Below, in pieces: positions 1 through 64,000 of a stretch of DNA of 64,000 nt. The position numbers were made by a program, and so were the translations under genes. The stretch is from Terriglobus albidus (GTDB taxonomy: Bacteria; Acidobacteriota; Terriglobia; Terriglobales; Acidobacteriaceae): assembly GCF_008000815.1 (NCBI RefSeq), contig NZ_CP042806.1:6076001-6140000 (forward strand). Reading direction: 5' to 3'. Position 1 is the first letter of the stretch. Each line of letters opens with the position of its first letter. The notes under the pieces were generated by a model that made no database searches, had not been told where the DNA came from, and was given only the letters and a program-made list of their open reading frames with translations.

Positions 1-99
1 GTCGACAGCCGCCTCGGCTTTCGTCCGGGGAAGGCCGGTTCGATCCACAATCCGCTGAATGAGATCTTGCTTGATCAAGAAGGATTGCCTCGCCGCCAT
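1..99 (-). CDS. HU/IHF-family DNA-binding protein, 5' part only (cut by window edge)
   Basis: Read on the minus strand from the ATG at 99, the frame stays open for 33 codons to the window edge. The residues fit the N-terminal helices of bacterial HU/IHF histone-like proteins: a QDLIQRIVDRTGLPRTKAE-type segment, in which family members have an lysine/aspartate-rich helix, then a glycine-leucine turn, then a K-A-E helix. Such proteins bind and bend DNA as dimers and organise the nucleoid. The DNA-binding arm lies outside the window, so HU cannot be told from IHF. The gene is divergent from dcd, with about 160 bp between them. A GTG four codons upstream is an alternative start. Confidence 0.6.
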   Translation of the reverse strand, partial: MAARQSFLIKQDLIQRIVDRTGLPRTKAEAAVD

Positions 100-257
100 G
101 GAATTCTGCACGGGCTCGGAAAGACGCCATATGCATGTGCTGATGGTAGAAAGCGTTGAAAAGATTGTCAACGCGCAGCCCGTCCCGTAAGATTGCCTTT
201 TCCGGCTCCCTTTAAAAGGGGCCTGGAATTTGTTATCGAAGGAGATTCACCCCAGAC

Positions 258-812
258 ATGTCCATCAAGAGCGACCGCTGGATTCGGCAGCAGGCCATCG
301 AACACGGAATGATTCGCCCGTTCAGCGAGAAGCAGGTACGGGAAGGCGTTATTTCCTACGGACTGTCGTCGTACGGCTACGATCTCAGGGTCTCCGATGA
401 ATTCAAGATCTTTACCAACGTCAACTCGGCCATCATCGACCCAAAGCAGTTCGATGAGCGTTCGTTTGTGACGGTACAGGCGGAATCTGTCATTGTTCCG
501 CCGAATTCCTTTGCGCTGGCACGATCGATTGAGTACTTCAAAATCCCCCGTGACGTACTGACTATCTGCGTTGGTAAGTCTACGTACGCTCGATGCGGCA
601 TCATCGTCAACGTGACGCCGTTCGAGCCTGAATGGGAGGGTTTTGTGACCCTTGAGATCTCAAATACAACCCCTCTGCCGGCGCGCGTCTACGCCAATGA
701 GGGCCTTTGCCAGATTCTCTTCTTCCAGTCGGATGAACGCTGCGAGGTCAGTTATGCCGATCGCGGCGGAAAATACCAGAACCAACAGGGGATTGTCCTA
801 CCGAAACTCTAA
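258..812 (+). CDS. dcd: dCTP deaminase
   Basis: The 184-residue product matches the length and motifs of dCTP deaminase, a homotrimeric cytosolic enzyme of the dUTPase fold that deaminates dCTP on the way to dUMP and dTTP. Visible signatures are YGYDLR at 39-44, the nucleotide-phosphate-binding GKSTYAR at 106-112, the catalytic loop with an acidic residue around 120-128 (TPFEPEWEG) followed by TLEISN, and a C-terminal GKYQNQQG tail that closes over the substrate. An AAGGAG ribosome binding site sits just upstream of the ATG. The sequence alone does not say whether the product is dUTP or, as in bifunctional members, dUMP. Confidence 0.95.
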
Positions 813-909
813 GGTTCATCCACTGGTCTCTGTTGTCGTTCCCAGGCAAAGCACGAATTTCCTCGTGTTGTGCCCGCAGCCCTTGTTGAGTAGAAATCAC
901 TGCGGAAAT

Positions 910-1566
910 ATGACACTAGCGTCCAAGAATCACCCTTTCCGTTTGGGTCTGATGACGACGGATCTCGTACGCCTTGCCGGCCTCGAGGCAATCTTCGAAT
1001 CATCGAGGATTGAAGTCGTCCGAATCGCGATCCCCGGCGGCTTCCGAGAGGACGAGATCTCCGTCCTCATCATCGACTCTCAGGCAACGGAGCATCCGTT
1101 CGTCCTGCTGGCATCCCTCGCACGCACGCATCCCTCGCTGCTCACCATGGTTCTGGGTGATCGCACGGATCAGGAATATGTCGAAAAGGTCATCGCTGCG
1201 GGTGCGCGCGGTTATCTGACCTACTCCGCGTCAGAGCGAGACTTCCAGATGGCGATCGATGCCGTACGTGAAGGCTCCATCTGGGCGCCCCGGAAGGTAC
1301 TGGCGAAACTCATCAGTCAGGCTCCAACCAACAGCCGAACTACCCCTGAGCCGCCGGAATTTACCCCGCGAGAACTTCAGGTTTTGGAGTTACTCACCGC
1401 CGGACGCTCGAATCGTGAGATTGGCCTCTCCCTCGACATTGACGAGTCTACGGTCAAAGCACACGTCGGCCGACTCATGAGGAAGGTGGGGGTGGCGAAC
1501 CGTATCTCATTGACAATGTTCGCGATGCAGCACCTGTTCCCGATCTCCGGAAGGAAAAACCGGTAA
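910..1566 (+). CDS. LuxR/NarL-type regulator with a degenerate receiver domain
   Basis: The 218-residue protein has an N-terminal receiver-like fold (about 10-135) and a C-terminal LuxR helix-turn-helix (about 150-210: FTPRELQVLELL, then SNREIGLSL and STVKAHVGRL). The receiver is atypical. The acidic pair expected near the N-terminus is replaced by LMTTD, only one candidate phospho-acceptor (D56 in LIIDS) is left, and the conserved lysine of the usual GYLLK motif is T104 (GYLTYS). Phosphorylation-independent activity is therefore plausible. The ATG at 910 was chosen because the open frame further upstream overlaps dcd and is not receiver-like. The target genes are unknown. Confidence 0.8.
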   Translation: MTLASKNHPFRLGLMTTDLVRLAGLEAIFESSRIEVVRIAIPGGFREDEISVLIIDSQATEHPFVLLASLARTHPSLLTMVLGDRTDQEYVEKVIAAGARGYLTYSASERDFQMAIDAVREGSIWAPRKVLAKLISQAPTNSRTTPEPPEFTPRELQVLELLTAGRSNREIGLSLDIDESTVKAHVGRLMRKVGVANRISLTMFAMQHLFPISGRKNR

Positions 1567-1868
1567 CTTTGGCCTATTTGCAAATTAGTAAACTTTTTTA
1601 GCACTTACGTCGATAGACCTCCGTACCGTTGCGTACTCTCTCGTAACCACTCAGAGTAATCACAGCAACACAGACCTGGGAGAAGCGGGGCTGACGGATA
1701 CGGGACCCACCGGGAACGCAGCCCCCATTTTTTTACCCCCCTACTTCTCCTCACTTCACCCAATCACATCCAGCTTTCTTCGCACTTGTTCCTTCGGGAC
1801 AACTTCTCTAATTGCCCGTCCATCCATTCCAATAGGACGAGGCGCTTGCGCCCGAAAGGAAGAACAAC
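1567..1868. other. Intergenic region, regulator to SYLF gene
   Basis: No gene is seen in these 302 bases. They contain a terminator-like hairpin (separate entry), then an untranslated leader with a small GGCGC-TTG-CGCC hairpin and an AAAGGAAG ribosome binding site for the next gene. Confidence 0.5.
1686..1734 (+). terminator. Probable rho-independent terminator of the LuxR-type gene
   Basis: GGGGCTG at 1687-1693 pairs with CAGCCCC at 1719-1725. The loop is long and partly structured. A run of seven T follows directly, so this probably ends transcription from the upstream regulator. Confidence 0.55.
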
Positions 1869-2561
1869 ATGAAAAAGTTTGCAGCAGCACTGTGTGGCAC
1901 GCTGTTGACCCTGGCTCCACTGGTTCACGCATCCGACAACTCCAAAGAGCTGGAGCGCCTTCAGGCATCCGAAGGCGTACTCAACGAGATCATGGCCACT
2001 CCGGATAAGTCGATTCCACAGAGCATTCTTGCCAGCGCTTACTGCGTCACCGTGATTCCTTCGTACAAGAAGGCTGCCTTTGTTGTGGGTGGACAGTACG
2101 GCCAGGGTGTTACAACCTGCCGCACCGGCCACGGCTGGTCTGCGCCTGTCTTTGTGAAGCTGACCGGCGGCAGCCTCGGTTTTCAGATCGGCGGTCAGGC
2201 AACCGATCTGGTCATCATTGCGATGAACCAGAAAGGCATGCAGGACATGCTGAAGAATAAGTTCAAGATCGGTGGCGATGCCGCGGCGTCAGCCGGCCCC
2301 GTGGGCCGCAACGCGCAGGCCGGAACGGACTGGAAGCTCAACGCCGAGCTGTTGACCTATTCCCGCTCCAAGGGACTGTTCGCCGGCATCGATCTGGAAG
2401 GTGCGTGGTTCGAACAGAATTCGGACGATACCCGCGATTTCTATGGATCGGCAATTCCCTTTGAGACCATCCTGAAGGGAAATACTCCTACTCCTCCTTC
2501 GGCTCATCCATTCGTCGCAACCGTGGCGAAGTACTTCGTGACCGCCAAGGCATCCAAGTAA
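1869..2561 (+). CDS. Secreted SYLF/YSC84-domain lipid-binding protein
   Basis: The 230-residue protein has a cleavable signal peptide (about 1-21, ending VHA). After it comes the SYLF/Ysc84 domain: a helical start (KELERLQASEGVLNEIM), then the glycine-rich sheet region with YGQGVTTCR, GFQIGGQATDLVI, MNQKGMQDML, the typical GGDAAASAGPVGR segment, and SKGLFAGIDLEGAW near the end. Eukaryotic members bind phosphoinositides, and bacterial ones are periplasmic or outer-membrane-associated with poorly known roles. The gene has a good ribosome binding site and is followed by a hairpin, so it is probably monocistronic. Confidence 0.85.
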   Translation: MKKFAAALCGTLLTLAPLVHASDNSKELERLQASEGVLNEIMATPDKSIPQSILASAYCVTVIPSYKKAAFVVGGQYGQGVTTCRTGHGWSAPVFVKLTGGSLGFQIGGQATDLVIIAMNQKGMQDMLKNKFKIGGDAAASAGPVGRNAQAGTDWKLNAELLTYSRSKGLFAGIDLEGAWFEQNSDDTRDFYGSAIPFETILKGNTPTPPSAHPFVATVAKYFVTAKASK

Positions 2562-2580
2562 CCTCTCTTGCATCTCAACA

Positions 2581-2609
2581 AGTGAGGCCGCCTCTCTGGC
2601 GGCCTCACT
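2581..2609 (+). terminator. Perfect 12-bp hairpin after the SYLF gene
   Basis: AGTGAGGCCGCC at 2581-2592 pairs perfectly with 2598-2609 around a 5-base loop. It lies 20 bases after the SYLF stop and 15 bases before the histidine kinase ATG. The following stretch is pyrimidine-rich but has no clean T run, so termination may be partial. Confidence 0.55.
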
Positions 2610-2624
2610 GCTCTTCTGACTATT

Positions 2625-4232
2625 ATGTCTGCCGCCGCACACATTACGATCTTACGGGAACAGGGCGATGCCTCGCGCCTGCTCGCAGAAGCAGGTCTGT
2701 CTCTTCTTCGTGCAACAGAGAGCACGCAGGCATTGTGCTTTGCGGTCGATACCGGGCGCACTCTCAGCGCTGCAGACGCAGGGGTTCTGCTGTATCGTCC
2801 ATCTGACACCGGCTCGGTGTGGTGTGCGGAACCAGGCGCATCTATGACGCCGCTTGCTGCCGACTTCCCTATACCCGATAAAGTCATTCGCATCGATAAC
2901 ATCAGTACTCGCTTCGGCATACCTGCTCTGCCGGAAAAGATTTCCCGCAAAGCGTTTCGCAGCTTGCTGGCAGTTCCATTGCCGTGCACCATCGGCGCGG
3001 GAGCCCTCGTTTACATCAGCGGTCGAACCGCCGCCTTTTCCGAGGAAGGTGTGTTCTCGATCGGCGTGTTGGCATCGCAGACGGCGGCTTGCCTGGAAAC
3101 CATCCGTTTACGGAAACAACTCGTCCTGCACGCCGGCGAGCAAAAGGAACATGCCAAACGTCTGAGTGAGCTTGCGGCGATTGTCACTTCATCCGACGAC
3201 CCGATCCTGAGCAAGGACCTGAACGGCATCATTGCAAGCTGGAATGACGCGGCAACCCGCGTATTCGGGTATCGCCCTGAGGAGATGATCGGGCAATCCA
3301 TCCTCAAGCTCATCCCACCGGAGTTCCATGCCGACGAGGAGCTTATTCTGAGCAAGATCAGAGCGGGAGAACGGATCGAACGCTTTGAAACCACGCGCTT
3401 GGCCAAGAGCGGAGAGCGGATTCCGGTCTCCCTGACGGTCTCGCCGGTCAAAGATGAAACCGGCAAAATCGTCGGCGCCTCGAAGATTCTTCACGACATC
3501 TCCAACCGCAAGCGGATGGAAGAGTCGCTCCTGCAGGCCGAGAAGATCGCAGCTACTGGACGGATGGCCGCCACCATCGCACATGAGATCAACAATCCGC
3601 TGGAAGCCGTGGTAAATCTGCTCTATCTGTTGCGGCCAATGGTGACCGATCCCCAGGGCATGACCTATCTCGAAACCGCGGAGAACGAGCTCGCTCGCGT
3701 CTCTCACATCGCCAAACAGACCCTGGGCTACTATCGCGAGCACTCTTCAGCGAAACCTACCTCCATCTCCGACCTGGTGGAGAATGCTCTCAAGGTCTAT
3801 GAGCCACGTTGCAAGGCCTATCGCATCACGCTGGAGAGGCATCTGGAGTCAGACCGGAAGATTGTGTTGCGCCAGGGCGAGATGCTGCAGGTGATCTCAA
3901 ACCTCATCACCAACTCTCTCTATGCCATGCCCCAGGGCGGCACCTTGACCGTTTCGGTGCAGGACGTCTCATTCCCCTCAGATGGAGTTCAGCTGCGCGT
4001 CAAAGACACGGGCATTGGTATTCCAAAGGAGAACCTCGAACGCATCTTCGAGGCGTTTTTCACCACCCGCAGCACCATCGGCACGGGGATCGGCCTATTC
4101 GTCGCAAAGCAGTTCGTGGAAGGGCACGGCGGGTCTATCCGCGTGGAGAGCAGCATCGCCCCTGAGAATCACGGAACCACCCTTGGGATCTTTCTGCCCA
4201 TTCACACGTCTCACGAGCTACAAAGCCTGTAG
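2625..4232 (+). CDS. GAF-PAS sensor histidine kinase
   Basis: The 535-residue protein has no membrane segment and is probably a cytosolic sensor kinase. In order it shows a GAF-like domain (about 20-160), a PAS domain (about 180-295, with ASWNDAATRVFGYRPEEMIG and a SKILHDISNRKR PAC end), a HisKA dimerisation helix with the phospho-acceptor H320 in AHEINNPL, and an HATPase domain (about 375-530). ATP-binding boxes are visible as N (NLITNSLYAM), G1 (VKDTGIGIP) and G2 (GTGIGLFVAKQF). No response regulator is adjacent downstream. The nearest is the atypical LuxR-type protein two genes upstream, so a partner cannot be assigned. Confidence 0.9.
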   Translation: MSAAAHITILREQGDASRLLAEAGLSLLRATESTQALCFAVDTGRTLSAADAGVLLYRPSDTGSVWCAEPGASMTPLAADFPIPDKVIRIDNISTRFGIPALPEKISRKAFRSLLAVPLPCTIGAGALVYISGRTAAFSEEGVFSIGVLASQTAACLETIRLRKQLVLHAGEQKEHAKRLSELAAIVTSSDDPILSKDLNGIIASWNDAATRVFGYRPEEMIGQSILKLIPPEFHADEELILSKIRAGERIERFETTRLAKSGERIPVSLTVSPVKDETGKIVGASKILHDISNRKRMEESLLQAEKIAATGRMAATIAHEINNPLEAVVNLLYLLRPMVTDPQGMTYLETAENELARVSHIAKQTLGYYREHSSAKPTSISDLVENALKVYEPRCKAYRITLERHLESDRKIVLRQGEMLQVISNLITNSLYAMPQGGTLTVSVQDVSFPSDGVQLRVKDTGIGIPKENLERIFEAFFTTRSTIGTGIGLFVAKQFVEGHGGSIRVESSIAPENHGTTLGIFLPIHTSHELQSL

Positions 4233-4292
4233 GCCCGGTGTCGACACGGCATGGAGCGTTTTCCTGCAGGTGTAGTGCCTCCGCATCGTATG

Positions 4293-4363
4293 GGCGTTTT
4301 CCGCAATGAAAACGCCGCTGCGCGCCGCGTCTGGGATACCCAGCAGCAGGGAAAACGCTCTAG
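4293..4363 (+). repeat. 71-bp interspersed repeat, copy 1 (type G)
   Basis: This segment matches, with few differences, the reverse complement of 44766-44838. It contains GCGTTTTC and GAAAACGC arms around a 6-base loop (4294-4315), then a CTGGG-ATA-CCCAG palindrome. A further outer arm (GAGCGTTTTCC near 4254) can pair with GGAAAACGCTC near its right end. It lies between the histidine kinase and the acyltransferase gene, ending 9 bases before the latter's proposed start, so it would be transcribed as structured RNA. Confidence 0.75.
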
Positions 4364-4372
4364 ACTGTTGTT

Positions 4373-5302
4373 TTGGCAACAAGCACGAACAAATCCGCGA
4401 CCTTTCGCCACTGGCTTGAATTCATTCCCCTGTGGCTTCTTGTTGGCGCCCTGCGCATCCTGCCCCGCTTTCTGGCACGGATCGTCGGCGCTGCCGTGGG
4501 TGCTGCGGCATTTCATCTGCTCTCCCGGCTTAGAAAAACTGGAATCCGCAACCTGGAGATCGGCTTTCCGGCGATGCCTCCCGAGGAGCGGGAAGGCATT
4601 CTGCGCTCACTCTACCGGCACCTCGGATGGCAGCTCGCGGAGTTCTGCCAGATGGCGGGATACACCGCCCAGCGCGCCAGCCAGTTCATCCGCTACGACG
4701 GCCTGGATAACTACCTGAAGGCTCGGGACAAAGGCCACGGCGTGCTGATCATCACCGGCCATCTGGGAGCATGGGAGCTCTCAAGCTTCTTCCATTCCCT
4801 GCGCGGCTTTCCGATGGCCATGGTGATCCGGCGTCTGGACAATCCGCTGGTCGACAGATTCGTCAACGGAATCCGCTGCATGCACGGCAACCGTGTCCTT
4901 CACAAAGATGACTCCGCCCGCGGTCTGCTGCGCGCCATGCATCAGGGAGAAACGGTCGGCATCCTGATGGACACCAACATGACGCCGCCCCAGGGCGTCT
5001 TCGTTCCATACTTCGGGACCCAGGCATGCACCGGCGCAGGCCTGGCACGCGTCGCTCTCAAGACCAATGCCGCCGTGCTGGCGGGCTTCCTGTTATGGCA
5101 TGAAGCAGAGAAACGCTATGTACTGCACTTCGGTCCGGAGATTGAGCTGACCCGCACCGGCGACCACGAGATGGACGCAATCACCAACACCGCTCGCTTC
5201 ACCTTGGAGATCGAACGCTATGTGCGCGAATATCCTGACCAGTGGCTATGGGTGCACCGCCGCTGGAAGACACGGCCTGAAGGAGAAGCGAAGCTTTATT
5301 AA
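4373..5302 (+). CDS. Lipid A biosynthesis (lauroyl/myristoyl-type) acyltransferase, HtrB/LpxL family
   Basis: The 309-residue protein belongs to the LpxL/LpxM lysophospholipid acyltransferase family, inner-membrane enzymes that add secondary acyl chains to lipid A. It has a hydrophobic N-terminal anchor (about 17-48) and the catalytic HX4E motif GHLGAWE (H130, E135). Other family hallmarks are an ILMDTNMTPPQGVFVPYFG substrate-loop segment and a C-terminal YPDQWLWVHRRWK. The likely start is TTG at 4373. No upstream ATG in frame fits, and the next candidates would cut into the anchor. It precedes an LpxD-like gene, which fits an outer-membrane lipid role. Confidence 0.85.
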   Translation: MATSTNKSATFRHWLEFIPLWLLVGALRILPRFLARIVGAAVGAAAFHLLSRLRKTGIRNLEIGFPAMPPEEREGILRSLYRHLGWQLAEFCQMAGYTAQRASQFIRYDGLDNYLKARDKGHGVLIITGHLGAWELSSFFHSLRGFPMAMVIRRLDNPLVDRFVNGIRCMHGNRVLHKDDSARGLLRAMHQGETVGILMDTNMTPPQGVFVPYFGTQACTGAGLARVALKTNAAVLAGFLLWHEAEKRYVLHFGPEIELTRTGDHEMDAITNTARFTLEIERYVREYPDQWLWVHRRWKTRPEGEAKLY

Positions 5303-5432
5303 ACCCAGGACGTGTCCTCAAACTCCTGCCGTCAGCGTTGCGTGCGAAAATTGGTCCAGATGAGGCGGAGGCCGAAGGCTGTGGCGGGGGCCACAGTCGA
5401 AGCTGACAATGTAAAGTACGGAGGCACACCTC

Positions 5433-6368
5433 ATGTTTGACCTTTCGCAGCTAGCAGCGAAGATTACGGCCTCCGGCTGTCCCACCTTTGCCTCGGCCGA
5501 TGAGGGCCCGGGTGAGATCGCTCGCGTTTCTGCTATCAGCAAAGCGACGCCGGATGCTGTCGTCTTCGCCAGTGATGAAAAGACGCTGGAGGCTGCTCTG
5601 CTCTCGGCAGCCGGGGCAATTCTGACTAAGCCTACGCTCGCTGCCGAGATCTCCGACCCTCGCATCGTTCTGACCAAAGATCCGCGGCTTGCCTTTTCCC
5701 TGGCAGCGCAACATCTCCTGGCTCCGCAGAGGACGGAGATTCATCCCTCTGCCGTCGTGGATGAGACCGCCACTATTGGGAAGGGCGTAAGCATAGGCCC
5801 CTACACCGTCATTGAGGCGCGAGTGAGCATCAGCGATGGTTGCGTCATCGGGCCTCGCGTCACCATCCATGCGGACACGATTCTTGGTGCTCGCTGCGTC
5901 ATTCAGAGCGGCGCCGTTCTCGGCTCCTTTGGCTTCGGCTATGCACGCTCCTCTTCCGGAGCCTATACGCTGTTTCCCCAACAGGGGACGCTGACCCTGG
6001 AGGACGATGTCGAGGTGGGCGCAAACTCTACCATCGATCGCGGCGCTCTGGAAGAGACCCGCATCGGCCAGGGCACAAAGATCGACAACCTGGTGCACAT
6101 CGGGCACAACTGCCGCATCGGAAAGCACGTAGTCATCGCGGCGCAGACAGGCATCTCCGGAAGCTCCGTGGTGGAAGACGGAGCGATCCTCGGGGGACAG
6201 GTCGGTATCGGCGAAAAGGCCATTGTCGGCCCCGGAGTCATTCTGGGCGGCGGCGCCGGCGTACTCTCGAATAAGAAGCTCTTCGGAGCCAACCAGGTCT
6301 TCTGGGGCCGTCCGGCCCAGCCGCTGAAGCAATATTTGCGAGACCTGGCCAAACTGCGGAAGGATTAG
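5433..6368 (+). CDS. UDP-3-O-acylglucosamine N-acyltransferase-like (LpxD family)
   Basis: The 311-residue protein has a short N-terminal uridine-binding-type domain (about 1-95) followed by many hexapeptide repeats of a left-handed beta helix (about 100-285). LpxD-typical segments include GSFGFGYA at 164-171 and the catalytic histidine H225 in VHIGHNCRIG. LpxD adds the second primary acyl chain in lipid A synthesis. At 311 residues it is shorter than most LpxD proteins (about 340) and has a reduced C-terminal helix, so it may be a second, divergent paralogue. A GGAGG-type ribosome binding site precedes the ATG. The next gene starts 3 bases after its stop, implying co-translation. Confidence 0.85.
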   Translation: MFDLSQLAAKITASGCPTFASADEGPGEIARVSAISKATPDAVVFASDEKTLEAALLSAAGAILTKPTLAAEISDPRIVLTKDPRLAFSLAAQHLLAPQRTEIHPSAVVDETATIGKGVSIGPYTVIEARVSISDGCVIGPRVTIHADTILGARCVIQSGAVLGSFGFGYARSSSGAYTLFPQQGTLTLEDDVEVGANSTIDRGALEETRIGQGTKIDNLVHIGHNCRIGKHVVIAAQTGISGSSVVEDGAILGGQVGIGEKAIVGPGVILGGGAGVLSNKKLFGANQVFWGRPAQPLKQYLRDLAKLRKD

Positions 6369-6371
6369 GGC

Positions 6372-7016
6372 ATGCTCGTCGTCATCGGCGGACACACACG
6401 CAATATCGGCAAGACCTCTGCCGTCTGCGAGTTGATACGCACCTTCCCTGCCCTGCACTGGACCGCGGTCAAGATCACGCAGTACGGCCACTACGTCTGC
6501 TCCGCCGATGGCGAGCCATGTGACTGCCAGACAGCCGACCACACCATCGCTCTGACCGAAGAACGCACCTCGACCTCCGGGACAGACACCAGCCGGTATC
6601 TCGCAGCCGGTGCGGCCCGCTCCCTGTGGCTGCGGACCCGCCAGGGACAACTCGCCGAAGCGATGCCCCGGCTGCGCGCCGAGCTGGCTAAGTCAGCCAA
6701 CAACATCCTGGAATCGAACTCAGTGATGCGGTTCCTGAGACCCGACCTCTACCTGGTAGTACTCTCGCCGGAGACAGCCGACTTCAAGCCCTCGGCACAG
6801 TACGTCCTGGACCGCGCCGATGCTTACCTGCTGACAGCGAAACCGAACGCCCCCGCATGGCAAGGCATCTCGCTGCGGTTATTGTCTGGAAAGCCCAACT
6901 TCGCATACATGGCAGGAGAACCGTTCTCACCCGAGTTGAAGGCTTGGCTTGCCGAGCGTTTGGGACAAATTTCGGGGTCGCGTGTTGGGTGGGAGCAGCG
7001 GGCTTCAGCCCGCTGA
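6372..7016 (+). CDS. P-loop NTPase-like protein, MobB-like, function unassigned
   Basis: The 214-residue protein opens with a beta strand and a P-loop-like GGHTRNIGKTS (7-17) resembling MobB and dethiobiotin-synthetase-type NTPases. The spacing to GKT is one residue longer than the classical Walker A. A conserved-looking segment around 45-75 contains three cysteines (C48, C54, C56 in the SADGEPCDC region), which could bind metal, followed by SGTDTSRYLAAGA. It starts 3 bases after the lpxD-like gene, suggesting one operon, but no molybdopterin genes are nearby. The last residues (WEQRASAR and the stop) are encoded by the palindromic repeat that begins at 6991, so the C-terminus was created or replaced by the repeat. 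Confidence 0.6.
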   Translation: MLVVIGGHTRNIGKTSAVCELIRTFPALHWTAVKITQYGHYVCSADGEPCDCQTADHTIALTEERTSTSGTDTSRYLAAGAARSLWLRTRQGQLAEAMPRLRAELAKSANNILESNSVMRFLRPDLYLVVLSPETADFKPSAQYVLDRADAYLLTAKPNAPAWQGISLRLLSGKPNFAYMAGEPFSPELKAWLAERLGQISGSRVGWEQRASAR

Positions 7017-7139
7017 TTAAGCGTAAAAAGTAATCGGGCTTTAGCCCTGGGTCTTCTCTATCCATCAGGAAAAGACCCAGGGCTAAAGCCCGACTTTTAT
7101 AAGCCAATAGACCGTGGGCTGAAGCCCACGGCTCCCACC
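6991..7139. repeat. Type A multi-hairpin intergenic repeat, copy 1
   Basis: About 149 bp: GTGGGAGCAGCGGGCTTCAG at the left and the complementary GGCTCCCACC at the right. In between are three nested or adjacent palindromes with cores GGGCTTCAGCCC, GGGCTTTAGCCC paired with GGGCTAAAGCCC, and GGGCTGAAGCCC. It fills the whole space between two converging genes, supplies the stop codon of the left one and abuts the TAG of the right one. As RNA it would fold into a large cruciform-like structure and may serve as a bidirectional terminator. Other copies start at 14554, 27819 and 30212. Confidence 0.9.
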
Positions 7140-8590
7140 TAGTTGTCGAAGTTCGTCAACGCATCCATGAATGCGACATCCAGAACCGTACCCTGAATGG
7201 TGATCTGGCTGTTGTTGATCTCCGATCCATCAGAGGTATTGAACGCATGGATCTGGCCGCCGTAGGCCGTGTACACCTTGTGCAGGCTCTGCACCCAGCA
7301 CAGGCCCGTCAGGTCGCCATAGTAGTAGAGGTTGTAATCCTGGTTGGGATACTTCACGGTGGTGTTGGCGTTGCGATTCACCGAGGGCACAATCTGCACG
7401 GAGCTGGCTGAGCGGTCAAAGCGGGTCAGGCAGTTGTAGTTTGCCGCCTGGGTCGCATTACCAAGATCCGCCTGGTGTGCACGCTCACCGTTCGCGCAGC
7501 TCTGCGATCCGACCCAGAGCGTGTTGTCGTCTCCGAAGAGCATCTTGGTGTGATAGCCGTCAGAGATCGAGTACTTGCCCGTCACTGTCTTCGTGGAGAG
7601 ATTCAGCGTGGAGAGGTTCCCCGACCAATACCCGTCAGCAAGGAATTGCTGCCCGCTCAAATAAAGCGTCGAACCATCTGTCAGCGCCGCCGTCACACCT
7701 CCGGGCACAGCCACCGTCTGAGACAGATAGTTGGGCTCGGGCGAGACCGTCGGGATGTTGTAGATGGTCAGGTTGCTGAGGTTCAGGAAGCCGACGCCGG
7801 CCGTCGTGCCGCCGCACTCCGGGCCACAGTTCAGGATGTAAGCCTGGCTGCCGTCATTGGAAAAGTAGGCGCCGACCGGACGATCGAAGGAGCCCGTCAC
7901 CTTCACCAGGCAGTAAACCGGCAACTGATATGGCTGGCAGTCCACCGAGCCCGGAGGCACGGCCTGATTGCTGTTCAGCTTCACCAGGCGATAGATGTTG
8001 TTGCCATTCCGCTGCATGGCCAGCACGACCGTGTTGCCCTGGTTCACGAAGACCCGGTTCACATTCGGCAGGTTGAGCGAATAGCTGGCCTGGGTTGCAC
8101 CACGGATCACCACCTGAAGCTGGCCGGCAGTCTCCTGCGCCGAGTAGACCATGGTCTGGTCGGTAGAAACCTTGATTCCGTCCGGAACGGCGGTTCTATT
8201 GATCAGCGTCGCGGCCGCGCCGCCGGTCTTCTCGCCACCGTAGTCGATGGCCGCCAGAGAGCCGTCGCCCTGGGCGTAGACATAGCCGGCGACCTGCTCC
8301 GGGAAGTTCAGGATCGGGCTCGGCGAGTTCCCCGAGTATCCCGAAATGGTGTAGGACGAGTTCGCGTCAAAGATGTTGTTGCGCAGGTCACGCTGCCCGT
8401 CCAGAATCTGCAGCCCGCCGCTCAGCGTGCTGGTGTAGGAGGCGAGCACGCGATACGCGAACTTGCTGGGAGGAATCGGGCGTCCGGCGTAGGTGTATTG
8501 CGGAAACTTATAGTAGCGGACACCGCAGGCGCTCAGCACCAGAGCCACAGCGGTCAGGGCTGCAAAAACATACAACTTACGCTTCATCAA
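7139..8590 (-). CDS. Secreted lipoprotein, probable beta-propeller, function unknown
   Basis: The 483-residue product starts with a lipoprotein signal (MKRKLYVFAALTAVALVLSAC, lipobox LSAC, lipidated Cys about 22). I do not recognise the mature part. It contains repeated short beta-strand patterns ending in turns (for example VYSAQETAGQLQVVIRG, AYFSNDGSQAYILNCGPEC, LWVGSQSCANG), consistent with a seven-bladed-propeller-like or surface-layer-type repeat domain. Two cysteine pairs suggest disulfides. It lacks a recognisable catalytic motif. It is convergent with the MobB-like gene across a palindromic repeat. Either of two adjacent ATG codons (8590 or 8587) may be the start. Confidence 0.65.
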   Translation of the reverse strand: MMKRKLYVFAALTAVALVLSACGVRYYKFPQYTYAGRPIPPSKFAYRVLASYTSTLSGGLQILDGQRDLRNNIFDANSSYTISGYSGNSPSPILNFPEQVAGYVYAQGDGSLAAIDYGGEKTGGAAATLINRTAVPDGIKVSTDQTMVYSAQETAGQLQVVIRGATQASYSLNLPNVNRVFVNQGNTVVLAMQRNGNNIYRLVKLNSNQAVPPGSVDCQPYQLPVYCLVKVTGSFDRPVGAYFSNDGSQAYILNCGPECGGTTAGVGFLNLSNLTIYNIPTVSPEPNYLSQTVAVPGGVTAALTDGSTLYLSGQQFLADGYWSGNLSTLNLSTKTVTGKYSISDGYHTKMLFGDDNTLWVGSQSCANGERAHQADLGNATQAANYNCLTRFDRSASSVQIVPSVNRNANTTVKYPNQDYNLYYYGDLTGLCWVQSLHKVYTAYGGQIHAFNTSDGSEINNSQITIQGTVLDVAFMDALTNFDN

Positions 8591-8723
8591 GTAACGGACT
8601 CCAGCCCACCGCCCGGCGGTAGCAAACTGCGGTGTAAAAACCGCCTGAACTTTTGCCTCAAGTATAAAGCAAGCGCCTGCCCGGCTGCCCCATTCCCGCT
8701 ACACTGGGAATAGCATATCCGCC

Positions 8724-10595
8724 ATGGTCGAGACCTCAGAATCCTTGCTTGAGACCCTGCTCGCCCCCGGACGCACTGTATTGTGTGACGGTGCGATGGG
8801 CACCATGTTGTACGCCCGCGGTGTCTTTATCAACCGCTGCTACGACGAGTTGAACCTCTCCCAGCCCGACCTGATCCGCTCCATTCACGAGGAGTACCTC
8901 CATGCCGGCGCGGAGATGATTGAAACCAACACCTTTGGCGCGAATGCCATTCGCCTGGCGCGCTATGGCCTGGCCGACAAGGTCTCCGCCATCAACCATG
9001 CCGGCGTCGCACTGGCCCGCAAAGCCGCCCAGCACTCCGAAGAGAAGACGGCCACCCATGCCTACGTCGCGGGTGCCATCGGCCCCCTGGGAGCCCGCCT
9101 GGCCCCCGCAGGCACCATCACGGCACAGCAGGCGCATGATGCCTTTGCCGAGCAGATTGCGGCCCTGGCTGCCGCCGGCGCCGATCTTCTGATCGCCGAG
9201 ACCTTTCCCTCCGTCGCCGAAGCCGAAATTGTCGTGCGCGCCGCCCGGGATATCGCTCCCCATCTGCCGCTGTTCGTCATGGTGACGGTCGACGATAACG
9301 GCAACACCCTTGACGGCACCACCGCCGAGGAGACAGCGACCCGTCTGACCATCGCCGGTGCTGACGTGGTGGGCTGCAACTGCAGCTCCGGGCCGCACGC
9401 AGTTCTGGACGTGATCGAGCGCATGCGCGCCGTCACCCACCTTCCGCTGGCGGCGATGCCCAATGCCGGTCTGCCGCGCGCCGTGGACGGCCGTAACATC
9501 TACCTGACCTCACCCGAATACATGGCCAGCTTCGCCCGCAAGTTTGCCAAGGCGGGAGCGACCTTCATCGGCGGCTGCTGCGGCACCACGCCGAACCACA
9601 TCAAGGCGATGCGCTCCGCCCTGCGCGCGATCGACGCCCAGGTGACCGCCAAAGCCGAGGTCACCGACGAGACTCAGGCAGCCGTCCAGCCGCCGGCCTT
9701 CGGCGAACGCTCCAAGCTCGCCGGCCTGCTGGCCAACCGCCAGTTCGTCTCCATGGTGGAGATCGTGCCGCCGCTCGGCGTCAACTGCCAGAAGGAGCTG
9801 GACGGGGCAAAGAAGCTCGCCGACCTTGGCGTCCATGTCATCAATGTGCCCGACTCTCCCCGCGCTTCCGCGCGTATGTCCGCACAGTCGTTGTGCGTGC
9901 AGATCCAGCACAAGATCGGCATCGAGACCCTGATCCATGTCACCTGCCGTGACCGCAACCTGCTGGCCCTCCAGTCGGACATGCTGGGCGCCTCCTCTAT
10001 CGGGCTGAAGAACGTGCTCTGCCTGACCGGCGACCCGCCCAAGCTCGGGAACTATCCGGATGCAACCGCCGTGTTCGACGTGGATGCCATCGGCCTGGTG
10101 AATGTCCTCCGCAATCTGAACCACGGCCTGGATCTTGGCAAAAATCCAATCGGCGAGTCCGCTGCCTTTGCCATCGGCGTCGCCGCCAACCCCGGCGTCC
10201 CGGACGTGGACAACGAAGTTCACCGCTTCGCTCTCAAGGTGGAAGCAGGAGCGGAGTACGCCATTACGCAACCAGTCTTCGATATGCGTCTGCTGGAGAC
10301 CTTCCTTCGCCGCGTCGAGCAGTTCCGCATCCCGGTCATCGCCGGCATCTGGCCGCTGACCTCGCTGCGCAACGCCGAATTCATGAAGAACGACCTGCGC
10401 GTCGCTGTACCGGATGAGATTATGTTCCGCATGCACAAGGCAGGCGAGGTCTCAGCCGACCACGCACGCGCCGAAGGCATCAAAATCGCGCAGGAGATGC
10501 TGGCTCACACGCGGCCCCAGGTCGAGGGCGTACAGGTCTCGGCCCCCTTCGGCAAATACACCGCCGCAGCACAGGTGCTGGAGCTGCTGAACTAG
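8724..10595 (+). CDS. Bifunctional homocysteine S-methyltransferase / methylenetetrahydrofolate reductase (YitJ-like)
   Basis: The 623-residue protein fuses two TIM-barrel domains. The N-terminal part (about 1-305) is a Pfam S-methyl_trans domain: CDGAMGTML near 21, the zinc-binding cysteine in GCNCSSGP at about 216, and the GGCCGTTPNH pair at about 283. The C-terminal part (about 325-615) is an FAD-dependent MTHFR domain with MVEIVPP, CRDRNLLALQSD, NVLCLTGDPP and EYAITQPVFD. The arrangement equals Bacillus YitJ. It would make 5-methyl-THF and move a methyl group to homocysteine for methionine synthesis without the cobalamin domain of MetH. xseB follows 14 bases downstream. Confidence 0.93.
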   Translation: MVETSESLLETLLAPGRTVLCDGAMGTMLYARGVFINRCYDELNLSQPDLIRSIHEEYLHAGAEMIETNTFGANAIRLARYGLADKVSAINHAGVALARKAAQHSEEKTATHAYVAGAIGPLGARLAPAGTITAQQAHDAFAEQIAALAAAGADLLIAETFPSVAEAEIVVRAARDIAPHLPLFVMVTVDDNGNTLDGTTAEETATRLTIAGADVVGCNCSSGPHAVLDVIERMRAVTHLPLAAMPNAGLPRAVDGRNIYLTSPEYMASFARKFAKAGATFIGGCCGTTPNHIKAMRSALRAIDAQVTAKAEVTDETQAAVQPPAFGERSKLAGLLANRQFVSMVEIVPPLGVNCQKELDGAKKLADLGVHVINVPDSPRASARMSAQSLCVQIQHKIGIETLIHVTCRDRNLLALQSDMLGASSIGLKNVLCLTGDPPKLGNYPDATAVFDVDAIGLVNVLRNLNHGLDLGKNPIGESAAFAIGVAANPGVPDVDNEVHRFALKVEAGAEYAITQPVFDMRLLETFLRRVEQFRIPVIAGIWPLTSLRNAEFMKNDLRVAVPDEIMFRMHKAGEVSADHARAEGIKIAQEMLAHTRPQVEGVQVSAPFGKYTAAAQVLELLN

Positions 10596-10609
10596 AACAG
10601 GAAGAGACG

Positions 10610-10828
10610 ATGCCAACCTTTGAAGAGAATCTGAAAGCGCTGGAAACGGTAGTGGAACAGTTGGAGCGGGGCGACCTGCCGCTGGAAGACTCCGTCAAGC
10701 TCTTCGAGCAGGGCATGGCGCTCTCTGCCGCATGCAAGCAGGACCTGGAGGCAGCCGAGGGCAAGCTGCAGGTCCTGATGAAACAGCAGAACGGCAAGAT
10801 GGAAGCCAAGGACCTGAATCTCGAGTAA
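10610..10828 (+). CDS. xseB: Exodeoxyribonuclease VII small subunit
   Basis: The 72-residue protein matches XseB in length and pattern: PTFEENLKALETVVEQLERG, LEDSVKLFEQGMAL and a C-terminal helix. It forms a helical coat on the large subunit XseA, which degrades single-stranded DNA in both directions; xseA is not in the window. It has an AGGAAGAG ribosome binding site and follows the fused methyltransferase gene closely, so it is probably cotranscribed with it. Confidence 0.93.
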   Translation: MPTFEENLKALETVVEQLERGDLPLEDSVKLFEQGMALSAACKQDLEAAEGKLQVLMKQQNGKMEAKDLNLE

Positions 10829-10858
10829 TTTCCTGTTCTTATCCTTGGCATTTGGGTT

Positions 10859-10888
10859 GTCACCCTGAGCCGTAGGCGAAGGACCTGC
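10859..10888. repeat. Type C repeat (TGTCATCCTGAGC...GAAGGACCTGC), copy 1
   Basis: A single diverged copy of a short motif that recurs at 11643 and 23965. The related TGTCATTTCG...GAGAAATCTGC variants are at 11764, 19536 and 47366. It lies between xseB and rpiA. Confidence 0.6.
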
Positions 10889-10929
10889 TTTTGCCTCGGA
10901 GCCTGGACTAACCGATATACCCTAGTTCC

Positions 10930-11625
10930 ATGCCTACTCAGGACGAGCTCAAGCTTCTCGCTGCCAAACGCGCACTCGACTTCATTCAACCCGGCATGGT
11001 CGTGGGCCTGGGCTCCGGTTCTACCGCTACCCTGTTCATCAAGCTGCTTGGCGAAAAGGTGCAGCAGGGCCTGAAGATCCGCGGCATCGCCTCGTCCGAA
11101 GACTCCGCGAAGCTCGGAGCATCGCTGGGTATTCCCGTCGTCGGCTTTACGGAAGCAACCGAGACTGATGTTACGGTCGACGGCGCTGACGAAGTTGCCC
11201 CCGGCCTGGCATTGATCAAAGGCGGCGGCGGCAAGCTGCTGCGCGAAAAGATCGTCGCGTCGGCCTCAAAGAAGTTCATCATCGTGGCCGACTCTTCGAA
11301 AGTCGTGAAGAAGCTGGGTAAGTTCAAACTGCCGATCGAGGTGATCCCCATGGCCGAGCCTCTGGTCTCGGAGCGTTTGCGTGCGCTGGGTTACCCCAGC
11401 AGCATCCGCCAAGCCAAGGACGGCAGCGGCAACTACATCACCGACGAAGGCAACCTCATCCTCGACTGCGACCCGACACAGATCGATGATCCCACGGCCC
11501 TGGCGGCGCAATTGGACACCATGGTCGGCGTCGTCGAGCATGGGTTATTCCTGGGCATGGCAGACCTCGTACTGGTCGCGGGCGAAGACGCCATCACTGA
11601 ATACACACCGGAAACAAAGTTTTAG
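10930..11625 (+). CDS. rpiA: Ribose-5-phosphate isomerase A
   Basis: The 231-residue protein carries all RpiA hallmarks: the phosphate loop GLGSGSTATLF (about 26-36), the catalytic DGADEV (about 83-88), KGGGGKLLREKIVA with the catalytic lysine/glutamate region, and the C-terminal VEHGLFLGMADLVLVA. It interconverts ribose 5-phosphate and ribulose 5-phosphate in the non-oxidative pentose phosphate pathway. It is flanked by repeats, so it is probably a single-gene transcript. Confidence 0.95.
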   Translation: MPTQDELKLLAAKRALDFIQPGMVVGLGSGSTATLFIKLLGEKVQQGLKIRGIASSEDSAKLGASLGIPVVGFTEATETDVTVDGADEVAPGLALIKGGGGKLLREKIVASASKKFIIVADSSKVVKKLGKFKLPIEVIPMAEPLVSERLRALGYPSSIRQAKDGSGNYITDEGNLILDCDPTQIDDPTALAAQLDTMVGVVEHGLFLGMADLVLVAGEDAITEYTPETKF

Positions 11626-11642
11626 GCACGATCCTTCGGTTT

Positions 11643-11710
11643 TGTCATCCTGAGCGAACGGGTCCCCGGCCAGCGTCGCTGGCTGGGGTGACTAAGCGAA
11701 GGACCTGCTT
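11643..11710. repeat. Type C repeat, copy 2, split by a type D palindrome
   Basis: TGTCATCCTGAGCGAA is separated from GAAGGACCTGC by a GGGTCCCCGGCCAGC...GCTGGCTGGGGTG palindrome (about 11660-11690). Related D palindromes occur at 47438-47467 and 56956-56986. This looks like one repeat nested in another. Confidence 0.65.
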
Positions 11711-11763
11711 CTCTTAATGCCCTTCGCGTCGCGAAGGGCATTCATTCGCGCTACGCGCGAACC

Positions 11764-11862
11764 TTTTGTTTGTCATTTCGTAGCGAAGCGGAGAAATCTG
11801 CTTCTCTACCCCAAAAGCGGATTTCTCCGCTCCCTTCGGTCGCTGCGAAATGACAAACAAAA
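11764..11862. repeat. Type C repeat as a ~100-bp inverted pair
   Basis: TTTTGTTTGTCATTTCG at the left pairs with CGAAATGACAAACAAAA at the right. Inside them GCGGAGAAATC pairs with GATTTCTCCGC. The T/A-rich ends on both strands and the position between convergent genes (rpiA and the 86-residue gene) suit a bidirectional terminator. A similar inverted pair lies at 19536-19685. Confidence 0.7.
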
Positions 11863-11875
11863 AAGACGGCCACTG

Positions 11876-12136
11876 TTAACTGGCAACCGGCTTTACCCGC
11901 CCCACAACCACCGTTCCCTCAAGCAACGGCTTCAGGGTCACGTGCCACGTAACGCCGGCCTCGTCCCGCACGACCTCAAGCACCGGGACCTCCAGCTTCG
12001 CTCCACTGCGTGCCGTGGCTTCCAATACACCTGTCGCACCTGGAGCGAACTCCGTATGGCTGAGTGAGATCTGCCACACGGAACGGCCCTGCTGTCGCGA
12101 TGCTTCGCGAATATCTGTCACTTCTGCTTCGAACAT
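11876..12136 (-). CDS. Small conserved-looking protein coupled to fbp, unknown function
   Basis: The 86-residue product is acidic and beta-rich, with no signal peptide or membrane segment. I do not recognise a family. Its ATG overlaps the fbp stop in the arrangement TAATG (one shared base at 12136), which signals translational coupling. This supports it as a real gene cotranscribed with fbp and possibly acting in the same process. No catalytic motif is evident. Confidence 0.6.
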   Translation of the reverse strand: MFEAEVTDIREASRQQGRSVWQISLSHTEFAPGATGVLEATARSGAKLEVPVLEVVRDEAGVTWHVTLKPLLEGTVVVGRVKPVAS

Positions 12137-13131
12137 TACTTCGCCAACGCGCTGCGTAGCGCCTCCACTTCAACCTTGCTGCCGATCGCCAGCGGTGTGC
12201 GCTGATGGATCGCCTCGGGCTTGATGTCGAGGATGCGATCGACGCCATTGGTCGCCATGCCGCCCGCCTGCTCTGCGATGAAGGCCAGCGGATTGGCCTC
12301 ATACATCAGCCGCAGCTTGCCATGAGGAACCTTGGTCGTCGGCGGATAGAAGAAGATGCCTCCCTTCAGCAGGGTGCGATGGAAGTCCGCCACCAGCGAG
12401 CCGATGTAGCGCGAGCCATGCTTCTCGCCGATCTTGCCGGCACGCATATCATGCACGAACTGCGTGTACTCCGGCGCCGACTCTTCGAGATTCGCTTCGT
12501 TGACCGAGTAGTATGGGCCGGAGTCAGGCATACGCATGTTCTCCCAGCTCAGGAGGAAAGCACCGATCGTCTGATCGAGCGTGAAACCGTGCACGCCGTG
12601 TCCTGTGGTGTAGACCAGGATCGTCGATGGCCCATACAGCACATAACCGGCAGCCACCTGTTTGATGCCCTGCTGCAGCACCGAGGTATTCACATCGCCC
12701 CACTGCGGACGGCGGAAGACCGAGAAGATCGTGCCGACATTTACGTTGACGTCGATGTTCGATGAACCATCCAAAGGATCAAAGACGATGATGTACTTTC
12801 CGGTCTCGCCGTCGCGATTGAAGACCACGGGCTCATCGTCTTCTTCGCTGACCAGTGCGGCCACGCTGTCACGCAGACCGAGGCAATGCTCCATCGCGCG
12901 GTTGGCGTAGACATCGAGCTTCTGCTGCTGCTCGCCCTGCACATTCGTCTGTCCGTAGGCGCCCAGGATATCGCTCAATCCGGCGGAGCGGATCTTGGCC
13001 TCGATCATCTTCGCCGCAAGCGTGACGCCGGAGAGCAGCCAGGAGAAGGTGCCCGTTGCGTCAGGAAAGTTCTTCTGCTGCTGCAGAATGTGCTGCTGGA
13101 CAGTGGTGATCATCGACTGCTGCTGAGCCAT
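12136..13131 (-). CDS. fbp: Fructose-1,6-bisphosphatase class I
   Basis: The 331-residue protein has the class I FBPase metal-site motif DPLDGSSNID (about 118-127), an EEDDEPVV acidic segment upstream that also ligates magnesium, and the substrate-binding RYIGSLVADFHRTLLKGG and YPPTTKVPHGKLRLMYEANP segments. It hydrolyses fructose 1,6-bisphosphate in gluconeogenesis, which fits growth on uronates and rhamnose. The ATG at 13131 was preferred to an upstream ATG because the family start lies there and a GGAGGAAAGG element precedes it. The N-terminus is unusually glutamine-rich. Confidence 0.93.
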   Translation of the reverse strand: MAQQQSMITTVQQHILQQQKNFPDATGTFSWLLSGVTLAAKMIEAKIRSAGLSDILGAYGQTNVQGEQQQKLDVYANRAMEHCLGLRDSVAALVSEEDDEPVVFNRDGETGKYIIVFDPLDGSSNIDVNVNVGTIFSVFRRPQWGDVNTSVLQQGIKQVAAGYVLYGPSTILVYTTGHGVHGFTLDQTIGAFLLSWENMRMPDSGPYYSVNEANLEESAPEYTQFVHDMRAGKIGEKHGSRYIGSLVADFHRTLLKGGIFFYPPTTKVPHGKLRLMYEANPLAFIAEQAGGMATNGVDRILDIKPEAIHQRTPLAIGSKVEVEALRSALAK

Positions 13132-13220
13132 GTTTGTTTTTATTCCTTTCCTCCATGCTAAAGCCTGCGCATGAATGAACATCCCCTATGTTCTAACTTG
13201 CCGCTACAATCTCAGTCATC

Positions 13221-14519
13221 ATGAATCGCAGACATTTCCTTCTCTCCTCGGCTGGAGTTGCGGCCACTGGTCTTGTTGAAGCGCCGTTATTCGCACAGGG
13301 ACGTGGTGGTGCGCAGATGCCCAACGGTCCACTGCCGCCTGCGATTGCTGCGCTGACCAATCGTGTATCAGGCGTGAAGCCTATCACCATTGCAGAACGA
13401 CAGGAACGTTGTAACAGTGCGCAAACGTTGATGGCAAAGAACAAGATTGACGCGATCGTCATCACCAGCGGCACCTCCCTGGTCTACTTCACCGGCATGC
13501 GCGGCGGCAATTCGGAGCGCCTCTTCGCCTGGGTACTTCCCGTCAAAGGTCCGGCCTTTATCATCTGCCCGGTCTTCGAAGAAGAGCGTATGCGTGAGCT
13601 CACCGGCAACGTCCCCGGCGGCGACAAGGTCCACTTTTATACCTGGGACGAGCACGAGAACCCCTACGCCCTGCTGGGTAAAGGGTTGAAAGATGCCGGG
13701 CTGGCAACCGGAAATATCGGTGTGGAAGAGCAGACCAAGTTCGCTTTCTCGGACGGTTTTGCCCACGCCCTGCCTGCAGCAAAGATCGTTTCTGCAACGC
13801 CGGTGACCGCAGGTTGCCGTGGCATGAAGTCAGCCCATGAACTGGAACTGATGAAGCTGGCCAACGACATTACCTGGCATGTCTACGAAGCTGCATGGAA
13901 ATCGCTCACGCCTGGTATGACCACGCGCGACGCCTCGGCGCTGATCTCAGCCGCATATATGAAGTGCGGTGTCTCCGGATATGCCTCGGTAGAAGTGGAT
14001 GAGTTCTCCGCTCTGCCGCACGGCTCCATCAAGCCGCAGACGCTGAAGGAAGGTTCCATCGTGATGATCGACGACGGATGCACAGTTGAGGGCTATCAAT
14101 CCGATATCACCCGCACATTTGTGCTCGGCGGCAAAGCGACCGACAAGCAGAAGCAGGTCTTCGAGATCGTACGCAAAGCGCAGGCCGCCGCACTCGCCGC
14201 GGCCAAACCCGGCGCGCCCTGCGAAGCAATCGATATCGCCGCACGCAAGGTCATCACGGATGCCGGCTACGGCCCAGACTACAAGTTCTTCACTCATCGC
14301 CTTGGTCACGGCATCGGTATGGATGGCCACGAATGGCCGTACCTTGTACGTGGCAATAAGCAACTTTTGGCCGTCGGAAATACCTTCTCCGATGAGCCGG
14401 GTGTCTACATCCGCGGCGAGTTCGGCGTGCGTCTGGAAGATGACTGGGTGATGACCGAAAACGGCGGCGAGATGTTCACGCCAACCAGCAAATCGATCGA
14501 AGAACCGTTTGCGGTTTAG
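13221..14519 (+). CDS. Tat-exported M24 metallopeptidase (Xaa-Pro aminopeptidase/prolidase-like)
   Basis: The 432-residue protein begins with a twin-arginine signal (MNRRHFLLSSAGVAATG) ending near FAQG, so it is predicted to fold in the cytoplasm and be exported to the periplasm. An N-terminal creatinase-like domain (about 55-190) precedes a pita-bread M24 domain (about 195-430). Metal-ligand segments are visible: DDGCTVEGYQSDITRTF (two Asp), HRLGHGIGMDGHEWPY (His), DEPGVY (Glu) and GVRLEDDWV (Glu). The dinuclear site thus appears intact and the enzyme should cleave peptides next to proline. It is divergent from fbp. Confidence 0.88.
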   Translation: MNRRHFLLSSAGVAATGLVEAPLFAQGRGGAQMPNGPLPPAIAALTNRVSGVKPITIAERQERCNSAQTLMAKNKIDAIVITSGTSLVYFTGMRGGNSERLFAWVLPVKGPAFIICPVFEEERMRELTGNVPGGDKVHFYTWDEHENPYALLGKGLKDAGLATGNIGVEEQTKFAFSDGFAHALPAAKIVSATPVTAGCRGMKSAHELELMKLANDITWHVYEAAWKSLTPGMTTRDASALISAAYMKCGVSGYASVEVDEFSALPHGSIKPQTLKEGSIVMIDDGCTVEGYQSDITRTFVLGGKATDKQKQVFEIVRKAQAAALAAAKPGAPCEAIDIAARKVITDAGYGPDYKFFTHRLGHGIGMDGHEWPYLVRGNKQLLAVGNTFSDEPGVYIRGEFGVRLEDDWVMTENGGEMFTPTSKSIEEPFAV

Positions 14520-14553
14520 GTGTGTCGACACGTTCATAATCAGGTGCAATCCG

Positions 14554-14692
14554 GTGGGAGCCGTGGGCTTCAGCCCACGGTCTATCGGATCTATAAAATA
14601 AGGGCTTTCGCCCTGGGCCTTTTGTTTGATCAAGAGAACGGCCCAGGGCTAAAGCCCGTTTACTTTTATACCTTTGTCAGCGGGCTGAAGCC
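14554..14692. repeat. Type A multi-hairpin repeat, copy 2 (left part, interrupted by IS4 element)
   Basis: It starts GTGGGAGCCGTGGGCTTCAG and runs through the paired GGGCTTTCGCCC and GGGCTAAAGCCC palindromes into CAGCGGGCTGAAGCC, where the IS begins. The missing right end (GGCTTCAGCCCGCTGCTCCC then ACC) lies at 16126-16148, beyond the IS. Removing the IS restores a normal type A element. Confidence 0.85.
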
Positions 14693-16125
14693 TAATGTCA
14701 CTTACTTTTTGTTTTTGGTAGAGGGCCGAAGTGATGTTTGGAGGGGAAGGATTTGCCTCTACCCCAGACTTCTCTGGGGTAAGAACGTTTTTTCTTTCGT
14801 TGAGGCAGCTTTGCTTTGGAGATGTAATCGAGTAGCCGGTCGTAGGTTTGTTGTCTGAGGACTGGGTCTGGAGAGCAGAGTTTAGGGCTCATGGCATTGA
14901 TCAGGCCGTAGGCCTGGGTGAAGCTCAAGATTCGTGGATCGACGCCGGCCCTGCGGGCGGCGGTGGCCATAAAAGCCCTGACCAACCCATAGGCTACGAC
15001 GGCGATAAGCAACTCTTTCTCTACCGCGGCTTGGCTTTTGCCATGCAGGTGCTCCAGCCGCAGAGTTCCCTTCAGGGTTCTCAGATCCAGTTCTAGATTC
15101 CAGCGTTCTCCGTACAGAGCGACGATCTCGTCGGCCTCCTGCTCCAGCGTGGTGAACAGATAGAGGCTGTCGCGAAAACCCTTGGCCGAACACACGATCA
15201 AGCGGCCTTTTATTTCAGCATCCGCCAGCTCTGGGTATTTTTTGCGTTCCTGAGCGCTGGGTTTCCAGCACACCAAAAACTCCCCCTGAACCGGCAGAGA
15301 TTTACCTCCCAGGGAGAGGGCCCGTGCCTTGCTCAGACGGAACAGAGCTTGATGCCCGCTGCCGATCACTTCCTGCGCAAAAGCGAAGATCCCGAAGCCG
15401 CCATCCCCGATAATCACACTGCCTGCGGGGGCCCGGCTCAGAACCTTCTTCGCAAGGTTTTGCTCGCTCACCGCCTCCGGTCCATACATCGGTCCCCAGG
15501 CTGGACGTTGTGCGATCCCTGTCCGCACATCATGCAGGCAGACCCACTTCATGATCCCCCAGTGACCGAGACCGTGCTGGTTTCGGCCCGCTGGAAATGC
15601 CTTCAAGATATCGGCTGTATGCTCCAGGCGCACACTGCTGCCATCCAGCAGCAGCACCGGGCGACCCCATTTCGCCTCCGCTTCGATCTGACCGCTCAGT
15701 GCGGCCAACGTCTGATCGCAGACCTGTTCCACCGTCTCTGGGGTGATTCGCCCACATGCCCGGGCGTAGCCGCCAGTGTTGGCTGAAATACGTCCCCCTT
15801 GCACGCGCTTGCTGTTGGGTAGCAGCCTATCCAGACGACCACCCAACAGCGCATGAACTGCTTCCTGCTGCGTCCCGTGTTCACTCAGACGCTGCAGCAA
15901 CATCATCTCCACCACTACCGGCAACGTGTAGATTTGGCCACCACCGCCAAATTCCCCCCACGAGATAACAGGAACAACCCGTTCAAACAACTTCAGTAGG
16001 TTTTCTGCTTCCGCCTTGATCTCCATCCAGACCTGACGCGATTCCCAGAGCTCTTACAGATTGCTTCTTATCTCCCTCTCCTGCACACAATTTTCCAACT
16101 CACAGGTACAAAGTAAGTGACATTA
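14693..16125. mobile_element. IS4-family insertion sequence inserted in a type A repeat
   Basis: The element is about 1.43 kb with one transposase. Its ends are TAATGTCACTTACTTT and the exact inverse AAAGTAAGTGACATTA. The inverted symmetry continues outward through the interrupted palindrome, making a perfect 31-bp inverted pair (14678-14708 and 16110-16140). Because the flanks are themselves inverted copies, a target duplication cannot be defined from the sequence, and the borders given are the points where similarity to the type A repeat ends. The transposase stop codon lies inside the left terminal repeat. Confidence 0.85.
14698..16026 (-). CDS. IS4-family transposase
   Basis: The 442-residue protein has the DDE triad in IS4-type context: D128 (LLLDGSSVRL), D208 (IIGDGGFG) and E312. 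The YREK signature is exact (Y305-x2-R308-x3-E312-x6-K319 in YGERWNLELDLRTLK). It should catalyse cut-and-paste transposition. The reading frame is full length with no internal stop, so the element may still be active. The ATG at 16026 lies about 100 bases inside the right end. Confidence 0.93.
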   Translation of the reverse strand: MEIKAEAENLLKLFERVVPVISWGEFGGGGQIYTLPVVVEMMLLQRLSEHGTQQEAVHALLGGRLDRLLPNSKRVQGGRISANTGGYARACGRITPETVEQVCDQTLAALSGQIEAEAKWGRPVLLLDGSSVRLEHTADILKAFPAGRNQHGLGHWGIMKWVCLHDVRTGIAQRPAWGPMYGPEAVSEQNLAKKVLSRAPAGSVIIGDGGFGIFAFAQEVIGSGHQALFRLSKARALSLGGKSLPVQGEFLVCWKPSAQERKKYPELADAEIKGRLIVCSAKGFRDSLYLFTTLEQEADEIVALYGERWNLELDLRTLKGTLRLEHLHGKSQAAVEKELLIAVVAYGLVRAFMATAARRAGVDPRILSFTQAYGLINAMSPKLCSPDPVLRQQTYDRLLDYISKAKLPQRKKKRSYPREVWGRGKSFPSKHHFGPLPKTKSK

Positions 16126-16210
16126 GGCTTCAGCCCGCTGCTCCCACCAATCACACGCGGGAATGCAGCAAACGCCACTCTGCCGATTTCAAAACGCAAA
16201 CAATGTGTCT

Positions 16211-17560
16211 CTACTCATATCCCTTGCGTTGCCAGCTGACAGGTTCCAGCAGCGGCGCGGCGCATACGCGGTTACGGCCTTCGGCCTTAGCCGTGTAGAG
16301 CGCCGTATCTGCCGCGAGCAACAACCGCCGGCGATCAATACCTTCGACATCCTGGGCAGAGGCGACGCCGCAGCTTACTGTCGTCCACAGCCCGATCTCT
16401 GGCTGCGGCACAGGATGAGACGGCGCCGGAGAACCGGCCATCTTGATCAGTTGCCGTATGCGCTCAGCCACCTTCATCGCGGACTCAAGGCTTGCCCCTG
16501 GAAGAAGAAGAACAAACTCCTCGCCGCCGTAGCGGGCTGCAAAGTCATCTTTGCCACGTAATGCCTGCTGGATCAGCAAGGCAACGCGCTTGATTACTTC
16601 ATCGCCATACAGATGCCCCTGTGTATCGTTCACAATCTTGAAGTGATCGATGTCGATCATGACCGCGGAGATCGGCTGGCGCGTCTGTGCCGCATGGTTC
16701 CACAACACCTCGAACTCCTTCTCGAAGGCGGAACGGTTTGCAAGCTGGGTCATGGGATCGTGCGTTGAAATCAGTTCTAGCTCACGATTGGCTTCACTGA
16801 GCTCTACACGCTTCAACTCATTGCTCCGCAACAACAGATAGGCGAGCCGCTCTTCACGCTCCAGGCTGTAGTTCGCAATCAGGATGAATACACCGCCCCA
16901 GAAGACCAGGCCGCCCATGTGGACCTTTTCGATCGGCTGGAGGAAGGGATCTTTTACAAGAAAGGCAATCGACGTGAGATTGCAGAACAGCATCGATGCA
17001 ATCGCGTAGCTGAAACGCAGCCGCATCACGATGTTGGATACCAGCAGGATCAGCATCAGGCTGACGGGCGCATGGGTCGAGATCTGATCGTTGACGCGCC
17101 AGTAAAGGATTACGGCGCAGGTGGCGGCAACGCCCGAGAGCACGACAATGGAACCTTCACGAACGAAGGCCGAGGGTTCCCGGCGAAGCACCGCATAGAT
17201 CACGAATGCAATCGGTGTAAAGACGCAGGTGCGCAGAAGGACCGCCAGCCAGATACGGTGCGGCATCACCTGATAATCGCTGATCAAAAAAAGGTTGTAG
17301 ATCAGGATGATGAGCAGACCATCCCGGCTCATCCGAAGCGCACGCGAACCACCCACTGTGCGCTCGAACTGGGCTTCCAGTTCCTGAGAAAAACGCAAGG
17401 GTGCGAAACGCCCGTTCTTCAGGCGGCCGACCTGCTGATCGAGCAGCAACTCCTGCGGATTGGCGGTATCCCGTACCACGGTACTTTCCACCGTAGACGT
17501 ATATCGGCAACAATCCCATGCCCCATTAGTGGAGTTTTCAGTACGTTGGTGTAACGGCAT
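16211..17560 (-). CDS. Membrane-bound GGDEF diguanylate cyclase
   Basis: The 449-residue protein has five or six hydrophobic helices (about 80-230), a short linker coiled helix (about 235-262) and a GGDEF domain (about 265-435). The catalytic signature is RYGGEEF (GGEEF 345-349), with VMIDIDHFKIVNDTQGH for metal and GTP and a CGVAS end motif. It should make cyclic di-GMP. An RxxD sequence at 335-338 is one residue out of register for a classical inhibitory site, so product inhibition is uncertain. No known sensory fold precedes the membrane part. The first about 75 residues are poorly typical and the true start may be internal. Confidence 0.88.
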   Translation of the reverse strand: MPLHQRTENSTNGAWDCCRYTSTVESTVVRDTANPQELLLDQQVGRLKNGRFAPLRFSQELEAQFERTVGGSRALRMSRDGLLIILIYNLFLISDYQVMPHRIWLAVLLRTCVFTPIAFVIYAVLRREPSAFVREGSIVVLSGVAATCAVILYWRVNDQISTHAPVSLMLILLVSNIVMRLRFSYAIASMLFCNLTSIAFLVKDPFLQPIEKVHMGGLVFWGGVFILIANYSLEREERLAYLLLRSNELKRVELSEANRELELISTHDPMTQLANRSAFEKEFEVLWNHAAQTRQPISAVMIDIDHFKIVNDTQGHLYGDEVIKRVALLIQQALRGKDDFAARYGGEEFVLLLPGASLESAMKVAERIRQLIKMAGSPAPSHPVPQPEIGLWTTVSCGVASAQDVEGIDRRRLLLAADTALYTAKAEGRNRVCAAPLLEPVSWQRKGYE

Positions 17561-17631
17561 CTACCGCGAAGAGGCCAGTGCGTGTCGTCAAACACGCTGG
17601 GGCATATCAGCTGATTCGGGCACCCATGCGC

Positions 17632-18789
17632 CTAGATCTCCATCGCGTACTGCCCCGAGACAAACCCCGCGGGCGCCGGCTTTGGCTCCGCCGCCAGATC
17701 GAGGATCAGCCGCTCCAGCACCAACCGCTTATCCGGCGGACTGGAACGCAGCTCCAGGTCGGCCCTGGCGATCAGGCGCAGCGCACGCGTCAGCTCACGC
17801 CGCGTCTTATAGCGGCGTGCCTGCCGGATAAGATCATCCGCCGCAAATGGAGGCATGCGGAAGCCCTGCCACAGCGCCTGCCAGATAGCGCGCGAATCGC
17901 GCACATTCTTCTCCAGAATGATGAGCATCTGGCGGAAGGTGCGGGCCAGCATATAGAGGTGCCCGATCGCCGAGTCTTCCCCGCCGTCCGACGCATTCAA
18001 CAGGCCGTGCAGCAGCGCTAATGCTGCGGCGCGGTCATGGCGGGAGATCGCGTCCGTCAGCTCGTACAGCGAGCGCTGCTTGGCAGCGAGCACCTGCGTC
18101 TCCACATCGCCCAGCGTGATGCGGCCCTTACCCAGGGTGTAGAGCAACAGCTTCTCCACCTCAGAGGCAATCAGCATCATGTCGGCGCCCAGCGCATCCA
18201 CCAACTCGCGGGCGGCGTCCTGCTCAAAGTTTGTCTGCTGCTGGGCGGCATACTCGATCACCCAGCGCACGGCATCGCCTTCGTCCACGCGGCCCATCTC
18301 CACCACACCGCACCAGTCGCCCAGCGTCTCGCGAATGCGATCGAACCGCTCCTTCTCCTGGTAATCCATGCGCCGCAGATCGGCGGGAATGCGGAGGTGA
18401 TCCGCAACAAACAGGATCAGCGCCTGCGGATTGGCAGCGCGGAAGTAGGCGTCGATCGCTGCAAACTCGTCCTTCTTTGCGCCGCGGGTATAGAGGTTCT
18501 TCAGGTTGCGGATGAAGATAACCTGGAAAGGCGCCATCAGCGAGGGCGTTCGCGCAATATCCAGAGCATCGAAGATCGAGGTCTCCGCCAGATCCAGATC
18601 GTGCAGGCAGAAGTCGCGCAGGTCGCCGGGCACAAACTGAGCCAACACGGCCTTGCGGGCCCGTTCCAGCAGGAACAGTTCATCGCCGACAAGAACATAT
18701 CCGGGCTTCGGGTTCGGGGAAGCGATCTCCGCCTGAAACCGGTCCACAGATGCAAAGCTGCGCAAAGCTGCCATTGCCTTGATTTTCAA
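17632..18789 (-). CDS. holA: DNA polymerase III delta subunit
   Basis: The 385-residue protein fits HolA, the clamp-loader subunit that opens the sliding clamp. It shows PGYVLVGDELFLLERA at about 28-43, the FQVIFIRNLKNLY segment, LILFVADHLRIP, then the lid region with DMMLIASEVEKLLLYT and ITLGDVETQV, and a C-terminal helical collar (ALALLHGLL, LYMLARTFRQMLII, ADLELRSSPPDKRLVLERLILDL). lptE lies upstream on the same strand, the neighbour order seen in many bacteria. A second ATG five codons in is an alternative start. Confidence 0.9.
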   Translation of the reverse strand: MKIKAMAALRSFASVDRFQAEIASPNPKPGYVLVGDELFLLERARKAVLAQFVPGDLRDFCLHDLDLAETSIFDALDIARTPSLMAPFQVIFIRNLKNLYTRGAKKDEFAAIDAYFRAANPQALILFVADHLRIPADLRRMDYQEKERFDRIRETLGDWCGVVEMGRVDEGDAVRWVIEYAAQQQTNFEQDAARELVDALGADMMLIASEVEKLLLYTLGKGRITLGDVETQVLAAKQRSLYELTDAISRHDRAAALALLHGLLNASDGGEDSAIGHLYMLARTFRQMLIILEKNVRDSRAIWQALWQGFRMPPFAADDLIRQARRYKTRRELTRALRLIARADLELRSSPPDKRLVLERLILDLAAEPKPAPAGFVSGQYAMEI

Positions 18790-18975
18790 TGGCTACGGCG
18801 TGTTAACGGCAGTGGAAATCAGGGGACGAATCCAAAGAAGAACATACTTTGAGCCTTGACTGACGCGGCCTGCACAAGGAACTGTGCAATCCACAGGCCC
18901 CCTCGGATAACTCGGAGCATGAGCCCGTACGCTCGCGGCCTCACACCATTCAACTATTCAACAATTCAACTTCTT

Positions 18976-19491
18976 TTAGAAGCTCTCCATCATGTCGCTG
19001 ACCAGCGCCTGGGCAAAGTTCCGTGCCAGGCGCTGTACGGCCGGGCTGTCTTCCTGGATGAAGGCGCTCAGATCCTGTGTCGACTGATACTGCTCCCGAA
19101 AGCTGAAGCCGTTGTTCTTATACAGAACCCGTCCATCGGGCGCCGTCAGCACTACCTTGGCCACGATCGTGATCAGGTAACTGGAGGTCTGTCCGGTAGA
19201 GGAATCATAGGTCAGCGGCGCAACGGTCTGCGAAGTGATGGTTCCGTTCAACAGGGCGTCGCTGTTCTCCGGCTTCTCATCGGAAGTGACCACATAGCGA
19301 GTGCGGTTGTTGAGCGCGTGCACCACGGCCTGTGTGAAGGCCACTTCGGTGTGATAGCTCTGCGTATTGTTCTTGAAGATAGGAACCGCGAGCGTACGAA
19401 CGCCCGCAGGAATATGCGTAGCCTGACCCGCACGGTGATAACCACAACCAGTTGCCGCCAGAAGTACAGAGAGAAGAGCAAACCGCTTCAT
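18976..19491 (-). CDS. lptE: LPS-assembly lipoprotein LptE
   Basis: The 171-residue protein has a lipoprotein signal (MKRFALLSVLLAATGC, lipidated C16) followed by the LptE pattern: GYHRAG, IPAGVRTLAVPIFKNNT, HALNNR, GTITSQTVAPL, VVLTAPDGRVLYKN and a C-terminal LARNFAQALVSDMMESF helix. LptE plugs the LptD barrel and helps deliver lipopolysaccharide to the outer leaflet. The ATG at 19491 is chosen because the open frame upstream runs through a type C repeat and only the lipobox start makes sense. The gene precedes holA by 186 bp. Confidence 0.9.
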   Translation of the reverse strand: MKRFALLSVLLAATGCGYHRAGQATHIPAGVRTLAVPIFKNNTQSYHTEVAFTQAVVHALNNRTRYVVTSDEKPENSDALLNGTITSQTVAPLTYDSSTGQTSSYLITIVAKVVLTAPDGRVLYKNNGFSFREQYQSTQDLSAFIQEDSPAVQRLARNFAQALVSDMMESF

Positions 19492-19535
19492 CGCATGTTC
19501 AGTGTACGCAGAAACGAACGCGGCCACCTTTTGCC

Positions 19536-19685
19536 TTGTCATTTCGGAGGCCAAAGGTTTCGAAATTCGGCTTTGTGTTTCTGCTAGGAATTTAGGGTGT
19601 TCCAAACCCACCCTCACGTTATGAGGATGGGGCACCCAGGCAAAGCAGATTTCTCCGCTACGCTCCGAAATGACAAACAAAAAAG
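19536..19685. repeat. Type C repeat inverted pair with a type E core
   Basis: TTGTCATTTCGGA near 19536 pairs with TCCGAAATGACAA near 19664-19678. Between them sits an ACCCTCACGTTATGAGGATGGGG-type palindrome (type E, about 19610-19635) and GCAGATTTCTCCGC. It lies upstream of lptE and would form a strong hairpin in either transcript. Confidence 0.65.
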
Positions 19686-19699
19686 TGCCACAGATCTAA

Positions 19700-19787
19700 G
19701 CGCTGAAGGCGCGTTCTATACCAGCCTGGGGCAACGCCCCAGGTCTACGACCCATAGGAAATAAAGGGCTGAAGGCCCGCTCTATAG
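19700..19787. repeat. Type B repeat, copy 1
   Basis: GCGCTGAAGGCGCGTTCTAT, then CCAGCCTGGGGCAACGCCC, then GGGCTGAAGGCCCGCTCTAT, all of which recur in the same order at 47211-47297. It is made of three short hairpin motifs and lies beside a type C element in both places, which suggests that the two form a larger composite unit. Confidence 0.8.
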
Positions 19788-19818
19788 GTTTTCAGTGAAA
19801 GCTAATTTACCGATACAT

Positions 19819-20175
19819 CTACAGACGCTGCAGATGCGTGTCCTTGAAGTGCGTGGGATACTTCAGACCGTAACCCAATAGCCGATCAAAGCCGATGTGG
19901 CTAATCCAGATCAATGCAATTGCCAGTGCGCGCGAATGATGCATGCTGGCAGCCGCGATACCAAGCAGCACGGGAAACACTTCCGTATGTACCAGGTTGT
20001 ACGCCGCCGCACCTGCGCGTGCCCCTGCTGCAAATCCGATCATGGAGAGGTCCGGTGCAAGGAAGAGCAGGCCGAAGAGCAGCCAGCTTGCATGGATCTG
20101 TTGGTAGAAGAACAAGGCAACCGCAAAGACGGCCGCACCTTCGAGATGCAACAGAACCCGTGGACGCGTCAGCAT
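19819..20175 (-). CDS. DUF4260-family small membrane protein
   Basis: The 118-residue protein has three or four hydrophobic helices (about 8-26, 28-48, 62-80, 82-97) and the features of the DUF4260 family: LEGAAVFAVALFFY, LFLAPDLSMIGF, GAAAYNLVHTEVFP and a C-terminal WISHIGFDRLLGYGLKYPTHFKDTHLQRL-type end with conserved histidines and GFDR. It is an inner-membrane protein of unknown function. It lies downstream of ftsH on the same strand but beyond that gene's terminator. Confidence 0.8.
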   Translation of the reverse strand: MLTRPRVLLHLEGAAVFAVALFFYQQIHASWLLFGLLFLAPDLSMIGFAAGARAGAAAYNLVHTEVFPVLLGIAAASMHHSRALAIALIWISHIGFDRLLGYGLKYPTHFKDTHLQRL

Positions 20176-20191
20176 GCCTTCAAGCTAAACG

Positions 20192-20218
20192 AAAAGGCCA
20201 CCCAAGAGGGTGGCCTTT
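20192..20218 (-). terminator. Rho-independent terminator of ftsH
   Basis: AAAGGCCACCC pairs with GGGTGGCCTTT around a 4-base loop. On the minus strand the stem is followed by a TTTTCGTTT tract, 22 bases after the ftsH stop. Confidence 0.85.
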
Positions 20219-20239
20219 CGATTTCCCGTTACGAGGAAT

Positions 20240-22156
<1,917 letters not shown>

Positions 22157-22372
22157 ATCCGGTTCCTCTTTCCGGCTGCTTCGCCTGGAAGCTAAACCAG
22201 CCGGACACGTTTCGCAGAAACGTTCCTGCAATGGTTTAGACGCCACCCAGGAGCGGAAGGTGCCCCGGGAAAAAGCGTTCGCGCTGGTGTTTTTGATTCT
22301 ACTCCCAGCATTAACGATTCGGCCGCCCCTTTCAGGGGAAGTTTCTGCAACTTCGGTCGGAGGTAACGATGT

Positions 22373-23410
22373 TCAGATCCGGGACAGTTGCAGCTCCCGG
22401 GCGGTTCTGCGGGCTCGTAAGCCTCCCGGCAGGTGAAGCTGAGCCCCCGGCTTTGGCGAGACGGTCGGATCCGGAGTCCACCCTTCCCCCGGCAGACCGC
22501 ACATCGCCAGCAGCTTTGCCGTCTCCACGAAGCTGAGCCGGCATCCCAATCCGGCAGCCGCCCCCCGCAGCACCCTCCGCCGCGCCGCCAGCGAGAGCGG
22601 CCGCAGCCGTTCAATCTCCATGGCGACCGCCCTGGCTCCGGGAGCAGTCTCCGAGCTACGCCCCCCGCCCCGGACCGGCGTTCCGGGCAGCACCAGCCCC
22701 GGCAGCAGCCTCGCCATCTCCCCGGTCCAGAACTCCTCTTCGGCGCGTGCCAGATCGGCCACCTGGGCCAAGGCCGGCGTGATCTGTGGATTGAACTGCC
22801 GCAGTAGCGGCATCAGCTCGTGCCGGACCCGGTTACGGGTCAGCTCGAGGGACCGGTTCGTCGAATCATCTCTCCACTCCTGGCCGCGCGTCCGTAAAAA
22901 CGCCTCTACCTCCGTCCGGGAAACACTCAACATGGGGCGGATTATCTTCGGTTTGCCCGTGACCACCGGCGAAATGGCTCCCAGCCCCTCCGTCCAGGCG
23001 CCGCGCAGCAGCTTCATCAGCACCGTCTCCGCCTGGTCGTCCTGCGTATGGGCGGTAGCGACGGCATCGACATCCAGCTGGGCAAAGATCTGGTACCGCA
23101 GGGTGCGGGCAGCCTCTTCGATCGACTCTTTTTCCCGCTCCACCCGTGCCGGAACATCGACCCGCTCCACGGTCACGGGAATATCCAGATGCTCACAGAG
23201 CTGCTGCACAAAAGCGGCGTCGGCCTCTCCCTCCGCTCCGCGGATGCCATGCTCCACGTGCACAGCGCTGAGTCCGATCCCCAAATCAGCTCTCCGGTCG
23301 GCCAGGGCAAGCAGCAGCGCCACCGAGTCTGCACCGCCCGAGACACCGACGGCGACGCGGTCGCCCACCCGGAAAAGACTGCCGTTCAAATTCAGTGCAC
23401 CTTCAGCCAT
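22373..23410 (-). CDS. tilS: tRNA(Ile)-lysidine synthase
   Basis: The 345-residue protein has the PP-loop SGGADS (24-29) near the N-terminus, then AVHVEHGIRGAEGEADAAFV, VATAHTQDDQAETVLMKLLRG (about 118-138), IIRPMLSVSRTEVEAFL and DDSTNRSLELTRNRVRHELMPLL, all diagnostic of TilS. It attaches lysine to C34 of the CAU-anticodon isoleucine tRNA so that AUA is read. It is at the short end for the family, with a reduced C-terminal domain. ftsH follows 216 bases downstream on the same strand. Confidence 0.92.
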   Translation of the reverse strand: MAEGALNLNGSLFRVGDRVAVGVSGGADSVALLLALADRRADLGIGLSAVHVEHGIRGAEGEADAAFVQQLCEHLDIPVTVERVDVPARVEREKESIEEAARTLRYQIFAQLDVDAVATAHTQDDQAETVLMKLLRGAWTEGLGAISPVVTGKPKIIRPMLSVSRTEVEAFLRTRGQEWRDDSTNRSLELTRNRVRHELMPLLRQFNPQITPALAQVADLARAEEEFWTGEMARLLPGLVLPGTPVRGGGRSSETAPGARAVAMEIERLRPLSLAARRRVLRGAAAGLGCRLSFVETAKLLAMCGLPGEGWTPDPTVSPKPGAQLHLPGGLRARRTARELQLSRI

Positions 23411-23430
23411 CGTTCCATTATCAATACGTT

Positions 23431-23886
23431 ATGTTCCATACACGTCCCGCCACGCTAGCCGACTCCGCCCTGATCGCCGAACATCGCCAGCGGATGTTCG
23501 CCGACTCCGGCCAGGGAGACGACGCCGTCCGTGCCACCGTGCGCGCGAACTTCGAGCCCTGGGTACGGCCGCGGCTCGAGTCCGGCGAGTACACCGGATG
23601 GATCGTCGAGCTCGATGGGCGTCCCATCGCCGGCGCGGGAATCTGGTGGATGCAGTGGCCCCCGCACTTTCTGGACCCGGTGCCGCTGCGGCCCTACCTG
23701 CTCAATGTCTTCGTGGACCCGGCGCATCGCGGCCATGGTCTGGCGCGGAAACTGGTCGAGCTCGCCATTGAAGCTGCACGGAGCCGCGGCTGTCGCATAC
23801 TCTCGCTCCACGCCTCACGGATGGGAAAGCCCATCTACGAAAAGATGGGCTTCAGCGGAACAACAGAGATGATGCTGCACCTGTAA
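23431..23886 (+). CDS. GNAT-family N-acetyltransferase
   Basis: The 151-residue protein fits the GNAT fold. It opens with MFHTRPATLADSALIAEHR, has a middle strand with YTGWIVELDGRPIAGAGIWWM, the acetyl-CoA-binding motif A (YLLNVFVDPAHRGHGLARKLV, with the R-G-H-G-L-A turn, about 90-110) and a C-terminal LHASRMGKPIYEKMGF. The substrate is unknown. The ATG at 23431 lies only 20 bases from the divergent tilS start, so their promoters must overlap or lie inside the genes. Confidence 0.85.
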   Translation: MFHTRPATLADSALIAEHRQRMFADSGQGDDAVRATVRANFEPWVRPRLESGEYTGWIVELDGRPIAGAGIWWMQWPPHFLDPVPLRPYLLNVFVDPAHRGHGLARKLVELAIEAARSRGCRILSLHASRMGKPIYEKMGFSGTTEMMLHL

Positions 23887-24131
23887 GGGAGCCTGAATCA
23901 CCACAAAACCGGGTGCCCATCCATCGCATCGCGATGGGTGGGACCAGCCTGATCGTATTTTGATTGTCATCCTGAGCGTAGCGAAGGACCTGCTTCATCC
24001 CGAGCCGGGTGCCGACCATCACGGAGTAAAGGAGGCCTCCAACCGAAAAACGGGCGCGCGGAGCGCGATATCCCACCCGTTGCTACGCAATGGATGGGCA
24101 CCCAGAGTTTGGGCTCCCACCACAACCGCCC
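23887..24131. repeat. Repeat cluster between GNAT gene and ispD (types E, C, E)
   Basis: No gene is seen. The first type E palindrome (GGGTGCCCATCCATCGCATC... ATGGGTGGGAC) is at about 23910-23944. A type C motif (TGTCATCCTGAGCGTAGCG) is at 23965-23995. An inverted type E copy (CCCACCCGTTGC...GGATGGGCACCC) is at about 24070-24103. The two E copies face each other and could pair into a large hairpin between convergent genes. Confidence 0.7.
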
Positions 24132-24833
24132 CTAGTGCTTCAAATAAAACTCCGCCAGCTCCAGATCCCCAGGCTGGGTGATCTTGAAATTCCGTGGTGA
24201 TCCTGCCACCACAGCGACCTCCATCCCGGCACGCTCCAGCACGCTCGCCTCATCCGTCCCGCTGAAGCCATCCGCATTGGCCTCCGCAAAGGCCCTCCGC
24301 AACCGGGCGGCAGTGGCTCCCTGCGGTGTCTGTGCCTGCACAATCAGCTCACGCGGAATGGTGCCGGTAATAATTGCTCCGTCCGCGGTACGCTCCACCT
24401 GTTTGATGGTATCGATCGCCGGCACACCAACGATGGCCGCTCCATGCTTTTGAATCGCCACAATCGTGCGTTCGATGGTGTGTCCGTCGATCAGCGGACG
24501 CACCGCGTCGTGCACCAGCACAATGTCATCATCAGCACAATCCAGCGCAGCCAAGGCATTGGCGACCGATCCCTGGCGATTTTCTCCGCCTTCCACCACT
24601 CGCACCCGGCCGTTGAGGCCCGCAGCCGCAACTTGCTGATGGACACGCTTCATCTCCTGCGGCCGCACCGCGACCAGGATCTCAGTGACTGCCGCGACTC
24701 CGGCGAAGGCCTTCAGGCTATGGATCAGGATGGGCTGGCCGCCCAGCTCCAGAAATTGTTTGGGACTGGCAGCTCCTGCCGCCGCCATGCGCGTGCCGAT
24801 TCCGGCCGCTGGAAGAATGACAAAGACTCGCAT
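24132..24833 (-). CDS. ispD: 2-C-methyl-D-erythritol 4-phosphate cytidylyltransferase
   Basis: The 233-residue protein starts with the cytidylyl-binding loop LPAAGIGTRMAAAG and has PKQFLELGGQPILIHSL, VVEGGENRQGSVANAL, LVHDAVRPL (about 107-115) and DTIKQVER, the IspD set. It couples MEP to CTP in the non-mevalonate isoprenoid pathway. It is divergent from ispF, the enzyme two steps later, with about 54 bases between them, so the two may share a control region. Confidence 0.93.
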   Translation of the reverse strand: MRVFVILPAAGIGTRMAAAGAASPKQFLELGGQPILIHSLKAFAGVAAVTEILVAVRPQEMKRVHQQVAAAGLNGRVRVVEGGENRQGSVANALAALDCADDDIVLVHDAVRPLIDGHTIERTIVAIQKHGAAIVGVPAIDTIKQVERTADGAIITGTIPRELIVQAQTPQGATAARLRRAFAEANADGFSGTDEASVLERAGMEVAVVAGSPRNFKITQPGDLELAEFYLKH

Positions 24834-24887
24834 ATATCAGGACGCGAGTATATCGCGTCCGCCCGGTGCATTTATGCTGGTGCTTGC

Positions 24888-25490
24888 ATGCGAATTGGTT
24901 ACGGCTTCGATTCTCACGCCTTTAAACCCGGCGTTCCCCTTATCATCGGCGGTCTGCCGATTGACTATCCGGAAGGCCTGGCCGGGCACTCGGATGGTGA
25001 TGTACTCTTGCACGCCATCACGGACGCCCTGCTTGGAGCTGTCTCCGCCGGAGATATCGGCACCTTCTTCCCTCCGAGCGATCCGCGCTGGAAAGGCGCG
25101 GCTTCAGACATCTTTCTGCGCACCGCACTGGAGGAGGTGGCCACTGCCGGCTACCGCATCGTGAATATCGATACCGTGCTGGTGCTGGCCAAGCCGAAGA
25201 TCGTTCCCATCGCCGGCGACATGCGCGCCCGCGTCGCCGAACTGCTCGGCGTCTCGCCGCGTGACGTCGGCATCAAGGCCAAGACTCCCGAAGGCCTGAA
25301 CCAGGACGGAGTCGCCGTGGCCCACGCGACCGTTCTGCTGGAAGAGATCAAGACCCCCGAAGGCAAACTGGCCATCGCTGTGGAAGACGATGTGGACGCC
25401 GCGGTGAAGAACCTGGTGGACGGCATCGAAGTCCACGACACCCGCGCCCTGGGCCGCAAGCCGGCCTTCGATACCGACGATCTGACCTAG
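24888..25490 (+). CDS. ispF: 2-C-methyl-D-erythritol 2,4-cyclodiphosphate synthase with C-terminal extension
   Basis: The 200-residue protein has the complete IspF core: metal ligands in GYGFDSHAF (D8, H10) and GHSDGDVLLHAITDALLGA, then GDIGTFFPPSDPRWKGA, a VLAKPKI strand and IKAKTPEGL. It forms trimers that cyclise CDP-ME2P in the MEP pathway. IspF is usually about 157-160 residues. Here an additional segment of roughly 40 residues (beginning near EEIKTPEGK and ending FDTDDLT) follows the core, and I recognise no function for it. The ATG at 24888 begins exactly at the family start. A strong terminator follows. Confidence 0.93.
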   Translation: MRIGYGFDSHAFKPGVPLIIGGLPIDYPEGLAGHSDGDVLLHAITDALLGAVSAGDIGTFFPPSDPRWKGAASDIFLRTALEEVATAGYRIVNIDTVLVLAKPKIVPIAGDMRARVAELLGVSPRDVGIKAKTPEGLNQDGVAVAHATVLLEEIKTPEGKLAIAVEDDVDAAVKNLVDGIEVHDTRALGRKPAFDTDDLT

Positions 25491-25508
25491 TAATTCCCTC
25501 ATCGCAAA

Positions 25509-25543
25509 ACAAAGGGCGTCCCGCGGGACGCCCTTTGTTTTTT
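25509..25543 (+). terminator. Rho-independent terminator of ispF
   Basis: ACAAAGGGCGTCCC pairs perfectly with GGGACGCCCTTTGT around a GC loop and is followed by a T tract. It is one of the clearest terminators in the window. Confidence 0.95.
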
Positions 25544-25608
25544 CATTGGCAGACCACCGGAAAGCATCTACAGTGGCACTCATCTTCAGGAAAGCGAGTC
25601 GAGCTGGC

Positions 25609-25902
25609 ATGAATTCTGGTAATCCCGATCCGTCCGCAATCATCGCTCTTATGGCGCCCGTAATCCTTATGTGTTGGGTCATCTTCGCGGCCATTGTCAT
25701 TGTTCCCTTCTGGCAGATCTTCAAGAAAGCCGGCATGGCGCCTGCGCTTTCGTTTCTGATGGTGGTGCCGCTGGCGAACCTTGTGACGCTGTATGTCCTG
25801 GCCTTCTCACCGTGGAAGACTCCAGTCGTCCCGGCATACGCAACGGCCGGATATCCGCCGCCGCCGCCACCCTCGCCCTATGAGGCTCCGCCACAGGCCT
25901 GA
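25609..25902 (+). CDS. Small two-helix membrane protein with proline-rich tail (paralogue 1)
   Basis: The 97-residue protein has two hydrophobic helices (about 10-32 and 43-65) joined by a VPFWQIFKKAG loop, then a tail rich in proline (six consecutive Pro within YPPPPPPSPYE). Its central part is clearly paralogous to the next gene: both share VVPFWQIFKK, a following AP-S-LM-VPL-NL pattern and LYVLAFS. I do not recognise a named family. It may be an inner-membrane protein with a cytoplasmic or periplasmic proline tail that contacts other proteins. Confidence 0.6.
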   Translation: MNSGNPDPSAIIALMAPVILMCWVIFAAIVIVPFWQIFKKAGMAPALSFLMVVPLANLVTLYVLAFSPWKTPVVPAYATAGYPPPPPPSPYEAPPQA

Positions 25903-25957
25903 TTGCAAAACCTGGCTTCCACAACCTCAAAATATTCGTACGGAGAAGCATTTAAAG

Positions 25958-26170
25958 ATGAGTGAGCTTTTCGTTCCAACGCATCTGATCGTCCTGTTCG
26001 TTCTGTTTTTTCTTGGTTCCTTATTTGTTGTCGTTCCCTTCTGGCAGATCTTCAAGAAGACAGGTTTTCCCGCCCCGCTCAGCATCCTGATGCTCGTGCC
26101 GCTGGTCAACCTCATCCTTCTCTACGTCCTTGCCTTTAGTAAGAACAGACCTCAAGTCGAGTCGCTTTAG
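25958..26170 (+). CDS. Small two-helix membrane protein (paralogue 2)
   Basis: The 70-residue protein has two hydrophobic helices (about 8-28 and 38-60) around VVPFWQIFKKTG, nearly the same as its upstream neighbour but without the proline tail. A GGAGAAG ribosome binding site precedes the ATG. The pair arose by tandem duplication and lies directly upstream of gltX, 72 bases away, so cotranscription is possible. The function is unknown. Confidence 0.6.
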   Translation: MSELFVPTHLIVLFVLFFLGSLFVVVPFWQIFKKTGFPAPLSILMLVPLVNLILLYVLAFSKNRPQVESL

Positions 26171-26242
26171 CGGATGCCTCCTGCCAAATCCGGAGAGGGG
26201 CGGAATCTCCGCTAGAATCAGAGATTGGTTCTGATATCCAGC

Positions 26243-27742
26243 ATGACTGATTCCGCCCGCCCTACTCGCGTCCGTATTGCACCTTCGCCCACCGGCGATC
26301 CCCACGTCGGCACCGCCTACATTGGCCTGTTGAACTACATCTTTGCCCGCCAGCGCGGGGGACAGTTCATCCTGCGCATTGAAGACACGGACCGCACCCG
26401 TTTTGTCCCCACCTCCGAGCAGATGATCTTCGATTCGCTGCGCTGGCTGGGTCTGGACTGGAACGAGGGTCCGGATGTCGGCGGCCCCTACGGCCCCTAC
26501 CGCCAGTCCGAGCGCACCGAGATCTATCGCGAGCATGTGCAGACGCTGCTCAACAACGGCACCGCCTACCGCTGCTTCTGCACTCCCGAGGAGCTCGAAA
26601 CCAAGCGCAAGGCGCAGATGGCCGCCAAGGTTGCACCCAAGTACGACCGCACCTGCAAGTACCTGCCGAAGGAGACCGTCGAGGAGAACATCGCCGCCGG
26701 TAAGCCCTTCACTATCCGCATGGCTGTGCCGGAAGACGGTTCCACCACCTTCCGCGATGAGCTGCGCGGCGAGATCGTCATCGACCACAACAACGTCGAT
26801 GACCAGGTCCTGTTGAAGTCTGATGGTTTCCCCACTTACCACCTGGCGAACGTCGTTGACGACCACCTGATGCAGATCACCGACGTCATCCGCGCCGAGG
26901 AGTGGATCAGCTCCACGCCGAAGCATGTGCTGCTCTATGCCTCCTTCGGCTGGGAACGGCCGAAGTTCTGGCACATGCCGCTGCTGCGCAATATCGACAA
27001 GTCGAAGATCTCCAAGCGTAAGAACCCGGTCTCACTGATCTACTATCGCGAGTCCGGCTTCCTGCCGCAGGCCGTGATCAACTTCCTGGGCCTGATGGGC
27101 GGCGGTATGCCGACCCTCAACCCAATCGAAGCCGCCAATGCCGGAAGCACCAAGGAAATCGATATCTTCTCGGTGGCGCAGATGGTGGAGAAGTTCGAGT
27201 TCCAGCGCATCTCGCTCGGCGGCCCCGTCTTTGATCTGGTGAAACTGAAGTGGCTGAATGGCGAATACCTCCGCGCCCTTCCGCAGGAGGAGTTCGTCGC
27301 CGCGCTCAAGCAGACCATCCTCTCCGACAGCTACATCCGCGCGATTGCGCCGCTGGTGCAGACGCGCCTGGAGACGCTGGGACAGTGGGGCGACCTCACC
27401 GACTTCTTCTTCCGTGACAACGTGGCTCCTCCCGTCGACGTATGGGTTCCGAAGAAGCGTACGCCGGAAGAAACTCTGGCCTTCGCCGCAGAGATGCTCA
27501 CCTCGCTGGAAGGAACGGACTGGACAACGGAAGCCCTCGATGCGGCACTGCGTGCCCTGCTGACAGCCAAGGAATGGTCGGTCAAGGAAGCTTTCATGCT
27601 GCTGCGCGCCATCCTCACCGGCAGCGCACAGTCGCCGCCGCTGCTGGAGTCGCTGGTGGTCTTCGGCAAAGCCCGCAGCATCGACCGCATCCGGCGCTTC
27701 ATCGATAACCAGAAGAAGGCAGCCGCCAATACAAAGAAATAA
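26243..27742 (+). CDS. gltX: Glutamyl-tRNA synthetase
   Basis: The 499-residue class I synthetase has the HIGH-type signature (PSPTGDPHVGTAYIGLLNYIFA), RIEDTDRTRF, DQVLLKSDGFPTYHLANVVDDHLM, and a KMSKS-type KISKR at about 255-259. A C-terminal helical anticodon-binding domain follows. It charges tRNA-Glu (and in organisms lacking GlnRS also tRNA-Gln, which cannot be judged here). The ATG at 26243 was chosen over an upstream ATG because the family begins there. Confidence 0.95.
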   Translation: MTDSARPTRVRIAPSPTGDPHVGTAYIGLLNYIFARQRGGQFILRIEDTDRTRFVPTSEQMIFDSLRWLGLDWNEGPDVGGPYGPYRQSERTEIYREHVQTLLNNGTAYRCFCTPEELETKRKAQMAAKVAPKYDRTCKYLPKETVEENIAAGKPFTIRMAVPEDGSTTFRDELRGEIVIDHNNVDDQVLLKSDGFPTYHLANVVDDHLMQITDVIRAEEWISSTPKHVLLYASFGWERPKFWHMPLLRNIDKSKISKRKNPVSLIYYRESGFLPQAVINFLGLMGGGMPTLNPIEAANAGSTKEIDIFSVAQMVEKFEFQRISLGGPVFDLVKLKWLNGEYLRALPQEEFVAALKQTILSDSYIRAIAPLVQTRLETLGQWGDLTDFFFRDNVAPPVDVWVPKKRTPEETLAFAAEMLTSLEGTDWTTEALDAALRALLTAKEWSVKEAFMLLRAILTGSAQSPPLLESLVVFGKARSIDRIRRFIDNQKKAAANTKK

Positions 27743-27746
27743 GAAA

Positions 27747-27778
27747 AAGCCCGGCTTTATGCCGGGCTTCTTGTTTGT
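27747..27778 (+). terminator. Rho-independent terminator of gltX
   Basis: AAGCCCGGC pairs with GCCGGGCTT around TTTAT, followed by CTTGTTTGTG. It lies 5 bases after the gltX stop. Confidence 0.85.
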
Positions 27779-27818
27779 GTCTTCGCTTTTTATCGGCATC
27801 GTGCGAAGCACGATCTGG

Positions 27819-27972
27819 GTGGGAGCAGCGGGCTTCAGCCCGCTGACTAAACGCGTGTTAGGACTTGGGCTTTAGCCCTGGGCCTTTTCTGTAGCTTGTA
27901 TGAAAAGCCCAGGGCTAAAGCCCAAATTCTTTAAGATCGCTTGACCGCGGGCTGAAGCCCGCTGCTCCCACC
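27819..27972. repeat. Type A multi-hairpin repeat, copy 3
   Basis: About 154 bp with GTGGGAGCAGCGGGCTTCAG at the left end, a central GGGCTTTAGCCCTGGGCC / GGCCCAGGGCTAAAGCCC-type pair (one base varies), and CGGGCTGAAGCCCGCTGCTC then CCACC at the right. It lies between gltX and the convergent DsbD-N-like gene and is the most regular copy of the family. Confidence 0.9.
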
Positions 27973-27982
27973 CAATAACCCT

Positions 27983-28459
27983 CTACTTCGCAGTCACTTC
28001 AATCTCCACCGGAAGCTTCTTCGGCGGATAGCAGGCCGCGTTATCGCAGGCCTGATAGCTGAGCACGCCCTTCACCGTATACGTCCCCGCTGCTGCCGCG
28101 GTGAGGTGCGTCTTCAACGTCACGTCGCCGGTATAAACATCCAGCTTCTCCTGCGGATTGAACGAGAAGCTGTACTCATGACCCGCCGGATAGTCGATCG
28201 CGCCAAGCTTCACGCCGGTGGCCGGCTCCAGCTTCAGCACCGTAGGAATCAGGAGTTCACTCTTCGGCGTATGCGAGTTCATGTGATAGCCGTCGAGCAC
28301 CTTGAAGTGCAGCTCCACCACCGCAGCCTTCTTCGCAGCAATCGAAGCGGGCTCCGCCGCGTAGGTCACAAAGCTCTTCGGCACAGGGCCGTTCACCTGT
28401 GCGGACGCGAGTCCGGCAGCGAATACAGGCACAACCAGCAGGTTCAGTAGACGCTTCAT
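27983..28459 (-). CDS. Secreted DsbD N-terminal-domain-like protein
   Basis: The 158-residue protein has a signal peptide (about 1-20, ending ASA) followed by an immunoglobulin-like domain of the DsbD-alpha type: VELHFKVLDGYHMNSHTP, YPAGHEYSFSFNPQEKLDVYTGDV and a C-terminal YQACDNAACYPPKKLPVEIEV with a cysteine pair. In DsbD this domain passes electrons to periplasmic thiol partners. Here it stands alone without the membrane or C-terminal thioredoxin parts. It starts 2 bases after the tlpA-like stop, so the two are translated together and probably form one thiol-redox unit. Confidence 0.8.
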   Translation of the reverse strand: MKRLLNLLVVPVFAAGLASAQVNGPVPKSFVTYAAEPASIAAKKAAVVELHFKVLDGYHMNSHTPKSELLIPTVLKLEPATGVKLGAIDYPAGHEYSFSFNPQEKLDVYTGDVTLKTHLTAAAAGTYTVKGVLSYQACDNAACYPPKKLPVEIEVTAK

Positions 28460-28461
28460 CG

Positions 28462-29097
28462 TTACATAGCTCCCGTTGCAGCAATGGTCTTTTTGATCTT
28501 GGTTTCGATGTCGTCCTTGCTTCCCAGCCCGGCCGACTGCTCGACGATGGTGCCGTTGCCGGCGACGTAAAAGCTCATGGGCAGAATCGCGAAGTCGCCA
28601 TAAGCCTTATCCGCTTTGTGGTCGGTCAGCAGGATGGGATAGGTCACGCCCAGCTTGTTGGCAGCCTTGGCGATCGCTTCCTTCGGCTCATCCTCATCTT
28701 CAGAGATGCCAAGAATGGTGAATCCCTGATCGGCATACTTCTTGCGGAGCTCTTCGAACCAGGGCATCTCCAGCTTGCAGGGAGCGCACCAGGTAGCCCA
28801 GAAGTTCACCAGGACCGGCTTGCCCTTGTAATCGCTGAGCGAGACCTTCTTGCCATCGAGCGTGGTCAGCGTGAAGGCCGGCGCAGGTTTACCCCGCAGA
28901 TCCAGATCTCCCACGAAGCTGTCTGCGCTCACAGTCGGTGTGGGAGGCGCCTCTCCCTCTTTCACCATGGCAAGCTCGGGCACTTGCTTTGCCTTCTCTG
29001 CCGCCAGACGGCGTGCGCGCAGGTTCTGCACCCCCGCCCACACCAGCGCCGCTACCAGCAACGCAACGACGCCGAGTACTGCCAGATTCCGCTTCAC
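28462..29097 (-). CDS. TlpA/ResA-type membrane-anchored thioredoxin-like protein
   Basis: The 211-residue protein has an N-terminal membrane anchor (about 5-23) and a periplasmic AhpC-TSA/Redoxin fold (about 68-205) with FWATWCAPCK (active cysteines C104 and C107), ILGISEDED and a cis-proline in ILPMSFYV. Proteins of this type reduce disulfides in cytochrome c maturation or other exported proteins. No cytochrome genes are nearby. Coupling to the DsbD-N-like gene suggests electron transfer between them. Confidence 0.9.
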   Translation of the reverse strand: MKRNLAVLGVVALLVAALVWAGVQNLRARRLAAEKAKQVPELAMVKEGEAPPTPTVSADSFVGDLDLRGKPAPAFTLTTLDGKKVSLSDYKGKPVLVNFWATWCAPCKLEMPWFEELRKKYADQGFTILGISEDEDEPKEAIAKAANKLGVTYPILLTDHKADKAYGDFAILPMSFYVAGNGTIVEQSAGLGSKDDIETKIKKTIAATGAM

Positions 29098-29173
29098 GAT
29101 TGAAGTCTCCTACACTCCAGTGTACCGGCACGGCTCACAGTCATGCCTGCCGGTGTAGCATCTGGTTGGACTG

Positions 29174-30160
29174 ATGGAAACCGCAAACAGCATCACCCCC
29201 TCCGACCTGGTGCGCATTGAAGCCGCTGCCCTGGAGAGCCTGGCTGCGCGCCTGGACGGCTCCATGCACGATGCCTTTCACGACGCCGCCCAGCGGCTGG
29301 CCGCCTGTGCCAACAATCGTCAACGCGTCGTCGTTACCGGCATGGGTAAGAGCGGACTCATCGCGCAGAAGATCGCCGCAACCCTGAACTCCACCGGCAC
29401 CCCGGCACAGTTTCTGCATCCCGCGGAGGCTATCCACGGAGACCTCGGCATGCTTACCCGCGGAGACCTGGTGCTGGCGCTCTCCTACTCCGGCCAGACC
29501 GAAGAGATTCTGCGCCTGCTGGAGCTGCTGAAGCGGCTGGGCGATGCCCTCATCACCATGACGGGCGAGCCGCAATCGACGCTCGCCCAGGCAAGCGATG
29601 TTGTTCTGGACTGCTCTGTCTCACGCGAGGCCTGCACACTGAACCTGGCGCCTACAGCCTCCACCACCGTGATGCTCGCCCTTGGAGATGCGCTTGCCAT
29701 CGAGGTAGCGCGCCAACGTGGATTCCGCAGCGAAGACTTCGCCCAGCTTCATCCCGGCGGCAAGCTGGGTAAACGGCTGCGGCTGGTCTCGCAGCTCATG
29801 CATGCGGGCGACACGATCCCGGTCGTCGCTCCCTCCACCCCCATGCCGGAGGTCATCCACGAGATGAGCCGTAAGCGGCTGGGCATCACCACCGTGGCGG
29901 AAGACGGCAGGCTGCTCGGCATTATCTCGGACGGCGACCTCCGCCGCTTGCTGGAACGCGAGCAGGCGCAGGCACTCTCCCGCACGGCCGCAGAGGTAAT
30001 GAACACGACGCCCCAGACCATCGCTCCCGATGCCCTAGCGTCGTCCGCCCTGGCTGTGATGGAAGAACGAAAGATTACCTCGCTGGTGGTTGTCACCAAA
30101 GACAGCCACCTGCAGGGAGTTCTACACCTTCACGACCTCTGGGGCCTGGAACTGGTTTAG
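29174..30160 (+). CDS. kdsD: D-arabinose 5-phosphate isomerase (KdsD/KpsF family)
   Basis: The 328-residue protein has a SIS domain (about 30-175: VVVTGMGKSGLIAQKIAATLNSTG, FLHPAEAIHGDLGML, LVLALSYSGQTEEIL, TMTGEPQSTLAQ, then the APTASTTVMLALGDALAI and LHPGGKLGKRL segments). Two CBS domains follow (about 205-262 and 272-328). The length and order equal KdsD, which makes arabinose 5-phosphate for Kdo of LPS. It complements the lipid A and LptE genes of the window. Confidence 0.93.
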   Translation: METANSITPSDLVRIEAAALESLAARLDGSMHDAFHDAAQRLAACANNRQRVVVTGMGKSGLIAQKIAATLNSTGTPAQFLHPAEAIHGDLGMLTRGDLVLALSYSGQTEEILRLLELLKRLGDALITMTGEPQSTLAQASDVVLDCSVSREACTLNLAPTASTTVMLALGDALAIEVARQRGFRSEDFAQLHPGGKLGKRLRLVSQLMHAGDTIPVVAPSTPMPEVIHEMSRKRLGITTVAEDGRLLGIISDGDLRRLLEREQAQALSRTAAEVMNTTPQTIAPDALASSALAVMEERKITSLVVVTKDSHLQGVLHLHDLWGLELV

Positions 30161-30211
30161 GAAGTATGGACAAATTTGATCGTCTTGAGATAGCCCAGAG
30201 ACTTAGACTGG

Positions 30212-30364
30212 GTGGGAGCAGCGGGCTTGAGCCCGCTGATAAAGGCATAAAAGTAAATGGGCTTTAGCCCTGGGCCTTCTTTGTCTGACAGGAAAAAGCC
30301 CAGGGCTAAAGCCCATTTCTATGTTGAGCCTATAGACCGTGGCCTAAAGGCCACGGCTCCCACC
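30212..30364. repeat. Type A multi-hairpin repeat, copy 4
   Basis: It starts GTGGGAGCAGCGGGCTTGAG and ends with ACGGCTCCCACC. The final palindrome has drifted with compensating changes (GTGGCCTAAAGGCCAC instead of GGGCTGAAGCCC arms), so pairing is kept while sequence changes, which argues for selection on structure. Confidence 0.88.
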
Positions 30365-30481
30365 GATTCGAGCTTCGCTCGAATAGTTCACCCAAGTGAA
30401 ATCAAAATTCGGGCAGCCCCGAAAAACCCACCCATTGCGATGCAATGGATGGGGCACCCGGTGCATGGGCTGTCGAGCGCC
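30365..30481. repeat. Short palindromes and a type E repeat after copy 4
   Basis: ATTCGAGCTTCGCTCGAAT (30366-30384) is a perfect short palindrome also seen in variant form near 36237 and 56992. A type E palindrome (ACCCACCCATTGCGATGCAA ... GGATGGGGCACCC) occupies about 30426-30459. No gene is seen; the region separates convergent kdsD and the Crp/Fnr gene. Confidence 0.65.
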
Positions 30482-31222
30482 CTAAGCCTTCTTCAGAGCC
30501 GCCGGCCTAAACCGTTCCGTCGTCGTACGGAGCGTGTGATAGCACTCGCAGGCAGCCTTCTCCAGCTCAGCGCGGTCCTTGATGCGGATCTTGCCGCGGG
30601 TGTACTCCATCAGTCCGGCGCGTTGCAGATCGCCCGCCGCAATCGTCACGGTCGATCGGCGCGCACCCAGCATCTGCGACAGATACTCCTGCGTCAGCCG
30701 CAGCGAATTCGACTGCATGCGGTCAGACGCTGTCAGCAGCCAGCGCGCCAGGCGTTGCTCGACGGAGTGGATGCGGTTGCAGACCACGTTCTGGCCCATC
30801 TGCACCATCTTGAGGTATGCCGCCTGATGGACGGCATGGAGAAGAGCCGGATCCCGGCGCACCTCCTCCCGCATCACAGCGGAACGGATACGCAGAGCCG
30901 AACCCTCGCCCCGGACAGTAGCCAGGTGGGGCCCAACAGGCTGATCGATCAGCGGACCGACATTGATCAGGCTTTCGTGGCCGATCGTAGCCACCTCGAC
31001 CGAATCGCCCGACTCAGTAAGCACGCTCAGTGAGACGAATCCGCTCAACGGAAAATACACAAATTCCGTCGGCTTCTCCGGTTCTGCAAGTGTCATACCC
31101 ACCTGTAAATCCACTTGCGTGAAATGCCGTTGCAGTGCGGCATAGGTGGCTTCCGGGAGTTGCAGCAAAATCCAGTTCAGGGGCCGTTGATTCATGGTCC
31201 CCGTCGTTTCCAGTCCATTCAT
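30482..31222 (-). CDS. Crp/Fnr-family transcriptional regulator
   Basis: The 246-residue protein has an N-terminal cyclic-nucleotide-binding-like beta roll (about 20-140: FVYFPLSGFVSLSV, VEVATIGHESLINVGPL) and a C-terminal Crp-type winged helix (about 165-225: SLRLTQEYLSQMLGARRSTVTIAAGDLQRAGLMEY). The phosphate-binding cassette of cAMP receptor proteins is not conserved and there is no N-terminal cysteine cluster as in Fnr, so the ligand is unknown. The target set cannot be inferred. An internal ATG at codon 10 is an alternative start. Confidence 0.88.
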   Translation of the reverse strand: MNGLETTGTMNQRPLNWILLQLPEATYAALQRHFTQVDLQVGMTLAEPEKPTEFVYFPLSGFVSLSVLTESGDSVEVATIGHESLINVGPLIDQPVGPHLATVRGEGSALRIRSAVMREEVRRDPALLHAVHQAAYLKMVQMGQNVVCNRIHSVEQRLARWLLTASDRMQSNSLRLTQEYLSQMLGARRSTVTIAAGDLQRAGLMEYTRGKIRIKDRAELEKAACECYHTLRTTTERFRPAALKKA

Positions 31223-31378
31223 CGTGGGGTTCCTTACACAACACAGAGCACGACGAATGCCATACCTTGGGTATGCCTATCCTTGGCATTTATCAGCGTG
31301 TATATCGAAGTGCTGAACCTATCGTGAATGATTCTGCATATACGTGTCTGTCATACAGCACACATAGTGCAACTTTTT

Positions 31379-31402
31379 GAAAAAAAAGACCGTTTTGGGT
31401 CT
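31379..31402 (-). terminator. Rho-independent terminator of the STAS gene
   Basis: On the minus strand AGACC-CAAAAC-GGTCT is followed by eight T. It begins about 22 bases after the STAS gene stop. The 5-bp stem is short but the T tract is strong. Confidence 0.75.
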
Positions 31403-31424
31403 GGATCCTTAAGCCTGGCTTAAG

Positions 31425-31769
31425 CTACAGAGTCGATTCGGCGTCGGCGACAGTGGGAAACACCTTCAACACCGTATTCACCTTGGTGAGCTCCATCAGC
31501 GCGGCGATTCGCTGTTGCGGAGCCGCGACAGCCAGCCTTCGCCCCTGTTTCTGGGCTGCCAGATGGAAGTTCATGATGGCGCCGAGCCCGGCCGAATCGA
31601 CGTACGGTACCCCAGAGATATCCAGAACGACCAGGGGCTCCGTGGACGCCTTTGCCGCGGCCTGCAGTTTGGGCAGATCGCCCAGCGTCAGCGAACCGGA
31701 GAGACGCATGATGAGGATTCCCTCCAACGCACCAGGAGCAGTATCAATCTTCAGCGGCACAGGCGGCAT
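31425..31769 (-). CDS. STAS-domain protein (anti-sigma-factor antagonist-like)
   Basis: The 114-residue protein is a single STAS domain of the SpoIIAA/RsbV type: [19 protein letters not shown], then [22 protein letters not shown] with the phospho-acceptor position S59, and a last helix. Such proteins bind anti-sigma kinases in partner-switching cascades, and the conserved serine suggests it is phosphorylated. No RsbW-like kinase is adjacent. The ATG at 31769 is preferred because the upstream frame lacks STAS character. It is divergent from proS, 81 bases away. Confidence 0.88.
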
Positions 31770-31850
31770 GGTGCCTACCACTATACCAAGCAGGAACCAT
31801 GGCCGCCGGAATCGTTTTTCGCCGAGTTCCCTTCGATACAATCAACACTT

Positions 31851-33596
31851 ATGCATCGTTGGTCTCAGCTCTTTATCCCCACCTTGCGCGAGGCTCCGGC
31901 CGACGCCGAGGTGGCAAGCCATAAGCTGCTTCTCCGGGCCGGGTATGTGCGCCAGTTGGGCGCCGGTATCTACAGCTACCTGCTTCTCGGCAACCGTTCG
32001 ATCAACAAGATCGTCGCCATCGTCCGCGAAGAGATGGACGCCATCGGGCAGGAGTTCCTTCTGCCGGCGCTGAACCCACGTGAGATCTGGGAGGCCAGCG
32101 GCCGCTGGTCGGTGATGGGCGAGAACATGTTCCGCCTGAAAGACCGCAAGGGCGCCGACCTCTGCCTGGGCATGACCCACGAAGAGGTGATGACGGACAT
32201 CGCCCGCAAGGAGCTGCGCAGCTACAAGCAGCTTCCGCAGATCTGGTACCAGATCCAGACCAAGTTCCGCGACGAGCCCCGTCCCAAGGCGGGTCTGCTG
32301 CGCGTCCGCCAGTTCATCATGAAGGATTCCTACAGCTTCGACATCGACGCTGCCGGCCTGGATGTGAGCTACGACAAGCACGACCGCGCCTACCGCAATA
32401 TCTTCTCGCGCTGCGGCCTGGACTTTGTCGCCGTCGAAGCCGACTCCGGCGCGATGGGCGGCTCCGCCTCGCAGGAGTTCATGGTCTACACCGATGCCGG
32501 TGAAGACCTGATCGCAAGCTGCCCCAACTGCCACTACGCCGCCAACCTCGAGAAGGCCACCAGCGCCCTGGCAGTCGTCACAGAACTCGCAGATGGCGTC
32601 GTGGAAGAGGTCTCCACGCCGACCCAGCGCACGATCGATGAAGTTGGCGCGTTCCTGAACGTTGCTTCGGTCTACCAGATGAAGACGATGGCGATGGTTG
32701 TCACCACGCCCGACGGCAAGTCGAAGACCATCGTTGCCTTCCTGCGCGGCGACCACATGCTGAACGAGGCGAAGCTTGCAACCGCCGTCGGTGGAGGCGA
32801 ACTGCGCCCCATGGTCGCCGAAGAGATTCTGGCTGCCTTCGGCGCTCCGGCCGGCTTCCTAGGCCCGATCGGCGTCAAGGCTGACTTCGTCATCCTCGAT
32901 GCCGCCCTGGAAGGCCGCAAGAACCTGATCACGGGCGCCAACAAGGAAGGCTTCCACCTGCGTAACGTCACCCCAGGCAAGGACTTCAAGCCGACCCTCA
33001 TCGCCGACGTCCGCAACATCAACGAAGGCGAGCCCTGCCCGAAGTGCGGCACCTCGCTCAAGCTGGGCAAGGCAGTCGAGATCGGACACATCTTCAAGCT
33101 CGGCTATCGCTACTCGGAGTCGATGGGCGCCAGTGTGCTCGACAGCAACGGCAAGGAAGTGATGCCCATCATGGGCTGCTACGGCATCGGCATAGAGCGC
33201 ATTCTCACCGCCGCCATCGAGCAGTCCGCCGCCAATCGCGGTATCGACGCCAGGGGTGAGATCAGCTATGCCATGCCGCCCTCCATCGCGCCGTTCGAAG
33301 TGGTTGTCACGGTGACCAACGTCGCCGACGAGACGCTTCGCGCAGCCGGTGAAACGGTGGCCCAGGCGCTCGACAAGGCCGGCTTCGATACGATTCTCGA
33401 CGATCGCGACGAGCGTGCCGGGGTGAAGTTCAAGGATGCCGATCTGGCCGGTATCCCCTTCCGTATCAACATCGGCAAGAAGCTTGCCGAAGGGAAGGTG
33501 GAGTTCGTGAACCGCCTGACCAATGAGAGCGTAGATGTTGCTGTAGAGGAAGTTACGCAGGCACTGACGCGTGTCTGCGAATCTGCGTCTAAGTAA
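31851..33596 (+). CDS. proS: Prolyl-tRNA synthetase (bacterial type with editing insertion)
   Basis: The 581-residue class II synthetase starts with [20 protein letters not shown] and [21 protein letters not shown], as bacterial ProRS do. It has [45 protein letters not shown] (motif 2), an inserted YbaK-like editing domain (about 235-400) and motif 3 in [11 protein letters not shown], then the anticodon domain. The ATG at 31851 begins the family-conserved part; the longer open frame upstream is antisense to the STAS gene. The PBP gene follows 10 bases later. Confidence 0.95.
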
Positions 33597-33606
33597 GAGA
33601 ACGCCT

Positions 33607-36201
33607 ATGGCCGTAAAAGTGAAGATCGGCGGCAACAGCCGCACCGGCGCCCAGCACTCGCTGGGCGTTCGTATCCTTCGGGTCGCGCTGATCGCGTGCT
33701 CGGCGCTGTTGCTTCTGTTCTTCTCCGTCTTCGGCTACTACTACTTCAAGTACCAGAAGATTGTGGACGATCGGCTAAATGCCGGTCCCATGTTCACCAA
33801 TACTTCGCAGGTCTTCGCTGCTCCGCGCGAGGTGCGTCCCGGCCAGAAGCTGAGCGCCGGCACGATTGGCCAGGAGCTGCGCCAGGCCGGCTATAACAAC
33901 AATCCGCAGATGGGCACTTATCAACTGCGCGGCGATACCATCCTGATCAAGCCTGGCCCGCAGAGCTTCCACTCGACCGATGGAGCCACCATCACCACCG
34001 AGGATGGCGAAGTACAGTCCATCACCGCCGAGAACGGCGTAGCGCTGCGCGGCTATGAGCTCGAGCCGCTGCTCATCACCGGCCTCTCGGAAGATAAGAA
34101 CCGTATCAAGCGCCGCCTGGTCAGCTACAAGGACATCCCGCAGCGCATGGTGCAGTCAGTCACTGCAATCGAAGACCGCCAGTTCTTCGAGCACGGCGGC
34201 ATCAACTACGCTCGTACCATCAAGTGCGGTGTACAGGATCTGTTGAGCGGCCGCAAAGCCTGCGGTGGATCCACACTGACGCAGCAGCTTGCCCGCGGCT
34301 TCTTCCTCACTCCTGAGAAGCACATCAAGCGCAAGCTGATCGAGATCCTCATCAGCTTCCAGCTCGAAGCGCGCTTCTCCAAGCAGCAGATCTTCGAGAT
34401 GTATGCCAACCAGATCAACCTGGGTCAGCGCGGCAGCTTCGCCATCAACGGCTTTGGTGAAGCGGCACAGGCATACTTCGGCAAAGACCTGAAGCAGCTT
34501 GATCTGGCTGAATGCGCGATGCTGGCCGGCATGATCCAGCGGCCCAACTACTTCTCGCCGTATAAGCACCCCGAACGCGCGATGGAGCGCCGCAATATCG
34601 TTCTCGATTCGATGGTGGAGACCAATGCCATCACGAAGAGCGAGGCCGAGCGCGCCAAGGCTGAGCCGATCCGCCTGGCTCCGCCGAACGTCGATGCCTC
34701 TGAGGCGCCATACTTCGTCGATGTCGTGCATGACACCCTGGTGCAGCGTATCGGCGATCAGGAGCTCTCGCACCAGTCACTGCGTATCTATACCTCGCTC
34801 GATCCTGATCTGCAGCGTGCCGCTTCAGAAGCTGTTGCCATCGGCATGCAGAACGTAGACGAGATGGTCCGCAAGCAGCATCGCGGCAACGGCCCCATCA
34901 CCTGGCCGCAGGTCTCTCTCGTCGCCCTCAATCCACATACCGGACAGGTGCTGGCGATGGTCGGCGGACGCAACTACGGCGTCTCGCAGTTGAACCACGC
35001 CACCTCGAAGCGGCCGACAGGATCGATCTTCAAACCCTTCGTGTACGCGGCTGCTTACAACGCCAGCGTCAACGGTCAGACGATTGGCGATAAAGGCATC
35101 TTCACTGCAACGACGATGCTGGACGATGAGCCCACTACGTTCACCTTTGACAACGGCCGTCAGACCTACACGCCGCGCAACTACAAGGACGAGTTCCACG
35201 GCTCTGTCACCGCCATCTATGCTCTGGCGCACTCCCTGAACAACGCGACCATCTCGCTGGGACAGATGGTGGGCTTTGAGAACGTCGCTGCTCTGGGACG
35301 CCAGGCCGGCATCGCCGCTGCACGCGGCACACCTGCTGTCTCTCTGGGCGCATATGACGCGACACCGCTCGATATGGCCGGTGCTTACACCATCTTCGCC
35401 AACAATGGCGTGCACCTGAACCCGTGGACACTGGCCAGCGTCCGCAACCTGAATGGCGATATCGTCGCCGACTTCGCCCCTGAAGCTCGCCAGGTGCTTG
35501 ATCCACGCGTCGCGGCACTCTCCACTTCGCTGATGGAAGGCGTGATGAACTTCGGCTATGGTTATGAGACCCGCAAGCGCGGCTTCATGGCTCCGGCCGC
35601 GGGCAAGACCGGCACCAGCCACGATGCGTGGTTCGCGGGTTACACCTCGAACCTGATCTGCATTGTGTGGGTGGGCAACGATGACTACACCGACGTCAAG
35701 CTTGCAGGTGCTCTGGCCGCGGCGCCCATCTGGGCGGAGTTCATGAACCGAGCCATCAAGCTGCCGCAGTACTCCGACATGAAGGCGTTCAGCTATCCGG
35801 ACGGCGTCATCATGGAGCGGCTGGATAAGAACACCAACCTGCTTTCTGATTCATCTTGCCCGAACGCTTACTCGGCCGCCTTCCTCGCAGGAACCGAGCC
35901 GCATAACACCTGCTCGCACATGGGCGACGACCAGCGCAACTTCTTCCAGAAGATGCTGGGCATCGGAGGACAGACGCAATCGCAGGAGAACCAGCAGCCT
36001 CCTGCAGGCAACGAGCCGGGGGCTTCTCCGAATCCGGCCGCCGTGCATTCAGGCCCTCCACCGAATCCAGGTGCGCAACCGAACCCGGGCTCTTCGCCAA
36101 ATCCAGTGGTGGAAGAGCCGAAAAAGAAGAAGAACTTCTTCCAGAAGATCTTCGGCGGCGGTGATAAAAAGCAGCAACAGCCTACACAGCCTCAGCAGTA
36201 G
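33607..36201 (+). CDS. PBP1b-like bifunctional peptidoglycan glycosyltransferase/transpeptidase
   Basis: The 864-residue class A penicillin-binding protein has a short cytoplasmic N-terminus, one membrane helix (about 24-45), a UB2H-like region (about 60-150: VFAAPREVRPGQ, LRQAGYNNN), a GT51 glycosyltransferase (about 170-345: EDRQFFEHGGINYART, GGSTLTQQLARGFFL) and a transpeptidase (about 420-715) with the acylated S473 in SIFK, and KTGT at 667-670. UB2H points to the PBP1b rather than PBP1a group. The C-terminal tail (about 780-864) is proline/asparagine-rich with a NFFQK repeat (once as RNFFQKMLG, again as KNFFQKIFGGG). Confidence 0.92.
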   Translation: MAVKVKIGGNSRTGAQHSLGVRILRVALIACSALLLLFFSVFGYYYFKYQKIVDDRLNAGPMFTNTSQVFAAPREVRPGQKLSAGTIGQELRQAGYNNNPQMGTYQLRGDTILIKPGPQSFHSTDGATITTEDGEVQSITAENGVALRGYELEPLLITGLSEDKNRIKRRLVSYKDIPQRMVQSVTAIEDRQFFEHGGINYARTIKCGVQDLLSGRKACGGSTLTQQLARGFFLTPEKHIKRKLIEILISFQLEARFSKQQIFEMYANQINLGQRGSFAINGFGEAAQAYFGKDLKQLDLAECAMLAGMIQRPNYFSPYKHPERAMERRNIVLDSMVETNAITKSEAERAKAEPIRLAPPNVDASEAPYFVDVVHDTLVQRIGDQELSHQSLRIYTSLDPDLQRAASEAVAIGMQNVDEMVRKQHRGNGPITWPQVSLVALNPHTGQVLAMVGGRNYGVSQLNHATSKRPTGSIFKPFVYAAAYNASVNGQTIGDKGIFTATTMLDDEPTTFTFDNGRQTYTPRNYKDEFHGSVTAIYALAHSLNNATISLGQMVGFENVAALGRQAGIAAARGTPAVSLGAYDATPLDMAGAYTIFANNGVHLNPWTLASVRNLNGDIVADFAPEARQVLDPRVAALSTSLMEGVMNFGYGYETRKRGFMAPAAGKTGTSHDAWFAGYTSNLICIVWVGNDDYTDVKLAGALAAAPIWAEFMNRAIKLPQYSDMKAFSYPDGVIMERLDKNTNLLSDSSCPNAYSAAFLAGTEPHNTCSHMGDDQRNFFQKMLGIGGQTQSQENQQPPAGNEPGASPNPAAVHSGPPPNPGAQPNPGSSPNPVVEEPKKKKNFFQKIFGGGDKKQQQPTQPQQ

Positions 36202-36230
36202 CAGATCGAACCAGAGGTTGGATAATCCGG

Positions 36231-36262
36231 TGGGGATCGAGCTTCGCTCGATCCCCATTTTT
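36231..36262 (+). terminator. Rho-independent terminator of the PBP gene
   Basis: GGGGATCGAGC pairs with GCTCGATCCCC around TTC and is followed by ATTTTTG. It lies 30 bases after the stop. Confidence 0.9.
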
Positions 36263-36264
36263 GT

Positions 36265-36533
36265 TTGTCATCCCTAAGGCGCGAGCTGATCTTCGTATGT
36301 TGGTGTTTATGTGTATTTAAATGGCATATTTTTGAATGTGCAGAATCTGTGCAGAAGATTCATGAAGATTTGCCAATCTACTATTCGGGGCATAGCTGGC
36401 AAAGGGTGGCAGATATCCTGCGCTCCAATAGCGAAAGAGTGAAAAAGCGCTGGAAAGGGTAAAGCAGATCGGCGGATGGAAGCGGTACGGCGATCAGTGG
36501 GTGGAACTTCTGGAGAAGCTTACTGAAAAGTGA
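36265..36533 (+). pseudogene. Possible short frameshifted gene remnant
   Basis: An open frame ending in LRSNSERVKKRWKG stops at about 36460. If one base is added in the A5 run at 36442-36446, translation continues as KKALERVKQIGGWKRYGDQW and on to a TGA at 36531-36533, giving a natural-looking helical protein end. The reading before the run (HEDLPIYYSGHSWQRVADIL) and after it look like one polypeptide of about 80-90 residues. I do not recognise the family. The area is poorer in GC than its neighbours, consistent with foreign origin. A sequencing error is an alternative. Confidence 0.35.
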
Positions 36534-36537
36534 ATTC

Positions 36538-37749
36538 CTAGTAAGAGGCACCGCTTTGCTCTTCCTGCGGTTTTCCGGGGATCCATTTCGGCCTTTGTTG
36601 TCGAACGGATGGAGCGAGCTTGGACTTCAAGCTGAGAAAGTAGTCTTCGAAAAAGCGTTTTGAAATATAGGCGACCGCCACCGCCAAACTCGACTCCACG
36701 AGGAAGCCCAAACCCCAGACGAGGGGACTCCAGTGGCCCAACCGCCCGAACCTTCCCAGTAATCGGAAGAAGGCTTCGAAAACGAGTTCATGGAAGAGAT
36801 ATAGACCGTAGCTGATGTTGCCCAGAAAGCGAAGTGGTCTCAGGGCAATAGGCAATCGCATTGCAGGGTCTAATAAGAGGGCGAAAAGCAATGCCGAAGC
36901 GAAGAGAAACTCGAATGGGACTGTCTGAAACGTAGCTCCGGCGGCCGAAGTCCGATGGAGAATGCCGAATGGGATTCCGAAGACCAAAGAAGAGGTTCCG
37001 ATTATCAACAGGATCCAAGCAAGTTTCTTAACCAGCAGCCGCCCGACATCGGCAGATCTAAGCCAAACGGCAAGAGCAGCGCCGGCAATCAGGTTGTCGG
37101 AAATGAGCCAGGTCATCCCGTGAACATCTCCTAGCGGGAGAATGTTCTTGAACGAGATGAATCTGAGCACAGGAGACAGAATCAGGGTGGCGGACATGAT
37201 AAGAATCAGCTGAGTGCGCGATGCGCTCTTCACCACCCACGGCCATACAAGGTAAAACTGCTCTTCAACCGCAAGCGACCAGAGCACAAAATAGGTGTAT
37301 CCGCCGATGTGAAAAACCGGCGCGAGATTAGCCAAGTTAAAAAGGCAGAGCGCAACATATGGCCAGGAGGCATGCTCGGCCACTTTGATTAAAAACACAA
37401 CAACGAGGAACGCAGGGAGGATGCGCAGCGCACGTCTGATATAGAAGCTTCGCCAGTAAGAAGGACTGTCCTTCGTATCGAGGAGGATGCCGGTGATCAG
37501 AAAACCGGAGAGGACAAAGAACAGAAATACTCCGAGCCACCCAAATGTAAAGAATGAAGAAAGTCGAGACCATGCGGTATGTGGCGGAGGAGTGACAAGT
37601 GGGCCCCAATAGAGACCGTGATAAAGAACAACAACGAGGACTGCTATTCCGCGCAAGACATCAAGGCCGGGCATATGCTGCGTCAGGAGAGGAGATCTAG
37701 CGGATACCGCGAAGGTGCTTTCTTCAGAACGGAGTGTTTCTGGGGACAT
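36538..37749 (-). CDS. Acyltransferase-3 family membrane protein (OafA/YrhL-like)
   Basis: The 403-residue protein has about ten membrane helices. Family signatures are GLDVLRGIAVLVVVLYH near the start (the conserved His at about 45), FGWLGVFLFFVLSGFLITGIL, the SFYIRRALRILPAF arginine segment, and VLWSLAVEEQFYLVWPW. Such proteins transfer acetyl or other acyl groups onto surface polysaccharides, peptidoglycan or glycolipids. Its codon use and AT content differ from the surrounding housekeeping genes. The neighbours are remnants of glycan-modification-like genes, so it probably belongs to a laterally acquired surface-polysaccharide island. Confidence 0.9.
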   Translation of the reverse strand: MSPETLRSEESTFAVSARSPLLTQHMPGLDVLRGIAVLVVVLYHGLYWGPLVTPPPHTAWSRLSSFFTFGWLGVFLFFVLSGFLITGILLDTKDSPSYWRSFYIRRALRILPAFLVVVFLIKVAEHASWPYVALCLFNLANLAPVFHIGGYTYFVLWSLAVEEQFYLVWPWVVKSASRTQLILIMSATLILSPVLRFISFKNILPLGDVHGMTWLISDNLIAGAALAVWLRSADVGRLLVKKLAWILLIIGTSSLVFGIPFGILHRTSAAGATFQTVPFEFLFASALLFALLLDPAMRLPIALRPLRFLGNISYGLYLFHELVFEAFFRLLGRFGRLGHWSPLVWGLGFLVESSLAVAVAYISKRFFEDYFLSLKSKLAPSVRQQRPKWIPGKPQEEQSGASY

Positions 37750-38196
37750 TAAGAGCGGCCACCTCTCGCTGTGGTTTGCAACACTTCACTTCAAATTTGA
37801 AGATAGCAAGATATTCTGCGCAGAGAATTCATTTAGAGTGTAATGCACACACGGCTGCATCTTTTCTAGAATTTGCGATGAGGTAGATAGCGAGAGTGCT
37901 TGCGGATAGTTTCAAGAGGGCCACAGTTTTCCGATCAGTCGGCGTTTCCCGAGACTGTGAAGAGCACATGAGCCGGGCCGCTCTCGAAGGGATGAGCGGG
38001 TCTGCGCATGGCAACAATAGGCGATTGCTGCGTAGAACTTCTTTAGATGACTTTCGAGGCGCCGAGACGCCCGATGTCGACTGAACGTCTTCCCATCAAC
38101 CGATGCTGGGATCGAAGCAAACAAGAACGCTTTGACGGTCGAGAGCCTACACTGTATTCGCAAAAAGATATGGCAGCATCAGGAGACCCTGAACTC
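37750..38196. other. Non-coding AT-richer stretch, no gene recognised
   Basis: About 450 bases between the acyltransferase-3 start and the methyltransferase remnant. Short open frames on both strands lack ribosome binding sites and family resemblance. It probably contains the acyltransferase promoter and decayed DNA. Confidence 0.4.
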
Positions 38197-38478
38197 ATGC
38201 CGAAAGTGGCGTATCTGATCCGGTCGCTCGCAAATCGGCTCGATCGCGCTAGGTTTAAATGTTCGAACTGCGCTAGCACTCAAAATCAAGTGCAGACCGG
38301 AAGTGGTTTTATCACACAGCTTAGCCGCTGCATGAATTGCAAATTGCTCTTCCGTACGCCTACCGACGACCCGGCCCTGAATGCATCCTTCTATGAGGAT
38401 GCATATCCGCAGGGATTCTCATCTGTTATTAGCCGGACGCGATCAAGTGTACTGCCGAGACTCTTCTCGGAGTTGTAG
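38197..38478 (+). pseudogene. Truncated SAM-methyltransferase-like gene (N-terminal zinc-ribbon part only)
   Basis: From the ATG at 38197 (AGGAGA upstream) about 75 residues resemble the start of sugar- or glycan-modifying methyltransferases with an N-terminal zinc ribbon: FKCSNCASTQN, then LSRCMNCKLLFRTPT, then ASFYEDAYPQGFSS. The expected Rossmann SAM-binding domain (about 200 residues more) is missing. The frame runs into unrelated sequence and stops at 38478. The break falls where a remnant on the opposite strand begins, so a deletion or rearrangement probably truncated it. Confidence 0.5.
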
Positions 38479-38577
38479 GACGGCAATATAGCCGTAGGCC
38501 GCACAAAGGCCGTAATACCGCACGCAGTATGTGGCCATCTTCCCGACGAGCCGGATGATACCGGCCGCAAAACCAAG
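38443..38577 (-). pseudogene. Possible 3' remnant of a glycan-related gene
   Basis: On the minus strand one frame reads GFAAGIIRLVGKMATYCVRY, then YGLCAAYGYIAVLQLREE and a TGA at 38443-38445. This resembles the hydrophobic C-terminal end of a membrane-associated glycosyltransferase, but the stretch is only about 40 residues and the assignment is weak. No start or catalytic part is present. It abuts the truncated methyltransferase tail to tail. Confidence 0.3.
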
Positions 38578-38578
38578 A

Positions 38579-39106
38579 CTTCAATTTATCTCTTCCCCTG
38601 CTTCCCGATCAGCTGGGGTGATTACTTTTGGTGTCTCAGGTGCTTGTGGACCTGAGACATCCGTTACAACCCCCTTGTGAGGTTGTTTTGAAAGATTGAA
38701 CCAGTCATCGGAGCGGTGGGAATGTGGGAATCCCGAAGGGATTTCCAAGTGGGGTTGGAAGCCGGCTTTATGGCTTTCCATGCTTTCCATTCCTCGTCAT
38801 TTCCTCGCTCCTGTCAGGGGGATTCGCAGCTCCCGCAGAACGCCCGTCGCTCTGATGCGCCCGATCGCTAAAGTTGAACTTGTCCAGCCTTCACGGAACG
38901 TCCGAGGTTCTTCCATGTCCAGAACCCGGCAACATGGGTTGCTGTAGGCATCTGCCGGGCGATCTCCAGCACATTGCTCTGCTTCACCCCAACGAACCTG
39001 TTCGCCAGGTGGAGACGCGTCGATGCGGCCTTGGGCACCACCCAGATCGTATGGCCTCATCTTGCTCCAATCCTGATACCCTTTCCCATGGAAAGGAAGG
39101 ATTTGC
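38579..39106. other. Intergenic region upstream of fabI with hairpins, possible transposon debris
   Basis: No gene is supported in these 528 bases. A hairpin TGTCTCAGGT...ACCTGAGACA (38632-38659) and a weaker one (ACAACC...GGTTGT, about 38666-38686) lie at the left. The stretch from about 38715 to 38790 (GGGAATGTGGGAATCCCGAA and repeated CTTTCCA) has a composition that reminds me of transposon-associated sequence, without a recognisable transposase. The last 60 bases hold the fabI leader. Confidence 0.35.
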
Positions 39107-39874
39107 ATGATTGATCTGACCGGCAAAGTTGCCGTTATCTTCGGCCTGGCCAACAAGCGCAGCATCGCCTGGGGTATCGCCCAGAAGCTCTCTGAGGCAG
39201 GCGCGACCATCGCCCTCTGCTACCAGAACGAGCGTCTGAAGAGGGAAGCCGATGCTCTGCTGCCGGAGCTGAAGAGCGCCAAGGCCTTCCAGTGCGACCT
39301 CTCCGTCGATGCTGAGATCGAGTCCACCTTCGCGGCCTTCCAGCAAGAGTTCGGCAAGATCGACATCCTGGTCCACGCCGTCGCCTACGCACCCGCCGAC
39401 GAGATCAAGAACGACTTCATCTTCACCAGCCGCGAAGGCTTCCGCATTGCGCACGACGTCAGCGCTTACACGCTAATCGCGATCTCTCGCGCGGCCCTGC
39501 CCCTGATGACCGAAGGTGGAGCCATCCTCACCCTGAGCTACTACGGCGCGGAGAAGGTCTTCCCCAACTACAACGTCATGGGTGTCGCCAAAGCCGCTCT
39601 GGAAGCGACCGTTCGCTATCTCGCCGCCTCACTCGGACCGAAGAACATCCGCGTCAACGCCATCTCCGCCGGCCCCATCAAGACACTGGCTGCGCGCGGT
39701 ATCGGCGACTTCACCAAGATCCTGGACACCGTCACCGAGCGCGCTCCGCTGCATCGCAATGTCGATCAGCTCGAGGTCGGCGGCGCAGCACTCTTCCTCT
39801 GCTCTCCTCTGGCCAGCGCCATCACCGGCGAGATCACCTACGTCGATTGCGGTTACAACATCACCGGAATGTAA
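39107..39874 (+). CDS. fabI: Enoyl-ACP reductase (NADH), FabI type
   Basis: The 255-residue short-chain-dehydrogenase-like protein has FabI hallmarks: LTGKVAVIFGLANKRSIAWGIA at the N-terminus, DILVHAVAYAP, the active-site Y145 region (LTLSYYGAEK) and Y155-x6-K162 (YNVMGVAK), then NAISAGPIKTLAARGI and TGEITYVDCGYNITGM at the end. It reduces enoyl-ACP in the last step of each fatty acid elongation round and is the triclosan target in many bacteria. A GAAAGGAAGG ribosome binding site precedes it, and a DinB-family gene follows 11 bases downstream. Confidence 0.95.
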   Translation: MIDLTGKVAVIFGLANKRSIAWGIAQKLSEAGATIALCYQNERLKREADALLPELKSAKAFQCDLSVDAEIESTFAAFQQEFGKIDILVHAVAYAPADEIKNDFIFTSREGFRIAHDVSAYTLIAISRAALPLMTEGGAILTLSYYGAEKVFPNYNVMGVAKAALEATVRYLAASLGPKNIRVNAISAGPIKTLAARGIGDFTKILDTVTERAPLHRNVDQLEVGGAALFLCSPLASAITGEITYVDCGYNITGM

Positions 39875-39885
39875 GGAGATCTTCC

Positions 39886-40395
39886 ATGCGCATTGCAGAT
39901 GTTTTGCTGGCCGACTATGACACAGAGATCAGAAGCGCCCAGCGGCTCTTCGAGCGGCTTCCCTCCATTGAGAAGGCCGACTGGAAGCCTCATGAAAAGT
40001 CCATGCTCTTCGGCAAGCTGGTGATGCATGTAGCCACCTTGCCCGGCTTTGGCGCCATGGTGCTGAGCGAGCCGATCCTCGACATGGCACAAGGCAAGAT
40101 ACCGAGCTTTGCTTATGAGAGTCCGGCTCAAGCCTCGGCTGTACTCGCCGACTTGGCAGCAAAGACACGCAAGCTGCTCGCAAACATCCCCGATGAGGAG
40201 ATGGAGACAACCTGGCAGTTGAAGTTCCATGATCGGGTCTTCTTTACCGGCAGCCGCATCCTGGCCTATCGCACCATGTTCTTCAATCACTTTGTCCATC
40301 ACCGGGCACAGCTTGGCGTCTATCTGCGCTTGCTGGAAGTTCCCATCCCAGGCATGTATGGACCATCGGCGGACGAGCCGATCAATCTCGGATGA
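39886..40395 (+). CDS. DinB-family protein
   Basis: The 169-residue protein is a four-helix-bundle DinB/YfiT-like protein. Probable metal-binding histidines are in GKLVMHVATLPGF (about residue 46) and FFNHFVHHRAQLGVYLRLL (about 142 and 146), with the typical FVHHRAQLG motif. Members include thiol S-transferases for mycothiol and bacillithiol and damage-inducible proteins; the substrate here is unknown. AAGGAG precedes the ATG. Its stop overlaps the rimM start as ATGA, so fabI-dinB-rimM look like one transcript. Confidence 0.88.
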   Translation: MRIADVLLADYDTEIRSAQRLFERLPSIEKADWKPHEKSMLFGKLVMHVATLPGFGAMVLSEPILDMAQGKIPSFAYESPAQASAVLADLAAKTRKLLANIPDEEMETTWQLKFHDRVFFTGSRILAYRTMFFNHFVHHRAQLGVYLRLLEVPIPGMYGPSADEPINLG

Positions 40396-40940
40396 ACAAT
40401 TCACCTTACACCGCCATCGCTCGCCTTTTGCGTCCACAGGGACGCAAGGGCGAGCTGTTGGCGGATCTGCTGACCGATTTCCCCGAGCGCTTTGAAACCA
40501 CCAGCTCCGTGCTGCTGGAAAATGCTACCGGCGAACCTACACCCGCTACTCTGGAAGGCCACTGGTTTCCCGTGGGCCGCAACGCCGGCCGTGTCGTGTT
40601 GAAGCTGAGCGGCATCGATTCCATCAATGATGCCGAGACCCTGCAGGGCAAGCTGGTGTTCGTTCCCGACGCGGAACGCGTCGCGCTCGCGGAAGACCGC
40701 GTGTGGATCGCAGACCTGATCGGCTGCGAGCTCTATCATCACGATCGCCCTGTCGGCACCGTCGTCGATGTCCACGGGAGTGAATCGCCGCACGGCGCAT
40801 CGCTCCTCGTCGTGAAAAAACGCGAGAGCGACGATGAACTTTTGATCCCCTTCGTTCAGGCATATATCCAATCGCTGAATCTCGATGCGAAACGCATCGA
40901 GATGAATCTCCCGGAAGGTTTGCTGGAGATCAACGGTTAA
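40392..40940 (+). CDS. rimM: Ribosome maturation factor RimM
   Basis: The 182-residue protein has the RimM N-terminal barrel (IARLLRPQGRKGELLADLLTD, close to the family G-x-KGE pattern), a linker with VVLKLSGIDSINDAETLQGK, and a PRC-barrel domain (about 95-178: DLIGCELYHHDRPVGTVVDV, LLIPFVQAYIQSLNL, EGLLEI). It assists 30S subunit head assembly. Usual partners rpsP and trmD are not adjacent; instead it is coupled to a DinB-family gene, an unusual setting. Confidence 0.92.
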   Translation: MNNSPYTAIARLLRPQGRKGELLADLLTDFPERFETTSSVLLENATGEPTPATLEGHWFPVGRNAGRVVLKLSGIDSINDAETLQGKLVFVPDAERVALAEDRVWIADLIGCELYHHDRPVGTVVDVHGSESPHGASLLVVKKRESDDELLIPFVQAYIQSLNLDAKRIEMNLPEGLLEING

Positions 40941-40966
40941 AGTCCATACGTCGCAGCTCAAGTCAG

Positions 40967-41027
40967 GCACGGCTTCAGCCGTGCGATATCAAGGCCACAA
41001 TGAGGGCGGCTTTAGCGGCTGAGGTCA
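40967..41027. repeat. Type F repeat, copy 1
   Basis: GCACGGCTTCAGCCGTGC (40967-40984) is followed by GCGGCTTTAGCGGCTGAGGTCA. The same pair of short palindromes in the same order occurs at about 51200, around 57070-58420 (split by an IS) and at about 58530-58600. It lies just after rimM. Confidence 0.8.
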
Positions 41028-41050
41028 AAATCCATGGATATCACCAGACA

Positions 41051-41082
41051 GAAATGGGACGGCTAATTAGCCGTCCCATTTC
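41051..41082. terminator. Perfect palindromic bidirectional terminator
   Basis: GAAATGGGACGGCTAA pairs exactly with TTAGCCGTCCCATTTC over 32 bases. It lies between convergent rimM and the outer-membrane-protein gene and should work on both strands. Confidence 0.85.
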
Positions 41083-41119
41083 AACCTAACCAGAAAGAAG
41101 CTTCAAAGATCAATCAAGA

Positions 41120-42049
41120 CTAATCACGCGATCCGAAGTTCCACGCGAAGCCCACCGAAATCACCGGGTACACCGTCGCATAGTCATTAAGATCGTTCTG
41201 GATCTTCACCCGCTGGCGCTGCAGGTCAGCCATCGCGGTCGCATCGGTTGAGAGCTTGCCGCAGCCTCCCGCATCGCAGACCGTTCCATCCAGGTCCAGA
41301 CCGAACTTCGGAGCTCCCGTAAAGACCACTCCGATATCCACCGGAATACTCCAGCGGCGGCCATTGCGCGGAATCAGATTGCCGAAACCGAAGGTGACCA
41401 TCGGCGCCACCGTGCGATCGTAGGCAAACGTGGCATTTCCCTTCACCGGATCCGTCGGCGAGTTAGTGTAGGTGCCGTCGCCCATGTCAAACCGTGCACC
41501 TGGATCGATATGGATAAACGCCGATCCATGGTTCTTCTGAAAGGCAAGGCCCGGGCTGACGTGAAAACCGCCCGCCTTATAGAACGGGAAGTAGTCGACC
41601 TGCACCTGTCCGGACTTGAAGTTGAGGTCGGCGTCGTAGTTCCATCCACCGTTCCCAAACGTACCGGTATATCCAAAGAAGTTTGCGCCCATGCGCAGGT
41701 TAACTCGCCGGCCAAGTGGCGTCGCTACCTCCGGTCCGAACCCAAGAGAACCAAAGCGAAATCCAGTGGCGTACTGACGAAACGGACGAATCTGGAAGGC
41801 CGACCTCCCTGCAGGAGGCGGGATGATCGCCCCGGCATCGGCCGCATCCTCCTCGTCCATGGAGCCAATAGGCTGGGACGAGCTGCTCATGTCGAGCGCG
41901 GCGAGCTGCAGTGTGGGGCGATTCGACCGGCCATTTACCGACCAGTCAGAAGTTGTTGGTTGCAAAGGCGACGAACTCTGTGCGTGCAGAGGGAGGGATG
42001 CGACGCCGGCGGCGGCCAGCGTAAGCATTAGAATTCGGTGTTTCAGCAC
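41120..42049 (-). CDS. Predicted outer-membrane beta-barrel protein, unknown function
   Basis: About 309 residues with a signal peptide (VLKHRILMLTLAAAGVASLP then LHAQ). The mature part has alternating amphipathic strands with aromatic residues at the ends (FRFGSLGFGPEVATPLGRRV, LRMGANFFGYTG, VQVDYFPFYKAGGFHVSPG, PMVTFGFGNLIP) and ends YPVISVGFAWNFGSRD, as small outer-membrane barrels do. No named family is recognised. GTG at 42049 is the suggested start because it begins the signal peptide; ATGs at 42142, 42118 and 42028 are alternatives. It precedes the pectin locus. Confidence 0.6.
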   Translation of the reverse strand: MLKHRILMLTLAAAGVASLPLHAQSSSPLQPTTSDWSVNGRSNRPTLQLAALDMSSSSQPIGSMDEEDAADAGAIIPPPAGRSAFQIRPFRQYATGFRFGSLGFGPEVATPLGRRVNLRMGANFFGYTGTFGNGGWNYDADLNFKSGQVQVDYFPFYKAGGFHVSPGLAFQKNHGSAFIHIDPGARFDMGDGTYTNSPTDPVKGNATFAYDRTVAPMVTFGFGNLIPRNGRRWSIPVDIGVVFTGAPKFGLDLDGTVCDAGGCGKLSTDATAMADLQRQRVKIQNDLNDYATVYPVISVGFAWNFGSRD

Positions 42050-42285
42050 GTTAGTCGATGTCCTAATAGAGGGAAATTTGGTCAACGCACACACACATCT
42101 ACCCGGCAGGTTTCGCATACACGATCCCCTTTTGAGGCTCACTCGTCGTTCCGGGACCCCACCCGCTCACTGCAAATTGTGGCTGACTTCGTGAACCTAG
42201 AATAGCCCGGTTTCAGCGCCTCTCGATGAATTCCACGCAAACCGGGGACTCCAACTGTACCATTCTGGGACAGTGCCGTCTTCCC

Positions 42286-43680
42286 TCAGCGGGCGGCATT
42301 CCGGGCCTGCATCGCCGCCGCCCACGATTCGTACAGAAGCTGTTTCTGCTCCCGCTTCCATTCCTCTTCCGGAAGTACCATCAGGTCCGCTCTAGGAATC
42401 CCTGGAAACCCGCTGCCGACCGCATCAAGTCCGCCTTCACGATCTTCCCGGATGTAGTTCTTCGAGATCTCAACGTTGTTCTTCTGGATCCACGCGGAGA
42501 TATGCGTCATCCCGGCAGCGCGGATTCCCGCCTCATCCCAGAACCCGAAATGCAATTGCTGGTTGAGCCAGAGCATCCCGTCCAGGTTCACCCAACTGGT
42601 GCGATGGCTGATCCCTGGATATAGCACTGTCGTAAACAGACCTTCTTCAGTGCCCATCAGACGCGCGGCACTGTCGCGTGTCGCTGCAAACCACGCCGGA
42701 GGATGATCGCTCATCTTCATCACCGTATCCGCATCGCCGTTCATCACGTACATGGGACCGCGCTCGGCATTCAGGGTGTAGAGAATCGGCCCACGATCGC
42801 CCAGCACAGCCAGCGCACGATACGGAGGCGCCTGGCAGGGCAGCTTGCCGGTATCGAAGTACTCATGCGGACCGTCGAAGGTGCCGCCACCGCTCAGCAG
42901 TACAGCATGAATCCGCGTATCGATCGCTCCGGTAATGCCGCTGACAAACGCTCCCATGGAATAGCCGACCGTTCCGATACGCGCGGAATCGACCTGCGGC
43001 AGCGAACGTAGATAGCTGACTGCCTGCATCACATCCACCTGCATCAGGCCCGCAAGCCGCTGTCCCCAGTGCGGCTGATCGACGGCGGCATCATGTGGAG
43101 ACGGACTCTCGCGGCTGGCGCGATGCGCATTGCGCTCTCCCTCGCCGATGGGGTCGTAGGTCACCGCAACCGCGCCGGCCTTCGCGAAGAGCATGCCGCT
43201 ATAAAAGGCATACCAGCTGAACTTGTCGCCGCCATGTCCGTTCACCACCACGATGCCGGGCAGCTTCTGCCCCGGCTTCAGCAGCTTCGGATCGGGACGA
43301 TAGATAATCGCCGGAACACGCATACCGTCAGCCGTCGCATAGGTCACACGATCGGCAACAACACCGGGCATCGGTGAGAAGCTCGACCACACCTTTGCAT
43401 CAAGAGCAGGCAGACGATCCGGAGCATAAAGCTGCCGACGGATCTCATGCCTCCACGCTGCGTTACGAACCTTCCTCTGCGCCGGTGTCAGGTCTTTACC
43501 CGGCTTGACGAAGTTGCCGCTATCAAACGGAGGCTGCACCTGGAAGTACTGCTCCGGACGTGGATCGCCACCGCCGCCGGCTGCTACAGGAGGCACATCC
43601 ACGTGGCTCTGCCCAGCCAGCACACCCGCCGCGGTCAACGCGATACCGGCAAGACTCTTACGGAACGATATGAATCGCAT
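42286..43680 (-). CDS. Secreted alpha/beta-hydrolase, probable carbohydrate (acetyl) esterase
   Basis: The 464-residue protein has a signal peptide (about 1-23). Its alpha/beta-hydrolase fold includes an oxyanion segment VVNGHGGDKF at about 145-155, the nucleophile elbow GYSMG (S241), an Asp candidate in MNGDADTVM and a His candidate in YPGISHRTS. The resemblance is to acetyl-xylan-esterase-like and acyl-peptidase-like hydrolases. It lies 23 bases downstream of the CE8 pectinesterase gene on the same strand, so removal of acetyl groups from pectin or rhamnogalacturonan is a reasonable inference. A peptidase role cannot be excluded from sequence alone. Confidence 0.8.
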   Translation of the reverse strand: MRFISFRKSLAGIALTAAGVLAGQSHVDVPPVAAGGGGDPRPEQYFQVQPPFDSGNFVKPGKDLTPAQRKVRNAAWRHEIRRQLYAPDRLPALDAKVWSSFSPMPGVVADRVTYATADGMRVPAIIYRPDPKLLKPGQKLPGIVVVNGHGGDKFSWYAFYSGMLFAKAGAVAVTYDPIGEGERNAHRASRESPSPHDAAVDQPHWGQRLAGLMQVDVMQAVSYLRSLPQVDSARIGTVGYSMGAFVSGITGAIDTRIHAVLLSGGGTFDGPHEYFDTGKLPCQAPPYRALAVLGDRGPILYTLNAERGPMYVMNGDADTVMKMSDHPPAWFAATRDSAARLMGTEEGLFTTVLYPGISHRTSWVNLDGMLWLNQQLHFGFWDEAGIRAAGMTHISAWIQKNNVEISKNYIREDREGGLDAVGSGFPGIPRADLMVLPEEEWKREQKQLLYESWAAAMQARNAAR

Positions 43681-43703
43681 GATGGCTTTTGCTCCTGACG
43701 CAG

Positions 43704-44714
43704 CTATGGCAGCCTCGCGGCTTCGGCAACCGGGTTCCAGCTATCACTTCCCTTCAGGAAGGCCGCAGGCTCAAACGTCTTTGCCTGCGTAGCAGTGAGC
43801 TGATGTGTCCAAGACGGACGATGAGCGGTATCCGCTCCCAGTCCGGTGTTGCCGAATTCCGCATAGAAAGTCTTCGCGAGATCGGCAGCATTCGATCGCC
43901 ACTCCTGCCAACCCTGCGGATTCAAGGTCGCCGGCAGTTCGGTGTGCATGAAGACCACCCGCGAGTAGGCACGCCACGGACGACCGAGATAGAACCCCTT
44001 GCCCTCGACATTCTCCGCCGTCACCTTCGAATTTGTGATGACGTAGCCCGTCGTTTGCTCCGCTGTCGTTCGCGACTGCGCTGTCAGATAACCGGGACGG
44101 AAGATGTGAATCTCACTCTTGTCGAAGACCGCGGTTGCATTGCCGAAGATGAAGTCCACGCCACCGGCGATGTACGAGTCCACATAGTACTGGCGTCCAA
44201 AGTCGGCAAAGAGGGTGTCCTGATCGCCGAGGAAGCGGCAGTGCTTGAAGATGGCCCGGTCAGAGCTGACAGCAATCGCAACCGCCTGTCCGGTATTGCC
44301 CGCGGTGTTCTCGAAGGTGACGTTATCCGCCTGGAAGTCGTCGCCGTTGATCTCGACCGACTCCGAAAAAAAGGTACCGCCAGTCGTCGGTCCGGTACGT
44401 GCGGCCGTAATCACTACCTGTGACGGATCGCTGCCGGTGCCGAGAAAGGTCGTATGCGCGCGGCGGCGTGAGACCCACACCCGCTCCTTGTAGGTCCCGG
44501 GGGCAATATGCAGATACAGACGTCCGTTCGGTCCTGGATCAGGCGCGTGATCCATCGCCATCTGAATCGTGGGAAAGTCGTCGGCGCTGGAGGTGTTGCC
44601 CTTCGAATCAGGAGAGACCTTCACGTGAACATCCTGCGCCGTCAGTGCAGGAACAGAGACCAGGCAGGCAGCAAGCGCCAGGCACGGCGCGGCAAGCTTC
44701 CGTAGACACACCAC
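43704..44714 (-). CDS. Secreted pectinesterase (CE8)
   Basis: The 336-residue protein has a signal peptide (about 1-26) and the CE8 right-handed beta helix. Catalytic and substrate motifs are GNTGQAVA, FLGDQDTLF (D166), GVDFIFGNATAVF (D187, the nucleophile) and LGRPWRAYS (R245). It removes methyl esters from homogalacturonan, exposing galacturonate for GH28 and lyases. It is the first gene of a two-gene unit with the downstream hydrolase. An inverted copy of the 71-bp type G repeat lies upstream. Confidence 0.93.
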   Translation of the reverse strand: MVCLRKLAAPCLALAACLVSVPALTAQDVHVKVSPDSKGNTSSADDFPTIQMAMDHAPDPGPNGRLYLHIAPGTYKERVWVSRRRAHTTFLGTGSDPSQVVITAARTGPTTGGTFFSESVEINGDDFQADNVTFENTAGNTGQAVAIAVSSDRAIFKHCRFLGDQDTLFADFGRQYYVDSYIAGGVDFIFGNATAVFDKSEIHIFRPGYLTAQSRTTAEQTTGYVITNSKVTAENVEGKGFYLGRPWRAYSRVVFMHTELPATLNPQGWQEWRSNAADLAKTFYAEFGNTGLGADTAHRPSWTHQLTATQAKTFEPAAFLKGSDSWNPVAEAARLP

Positions 44715-44765
44715 TCAGACTCCTATAAAAACGTTTTGATTCTAAGAAACGCAATCCTCCTCCGG

Positions 44766-44838
44766 CTAGAGCATTTTCCCCTTGTTGCTGGGTATCCCGG
44801 AAGAGGAGTGCAGCGGCGCTTTCATTGCGGAAAACGCC
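44766..44838 (-). repeat. 71-73-bp interspersed repeat, copy 2 (type G, inverted)
   Basis: Reverse complement of the element at 4293-4363, with matching landmarks GGCGTTTTCCGCAATGAAA, a GGGATACCCAGCA segment and a CTCTAG end. Its position is the leader or promoter region of the pectinesterase gene. The middle (about 12 bases) differs between copies while the palindromes are kept. Confidence 0.75.
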
Positions 44839-44866
44839 TATAAATGCGGAAGCCCTACTCTACACC

Positions 44867-45133
44867 CTATGGCCGAAAGCGGATCGTGTAGAAAGCGCCG
44901 AAGAAAGTCATCCCAAGCCCCCACCAGAAGGTGGAGTGAAGCTCTGCAAGAACGACTGCCGGTGGATGTGAGAACTGGTACGCTCCGATAGGCAGCAGCA
45001 CCAGGCCGTAACCCAGGCACAAAATCCCGACGAAGAACCAGATGGAGAGCGGCCGATGGCCGCTCTCCGGTGCCGTTACCGACGAGGATGCCGGATGCGG
45101 ATGAACATCAGGGTGAGGCGTTTGACCGGACAT
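44867..45133 (-). CDS. Small two-helix membrane protein linked to the symporter
   Basis: The 88-residue protein has a polar, histidine- and proline-rich N-terminus (about 1-28) and two hydrophobic helices (about 30-50 and 65-84) joined by a YQFSHPPAVVLAELHS loop. I do not recognise a named family. It begins 12 bases after the symporter stop on the same strand and so is cotranscribed with it. A role as accessory subunit or stabiliser of the symporter is inferred from context only. Confidence 0.7.
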   Translation of the reverse strand: MSGQTPHPDVHPHPASSSVTAPESGHRPLSIWFFVGILCLGYGLVLLPIGAYQFSHPPAVVLAELHSTFWWGLGMTFFGAFYTIRFRP

Positions 45134-45145
45134 TGAGGCTTCCTC

Positions 45146-46903
45146 CTACCAGAAGATGAGATTGACGATCACGAGTAAAACGGCCACAACCACGGCCCAG
45201 AAGATTGGACGCTGCCACAGCGGAACTTCATCCTCGGCAGGGATGACCGTGGCTCCATAGACCAGTCCGTTGAGCTCCTCATCGGACTTCGCCTTGCCCA
45301 TATAGCTGACCACTACGGTCACTACAACGCAGATGATCCAGCTCCACAACGCGCGATACAGATTCTCGGCCATCGGCTTGGCATCCGGTGAAAGCGCGAT
45401 ATACCGCAATGCACCGGGATCTTTATAGACCCAGACCCACATCACGATCGAGGACAACGTACCGATCAACAGACCCCAGAAGCCGCCGGCGTTCGTGCCG
45501 CGCTTCCACAGCATGCCCAGGATCACGGTTCCAAACAGCGGCGCAATGAAGAAGCTGAACAACGCCTGCACGTAGTCCATGATCGAAGCCGCATTCATCA
45601 CCAGGTACGCCGTCGCTACCGACAGCAGCATACCCACCACCGTGGACGCACGGCCCACCATGACGTAGTGCTTGTCGGGAGCATCCTTCTTCATGAAGGC
45701 GCCATACAGGTCATAGGTCCACACCGTGGAGAAGGCGCTGACGTTGCCCGCCATGCCGCTCATAAAGCCCGCAACCAGCGCGGTGATGCCAAGGCCCAGA
45801 AGTCCCGGACCACAGTAGCGCACCAGCATCAGGGGAAGAGCTTCGTTGAAGCTGTGCTGACCGGTGCGGATAGCCTCGCTCTCCGAGACCAGGTGCATCA
45901 GCGTTCCATCAGGATTGCGCAACACGGCAATCGCGAGCACGCCCGGCAGAATCACGATCAGCGGCACAGCCATCTTGAAGATGGCGCCGATGATGGGAGC
46001 CATCTTAGCCGCGCGCAGGTTATTGGCCGAAAGCACACGCTGCACCACCAGGAAGTCCGTCGTCCAGTAGCCGAAGCTGATGACGAATCCAAGACCGAAG
46101 ACCAGTCCGGTCCAGTGGATACCCATCGCGTTGCCCTGGAAGGTGCCGGTATTGGCCCACAGATGCATGTAGCTTTCGTTGCCGATCTGCGCAGCGATCT
46201 GGTGCTTCAGGTTGGTCCAGCCGCCGGCCTCGATCAGGCCGAGAATCGGCACCAGCGCCGCGCCCGCCCAGATGAGCACAAACTGCAGCACCTCGTTGAT
46301 GATGGCCGAACGCAGACCGCCGAGCATGACATACAGGCCGACCGTAAAGGCGCCAACCCAGATGGAGAAGTTGATATCCCAGCCGAGCACGACCTTCATT
46401 ACCAGCGCCATGGAGTACATGTTCACGCCGCTCATCAGCACCGTCATGACGCCGAAGGTCACCGCGCTTACCCCACGCGCACCTTCGCCGAAGCGGAGCT
46501 GCAGATAGCCCGGAACCGAGTGCGTCTTGGAGATGTAATAGAACGGCATCATCACGATGCCCAGGAACAGCATCGCCGGGATCGCGCCGATCCAGTACCA
46601 GTGCGTAGCCAGAAGGCCATACTGGTAGGCCGTTCCTGCCCATCCCATCAGCTCCAGCGAACCCAGATTCGCCGAAACGAAACTGAGTCCAGCAATCCAG
46701 GCCGTCATCTCACGGCCTGCCAAGAAGAACTCTTCGCTGGTATTGGCTGAATCCTTCACGTAAAAGCCGATGAAGATCACCAGCACGAAGTACATCAGCA
46801 AAATCAAAATGTCGGGCCAGGACAAGGTAGCAAGCTGCCTGGCACTCAAGAGCGCGAGCGCGAGATGGGTCATAATTTGCGGTTCGGTCTGCGAAACCAT
46901 CAT
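45146..46903 (-). CDS. Sodium:solute symporter (SSS family)
   Basis: The 585-residue protein has about 14 membrane helices and SSS-family features: SEEFFLAGREMTAWIAGLSFVSANLGSLELMG (about 56-87, the substrate/Na-binding first helix), a YYISKTHSVPGYLQLRFG segment, YVMLGGLRSAIINEVLQ and a WTTDFLVVQRVLSA signature. It resembles SGLT-type sugar transporters. Within a pectin/rhamnogalacturonan locus it probably imports a mono- or oligosaccharide such as a galacturonide, but the substrate is not fixed by sequence. The first ATG pair (46903) or the ATG at 46873 may be the start. Confidence 0.9.
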   Translation of the reverse strand: MMVSQTEPQIMTHLALALLSARQLATLSWPDILILLMYFVLVIFIGFYVKDSANTSEEFFLAGREMTAWIAGLSFVSANLGSLELMGWAGTAYQYGLLATHWYWIGAIPAMLFLGIVMMPFYYISKTHSVPGYLQLRFGEGARGVSAVTFGVMTVLMSGVNMYSMALVMKVVLGWDINFSIWVGAFTVGLYVMLGGLRSAIINEVLQFVLIWAGAALVPILGLIEAGGWTNLKHQIAAQIGNESYMHLWANTGTFQGNAMGIHWTGLVFGLGFVISFGYWTTDFLVVQRVLSANNLRAAKMAPIIGAIFKMAVPLIVILPGVLAIAVLRNPDGTLMHLVSESEAIRTGQHSFNEALPLMLVRYCGPGLLGLGITALVAGFMSGMAGNVSAFSTVWTYDLYGAFMKKDAPDKHYVMVGRASTVVGMLLSVATAYLVMNAASIMDYVQALFSFFIAPLFGTVILGMLWKRGTNAGGFWGLLIGTLSSIVMWVWVYKDPGALRYIALSPDAKPMAENLYRALWSWIICVVVTVVVSYMGKAKSDEELNGLVYGATVIPAEDEVPLWQRPIFWAVVVAVLLVIVNLIFW

Positions 46904-47476
46904 CTACGATAGACGATTATTTTCGTAGGCCGAATTATATCAACAGGGTTTTATCTTTGGCTCCCGGAGAATACGTTTACTCATTAAGACGTATAAACCG
47001 CAGAGATAGCTGGCTTTGTGCAGATCCAACAGGATTTTACGTTCAGCGCAACGATTTCTCGACATGGCTCCAAACGGGTGGCCCGGATCCCCGTTCCGCT
47101 TGCTAACGGAGGCAGTGCGGAACCTCTATGAACTCTGTTCGGGTCGGAGTGAAGCTGAGCGAAGAAATCTGCTTCTCCTACACATCGCTCAGTGTTATCG
47201 GGCAATATGAGCGCTGAAGGCGCGTTCCATACCAGCCTGGGGCAACGCCCGGTCTCTTGGCACATTGAACGACGAAGGGCTGAAGGCCCGCTCTATAGCT
47301 CCTCAATGAAGGTGCCGGCCTTTGTCGACAAACCCTCATCTTGATTTCAGCGGTCCGATAAAAACAGATTTCTCCGCTGCGCCGCGAAATGACAAAACAA
47401 AAAGCGGCTCGAGCTGTAGCTCGAGCCGCCCATCTCCGGGTCCCCGACGAACAAGTTCGTTGGGGTGGTCACTCGT
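46904..47476. repeat. Repeat-rich intergenic region between symporter and rhaT (types C, B, C, D)
   Basis: No gene is seen. About 47128-47180 holds a diverged type C motif, 47211-47297 is type B copy 2, and 47366-47400 is another type C motif (CAGATTTCTCCGCTGCGC... CGAAATGACAAAAC). 47438-47467 is a type D palindrome (GGGTCCCCGACGAAC...GTTCGTTGGGGTG). Bases 46904-46980 are AT-richer and should carry the symporter promoter; CTACGA and TCGTAG form a weak inverted pair near 46904-46928. Confidence 0.7.
47404..47429 (-). terminator. Rho-independent terminator of rhaT
   Basis: GCGGCTCGAGCT pairs perfectly with AGCTCGAGCCGC around a 2-base loop. On the minus strand TTTTTGTTTTG follows. Confidence 0.88.
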
Positions 47477-48574
47477 CTAATGCGCCGACCGGTAGTTCCC
47501 GTATCCCACAATCACCGTCGAAAAAATCAGTAGCCCTACACCGCACGCAAGCACTGCCTTCGCCCGCGGGCTCGCCGACTTCCACTCCTTCAGACTCACA
47601 CCCCAGATCGCCGCAAAGATGATGATCGAAGCCATATGCAGCGTCCAGCTCGAAAAGTCATACTTGCCCATCTTGGTCTGACCCATCGAGTAGAAGAAGA
47701 ACTGGAAGTACCAGATGATGCCGGCTGAGGCAGCACAGAGATAATTCTTCACCAGCTGCCCGCCGGTAAGTTTGTTCACGCCACCCACCTGAGGATCAGA
47801 AACCGCACCCGAGAGCTGTCCTGCCGAGCGCTTTCGCAGGATCAGCCACGTTGACCATGCAAGGTTCGTCGCAAAGCCGCCCCACAACACCACGATCAAT
47901 ACCGGCAGGTTCTGCCAGAGATCGAGCCTGCCCTGCGCGCGCAGCTCCACGGCGGCGATGTCGCCGATCGGCTTGCCTGCCGCCAGACCGAAGGCAAAGA
48001 ACGAGCTCATGATGCCGGCGAAGACCGCAACCACAATGCCCTTCCCGAAGGAGAGATCTTTCTGCTGCTCGCTCGTCGGTGTCTCATCGGCGGTGTCACG
48101 GTCCTTGTAGTAGCCGGCAAGGCCATTCACCGCGATCGCCAACAGACACACCCCTACGCCCAGAAGAATGATCTGCCCGCCGGTCTGGCTGGCGATGACA
48201 CTGAGCTGCCCTGCCAGCATGGGTGGGATCAGCGTGCCGAAGGCCGTGCAGAAACCCAGCGCAACCGCATATCCAAGCGCGATACCGAGATAGCGCACCG
48301 CGAGTCCAAACGTCAGGCCACCGAAGCCCCAGGCCACGCCATAGAGAACGGCATGGACGACGGCCTCACGCGGCGCGCGGGACAGAATCTCGCTTACATG
48401 CGGAACAAAGATCCAGGCGATGACCGAGGGAGCGATGAGCCACGCAGCGACGCCCTGAATGATCCAGTAGATCTCGAACGACCAGCGCCGGATGGCGCGA
48501 AACGGAATGAAGTTACTGGCTGACGCAAGACCGCCAAGCCAGTGATACAGGACGCCGAGCAGAGGTCCGGGCAT
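47477..48574 (-). CDS. rhaT: L-rhamnose/proton symporter
   Basis: The 365-residue protein has ten membrane helices and follows E. coli RhaT in order: a first helix LLGVLYHWLGGLASASNFIPF, RRWSFEIYWIIQGVAAWLIAP, GVAWGFGGLTFGLAVRYLGIALGYAVALGFC, then a loop and SSFFAFGLAAGKPI, and a C-terminal WYFQFFFYSMGQTKMG segment. It imports L-rhamnose with protons. The ATG at 48574 has AAAGGAAG just upstream and is preferred to the ATG at 48595. It is divergent from the rhamnose isomerase gene, supporting the substrate. Confidence 0.93.
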   Translation of the reverse strand: MPGPLLGVLYHWLGGLASASNFIPFRAIRRWSFEIYWIIQGVAAWLIAPSVIAWIFVPHVSEILSRAPREAVVHAVLYGVAWGFGGLTFGLAVRYLGIALGYAVALGFCTAFGTLIPPMLAGQLSVIASQTGGQIILLGVGVCLLAIAVNGLAGYYKDRDTADETPTSEQQKDLSFGKGIVVAVFAGIMSSFFAFGLAAGKPIGDIAAVELRAQGRLDLWQNLPVLIVVLWGGFATNLAWSTWLILRKRSAGQLSGAVSDPQVGGVNKLTGGQLVKNYLCAASAGIIWYFQFFFYSMGQTKMGKYDFSSWTLHMASIIIFAAIWGVSLKEWKSASPRAKAVLACGVGLLIFSTVIVGYGNYRSAH

Positions 48575-48680
48575 GCAAACTTCCTTTAGCTGCAAAAGAT
48601 AGGTACGGCTATGCTGAAAAACACATGAGACGGCTCAGGCATCAAAAAGAGCTTGTCTCCATTAGGTGAATAGTTTCTCA

Positions 48681-48692
48681 TGTGAATTCACA
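48681..48692. promoter_or_regulatory. Perfect 12-bp palindrome in the rhaT-rhaI divergent region, candidate operator
   Basis: TGTGAATTCACA sits in the 171-base region between the two divergent rhamnose genes, 54 bases before the isomerase ATG. It could be the binding site of the IclR-like/PBP regulator encoded after the isomerase gene. No second copy was seen near the other locus genes, which weakens this. Confidence 0.4.
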
Positions 48693-48745
48693 CTCTGGTA
48701 GTATGTGCGTTGCAGTAACCGAAATCATTTCCAAGGACCCTAGCG

Positions 48746-49960
48746 ATGGAACGAAGCGTGTCATCTCTTCCGCAGGAGAAACAGGAGCGCGTGTGGCGCG
48801 CTCTCGATGGACTCCAGATCGAGATTCCATCGTGGGGCTTCGCCAATACCGGAACCCGCTTCGGCAAGTTCATTCAGGCGGCCGCCGCCACCAACCTGAC
48901 CGAAAAGTTCGCGGACGCCTCCGAGGTTCATCGCCTGACCGGCATTACGCCCACCGTTGCACTGCACGTGCTGTGGGATCTCCCCGGAGGCGAAGGCAGC
49001 GTTGCACAGGTCAAGGAGCTGGAGCAGACCTACGGTGTGCGCGCCGGCTCCATCAATCCGAACCTCTTCCAGGATCAGGAGTATAAGTACGGCTCGCTTT
49101 GTAACCCTGACCCCGTTGTTCGCGAAAAAGCCGTACAGCACATGCTGGCTTCGGTCCGCATCGCCAAGGCTCTCGATTCGCGCGATATCTCACTATGGGT
49201 CGCCGACGGATCGAACTATCCCGGCACGCAGAGCATCTCCCGCCGCATCGGCTGGCTGGAAGAAGCACTGAAGGCCACCCATAACGAAATGGCTCCGACG
49301 CAACGCCTGCTGGTGGAATACAAGCCCTTCGAGCCCGCCTTCTATCACACCGATATCGCCGACTGGGGCATGGCCTACTCGCTCGCTAAAGCCGCCGGAC
49401 CGCAGGCCGTCGTCCTCGTCGATACCGGGCACCACGCCCTGGGCACCAATATCGAGCAGATCGTTGCGTGGCTGCTGCACCTTGGAGTTCTGGGCGGCTT
49501 CCACTTCAACGACCGCAAGTTCGCCGACGATGACCTCACCATCGGATCGATCGATCCCTACCAGGTCTTCCGCATCTTCCACGAGATTCTGAGCTACAAG
49601 ACCTGGAACAAGGTCCACGAAGACCAGATCGCCTACATGATCGATCAGAGCCATAACCTCAAGGGCAAGATGGAGGCTATGGTCCAGACCGTCATGCAGG
49701 CGCAGGAGCTCTTCGCCCGCGCCGCCCTGGTCGACCAGAACCTGCTCGCCGAGCTGCAGGATAGCTGCAAGCTGGTTGAGGCCGAGGAGCACTTCCGTGG
49801 TTGCTTCTATACCGATGTCCGCCCCATGGTCGCCGAGTGGCGCCAGTCGCGCGGTTTGCCCGCAAATCCCCTCGAAGCCCTGCGTACCAGTGGTTACGTG
49901 GAGAAAATTACCGAAGAGCGGGCGGCAAAAAACAGCAATACCCAAAGCTCTTACGCCTGA
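48746..49960 (+). CDS. rhaI: L-rhamnose isomerase (RhaI-type)
   Basis: The 404-residue TIM-barrel protein matches the catabolic L-rhamnose isomerases of the Pseudomonas stutzeri type rather than E. coli RhaA: IPSWGFANTGTRFGKF, PTVALHVLWDLP, LFQDQEYKYGSL, LWVADGSNYPGT, LVEYKPFEPAFYHTD (metal-binding Glu), VDTGHHALGTN, GFHFNDRKFADDDL (Asp/His metal ligands). It converts L-rhamnose to L-rhamnulose with divalent metal. rhaT is divergent and a regulator gene follows 49 bases downstream. Rhamnulose kinase and aldolase are not in the window. Confidence 0.92.
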   Translation: MERSVSSLPQEKQERVWRALDGLQIEIPSWGFANTGTRFGKFIQAAAATNLTEKFADASEVHRLTGITPTVALHVLWDLPGGEGSVAQVKELEQTYGVRAGSINPNLFQDQEYKYGSLCNPDPVVREKAVQHMLASVRIAKALDSRDISLWVADGSNYPGTQSISRRIGWLEEALKATHNEMAPTQRLLVEYKPFEPAFYHTDIADWGMAYSLAKAAGPQAVVLVDTGHHALGTNIEQIVAWLLHLGVLGGFHFNDRKFADDDLTIGSIDPYQVFRIFHEILSYKTWNKVHEDQIAYMIDQSHNLKGKMEAMVQTVMQAQELFARAALVDQNLLAELQDSCKLVEAEEHFRGCFYTDVRPMVAEWRQSRGLPANPLEALRTSGYVEKITEERAAKNSNTQSSYA

Positions 49961-49970
49961 AACATAGGCA

Positions 49971-50014
49971 GCCACGTTCAGGTTCCTTCATAATGGAAGG
50001 CACCTGAACGTGGC
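49971..50014 (+). promoter_or_regulatory. Strong hairpin that encloses the ribosome binding site and GTG start of the regulator gene
   Basis: GCCACGTTCAGGT (49971-49983) pairs perfectly with ACCTGAACGTGGC (50002-50014). Inside, after one mismatch, CCTTC (49985-49989) pairs with GAAGG (49996-50000), leaving a 6-base loop. The GGAAGG ribosome binding site (49995-50000) and the GTG start (50010-50012) of the next gene both lie in the right arm. In mRNA this would block translation. In DNA the same symmetry could be an operator for autoregulation. There is no T tract, so a terminator is unlikely. Confidence 0.75.
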
Positions 50015-51107
50015 ACCTAAAGGCAAAAGCCGGCAGCTCTATCTGATCCCTGTTCTCTCCAAGGCCCTCGACATCCTCGAGATGCTGCAGCAGAGCCAGG
50101 GCATGACGCTCGAATCCATTCACAAGCAGACGGGTATCTCGAAGACCACCGTCTACCGCATCCTGAAGAGCTTCGTGCACCGCGGTTACGTCTCGCAGAG
50201 CGCCGATGGCACCTACCGGCATGTCACGCGGCAGAAGAAGCTGCGCTTCGGCTTCGGCAGCCAGAGCAGCGAGATGCCCTTCGCCATCGCTGTCGAAAAG
50301 AGCCTGCGCAAGGCCGCGGCCGCTGTCGGCGTCGATCTGCTGGTGCTGGACAACTCCTACGACGGCGCCACCGCCGTCGCTAATGCGGAAAAGTTTGTGC
50401 AGAGCCAGGTCGATGTTGTCATCGAGTGCCAGATCGACCAGCACGTGGCCCCCATCATCGCCGACCGCATCGCAGCGGCCAACATCCCGATGATCGCGGT
50501 CGACATCCCTCATCCGCACGCCATCTACTTCGGTGTCGACAACTATCGCGTCGGCTATGCCGTAGGCGAGGTCCTCGCCGAACATGCCCTTGAGCGCTGG
50601 AAGGGCAAGATCGACTGGATCATTGGCCTCGATCTCGCCGAAGCAGGCCCCATGGTGCAGAGCCGCATCACAGGCGTCTTCGAAGCCCTGCGCAACCGCC
50701 TGCCCGAAACACCGGTCGAGTGCTTCGTCCGCATCGACACCCGCGGCCTGCGCGATAAAAGCTCCATCGCTGTCCTCGAGTTCCTCAAACGCCACCCGAA
50801 AGACCGCCGCATCCTCATCGCTGCGGCCAACGACACAGCTGCTCTGGGCGCGATCGACGCAGTCCGCAAGCTGGGCCGCGAGAAGCAGGTCGCCGTCGCC
50901 GGCCATGACTGCGTGGAAGAGATGATCGCCGAGCTTCGCCGCAACGACTCCCCGGCAGTCGCCTCCGTCTCGCACGAGGTCTCACAGTACGGCGAATACC
51001 TCATGCGCCTGGGCCTCTCCCTGCTGCGCGGCGAGATCGTGCCCCCCTACAACTTCACACAGTACGAAGTAGTCAGCCGCGAAAACCTGCCGGCATCGGG
51101 TTCCTGA
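50010..51107 (+). CDS. Hybrid regulator: IclR-like winged helix fused to a periplasmic-binding-protein-type sugar-binding domain
   Basis: The 365-residue protein has an N-terminal winged helix of the IclR type (about 13-70: LSKALDILEMLQQSQGMTLE, SIHKQTGISKTTVYRILKSF, GYVSQ) but no IclR GAF-like effector domain. Instead a LacI/ribose-binding-like domain follows (about 90-350: DLLVLDNSYDGATAVANAEK, VDVVIECQIDQHVAP, IPMIAVDIPHPHAIYFGVDN, DWIIGLDLAEAGPM, ILIAAANDTAALGAIDAV, VAVAGHDC). It has no signal peptide, so it is a cytosolic sugar-responsive regulator, probably of rhamnose genes. The start is GTG at 50010 with GGAAGG nine bases upstream. Confidence 0.88.
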   Translation: MAPKGKSRQLYLIPVLSKALDILEMLQQSQGMTLESIHKQTGISKTTVYRILKSFVHRGYVSQSADGTYRHVTRQKKLRFGFGSQSSEMPFAIAVEKSLRKAAAAVGVDLLVLDNSYDGATAVANAEKFVQSQVDVVIECQIDQHVAPIIADRIAAANIPMIAVDIPHPHAIYFGVDNYRVGYAVGEVLAEHALERWKGKIDWIIGLDLAEAGPMVQSRITGVFEALRNRLPETPVECFVRIDTRGLRDKSSIAVLEFLKRHPKDRRILIAAANDTAALGAIDAVRKLGREKQVAVAGHDCVEEMIAELRRNDSPAVASVSHEVSQYGEYLMRLGLSLLRGEIVPPYNFTQYEVVSRENLPASGS

Positions 51108-51439
51108 GAGAGTCTCGGCAAAATTGAAGAACGGGCGTAGGCATTGGCCAGCTCTGTTGGCCAATAGAAGCGCCTTCAGCGCTTGAGTCTTGCTTAAGGG
51201 CATGGCTTCAGCCATGCCGTACCCATAGCCGGAAATGCGCGGCTTTAGCCGCTGAGGTCAGTGATGGAGCTCTCGATTGCCCTCAGGGGCTGAAGCCCCT
51301 GAACATCCCCACTCTTCTGACGGCATGGCTGAAGCCATGCCCTTAAGCAAAACGAAAAACATCAGATCGCAAAACGAACACTGCAAATCGTCTTTTGCGC
51401 GATGGGCAACACCTTCCTTTTCTAGAAACTGTTTACCTA
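51108..51439. repeat. Type F repeat cluster between the regulator and GH106 genes
   Basis: GGCATTGGCCA...TTGGCCAATA (about 51137-51165) and GCGCCTTCAGCGC lead into CTTGCTTAAGGGCATGGCTT CAGCCATGCC (about 51187-51220) and GCGGCTTTAGCCGCTGAGGTCA (to about 51262). An inverted arrangement follows: AGGGGCTGAAGCCCCT and GGCATGGCTGAAGCCATGCC then CTTAAGCAA (about 51283-51350). The two CTTAAG-bordered halves face each other and could form a long hairpin. No gene is seen. Confidence 0.75.
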
Positions 51440-51469
51440 TTGACACTGGTATGTCAGGTTCACTAGAGT
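51440..51469 (+). promoter_or_regulatory. Candidate sigma-70-type promoter of the GH106 operon
   Basis: TTGACA (51440-51445) is followed after 18 bases by TAGAGT (51464-51469), about 29 bases before the GH106 ATG. The -35 box is consensus and the -10 box is weak, as expected for a regulated promoter. Confidence 0.45.
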
Positions 51470-51497
51470 TCGCACCTGAGGGAGTAAGCTCGCCAGC

Positions 51498-54257
51498 ATG
51501 AAATCTCAACTCTGCAAACAGCTGCTCCTGCCGGCGGCTGTCTTGGCTTTTGCCTGCTGTCACGTCTCTGCCTACGCGCAAGCCGCACCATCTCTGCAAG
51601 CCATCCAACAGGGATTTCTGAATCCGCCCAACGAAGCCAAACCCATGGTGCGCTGGTGGTGGTTTGGCCCCGCGGTCGAGAAGCCCGAGATCCTGCGCGA
51701 GCTGCAGCAGATGAAGGCCGATGGCATCGGTGGAGCAGAGCTCGCCTTCGTCTATCCCGAGGTTCTCGACGACCCGGCTCACGGCCTGAAAAACTTCGCC
51801 TTCCTCTCACCGGAGATGCTCGATGCCGTGCAGTACGCCCAGGCAGAGGGCCGCAAGCTCGGTCTGCGCATCGATGTCACCCTCGGCAGCGGCTGGCCCT
51901 ACGGCGGCCCGACGGTCACCCTGCATAACGCAGCAATGCGCCTGCGCACCATCGTCGCAGCCCTGCCTGGTGGAGCTGCAAGCGCGCCTCTGCCCGCACT
52001 CAAGGAAGGCGAGAGCATCATCTACGCCGCAGTCGTGAACGGAACGCAGTCGAAGTGGGACGCCTCTGCTTCATCGCCCGCAACACTCGACTCCGAGGCC
52101 GCAAGGGTCACTCCCGCGGAGACACCTCGCGTGATCCTCTTCTTCGTCCAGAGCCACACCGGCCAGATGGTGAAGCGCGCTGCCGTCGGCGCCGAAGGCT
52201 GGGTGCTCGATCCCTTCAGCAAAGAGGCCGTCGCCACCCATCTGAAGACAGTCGGCGAGCCACTCGTCAAAGCCTTCGGCAACACGCCTCCCTACGCCAT
52301 CTTCTCCGATTCGCTTGAAGCCTACGGAGCCGACTGGACGCCGACACTTCCCGAAGAGTTCCGCAAGCGCCGCGGCTACGATCTTCTGCCGCACCTTCCC
52401 GAACTGGTAGCAGGCGACACGCCCAACTCCGCGAACATTCGCCATGACTGGGGGAAGACGTTGACCGAGCTGGTGAACGAAGCCTACCTGGTACAGATCA
52501 ACGACTGGGCCAACCAGCATGGCACGAAGTTCCGTTCGCAGACCTATGGTGAGCCCGCCGTCTCGCTCTCGAGCCAGAAGCTGGTCGCTCTGCCCGAAGG
52601 CGAAGGTCCACAGTGGCGCACCTTTTCGACGCTGCGCTGGGCAAGCTCCGGCAATCACGTCCTCGGCAACAACGTCACCTCCGGCGAAACCTTCACCTGG
52701 TTGCACTCGCCCGTCTTCCGCGCGACACCCCTCGACATGAAGGCCGAAGCCGACATCGACTTCATCATGGGTGAGAACCAGCTCATCTTCCACGGCTGGC
52801 CCTACTCGGCGCCGCAGGTGGGTGAGCCGGGATGGTCGCTCTATGCTGCCGCGGTCTTCAACGATCACAACCCGTGGCATCCGGTCATGCCAACGGTAAA
52901 TAACTACATCGCCCGCCTGAGCTACCTGATGCGCCAGGGCAAGCCCGCCAACCAGGTTGCCGTGCTGCTGCCGACCGACGATGCATGGGCAGCATTCAAG
53001 CCGGCCAAGGTAACCGTCACCGGAGCGATGCAGGACCTTCTTCCCAGGGAGATGCTGGGTGCGATCCTCTCCGCCGGCTACAACTTCGACTTCACCGATG
53101 CCGAAGCGATTGACCGCCTGGGAGTACAACACAGCATTCTGCTGCTGCCGCCAACGACACGCATCCCAGTCGCTACACTGCGCAAGATCGCGGCCTTCAA
53201 GGCAGCCGGAGGCAAAGTAGTCGCCTTCGGTCACACACCTACACTTAGCCCTGAAGGAAAGTCTTCAGGCGAGCTCACGAAGCTGGCCGCTTCTATCTTT
53301 CCTTCAACAGCCAACACAACAGCCGAACTGACTGCAGCCTTACATCAGGCGGCAGTTCCTGACCTCGCCTTCGAGACCACGGACTTCGATCGCAACGCGA
53401 TCGGCTTCATCCGGCGCAAGCTTCCGACCGGCGATATCTACTTCCTGACCAACACCAGCAACCGCGAGATCAAAGCGACCGTCAGCTTTTCCACCAGCTA
53501 TGCCTCTGGCGTTGCGCTCGATCCGGAGACTGGTCACACCCTGCCCAGCAAGATCGCACCGAAGAAGCTCACGCTGACACTGGCTCCTTATGAGTCGAGG
53601 ACATATCTCTTCGGCAATGGAGTAACTGCCGCCACGAGCAAGGCCACAACAACGGCATCGGCTGCTCCCATCGATCTTAGCCGCGACTGGAGCGTCAGCT
53701 TCACCGGCACCGGCAAGACCGAGACACAGCACACACTTACAGACTGGACCGCGAGCGATGCCACGCAGCACTACTCCGGCGAGGCCGTTTACACGCGCAG
53801 CTTCCAGGTCGAGAAAGCTCCGTCCTTGGGCGTGTATCTCACCATCACCGGCGGCAGCGCGGAGCCTGGAGCTCCGGATGCTCCGCCGACGGCTGAGAAG
53901 CGCGAGGGCATTCCTAATCCCCTGGTCACACGCACCGGCCCCGGCACACGCGCCTGGTACAACCCGCCCATCCGCGAGGGAGCCCTGCTTGTCGTCAACG
54001 GTAAGCCGGCAGGCGCGCTGTGGCATCCGCCCTATCGCCTGGACATCGCTTCCCTGCTGCAGCCGGGCGAGAACAAGATCGAGATCCATGTCTACAACAC
54101 CGCGCTCAATGCCTGGGCCGCACTTCCGCCGCATGACTACAGGCCGCTGATCGCCAAGTACGGCGACCGCTTCCAGATGCAGGATCTCGACAAGGTCAAG
54201 CCCGTTCCGTCAGGCATTCTCGGCAACATCGAACTCGTATTTGAAGCGCAGCGATAA
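51498..54257 (+). CDS. Secreted glycoside hydrolase, GH106 alpha-L-rhamnosidase-like
   Basis: The 919-residue protein has a signal peptide (about 1-28). A GH106-type catalytic barrel follows: KPMVRWWWFGPAV at about 48-60, MKADGIGGAELAFVYPEV, LRIDVTLGSGWPYGGP, FSDSLEAYGADWTP, FRSQTYGEP and the WASSGNHVLGNNVTSGETF segment with acidic residues in the active-site region. The C-terminal part (about 740-919) is a galactose-binding-like jelly roll with a split GH2-type look (LVVNGKPAGALWHPPYRLDI). GH106 enzymes remove terminal rhamnose from rhamnogalacturonan and related glycans. GH28 begins 10 bases after its stop. Confidence 0.85.
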   Translation: MKSQLCKQLLLPAAVLAFACCHVSAYAQAAPSLQAIQQGFLNPPNEAKPMVRWWWFGPAVEKPEILRELQQMKADGIGGAELAFVYPEVLDDPAHGLKNFAFLSPEMLDAVQYAQAEGRKLGLRIDVTLGSGWPYGGPTVTLHNAAMRLRTIVAALPGGAASAPLPALKEGESIIYAAVVNGTQSKWDASASSPATLDSEAARVTPAETPRVILFFVQSHTGQMVKRAAVGAEGWVLDPFSKEAVATHLKTVGEPLVKAFGNTPPYAIFSDSLEAYGADWTPTLPEEFRKRRGYDLLPHLPELVAGDTPNSANIRHDWGKTLTELVNEAYLVQINDWANQHGTKFRSQTYGEPAVSLSSQKLVALPEGEGPQWRTFSTLRWASSGNHVLGNNVTSGETFTWLHSPVFRATPLDMKAEADIDFIMGENQLIFHGWPYSAPQVGEPGWSLYAAAVFNDHNPWHPVMPTVNNYIARLSYLMRQGKPANQVAVLLPTDDAWAAFKPAKVTVTGAMQDLLPREMLGAILSAGYNFDFTDAEAIDRLGVQHSILLLPPTTRIPVATLRKIAAFKAAGGKVVAFGHTPTLSPEGKSSGELTKLAASIFPSTANTTAELTAALHQAAVPDLAFETTDFDRNAIGFIRRKLPTGDIYFLTNTSNREIKATVSFSTSYASGVALDPETGHTLPSKIAPKKLTLTLAPYESRTYLFGNGVTAATSKATTTASAAPIDLSRDWSVSFTGTGKTETQHTLTDWTASDATQHYSGEAVYTRSFQVEKAPSLGVYLTITGGSAEPGAPDAPPTAEKREGIPNPLVTRTGPGTRAWYNPPIREGALLVVNGKPAGALWHPPYRLDIASLLQPGENKIEIHVYNTALNAWAALPPHDYRPLIAKYGDRFQMQDLDKVKPVPSGILGNIELVFEAQR

Positions 54258-54267
54258 CAGGAAACTC

Positions 54268-55677
54268 ATGAAGAAGACACTTCTTTCCCTCCTTGCTTTG
54301 GCCTGCACCACCGTCTCTGCTACGGCCGCAACCTTCTCCGTCGCCAAATACGGAGCCAAGGGAGACGGCGTCACGCTGAATACCAAAGCCATTCAGGGCG
54401 CCATCGACGCTGCCGCTAAAAACGGCGGCACCGTCACCTTCCCCGCGGGCACCTACCTGACCGGCGCCATCTTCGTGAAGTCGGGCGTAACGCTGCAGAT
54501 CGATAAAGGCGTCACCATTCAGGGATCGCAGAAGCTCGAAGACTATCCCATGCGTCCCACGCGCGTTGCCGGCATTGAGATGACCTGGCCCGCGGCCCTG
54601 ATCAACGTCTACCAGGAACACAATGCCGCCATCACCGGCGAGGGCACCGTCGACGGTGACGGTAAGGTCTGGTGGGACGGCTACTGGGCACTGCGCAAAG
54701 AGGACGATCCCAAAGGCCTGCGCTGGGCCGCGGACTACGACGCCAAGCGCCCTCGTCTGATCGTCATCTATGACTCACACGATGTGAAGCTCGGTGGCGG
54801 GCTGCTGCTGAAGCGCCCCGGCTTCTGGACCGTGCAGGTGGTGTACTCACACGATGTGCTGGTGGACGGCGTCATCGTCCGCGCCAACGAAGGCGGACAC
54901 GGCCCCTCAACCGACGGCGTCGATATCGACTCCTCCCGCAAAGTCACCGTCGCCCATGCCGACATTGAGAACAACGATGACGCTATCTGTCTGAAGGCCG
55001 GACGCGATGCCGACGGACTGCGCGTCAATCGCCCCACGGAAGACATCATCATCCGCGACTCACTCATCCGTGTCGGCGCCGCTGGTGTGACCTTCGGCAG
55101 CGAGACCTCCGGCGGCTTCCGCAACATCGAGATCTACAACCTGCACACACTGAAGGGCGTACCCTCGGGCATCCTCTTCAAGTCAGCACGCACCCGCGGC
55201 GGCTTCGGTGAGAACATCCGTATCCACGACCTGGTGATGGAAGACACACCGACCGTGCTACGCATGACCATGAACTGGAATCCGAACTACAGCTACACCA
55301 AGATTCCCGACGGCCTGACCAACTACCCGGACTACTACAAAGTCCTGACGACGCCGGTTCCCGAGGAGAAGGGCATCGCTTACTTCCACGATGTGCACAT
55401 CTGGAACATCAAGGCCACCGGTGCCAAGATGGTCTTCGACGTCGCCGGCAATCCTAAGAAACCCGTTGAGCGCTTCGAGATCGATCACCTCGACGTACAG
55501 GCTGCAACCGCGGGACACATCAGCGCCGCACGCGATTGGAACCTGCACGACCTGAAGCTGCAGATCGCCGATGGCAGCTCCGTCGCTCTGGACGACACCC
55601 AAAACATCAAGGGCCTCACCGAAGGCTCAAAGAAGAGCGATGCCAACGCTCAAACCCCGCATAAATATGAGGACTAA
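54268..55677 (+). CDS. Secreted GH28 polygalacturonase/rhamnogalacturonan hydrolase
   Basis: The 469-residue protein has a signal peptide (about 1-20) and a pectate-lyase-like beta helix starting with FSVAKYGAKGDGVTLNTKAI. GH28 catalytic aspartates are in STDGVDID (D216, with D219) and NNDDAICLK (D237, D238), and the binding lysine is in GILFKSARTRGG (K305). The usual GHG is replaced by FGSETSGG, as in several bacterial GH28 groups, so a rhamnogalacturonan or unsaturated-oligomer specificity is possible. It is cotranscribed with GH106 and GH105 (gaps of 10 and 7 bases). Confidence 0.9.
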   Translation: MKKTLLSLLALACTTVSATAATFSVAKYGAKGDGVTLNTKAIQGAIDAAAKNGGTVTFPAGTYLTGAIFVKSGVTLQIDKGVTIQGSQKLEDYPMRPTRVAGIEMTWPAALINVYQEHNAAITGEGTVDGDGKVWWDGYWALRKEDDPKGLRWAADYDAKRPRLIVIYDSHDVKLGGGLLLKRPGFWTVQVVYSHDVLVDGVIVRANEGGHGPSTDGVDIDSSRKVTVAHADIENNDDAICLKAGRDADGLRVNRPTEDIIIRDSLIRVGAAGVTFGSETSGGFRNIEIYNLHTLKGVPSGILFKSARTRGGFGENIRIHDLVMEDTPTVLRMTMNWNPNYSYTKIPDGLTNYPDYYKVLTTPVPEEKGIAYFHDVHIWNIKATGAKMVFDVAGNPKKPVERFEIDHLDVQAATAGHISAARDWNLHDLKLQIADGSSVALDDTQNIKGLTEGSKKSDANAQTPHKYED

Positions 55678-55684
55678 CCCACGC

Positions 55685-56896
55685 ATGAAGACATCGCTTC
55701 TCTTCCGCGCCGGAGTTGCATCGCTTGCTCTCGCCGCTGTCTCCATCTCTGCGCACGCGCAGCAAGGCCCGAAGCCAACGCCGGAGATGCAGGCCATCAT
55801 CGACAAAGATAACGGCCGCCACTTCGGCACCTCGCCCGAAGATCCGGGGCCGCTCGCGAAAGACATCTCTCCCGCATTGACTCCTGCCGCTATCGACAAG
55901 GTCATGCGCAAGGTCGCTGACTGGCAGCTGAAGGAATCACAGCCCTACTTCGACAAGATCTGGACCTGGAGCGTACTTTACAGCGGCTTCATGGCCGCCT
56001 CCGACTCGCTTGGCGATCCGAAGTATCGCAACGTCATGGCGGAGATGTCAGAGAAGTTTGAGTACCAGCCGCGCAATCCCGACAAGCTGCCGAACGCCGA
56101 CGACATCAGCATCGCGCAGACCTACGCCGAGTTGTATCTCGCCGGCGGCAAAAAGGACGCGAAAATTATCGCGCCCACCATCCACACCCTCGACACCGTT
56201 ATGCCGTTGGAGACACTGCGTCCCGGCGATCCGCGTATCCCCTGGTGGTGGTGCGATGCGCTGTTCATGGCTCCGGCCGTGTATACCCGCATGTACGCCG
56301 CAACCGGCGATCACAAATACATCGACTACATGAACGCGCAGTGGCAGCACACCTATGACCTGCTGTGGGACAAGGACGAGCATCTCTACGCGCGTGACGC
56401 GAGCTACATCCCCAAGCGCGGGCCGAACGGACAGAAGATCTTCTGGTCACGCGGTGAAGGCTGGGTTATCGCCGGTCTCGCCCGTACACTGCAGTTCCTG
56501 CCCAAAGACGATCCACGGCGTCCCTTCTACGTGCAGCAGCTCAAGGACATGGCCGCACGCGTCGCTGAGCTGCAGGACAAGGACGGACAGTGGCATGCAA
56601 GCCTGCTCGATGCGGAGCACTTCCCTGCGGCCGAGACCTCAGGTGCATCTCTCTTCGTCTACGGCATGGCTTACGGCGTGAATGAAGGCATCCTCGACAA
56701 GGCGAAGTATATGCCGGTGATCAGGAGGGCATGGGCCGGACTGCTCAACAATGTCTACGCCGACGGCCGCCTGGGCAACATCCAGCAAACCGGCGCCGAG
56801 CCCGCCTACTACCGCCCCAGCGCCAGCTACACCTACGGCGTAGGCGGCTTCCTGATGGCCGGCAGTGAGCTGAAACGGATGGCGAAGAAGAAGTAG
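55685..56896 (+). CDS. Secreted GH105 unsaturated rhamnogalacturonyl hydrolase
   Basis: The 403-residue protein has a signal peptide (about 1-25) and an alpha6/alpha6 barrel of the YteR/RhiN type: ADWQLKESQPYFDKIWTWSVLYSG near 78-101, NADDISIAQTYAELYL, WWWCDALFMAP with the likely catalytic D191, YIPKRGPNGQKIFWSRGEGW, DGQWHASLLDAEHFPAAETSG and a C-terminal ASYTYGVGGFLMAGSEL. GH105 removes the unsaturated uronic acid left by pectate or rhamnogalacturonan lyases. Periplasmic location is predicted. The ATG at 55685 begins the signal peptide. It is the last gene of the operon, followed by repeats. Confidence 0.92.
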   Translation: MKTSLLFRAGVASLALAAVSISAHAQQGPKPTPEMQAIIDKDNGRHFGTSPEDPGPLAKDISPALTPAAIDKVMRKVADWQLKESQPYFDKIWTWSVLYSGFMAASDSLGDPKYRNVMAEMSEKFEYQPRNPDKLPNADDISIAQTYAELYLAGGKKDAKIIAPTIHTLDTVMPLETLRPGDPRIPWWWCDALFMAPAVYTRMYAATGDHKYIDYMNAQWQHTYDLLWDKDEHLYARDASYIPKRGPNGQKIFWSRGEGWVIAGLARTLQFLPKDDPRRPFYVQQLKDMAARVAELQDKDGQWHASLLDAEHFPAAETSGASLFVYGMAYGVNEGILDKAKYMPVIRRAWAGLLNNVYADGRLGNIQQTGAEPAYYRPSASYTYGVGGFLMAGSELKRMAKKK

Positions 56897-57119
56897 TCGG
56901 GATCAGCACCGCTTCGGGTGCCCCATCCATTGCATAGCAATGGGTGGGACATTCGGGGTCCCCGGCGAACTTGGTTCGCTGGGGTGAACCATTCGAGCGA
57001 AGCTCGAACCGCTTTATTTGCGATCTCGTATTGTGTTGGATGAATCTGCTTTCTCCAACACATTGCCCTCAGCGGCTAAAGCCGCACGTCGTTTAGTGCT
57101 GTTTCGGCACGGCTTCAGC
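56897..57119. repeat. Mosaic of type E, D and F repeats, left of the IS481 element
   Basis: 56916-56950 is a type E palindrome (GGGTGCCCCATCCATTGCAT ...GGGTGGGAC). 56956-56986 is type D (GGGTCCCCGGCGAAC...GTTCGCTGGGGTG). ATTCGAGCGAAGCTCGAA follows. From about 57067 type F begins (CAGCGGCTAAAGCCGC, then GGCACGGCTTCAGC), which is interrupted at 57119 by the IS. No gene is seen. Confidence 0.75.
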
Positions 57120-58395
57120 TGTTCAGTTCCATGACATCCTTTACACCTTGTCTCCAGACATCCTTTACAGGTTTATGCCTGTTTAGGGGTGTTTTTGGAT
57201 GGCATGGAGGAAGGTGGAAGTGGAAGCGCAGCGATTGCGGTTTGTGGAGGCGGCGATGATTGGAGAGCGATCGTTTTCGTCTCTGTGTATGGAGTACGAG
57301 ATTAGCCGTCCGACGGGTTATCTGTGGCTGAAGCGATACCGTGAGCATGGAGCGGCCGGCATGCAGGAAGCCAGCCGCAGGCCTCTGCTGAGTCCCCGTC
57401 AGAGCCCTGCCGAGTTGGAAGAGCAGATCGTGTCTTTACGGCGCCAGCATCCTGACTGGGGTGCACGTAAGCTTCGCGTTCTGCTCGGCCGATCTGGGGT
57501 GAAGGTGCCATCGTCGACCGTACATCGAGTGTTGCGTCGGCACGGTCTGATCCACCGGCTGGACAGCCATCCACAGGCCACTGGCAGCTTCTGTCGCGAG
57601 GCGCCTAATCAGCTCTGGCAGATGGATTTCAAAAGCCCTAAGGGATGGAACGCGCATCTTGGCCCCTTATCCGTGTTGGATGACCACAGCCGCTATGCCT
57701 TGGTGTTGGAGCAACTGTCCTCGGGTGAAGGTCTCGTCGTCCAACAGAGGCTGGATAAGGCGTTCTCTGACTGTGGGTTGCCCGAGGCCATGCTGATGGA
57801 TCACGGCCAGCCCTGGTGGAACGCGCAGTCACCAGGAGGATGGACGCAGCTATCCGTGTGGCTGATGCGGCTGGGCATCCGGCTGTACTTCTCCGGAGTC
57901 CGCCACCCGCAGACCCAGGGTAAGGTGGAACGCTTCCACGGTGCCCTGGAGCGGGCACGGAGAAGGTGCGGGCCGATGGATACGCCGCCTGGCCAGTCAT
58001 GGCTGGACCGCTTCCGGGAAGAGTACAACCATGTTCGTCCCCATGAAGCGCTGGACATGGAAACGCCAGCAGACCACTGGCACCCCAGCCAGCGAGAGTA
58101 CACCGAACCACGTAACCCCGCGTATGCCCCGGATGCCGAAGTGCGCGAGCTCAACAGCAACGGAGCGCTCTGGCTGGACGGACGCAGCTGGCAGGTAGCC
58201 GGAGCCCTGGCTCATCAGCCTGTCCGTCTCGCTCGCATCGATCAACGCATCCTGATCTTCTACGGTGACACGCCCATCCGGGAACTCGACCTCACGGGGC
58301 AGGGTTCCACGATCGTGGAACCCTGCCCCGCAAACTCACTCAATCTGTAAAGGATGTGTGGAGACAAACTGTAAACCATCTCTGGAGACTAGACA
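57120..58395 (+). mobile_element. IS481-family insertion sequence with 8-bp target duplication
   Basis: The 1276-bp element begins TGTTCAGTTCC and ends ...GACTAGACA. Its imperfect terminal inverted repeats extend for about 50 bases, with a shared TTGTCTCCA-x-ACATCCTTTACAG core, and the left end carries the ACATCCTTTACA motif twice, probably transposase binding sites. GCTTCAGC is duplicated on both sides (57112-57119 and 58396-58403). Removing the IS and one copy restores a regular type F palindrome (GGCACGGCTTCAGCCGTGCC). It separates the GH operon from the PL22 gene. Confidence 0.9.
57199..58350 (+). CDS. IS481-family transposase
   Basis: The 383-residue protein has an N-terminal helix-turn-helix (about 10-60: FVEAAMIGERSFSSLCMEYE then SRPTGYLWLKRY) and an rve integrase core with the DDE triad D143 (LWQMDFKS), D201 (LMDHGQPW) and E244 (HPQTQGKVERFH). 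The C-terminal part includes YNHVRPHEALDMETPADHW. It is intact and should be able to catalyse transposition. Confidence 0.94.
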   Translation: MAWRKVEVEAQRLRFVEAAMIGERSFSSLCMEYEISRPTGYLWLKRYREHGAAGMQEASRRPLLSPRQSPAELEEQIVSLRRQHPDWGARKLRVLLGRSGVKVPSSTVHRVLRRHGLIHRLDSHPQATGSFCREAPNQLWQMDFKSPKGWNAHLGPLSVLDDHSRYALVLEQLSSGEGLVVQQRLDKAFSDCGLPEAMLMDHGQPWWNAQSPGGWTQLSVWLMRLGIRLYFSGVRHPQTQGKVERFHGALERARRRCGPMDTPPGQSWLDRFREEYNHVRPHEALDMETPADHWHPSQREYTEPRNPAYAPDAEVRELNSNGALWLDGRSWQVAGALAHQPVRLARIDQRILIFYGDTPIRELDLTGQGSTIVEPCPANSLNL

Positions 58396-58612
58396 GCTTC
58401 AGCCGTGCCCTTAAGCAAGACCATCCTGCCGCGTTGATAAAGAATACTTAGAGATGAGGCTTCCCCTCCTCGCACAAGAGCGGCTACGCATTGCGTAACC
58501 ATTTCGCGCTGCAGGCGCGAATGCCTTGCTTAAGGGGACGGCTTCAGCCGTCCCGTACAGGCGCAATAAGCAGGCGGCTTTAGCCGCTGAGGGCATGGCT
58601 GAAGTGATTGCT
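58396..58612. repeat. Type F repeat, right part of the interrupted copy plus a further copy
   Basis: GCTTCAGCCGTGCCCTTAAG continues the copy broken by the IS481 element. About 58528-58612 is another copy: GACGGCTTCAGCCGTC then GGCGGCTTTAGCCGCTGAGG then CATGGCTGAAG. GCGCTGCAGGCGC-type short palindromes lie between. No gene is seen in 58351-58690. Confidence 0.75.
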
Positions 58613-58646
58613 TAATCCCATTCAATCGACAATTCGAACCAAGCAA

Positions 58647-58673
58647 AAGAGGCACCCCATCGGGGTGCCTCTT
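58647..58673 (-). terminator. Rho-independent terminator of the PL22 gene
   Basis: AAGAGGCACCCC pairs with GGGGTGCCTCTT around ATC. On the minus strand the stem runs into TTTTGCTT. Confidence 0.85.
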
Positions 58674-58690
58674 CCCATCTTTACTTCTTA

Positions 58691-60031
58691 CTACTTAGCC
58701 TTCTCAATCTCCACACCAAACACATACGTCGGTCCAAACATATTCGACCGGAAGATCACCATCTTCATATCCGGCGTGAAGCTTACATTCGGCTCCAGCG
58801 TGTAGTTATGCTTGCTCATATTCACCAGCTTCTCCGACTGGAAAGCCCATGGCTGTACATACTCCGGACCATCCACCATGCCCTCGCTCTGGACCTTCTT
58901 CGCGTGAAAGAGATAGATCCACTCGCCATCAGGAGCGCGAGCGACCTGGTGCGGATCACCGCCGTCACCTGTAAACAGGCCAGCCTTCTCATTCACGTTG
59001 AAGTGAATTGACCACTCGTTGCGGTCCATGTGGTACCAGTTGCGCTTGCCGGTCTCCAGGTTCAGAGAGGCCAGCCAGAAGTCCTCGCCCTTCGGCGTCT
59101 GCAGATCGTAGTAGACGGTCTTTCCATCCTGTCCCCAGAACTCATGTCCCGCGATCTCCATCGCCATGGTGCGCTTATGCATAAGCTGGTTGTGCGTGCC
59201 GTCAGTCCAGATGGTCCAGATGCGATCGACCTTCTGCCACGGGCCCTCATGGCAGTACATCAGCAGCTTGGGATCGCTGGGAGAGAAGAGCAGATGGTTC
59301 ACCCAGTCAGTCGAGTGCAGAAGCGGCGTGACCTTGCCGTTACGCAGGTCCAGCGTATAGAGCACCAGCGGAATCCTCGCCGCCAGGCGACGCTCCATCA
59401 TCTCGCCCTTATTCAAAGGCTGATCCAGCGGGCTGGTCTGCGAGACGCCCGCAGAGGGCTGTCCTGTTGATGTACGTCCGTTGCGGCCATACTGCTCGTT
59501 CGGACGATCTTCTTCGTCATAGGTGCCTGCGGCCAGCGTCTCATCGGCGTTCACCGAGACGATGTTGCCGCGCGGCGGCAGCTTGGCCAGCATGGTGGTC
59601 TCACCGGTATCGACGTTGGTCTTATAGACCGCGCGCTCCTCATTCTTCACATAGAAGATACTCTGCGTCTTGTGGCCTACTTCCAGCGTACGAACCTTAC
59701 CCTTCACCACGCTGCGCGTCTTCATGGTCTGCAGGTCCAGCACCGAGATACCCTCAGGCGTGGTGTAGACCATCTCCTTACCATCAGGGGTATAGGCATT
59801 GACGTTGAAGTAGAAGCTGGCGGAGCCGGGCTCATCCGTCAGACGGATGACGCGGTGGCCAGTGTCCTTATCGATCCAGCTCTTGGGAGGATGCGCAATC
59901 TCCTCCTGTGTGGGGCGCTTTTCGGGAGGACGACGGTCGTTGGGGAGGTTGAAGTCTTGCGCGGCAGAGAACGCCGGACAAAGCAATACGCCGGCGGCAA
60001 AGGGGACGAGTGCAGTTACCTTGAAGCGCAT
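58691..60031 (-). CDS. Secreted oligogalacturonate lyase (PL22 family)
   Basis: The 446-residue protein has a signal peptide (about 1-23, MRFKVTALVPFAAGVLL...) and a seven-bladed propeller of the Ogl/PL22 type. Family-like segments are GHRVIRLTDEPGSASFYFNVNAYTPDG at about 45-71, VNHLLFSPSDPKLLMYCHEGPW (metal/substrate His and Glu), RIWTIWTDGT and EIAGHEFWGQDGKTVYYD (second His). It cleaves short galacturonides by beta-elimination. Ogl of enterobacteria is cytoplasmic; the signal peptide here implies a periplasmic enzyme. The ATG at 60031 has AGGAG 8 bases upstream and starts the signal peptide; the upstream frame does not resemble the family. Confidence 0.88.
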   Translation of the reverse strand: MRFKVTALVPFAAGVLLCPAFSAAQDFNLPNDRRPPEKRPTQEEIAHPPKSWIDKDTGHRVIRLTDEPGSASFYFNVNAYTPDGKEMVYTTPEGISVLDLQTMKTRSVVKGKVRTLEVGHKTQSIFYVKNEERAVYKTNVDTGETTMLAKLPPRGNIVSVNADETLAAGTYDEEDRPNEQYGRNGRTSTGQPSAGVSQTSPLDQPLNKGEMMERRLAARIPLVLYTLDLRNGKVTPLLHSTDWVNHLLFSPSDPKLLMYCHEGPWQKVDRIWTIWTDGTHNQLMHKRTMAMEIAGHEFWGQDGKTVYYDLQTPKGEDFWLASLNLETGKRNWYHMDRNEWSIHFNVNEKAGLFTGDGGDPHQVARAPDGEWIYLFHAKKVQSEGMVDGPEYVQPWAFQSEKLVNMSKHNYTLEPNVSFTPDMKMVIFRSNMFGPTYVFGVEIEKAK

Positions 60032-60122
60032 ACAACATACTCCTGCGGTACAGATTGAATGCCAGAAAATTAGGCCCCACATGACAGCGGTCATGCAGGG
60101 CCCATGAATTGAGGAGGCTACG

Positions 60123-63100
60123 TTAGAAGTTGAGGTGACCCGCGAGCTGGAAGCTGCGCGGTGTGCTGGCACTACTAACTCCGGTGATGGTTCCGAATGC
60201 CGTGGTTCCCCACTGCGCATTCGGATTGCCTAAAACAGGATGATTCAGTACGTTCGAAGCCGTTACTTCAAACTGGAAGTTGATGGCTTCACGGATCGGA
60301 ATCGTGCGACGCAGCGCGGCATCCAGAGTAAGAGCCGCGGGATTCTTCAGGCCAAATGGCTGAGTACGCGATGCATTTCCCAACAGGTACACAGGAGTGC
60401 TTCCGGTGGAAACACTCCTCGGCGCCTGGAAGGCATTCGAGTCAAGGTACTTGGCCGCGGAGCATCCCGCGCCGCCAAGGTTACAGGCGATGCTTGTGCC
60501 CCCTTTACCGTAGTTGTTCCCCGTACGTCCTGACCCGACATACGACGGATTCACGTCGGGCATGCAACGTCCCTGAAGAGGATTGGATCCGGTTGCAGTC
60601 GACAGCGTGTTGCAGCTTGCGTCCGTATTCCACACCACCGCGACCGGCGTGCCGGTGCTGTAAGTAAAGATGTTCGAAAGCTGCCAATCGCTGAGCAGCA
60701 AGCGCGTCGCCAGATGGTTACCACCGAATCCGTTCTTACCGAACGGCATCTTCCAGACGCCATAGGCATGGATCGTGTGCGGCGACGAGATGGTCGTCAC
60801 ACCGCGATCGATGCGATCCTGCGCCCAGCTCTGCGTACCACCCGAGATTGCGGCCTGCGGAATCGCGAAGCCGCTGCGGAAGGTCCCATCGTTGCCGACG
60901 TTCTTCGACCACGTGTAGTTGAAGTTGAAGGTAAGCCCACGCGACATGCGCTGCTGCACGGTTACCTGGAGAGAGTTGTAGCTGAAGTTGCCAACGTTGC
61001 CCCAGGTATCCGTAACACCGGAGTACTGTGGAAACGCCGTCAGTCCTTGAGCGATTGTCGCCGCCCCACCATTGCTGGCTGCTGCAGCGTCCTGGAAATT
61101 CTGTGGAATTTTGATGCCCGGCATAGCGGCCTGTGCCTTGGCAACATTCGCCGAGGTAGCCGGTGCGATCAGGATCGGTGTCTTGCCGTCAGTGGCCGTT
61201 ACGCTTCCAAGGCCGGCAAGGTAGATCGGGTTGAGCTGATTCGACCAATAGCCTCGGGCATTTGCGGCATTGGAGGTCGAGTTAATGAGGTGGTGACTCT
61301 GGTTGCCGACGTAGTTGATGGCAAGCACCATGTCCTTCGTCAACGAATGCTGAATGCCCACGTTGTAGAACGTGAAGTTCGGAGCGCGGCCGGAGAAGTA
61401 TGGGTCGGCGAAGCTTACGCCTTGTCCCGTTACCATTCTTCCGTTGCTCAGGTAGAAGCCCGTGTTGAGACCCAGTGTTGCGGCTCCAGGAGTAGGAGCA
61501 GTCGGATATGCCTGACCGCCAAAGAGAGCCGTGTTGGCCCTGCCCATCGTCTGGAAGGCAGAGCTGTTGTTGAGGTAGTACGACGGTCCCGCACCCGCGC
61601 CCGTGGTTACTTCCGCCGGCGAGGCAATGCTTGTGTTGAAGCCCAACTGGCCGGTTCCATTGAACGCTCCACCGCGGCCGCCAACGCCACCGCCCTGCGA
61701 GAAGACGCGGCCGATTCCGATACGAAGAACGGTCTTATCGTCAAGAGCATAGGTGAGACCTACGCGCGGTCCCCAGTTCTGCCAGTAGGTTTGCACTGGA
61801 GTACGGCACTGGCAGCTCGTTGTGGCGCCGCCATAGTTGCCCGCAAACTGGATCGCACCAGGTGTTCCGGTGACTGGATTGGTGAGGTTCGGATTGAGGA
61901 AGCTCCAACGGTCCTTTACCTCGCGATAGGGCGGCAGGTAGTCCCAGCGGAGTCCCGCATCCAGCGTCAGCTTCTCCGTGATTCTCCAGGTGTCCGAGAC
62001 ATAGGGGGCGATAGGACGATAACGCCCACCCACTTCACTGACCGGACGAAGCTGCAGACTTGGGCTGCCACCGATTGCACCAAGCAGGTAGCTGGCATAG
62101 GAGTAACCGGACGAACTGGAAAGCGTCTGCGAATTCGCTCCGAAGTTCGCGGTTGAAAAGTTATTGAAAACCATCTGCAACAGACCGGTGTAGGTATCGG
62201 GATTGGCATTGTTGATCTGCTGCCACTGGACCTGGATACCGGCTGTGACCGAGTGCTTGCCCTTGGTCCACAGAACGTTGTCGAGAACGGTGTAGTTATT
62301 CGGCGTCGTCTTCTGCGTCGATACCGCATCACTTGCGCCGGTCCATGTCTGCAGTGCGACCGAGCTTGCTCCGCCGGCAGTAAACGTCATACCTGGGAAG
62401 GTCTGGCCCGCCTGCCCGGCAGGCAGATTTGTAACACCTAGATCGCCGATCTGATAGCCCGGGACATTCTGGGTTGCGTTCTTGATGTCCTGGAAGAACC
62501 GCACGAAGCCGAACTTCAACTGGTTCACCAGGTTGTTGTTGATGGTGTAGACATCCTGTACGTCGAAGATCTTCGGATAGATGGTTGCGAGATTTCCGCC
62601 GGTGTAAGGCTGCGGCAGGAAAGGCGCGCTGTAGTTGTTCAGATAACCGACCTTTCCGATGGCGCCCACGGTCGAGATGCGATGGTTCGGTGTGATCTGA
62701 AAATCAACGCGGTAGTCGACCGTAAAGTTGTCGAAGCCGTATGGGACGCTGCCGAGATAGTTATTCGTCGTGCCGGAGTTCGATGGCTGGGGCAGATACT
62801 GCTGCGCCGCCTTTGCAAACGGGGACAGATAGCTTGCGGGAATTACGTTGTAGGTCGGGACTCCGTTCTTCGAGCCCTGGAATGGCTGGCGAGTGCAGGT
62901 CCCACCGGAACAGCTCGTCGTTGTCGGGTCGAACAAAGCGGGGTTAGAGGTACCGAGCAACTCGGTGAAATCACCCTGACGCTCGAGAAGCGTTGGAATG
63001 GTGTAGGCAACAGGACCACGCACCGTACGGTTGTGGTAACGATCGTACGCAGCGAAGAAGAAGACACGCTTCGTGCCCGGCACATGTCCTCCGACACTGG

Positions 63101-64000
63101 CCGACAGCTCATTCTGGTGATCGACAGGTTTCGGAGCAGCAACCTGCCCTCCCTTGCCATCGGAGACAGTCTGCGCCTTGGTCAACAGTGGCCATGCGTC
63201 CAGGGCCGTGTTCCGGATGTAGTCCGAGACCTGGCCGTGATACTTCAACGTGCCCGATTTAATGGTGAAGTTCTGCGCACCCGCGCCGGAGTACTCCACA
63301 GGCGGCGTGCTGGTGAGGACCTGCGTCTGGTCGATCGCCTCGATTGAAAACGCCTGCGAGACCAGGCGATTATCACCCTGCTGGCTGACCGTCTGTGCGG
63401 GCAGGCCATCGACATAGAGCTGGCCGAGGTAGTTTCCCGTTCCGCCTACGATAGGCAGGCGAGCACCGCCCTGCGCGCCAGGAGCCAGGGCTCCAAATGC
63501 AGTCGCGTCGCGCTGGGCGTTGTTGGTCACCAGCGGAAGGTTGGAATATGCTTCGTTTTCGATCGTGAGACCAAGCGATGCGTTCGTTGTCTCCAGCTGC
63601 GGCGGAGCCTCGAGAACGGTGATCACGTCGCTGGTCGCGCCGATCGTCAGGGTCACATCGAAGCCGGTAACGATCATCGCGTTGACGGTCAGGTTCTTCT
63701 GGAGGAACTCCTGGAAGCCTTCGTGCTTCACGTCAACGGTGTAGATCCCAGGCGGCAGCGGGCTGACGGAATACAGGCCGGCGCTCGTGCTCTGACGGGT
63801 GGTCTGCGTACCTGTTCCCTGGTTGGTAATGATGATGGTTGCGTCCGGAACTGCGGCTCCGGTGCTGTCCGTCACTGAGCCCTGCAGGCCGCCTTCACCG
63901 CCGGTCTGCGCCGGCAGCATGCCCGGCATCAGCACAACGGCGAGAAGGGCCAACATGCCCAGCAATCGACTCCACCTGGAAGACGCAATGCGCTCACACG
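60123..64000 (-). CDS. Oar-like TonB-dependent-receptor-type outer-membrane protein, probably cut at the window edge
   Basis: At least 1280 residues. A signal-peptide-like hydrophobic segment (LLAVVLMPGMLPAQTGG) is followed by a carboxypeptidase-regulatory-like beta-sandwich (LQGSVTDSTGAAVPDATIII ... YSVSPLPPGIYTVDVKHEGF), a reduced plug-like region (about 100-270) and a very large barrel with many aromatic strands, ending in AGHLNF. This architecture is typical of the expanded Oar/TonB-dependent receptors of Acidobacteriota that import glycans. An ATG is at 63965, but the frame stays open to the window edge, so the start may lie outside. Its place 91 bases upstream of the PL22 gene on the same strand suggests pectin-oligomer uptake. 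Confidence 0.88.
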   Translation of the reverse strand, partial: CERIASSRWSRLLGMLALLAVVLMPGMLPAQTGGEGGLQGSVTDSTGAAVPDATIIITNQGTGTQTTRQSTSAGLYSVSPLPPGIYTVDVKHEGFQEFLQKNLTVNAMIVTGFDVTLTIGATSDVITVLEAPPQLETTNASLGLTIENEAYSNLPLVTNNAQRDATAFGALAPGAQGGARLPIVGGTGNYLGQLYVDGLPAQTVSQQGDNRLVSQAFSIEAIDQTQVLTSTPPVEYSGAGAQNFTIKSGTLKYHGQVSDYIRNTALDAWPLLTKAQTVSDGKGGQVAAPKPVDHQNELSASVGGHVPGTKRVFFFAAYDRYHNRTVRGPVAYTIPTLLERQGDFTELLGTSNPALFDPTTTSCSGGTCTRQPFQGSKNGVPTYNVIPASYLSPFAKAAQQYLPQPSNSGTTNNYLGSVPYGFDNFTVDYRVDFQITPNHRISTVGAIGKVGYLNNYSAPFLPQPYTGGNLATIYPKIFDVQDVYTINNNLVNQLKFGFVRFFQDIKNATQNVPGYQIGDLGVTNLPAGQAGQTFPGMTFTAGGASSVALQTWTGASDAVSTQKTTPNNYTVLDNVLWTKGKHSVTAGIQVQWQQINNANPDTYTGLLQMVFNNFSTANFGANSQTLSSSSGYSYASYLLGAIGGSPSLQLRPVSEVGGRYRPIAPYVSDTWRITEKLTLDAGLRWDYLPPYREVKDRWSFLNPNLTNPVTGTPGAIQFAGNYGGATTSCQCRTPVQTYWQNWGPRVGLTYALDDKTVLRIGIGRVFSQGGGVGGRGGAFNGTGQLGFNTSIASPAEVTTGAGAGPSYYLNNSSAFQTMGRANTALFGGQAYPTAPTPGAATLGLNTGFYLSNGRMVTGQGVSFADPYFSGRAPNFTFYNVGIQHSLTKDMVLAINYVGNQSHHLINSTSNAANARGYWSNQLNPIYLAGLGSVTATDGKTPILIAPATSANVAKAQAAMPGIKIPQNFQDAAAASNGGAATIAQGLTAFPQYSGVTDTWGNVGNFSYNSLQVTVQQRMSRGLTFNFNYTWSKNVGNDGTFRSGFAIPQAAISGGTQSWAQDRIDRGVTTISSPHTIHAYGVWKMPFGKNGFGGNHLATRLLLSDWQLSNIFTYSTGTPVAVVWNTDASCNTLSTATGSNPLQGRCMPDVNPSYVGSGRTGNNYGKGGTSIACNLGGAGCSAAKYLDSNAFQAPRSVSTGSTPVYLLGNASRTQPFGLKNPAALTLDAALRRTIPIREAINFQFEVTASNVLNHPVLGNPNAQWGTTAFGTITGVSSASTPRSFQLAGHLNF

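Follow-up and report, generated by a model that had tools for sequence, protein, structure and literature searches.

An IS4-family insertion sequence of Terriglobus albidus with a near-palindromic target in REP-like repeats, and one copy whose target duplication was very probably altered after insertion

Insertions into REPs at the palindrome axis were described in 2006 for ISRm22 of Sinorhizobium meliloti, an IS4-family element of the subgroup IS4Sa (PMC1525189; PMC2266710), and some ISRm22 copies are reported to have imperfect direct repeats that were ascribed to recombination (PMC1525189). Strong target specificity is described for some members of the IS4 subgroup, for which the same account of the family gives ends of the form -AATR--------WTW, a length of 1400-1650 bp, target duplications of 10-13 bp and the YREK motif that it names for the IS4 family (PMC2266710). 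IS10 (Tn10), also of the IS4 family, has the preferred palindromic target NGCTNAGCN (PMC4574204), and in Pseudomonas fluorescens SBW25 an IS481-family element is described as inserted at one REP position (PMC11708052). REP targeting by IS4- and IS481-family elements is already published, and the elements described here are a further example.

The stretch of T. albidus DNA analysed here (the window, 64,000 nucleotides) contains an IS4-family insertion sequence of 1433 bp, terminal repeats included, at positions 14693-16125 on the minus strand, recognized by its 16-bp inverted termini and by the presence of four full-length copies in the genome. The initial annotation had reported a perfect 31-bp inverted flank at this IS, and the 31-nt arms at 14678-14708 and 16110-16140, which are inverted and spaced 1401 nt apart, are indeed complementary at 100%. 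To call the whole arm a palindrome flank is right for its outer 15 bp, which are a REP-like half-stem, but not for its inner 16 bp (TAATGTCACTTACTTT), which are the terminal repeat of the element and are found at 24 of 24 ends; the left terminal inverted repeat is at 14693-14708 (plus strand) and the right one at 16110-16125 (minus strand), and this end is common to 12 elements in the genome. The transposase gene (14698-16026, minus strand), an open reading frame with profile matches, encodes a 442 aa protein of the DDE type that scores 50.8 bits against Pfam DDE_Tnp_1 (cut-off 23) and 139.6 bits against NCBIfam IS4_1 (cut-off 115), in agreement with the earlier assignment to IS4, and its YREK motif is YGERWNLELDLRTLK at residue 305. 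The spacing of this motif is Y-(2)-R-(3)-E-(6)-K. Both ends carry TAATGTCACTTACTTT and the length of 1433 bp falls in the range given for the subgroup; judged from sequence by its ends, size, duplication length and YREK motif, the element belongs to the IS4 subgroup of the IS4 family, and it agrees with the published description of that subgroup on every feature tested (PMC2266710). By analogy with the family, it would be expected to move by cut-and-paste chemistry.

To the left of the element lies a type A REP-like composite (14553-14692, plus strand) that consists of hairpin 1 (14553-14582), hairpin 2 (14602-14657) and the left part of hairpin 3, and to its right lies the remainder of hairpin 3 (16126-16148, plus strand), which terminates in GCTCCCACC (GGTGGGAGC on the other strand). 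The left 10-bp target duplication, GGCTGAAGCC (14683-14692, plus strand), has the orientation expected for hairpin 3, and the right one, GGCTTCAGCC (16126-16135, plus strand), is the same except at its two central bases, which read TC instead of GA, so that the two match directly at 8 of 10 positions. The target is a 10-bp near-palindrome whose central dinucleotide is free, and because it is nearly palindromic and the two duplications differ as GA versus TC, the flanks of the window copy look inverted.

The genome is a single contig of 6.4 Mb, and a search of it with the 16-bp end, in which up to two mismatches were allowed, gave 24 matches, all without mismatch, that delimit 12 elements: 4 full IS copies (1433 bp) and 8 MITEs (226 bp). 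A perfect direct target duplication of 10 bp flanks 11 of these 12, and the sole exception is the window copy. The duplications of the 11 perfect elements are GGCTGAAGCC (three elements), GGCTTCAGCC (five), and GGCTAAAGCC, GGCTTTAGCC and GGCTATATCC (one each, the last outside any REP). The initial annotation was correct that the window flanks are perfectly inverted, but its statement that no ordinary target duplication is visible is not wholly accurate for a pair that matches directly at 8 of 10 positions in a family that otherwise makes perfect direct 10-bp duplications. Inverted flanks as the usual mode of insertion are ruled out by the direct duplications at 11 of 12 elements. That GGCTTCAGCC might be part of the IS ends everywhere, a check proposed earlier and run here on the mapped copies, is ruled out as well, since the flanking 10 bp vary.

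The small elements (L005, L009-L013, L046 and L060) have the IS termini within their 226 bp, and a relative of this family is present in another genome of the genus, G001. Their classification as MITEs is supported by these termini, by a 10-bp direct duplication at each of the eight, and by a length into which the transposase would not fit; in an alignment of one MITE with the IS, similarity beyond chance is confined to the terminal 16-17 bp. The IS shares with ISRm22, as that element is described, membership in the IS4 family, copies in REPs at the palindrome axis and some imperfect direct repeats, but ISRm22 has 6-bp direct repeats rather than 10-bp duplications and belongs to another subgroup, host and REP (PMC1525189; PMC2266710). 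The IS10 target NGCTNAGCN (PMC4574204) closely resembles the Terriglobus target GGCTNNAGCC, but the IS10 duplication is 9 bp rather than 10 bp.

The pattern GGCTNNAGCC inside a type A REP-like repeat is the site of 11 of the 12 elements (all four full IS copies and seven of the eight MITEs lie in a REP), which upholds the initial annotation in placing the window insertion at a palindromic type A core; the exception is the MITE L046, which lies in GGCTATATCC. Read by eye, 9 of the 11 type A insertions are central in hairpin 1 or 3, the other 2 (L004 and L060) are in a short palindrome within the arm of hairpin 2, and all 11 are in the 12-bp form GGGCTNNAGCCC, in which the core is flanked by G...C. 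Whereas 1.66 matches to GGCTNNAGCC are expected in the window, 24 are present, an excess that is not due to chance, and there are 717 such sites genome-wide, of which 263 are GGGCTNNAGCCC; the pattern read backwards gives 246. If only the 10-bp core were preferred and the insertions were independent, the probability that 11 of 11 would lie in the flanked form is about 3e-5. Among the GGCTNNAGCC matches listed, 85 of 100 have (by eye) TC, GA, TT or AA at their centre, as REP loops do, so the apparent REP targeting is to a large extent explained by the distribution of the motif. The type A repeat itself has 113 genome matches to GTGGGAGCNGNGGGCTTCAGCCC (at most one mismatch), and many of those listed form inverted pairs with a spacing of about 130 bp; high-copy tagged palindromes that are often in inverted pairs are what is expected of REPs and REPINs. 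The genome has seven Y1_Tnp matches, and in the stretches retrieved none of the seven has type A units.

Cutting at an extruded cruciform, with a geometry that yields inverted flanks, had been proposed for the window copy. As a single strand, one REP target forms a good hairpin (-10.3 kcal/mol, equalled by 1 of 200 shuffles), and in 9 of 12 cases the element occupies a hairpin centre of this kind. The off-REP site L046, however, forms hardly any hairpin (-1.1 kcal/mol, equalled by 160 of 200 shuffles), and the off-REP site of the MITE in G001 is unexceptional (-4.4 kcal/mol; 30 of 200 shuffles equal). These two insertions rule out an obligatory cruciform and, with folds that are weak or unremarkable, make it seem that the transposase recognizes sequence rather than an extruded hairpin. 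Since 11 of the 12 elements also have ordinary direct duplications, we regard cruciform cutting as the origin of the inverted flanks as very improbable; it is not needed.

The window contains a second insertion sequence, an IS481-family element of 1276 bp at 57120-58395 (plus strand) that lies in a class B palindrome with an 8-bp duplication, GCTTCAGC, on each side; this is probably the second element to which the initial annotation referred. It has 14 full copies in the genome, and a class B palindrome adjoins all 14, on both sides in 13 (the left side of L107 is odd). With 11 of 12 elements in type A repeats and 14 of 14 at class B palindromes, both ISs are target-specific, in accord with the earlier judgement that chance is unlikely to have placed two elements in such cores within a single window. 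The 8-bp duplications (GCTNNAGC) match in 8 of the 14 copies and are mismatched in 6; of these six, L103 and L111 are in the inverted GA/TC form, and L103 and L108 have two like repeat halves, as inter-copy recombination would give. The perfect inverted flanks of L103 are 26 bp long and extend past the usual stem. Class B palindromes are also found near three of the seven Y1_Tnp (RAYT-like) loci (L117, L118 and L119), which suggests that they are the REP of those loci. The IS481-family element of SBW25, as described, is like this second IS, and it is unlike the IS4-family element in family and target (PMC11708052). The two unrelated ISs may share out the palindromes, with class A (GGGCTNNAGCCC) used by the IS4-family element and its MITEs, class B (CGGCTNNAGCCG and kin) used by the IS481-family element, and the base pairs beside the shared core as the distinction; we consider the chances of this to be evenly balanced.

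Among 19 genomes of the genus, including the source genome (G000), the IS ends were found only in the source genome and in G001. Relatives of the transposase were found in 1 of the 19 genus genomes at E <= 1e-30, a count that excludes the G001 copies, which are cut off at contig edges, and in 2 of 300 family genomes at E <= 1e-40, the second with 41% identity. For this 41%-identity relative, a search of a limited stretch for exact inverted repeats of at least 10 bp gave no termini, and plasmid records gave no match. In T. albidus DSM 26559, four contig ends encode the C-terminus of a relative, with 87-88% identity. The nine IS ends of G001 are at contig edges and all nine adjoin REP-like repeats; its one MITE, whose duplication matches at 9 of 10 positions, does not. 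Three of these IS ends (L088, L089 and L095) are unpaired. The pairs L087+L093 and L096+L097 were matched solely through their duplication and stem, and both have apparent 11-bp duplications, while the pair L090+L094 was joined by synteny and has the duplications GGCTTTAGCC and GGCTCAAGCC, with centres TT versus CA. Judged from the sequence of this last pair, the window copy is not the only one with an altered centre. The part of the window that is syntenic with the L090/L094 IS (23889-24112) contains neither an IS nor a type A repeat.

The exact empty site of the window copy was not found in G001 or G010, where the orthologous gaps have neither REP nor IS. The genes on the two sides of the window IS, a peptidase gene to the left and a GGDEF gene to the right (both so named by reading their translations), are adjacent in both of these genomes, and a large rearrangement at the window copy, one form of the later rearrangement suggested earlier, is therefore unlikely. 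The same adjacency argues against a single crossover between IS copies at different REPs that would have joined the flanks of two insertions and rearranged the chromosome. For the ISRm22 copies whose direct repeats are imperfect, recombination has been proposed (PMC1525189), and among the six mismatched IS481-family copies L103 and L108 have the two like halves that such hybrids predict. However, the two sides of the window copy form one continuous repeat with a matching stem, and there is no sign of a reciprocal product among the other three IS copies, whose duplications are perfect; we consider a crossover of this kind improbable here.

The orientation of the type A loop relative to the GTGGGAGC tag is nearly fixed, with 113 normal units (at most one mismatch) versus 4 flipped, where the pattern for flipped loops was slightly shorter than that for normal loops. 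The flipped units are the window copy, L076 (a clean flip), L075 (with a doubled core) and L078 (with tag-like sequence on both sides). Because this orientation is so constant, the right duplication of the window copy is probably the altered one. A scan of the retrieved stretches, among them a set of 33 of which L009-L013 also served in the element counts, found two type A repeats with a doubled 10-bp core and without an element, GGCTTCAGCC-A-GGCTTCAGCC in L023 (at 239) and GGCTTCAGCC-GGCTTCAGCC, with no base between, in L075 (at 1491). They are possible excision footprints in which both direct duplications were left behind, and they are the nearest thing to an empty site, but lie elsewhere than the window copy.

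We think it very probable that the IS4-family element prefers GGCTNNAGCC in the form GGGCTNNAGCCC and duplicates the central 10 bp, that the window insertion was an ordinary one, and that one of its duplications was altered later, most likely by conversion. Comparison of the copies demonstrates, at the level of sequence, the target preference and the duplication, and we infer the conversion step at the window copy. The transposase would favour the near-palindromic core, in its 12-bp form, in type A REP-like repeats; insertion would duplicate the central 10 bp, and the window copy would have entered in the same way. The central dinucleotide of one duplication would then have been changed to its reverse-complement form through gene conversion by another IS copy or by the opposite arm, and with this altered centre the flanks would have become a perfect inverted repeat.

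Among the four IS copies 21 positions are variable, of which 7 are two-against-two splits with all three groupings present, and these conflicting splits suggest exchange among the IS copies or parallel change. Positions 817-1433 of the window IS, through its right end, are identical to those of L002, and the L002 flank at that end, in the same IS orientation, starts with GGCTTCAGCCCGCTG, the same 15 bp as in the window copy; conversion from L002 would thus account for the altered dinucleotide. On the other hand, the identity with L002 could reflect common descent rather than conversion, flipped loops exist without an element (L076, L075 and L078), and altered centres also occur in the G001 IS with GGCTTTAGCC versus GGCTCAAGCC. 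Correction templated by the opposite arm would explain the dinucleotide change equally well. The right duplication would in that case have been rewritten, through template switching or conversion, with the element's own left arm as the source: before the change the 31-bp arms (15 bp of REP and 16 bp of terminal repeat) would have had only two mismatches, the arms of L002 and L003 are (by eye) complementary apart from the two central bases of the duplication, and the change seen is exactly what the opposite arm would template. The IS481-family copy L111 has the same pattern within one palindrome, and the 26-bp inverted flanks of L103 are similar, but L103, with the same repeat half on both sides, may also be a recombination product. 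Against arm correction are the 1.4 kb between the arms and the equal prediction made by conversion from L002, and we regard it as a tentative alternative. That the right duplication acquired two point mutations once the element was in place is a doubtful explanation; the centre can change, as in the synteny-joined G001 IS, whose central dinucleotides differ without a flip, but in the window copy both adjacent bases have changed to the exact reverse-complement pair.

A near-palindromic target lets a single altered duplication mimic an inverted flank, which is a trap when insertion sites are read by eye. If the two element families do divide the palindromes between them, these repeats would be separate safe landing sites for the two. 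With the copies described here, REP targeting by IS4- and IS481-family elements, reported in Sinorhizobium and Pseudomonas, is extended to Terriglobus, where a MITE family shares the target.
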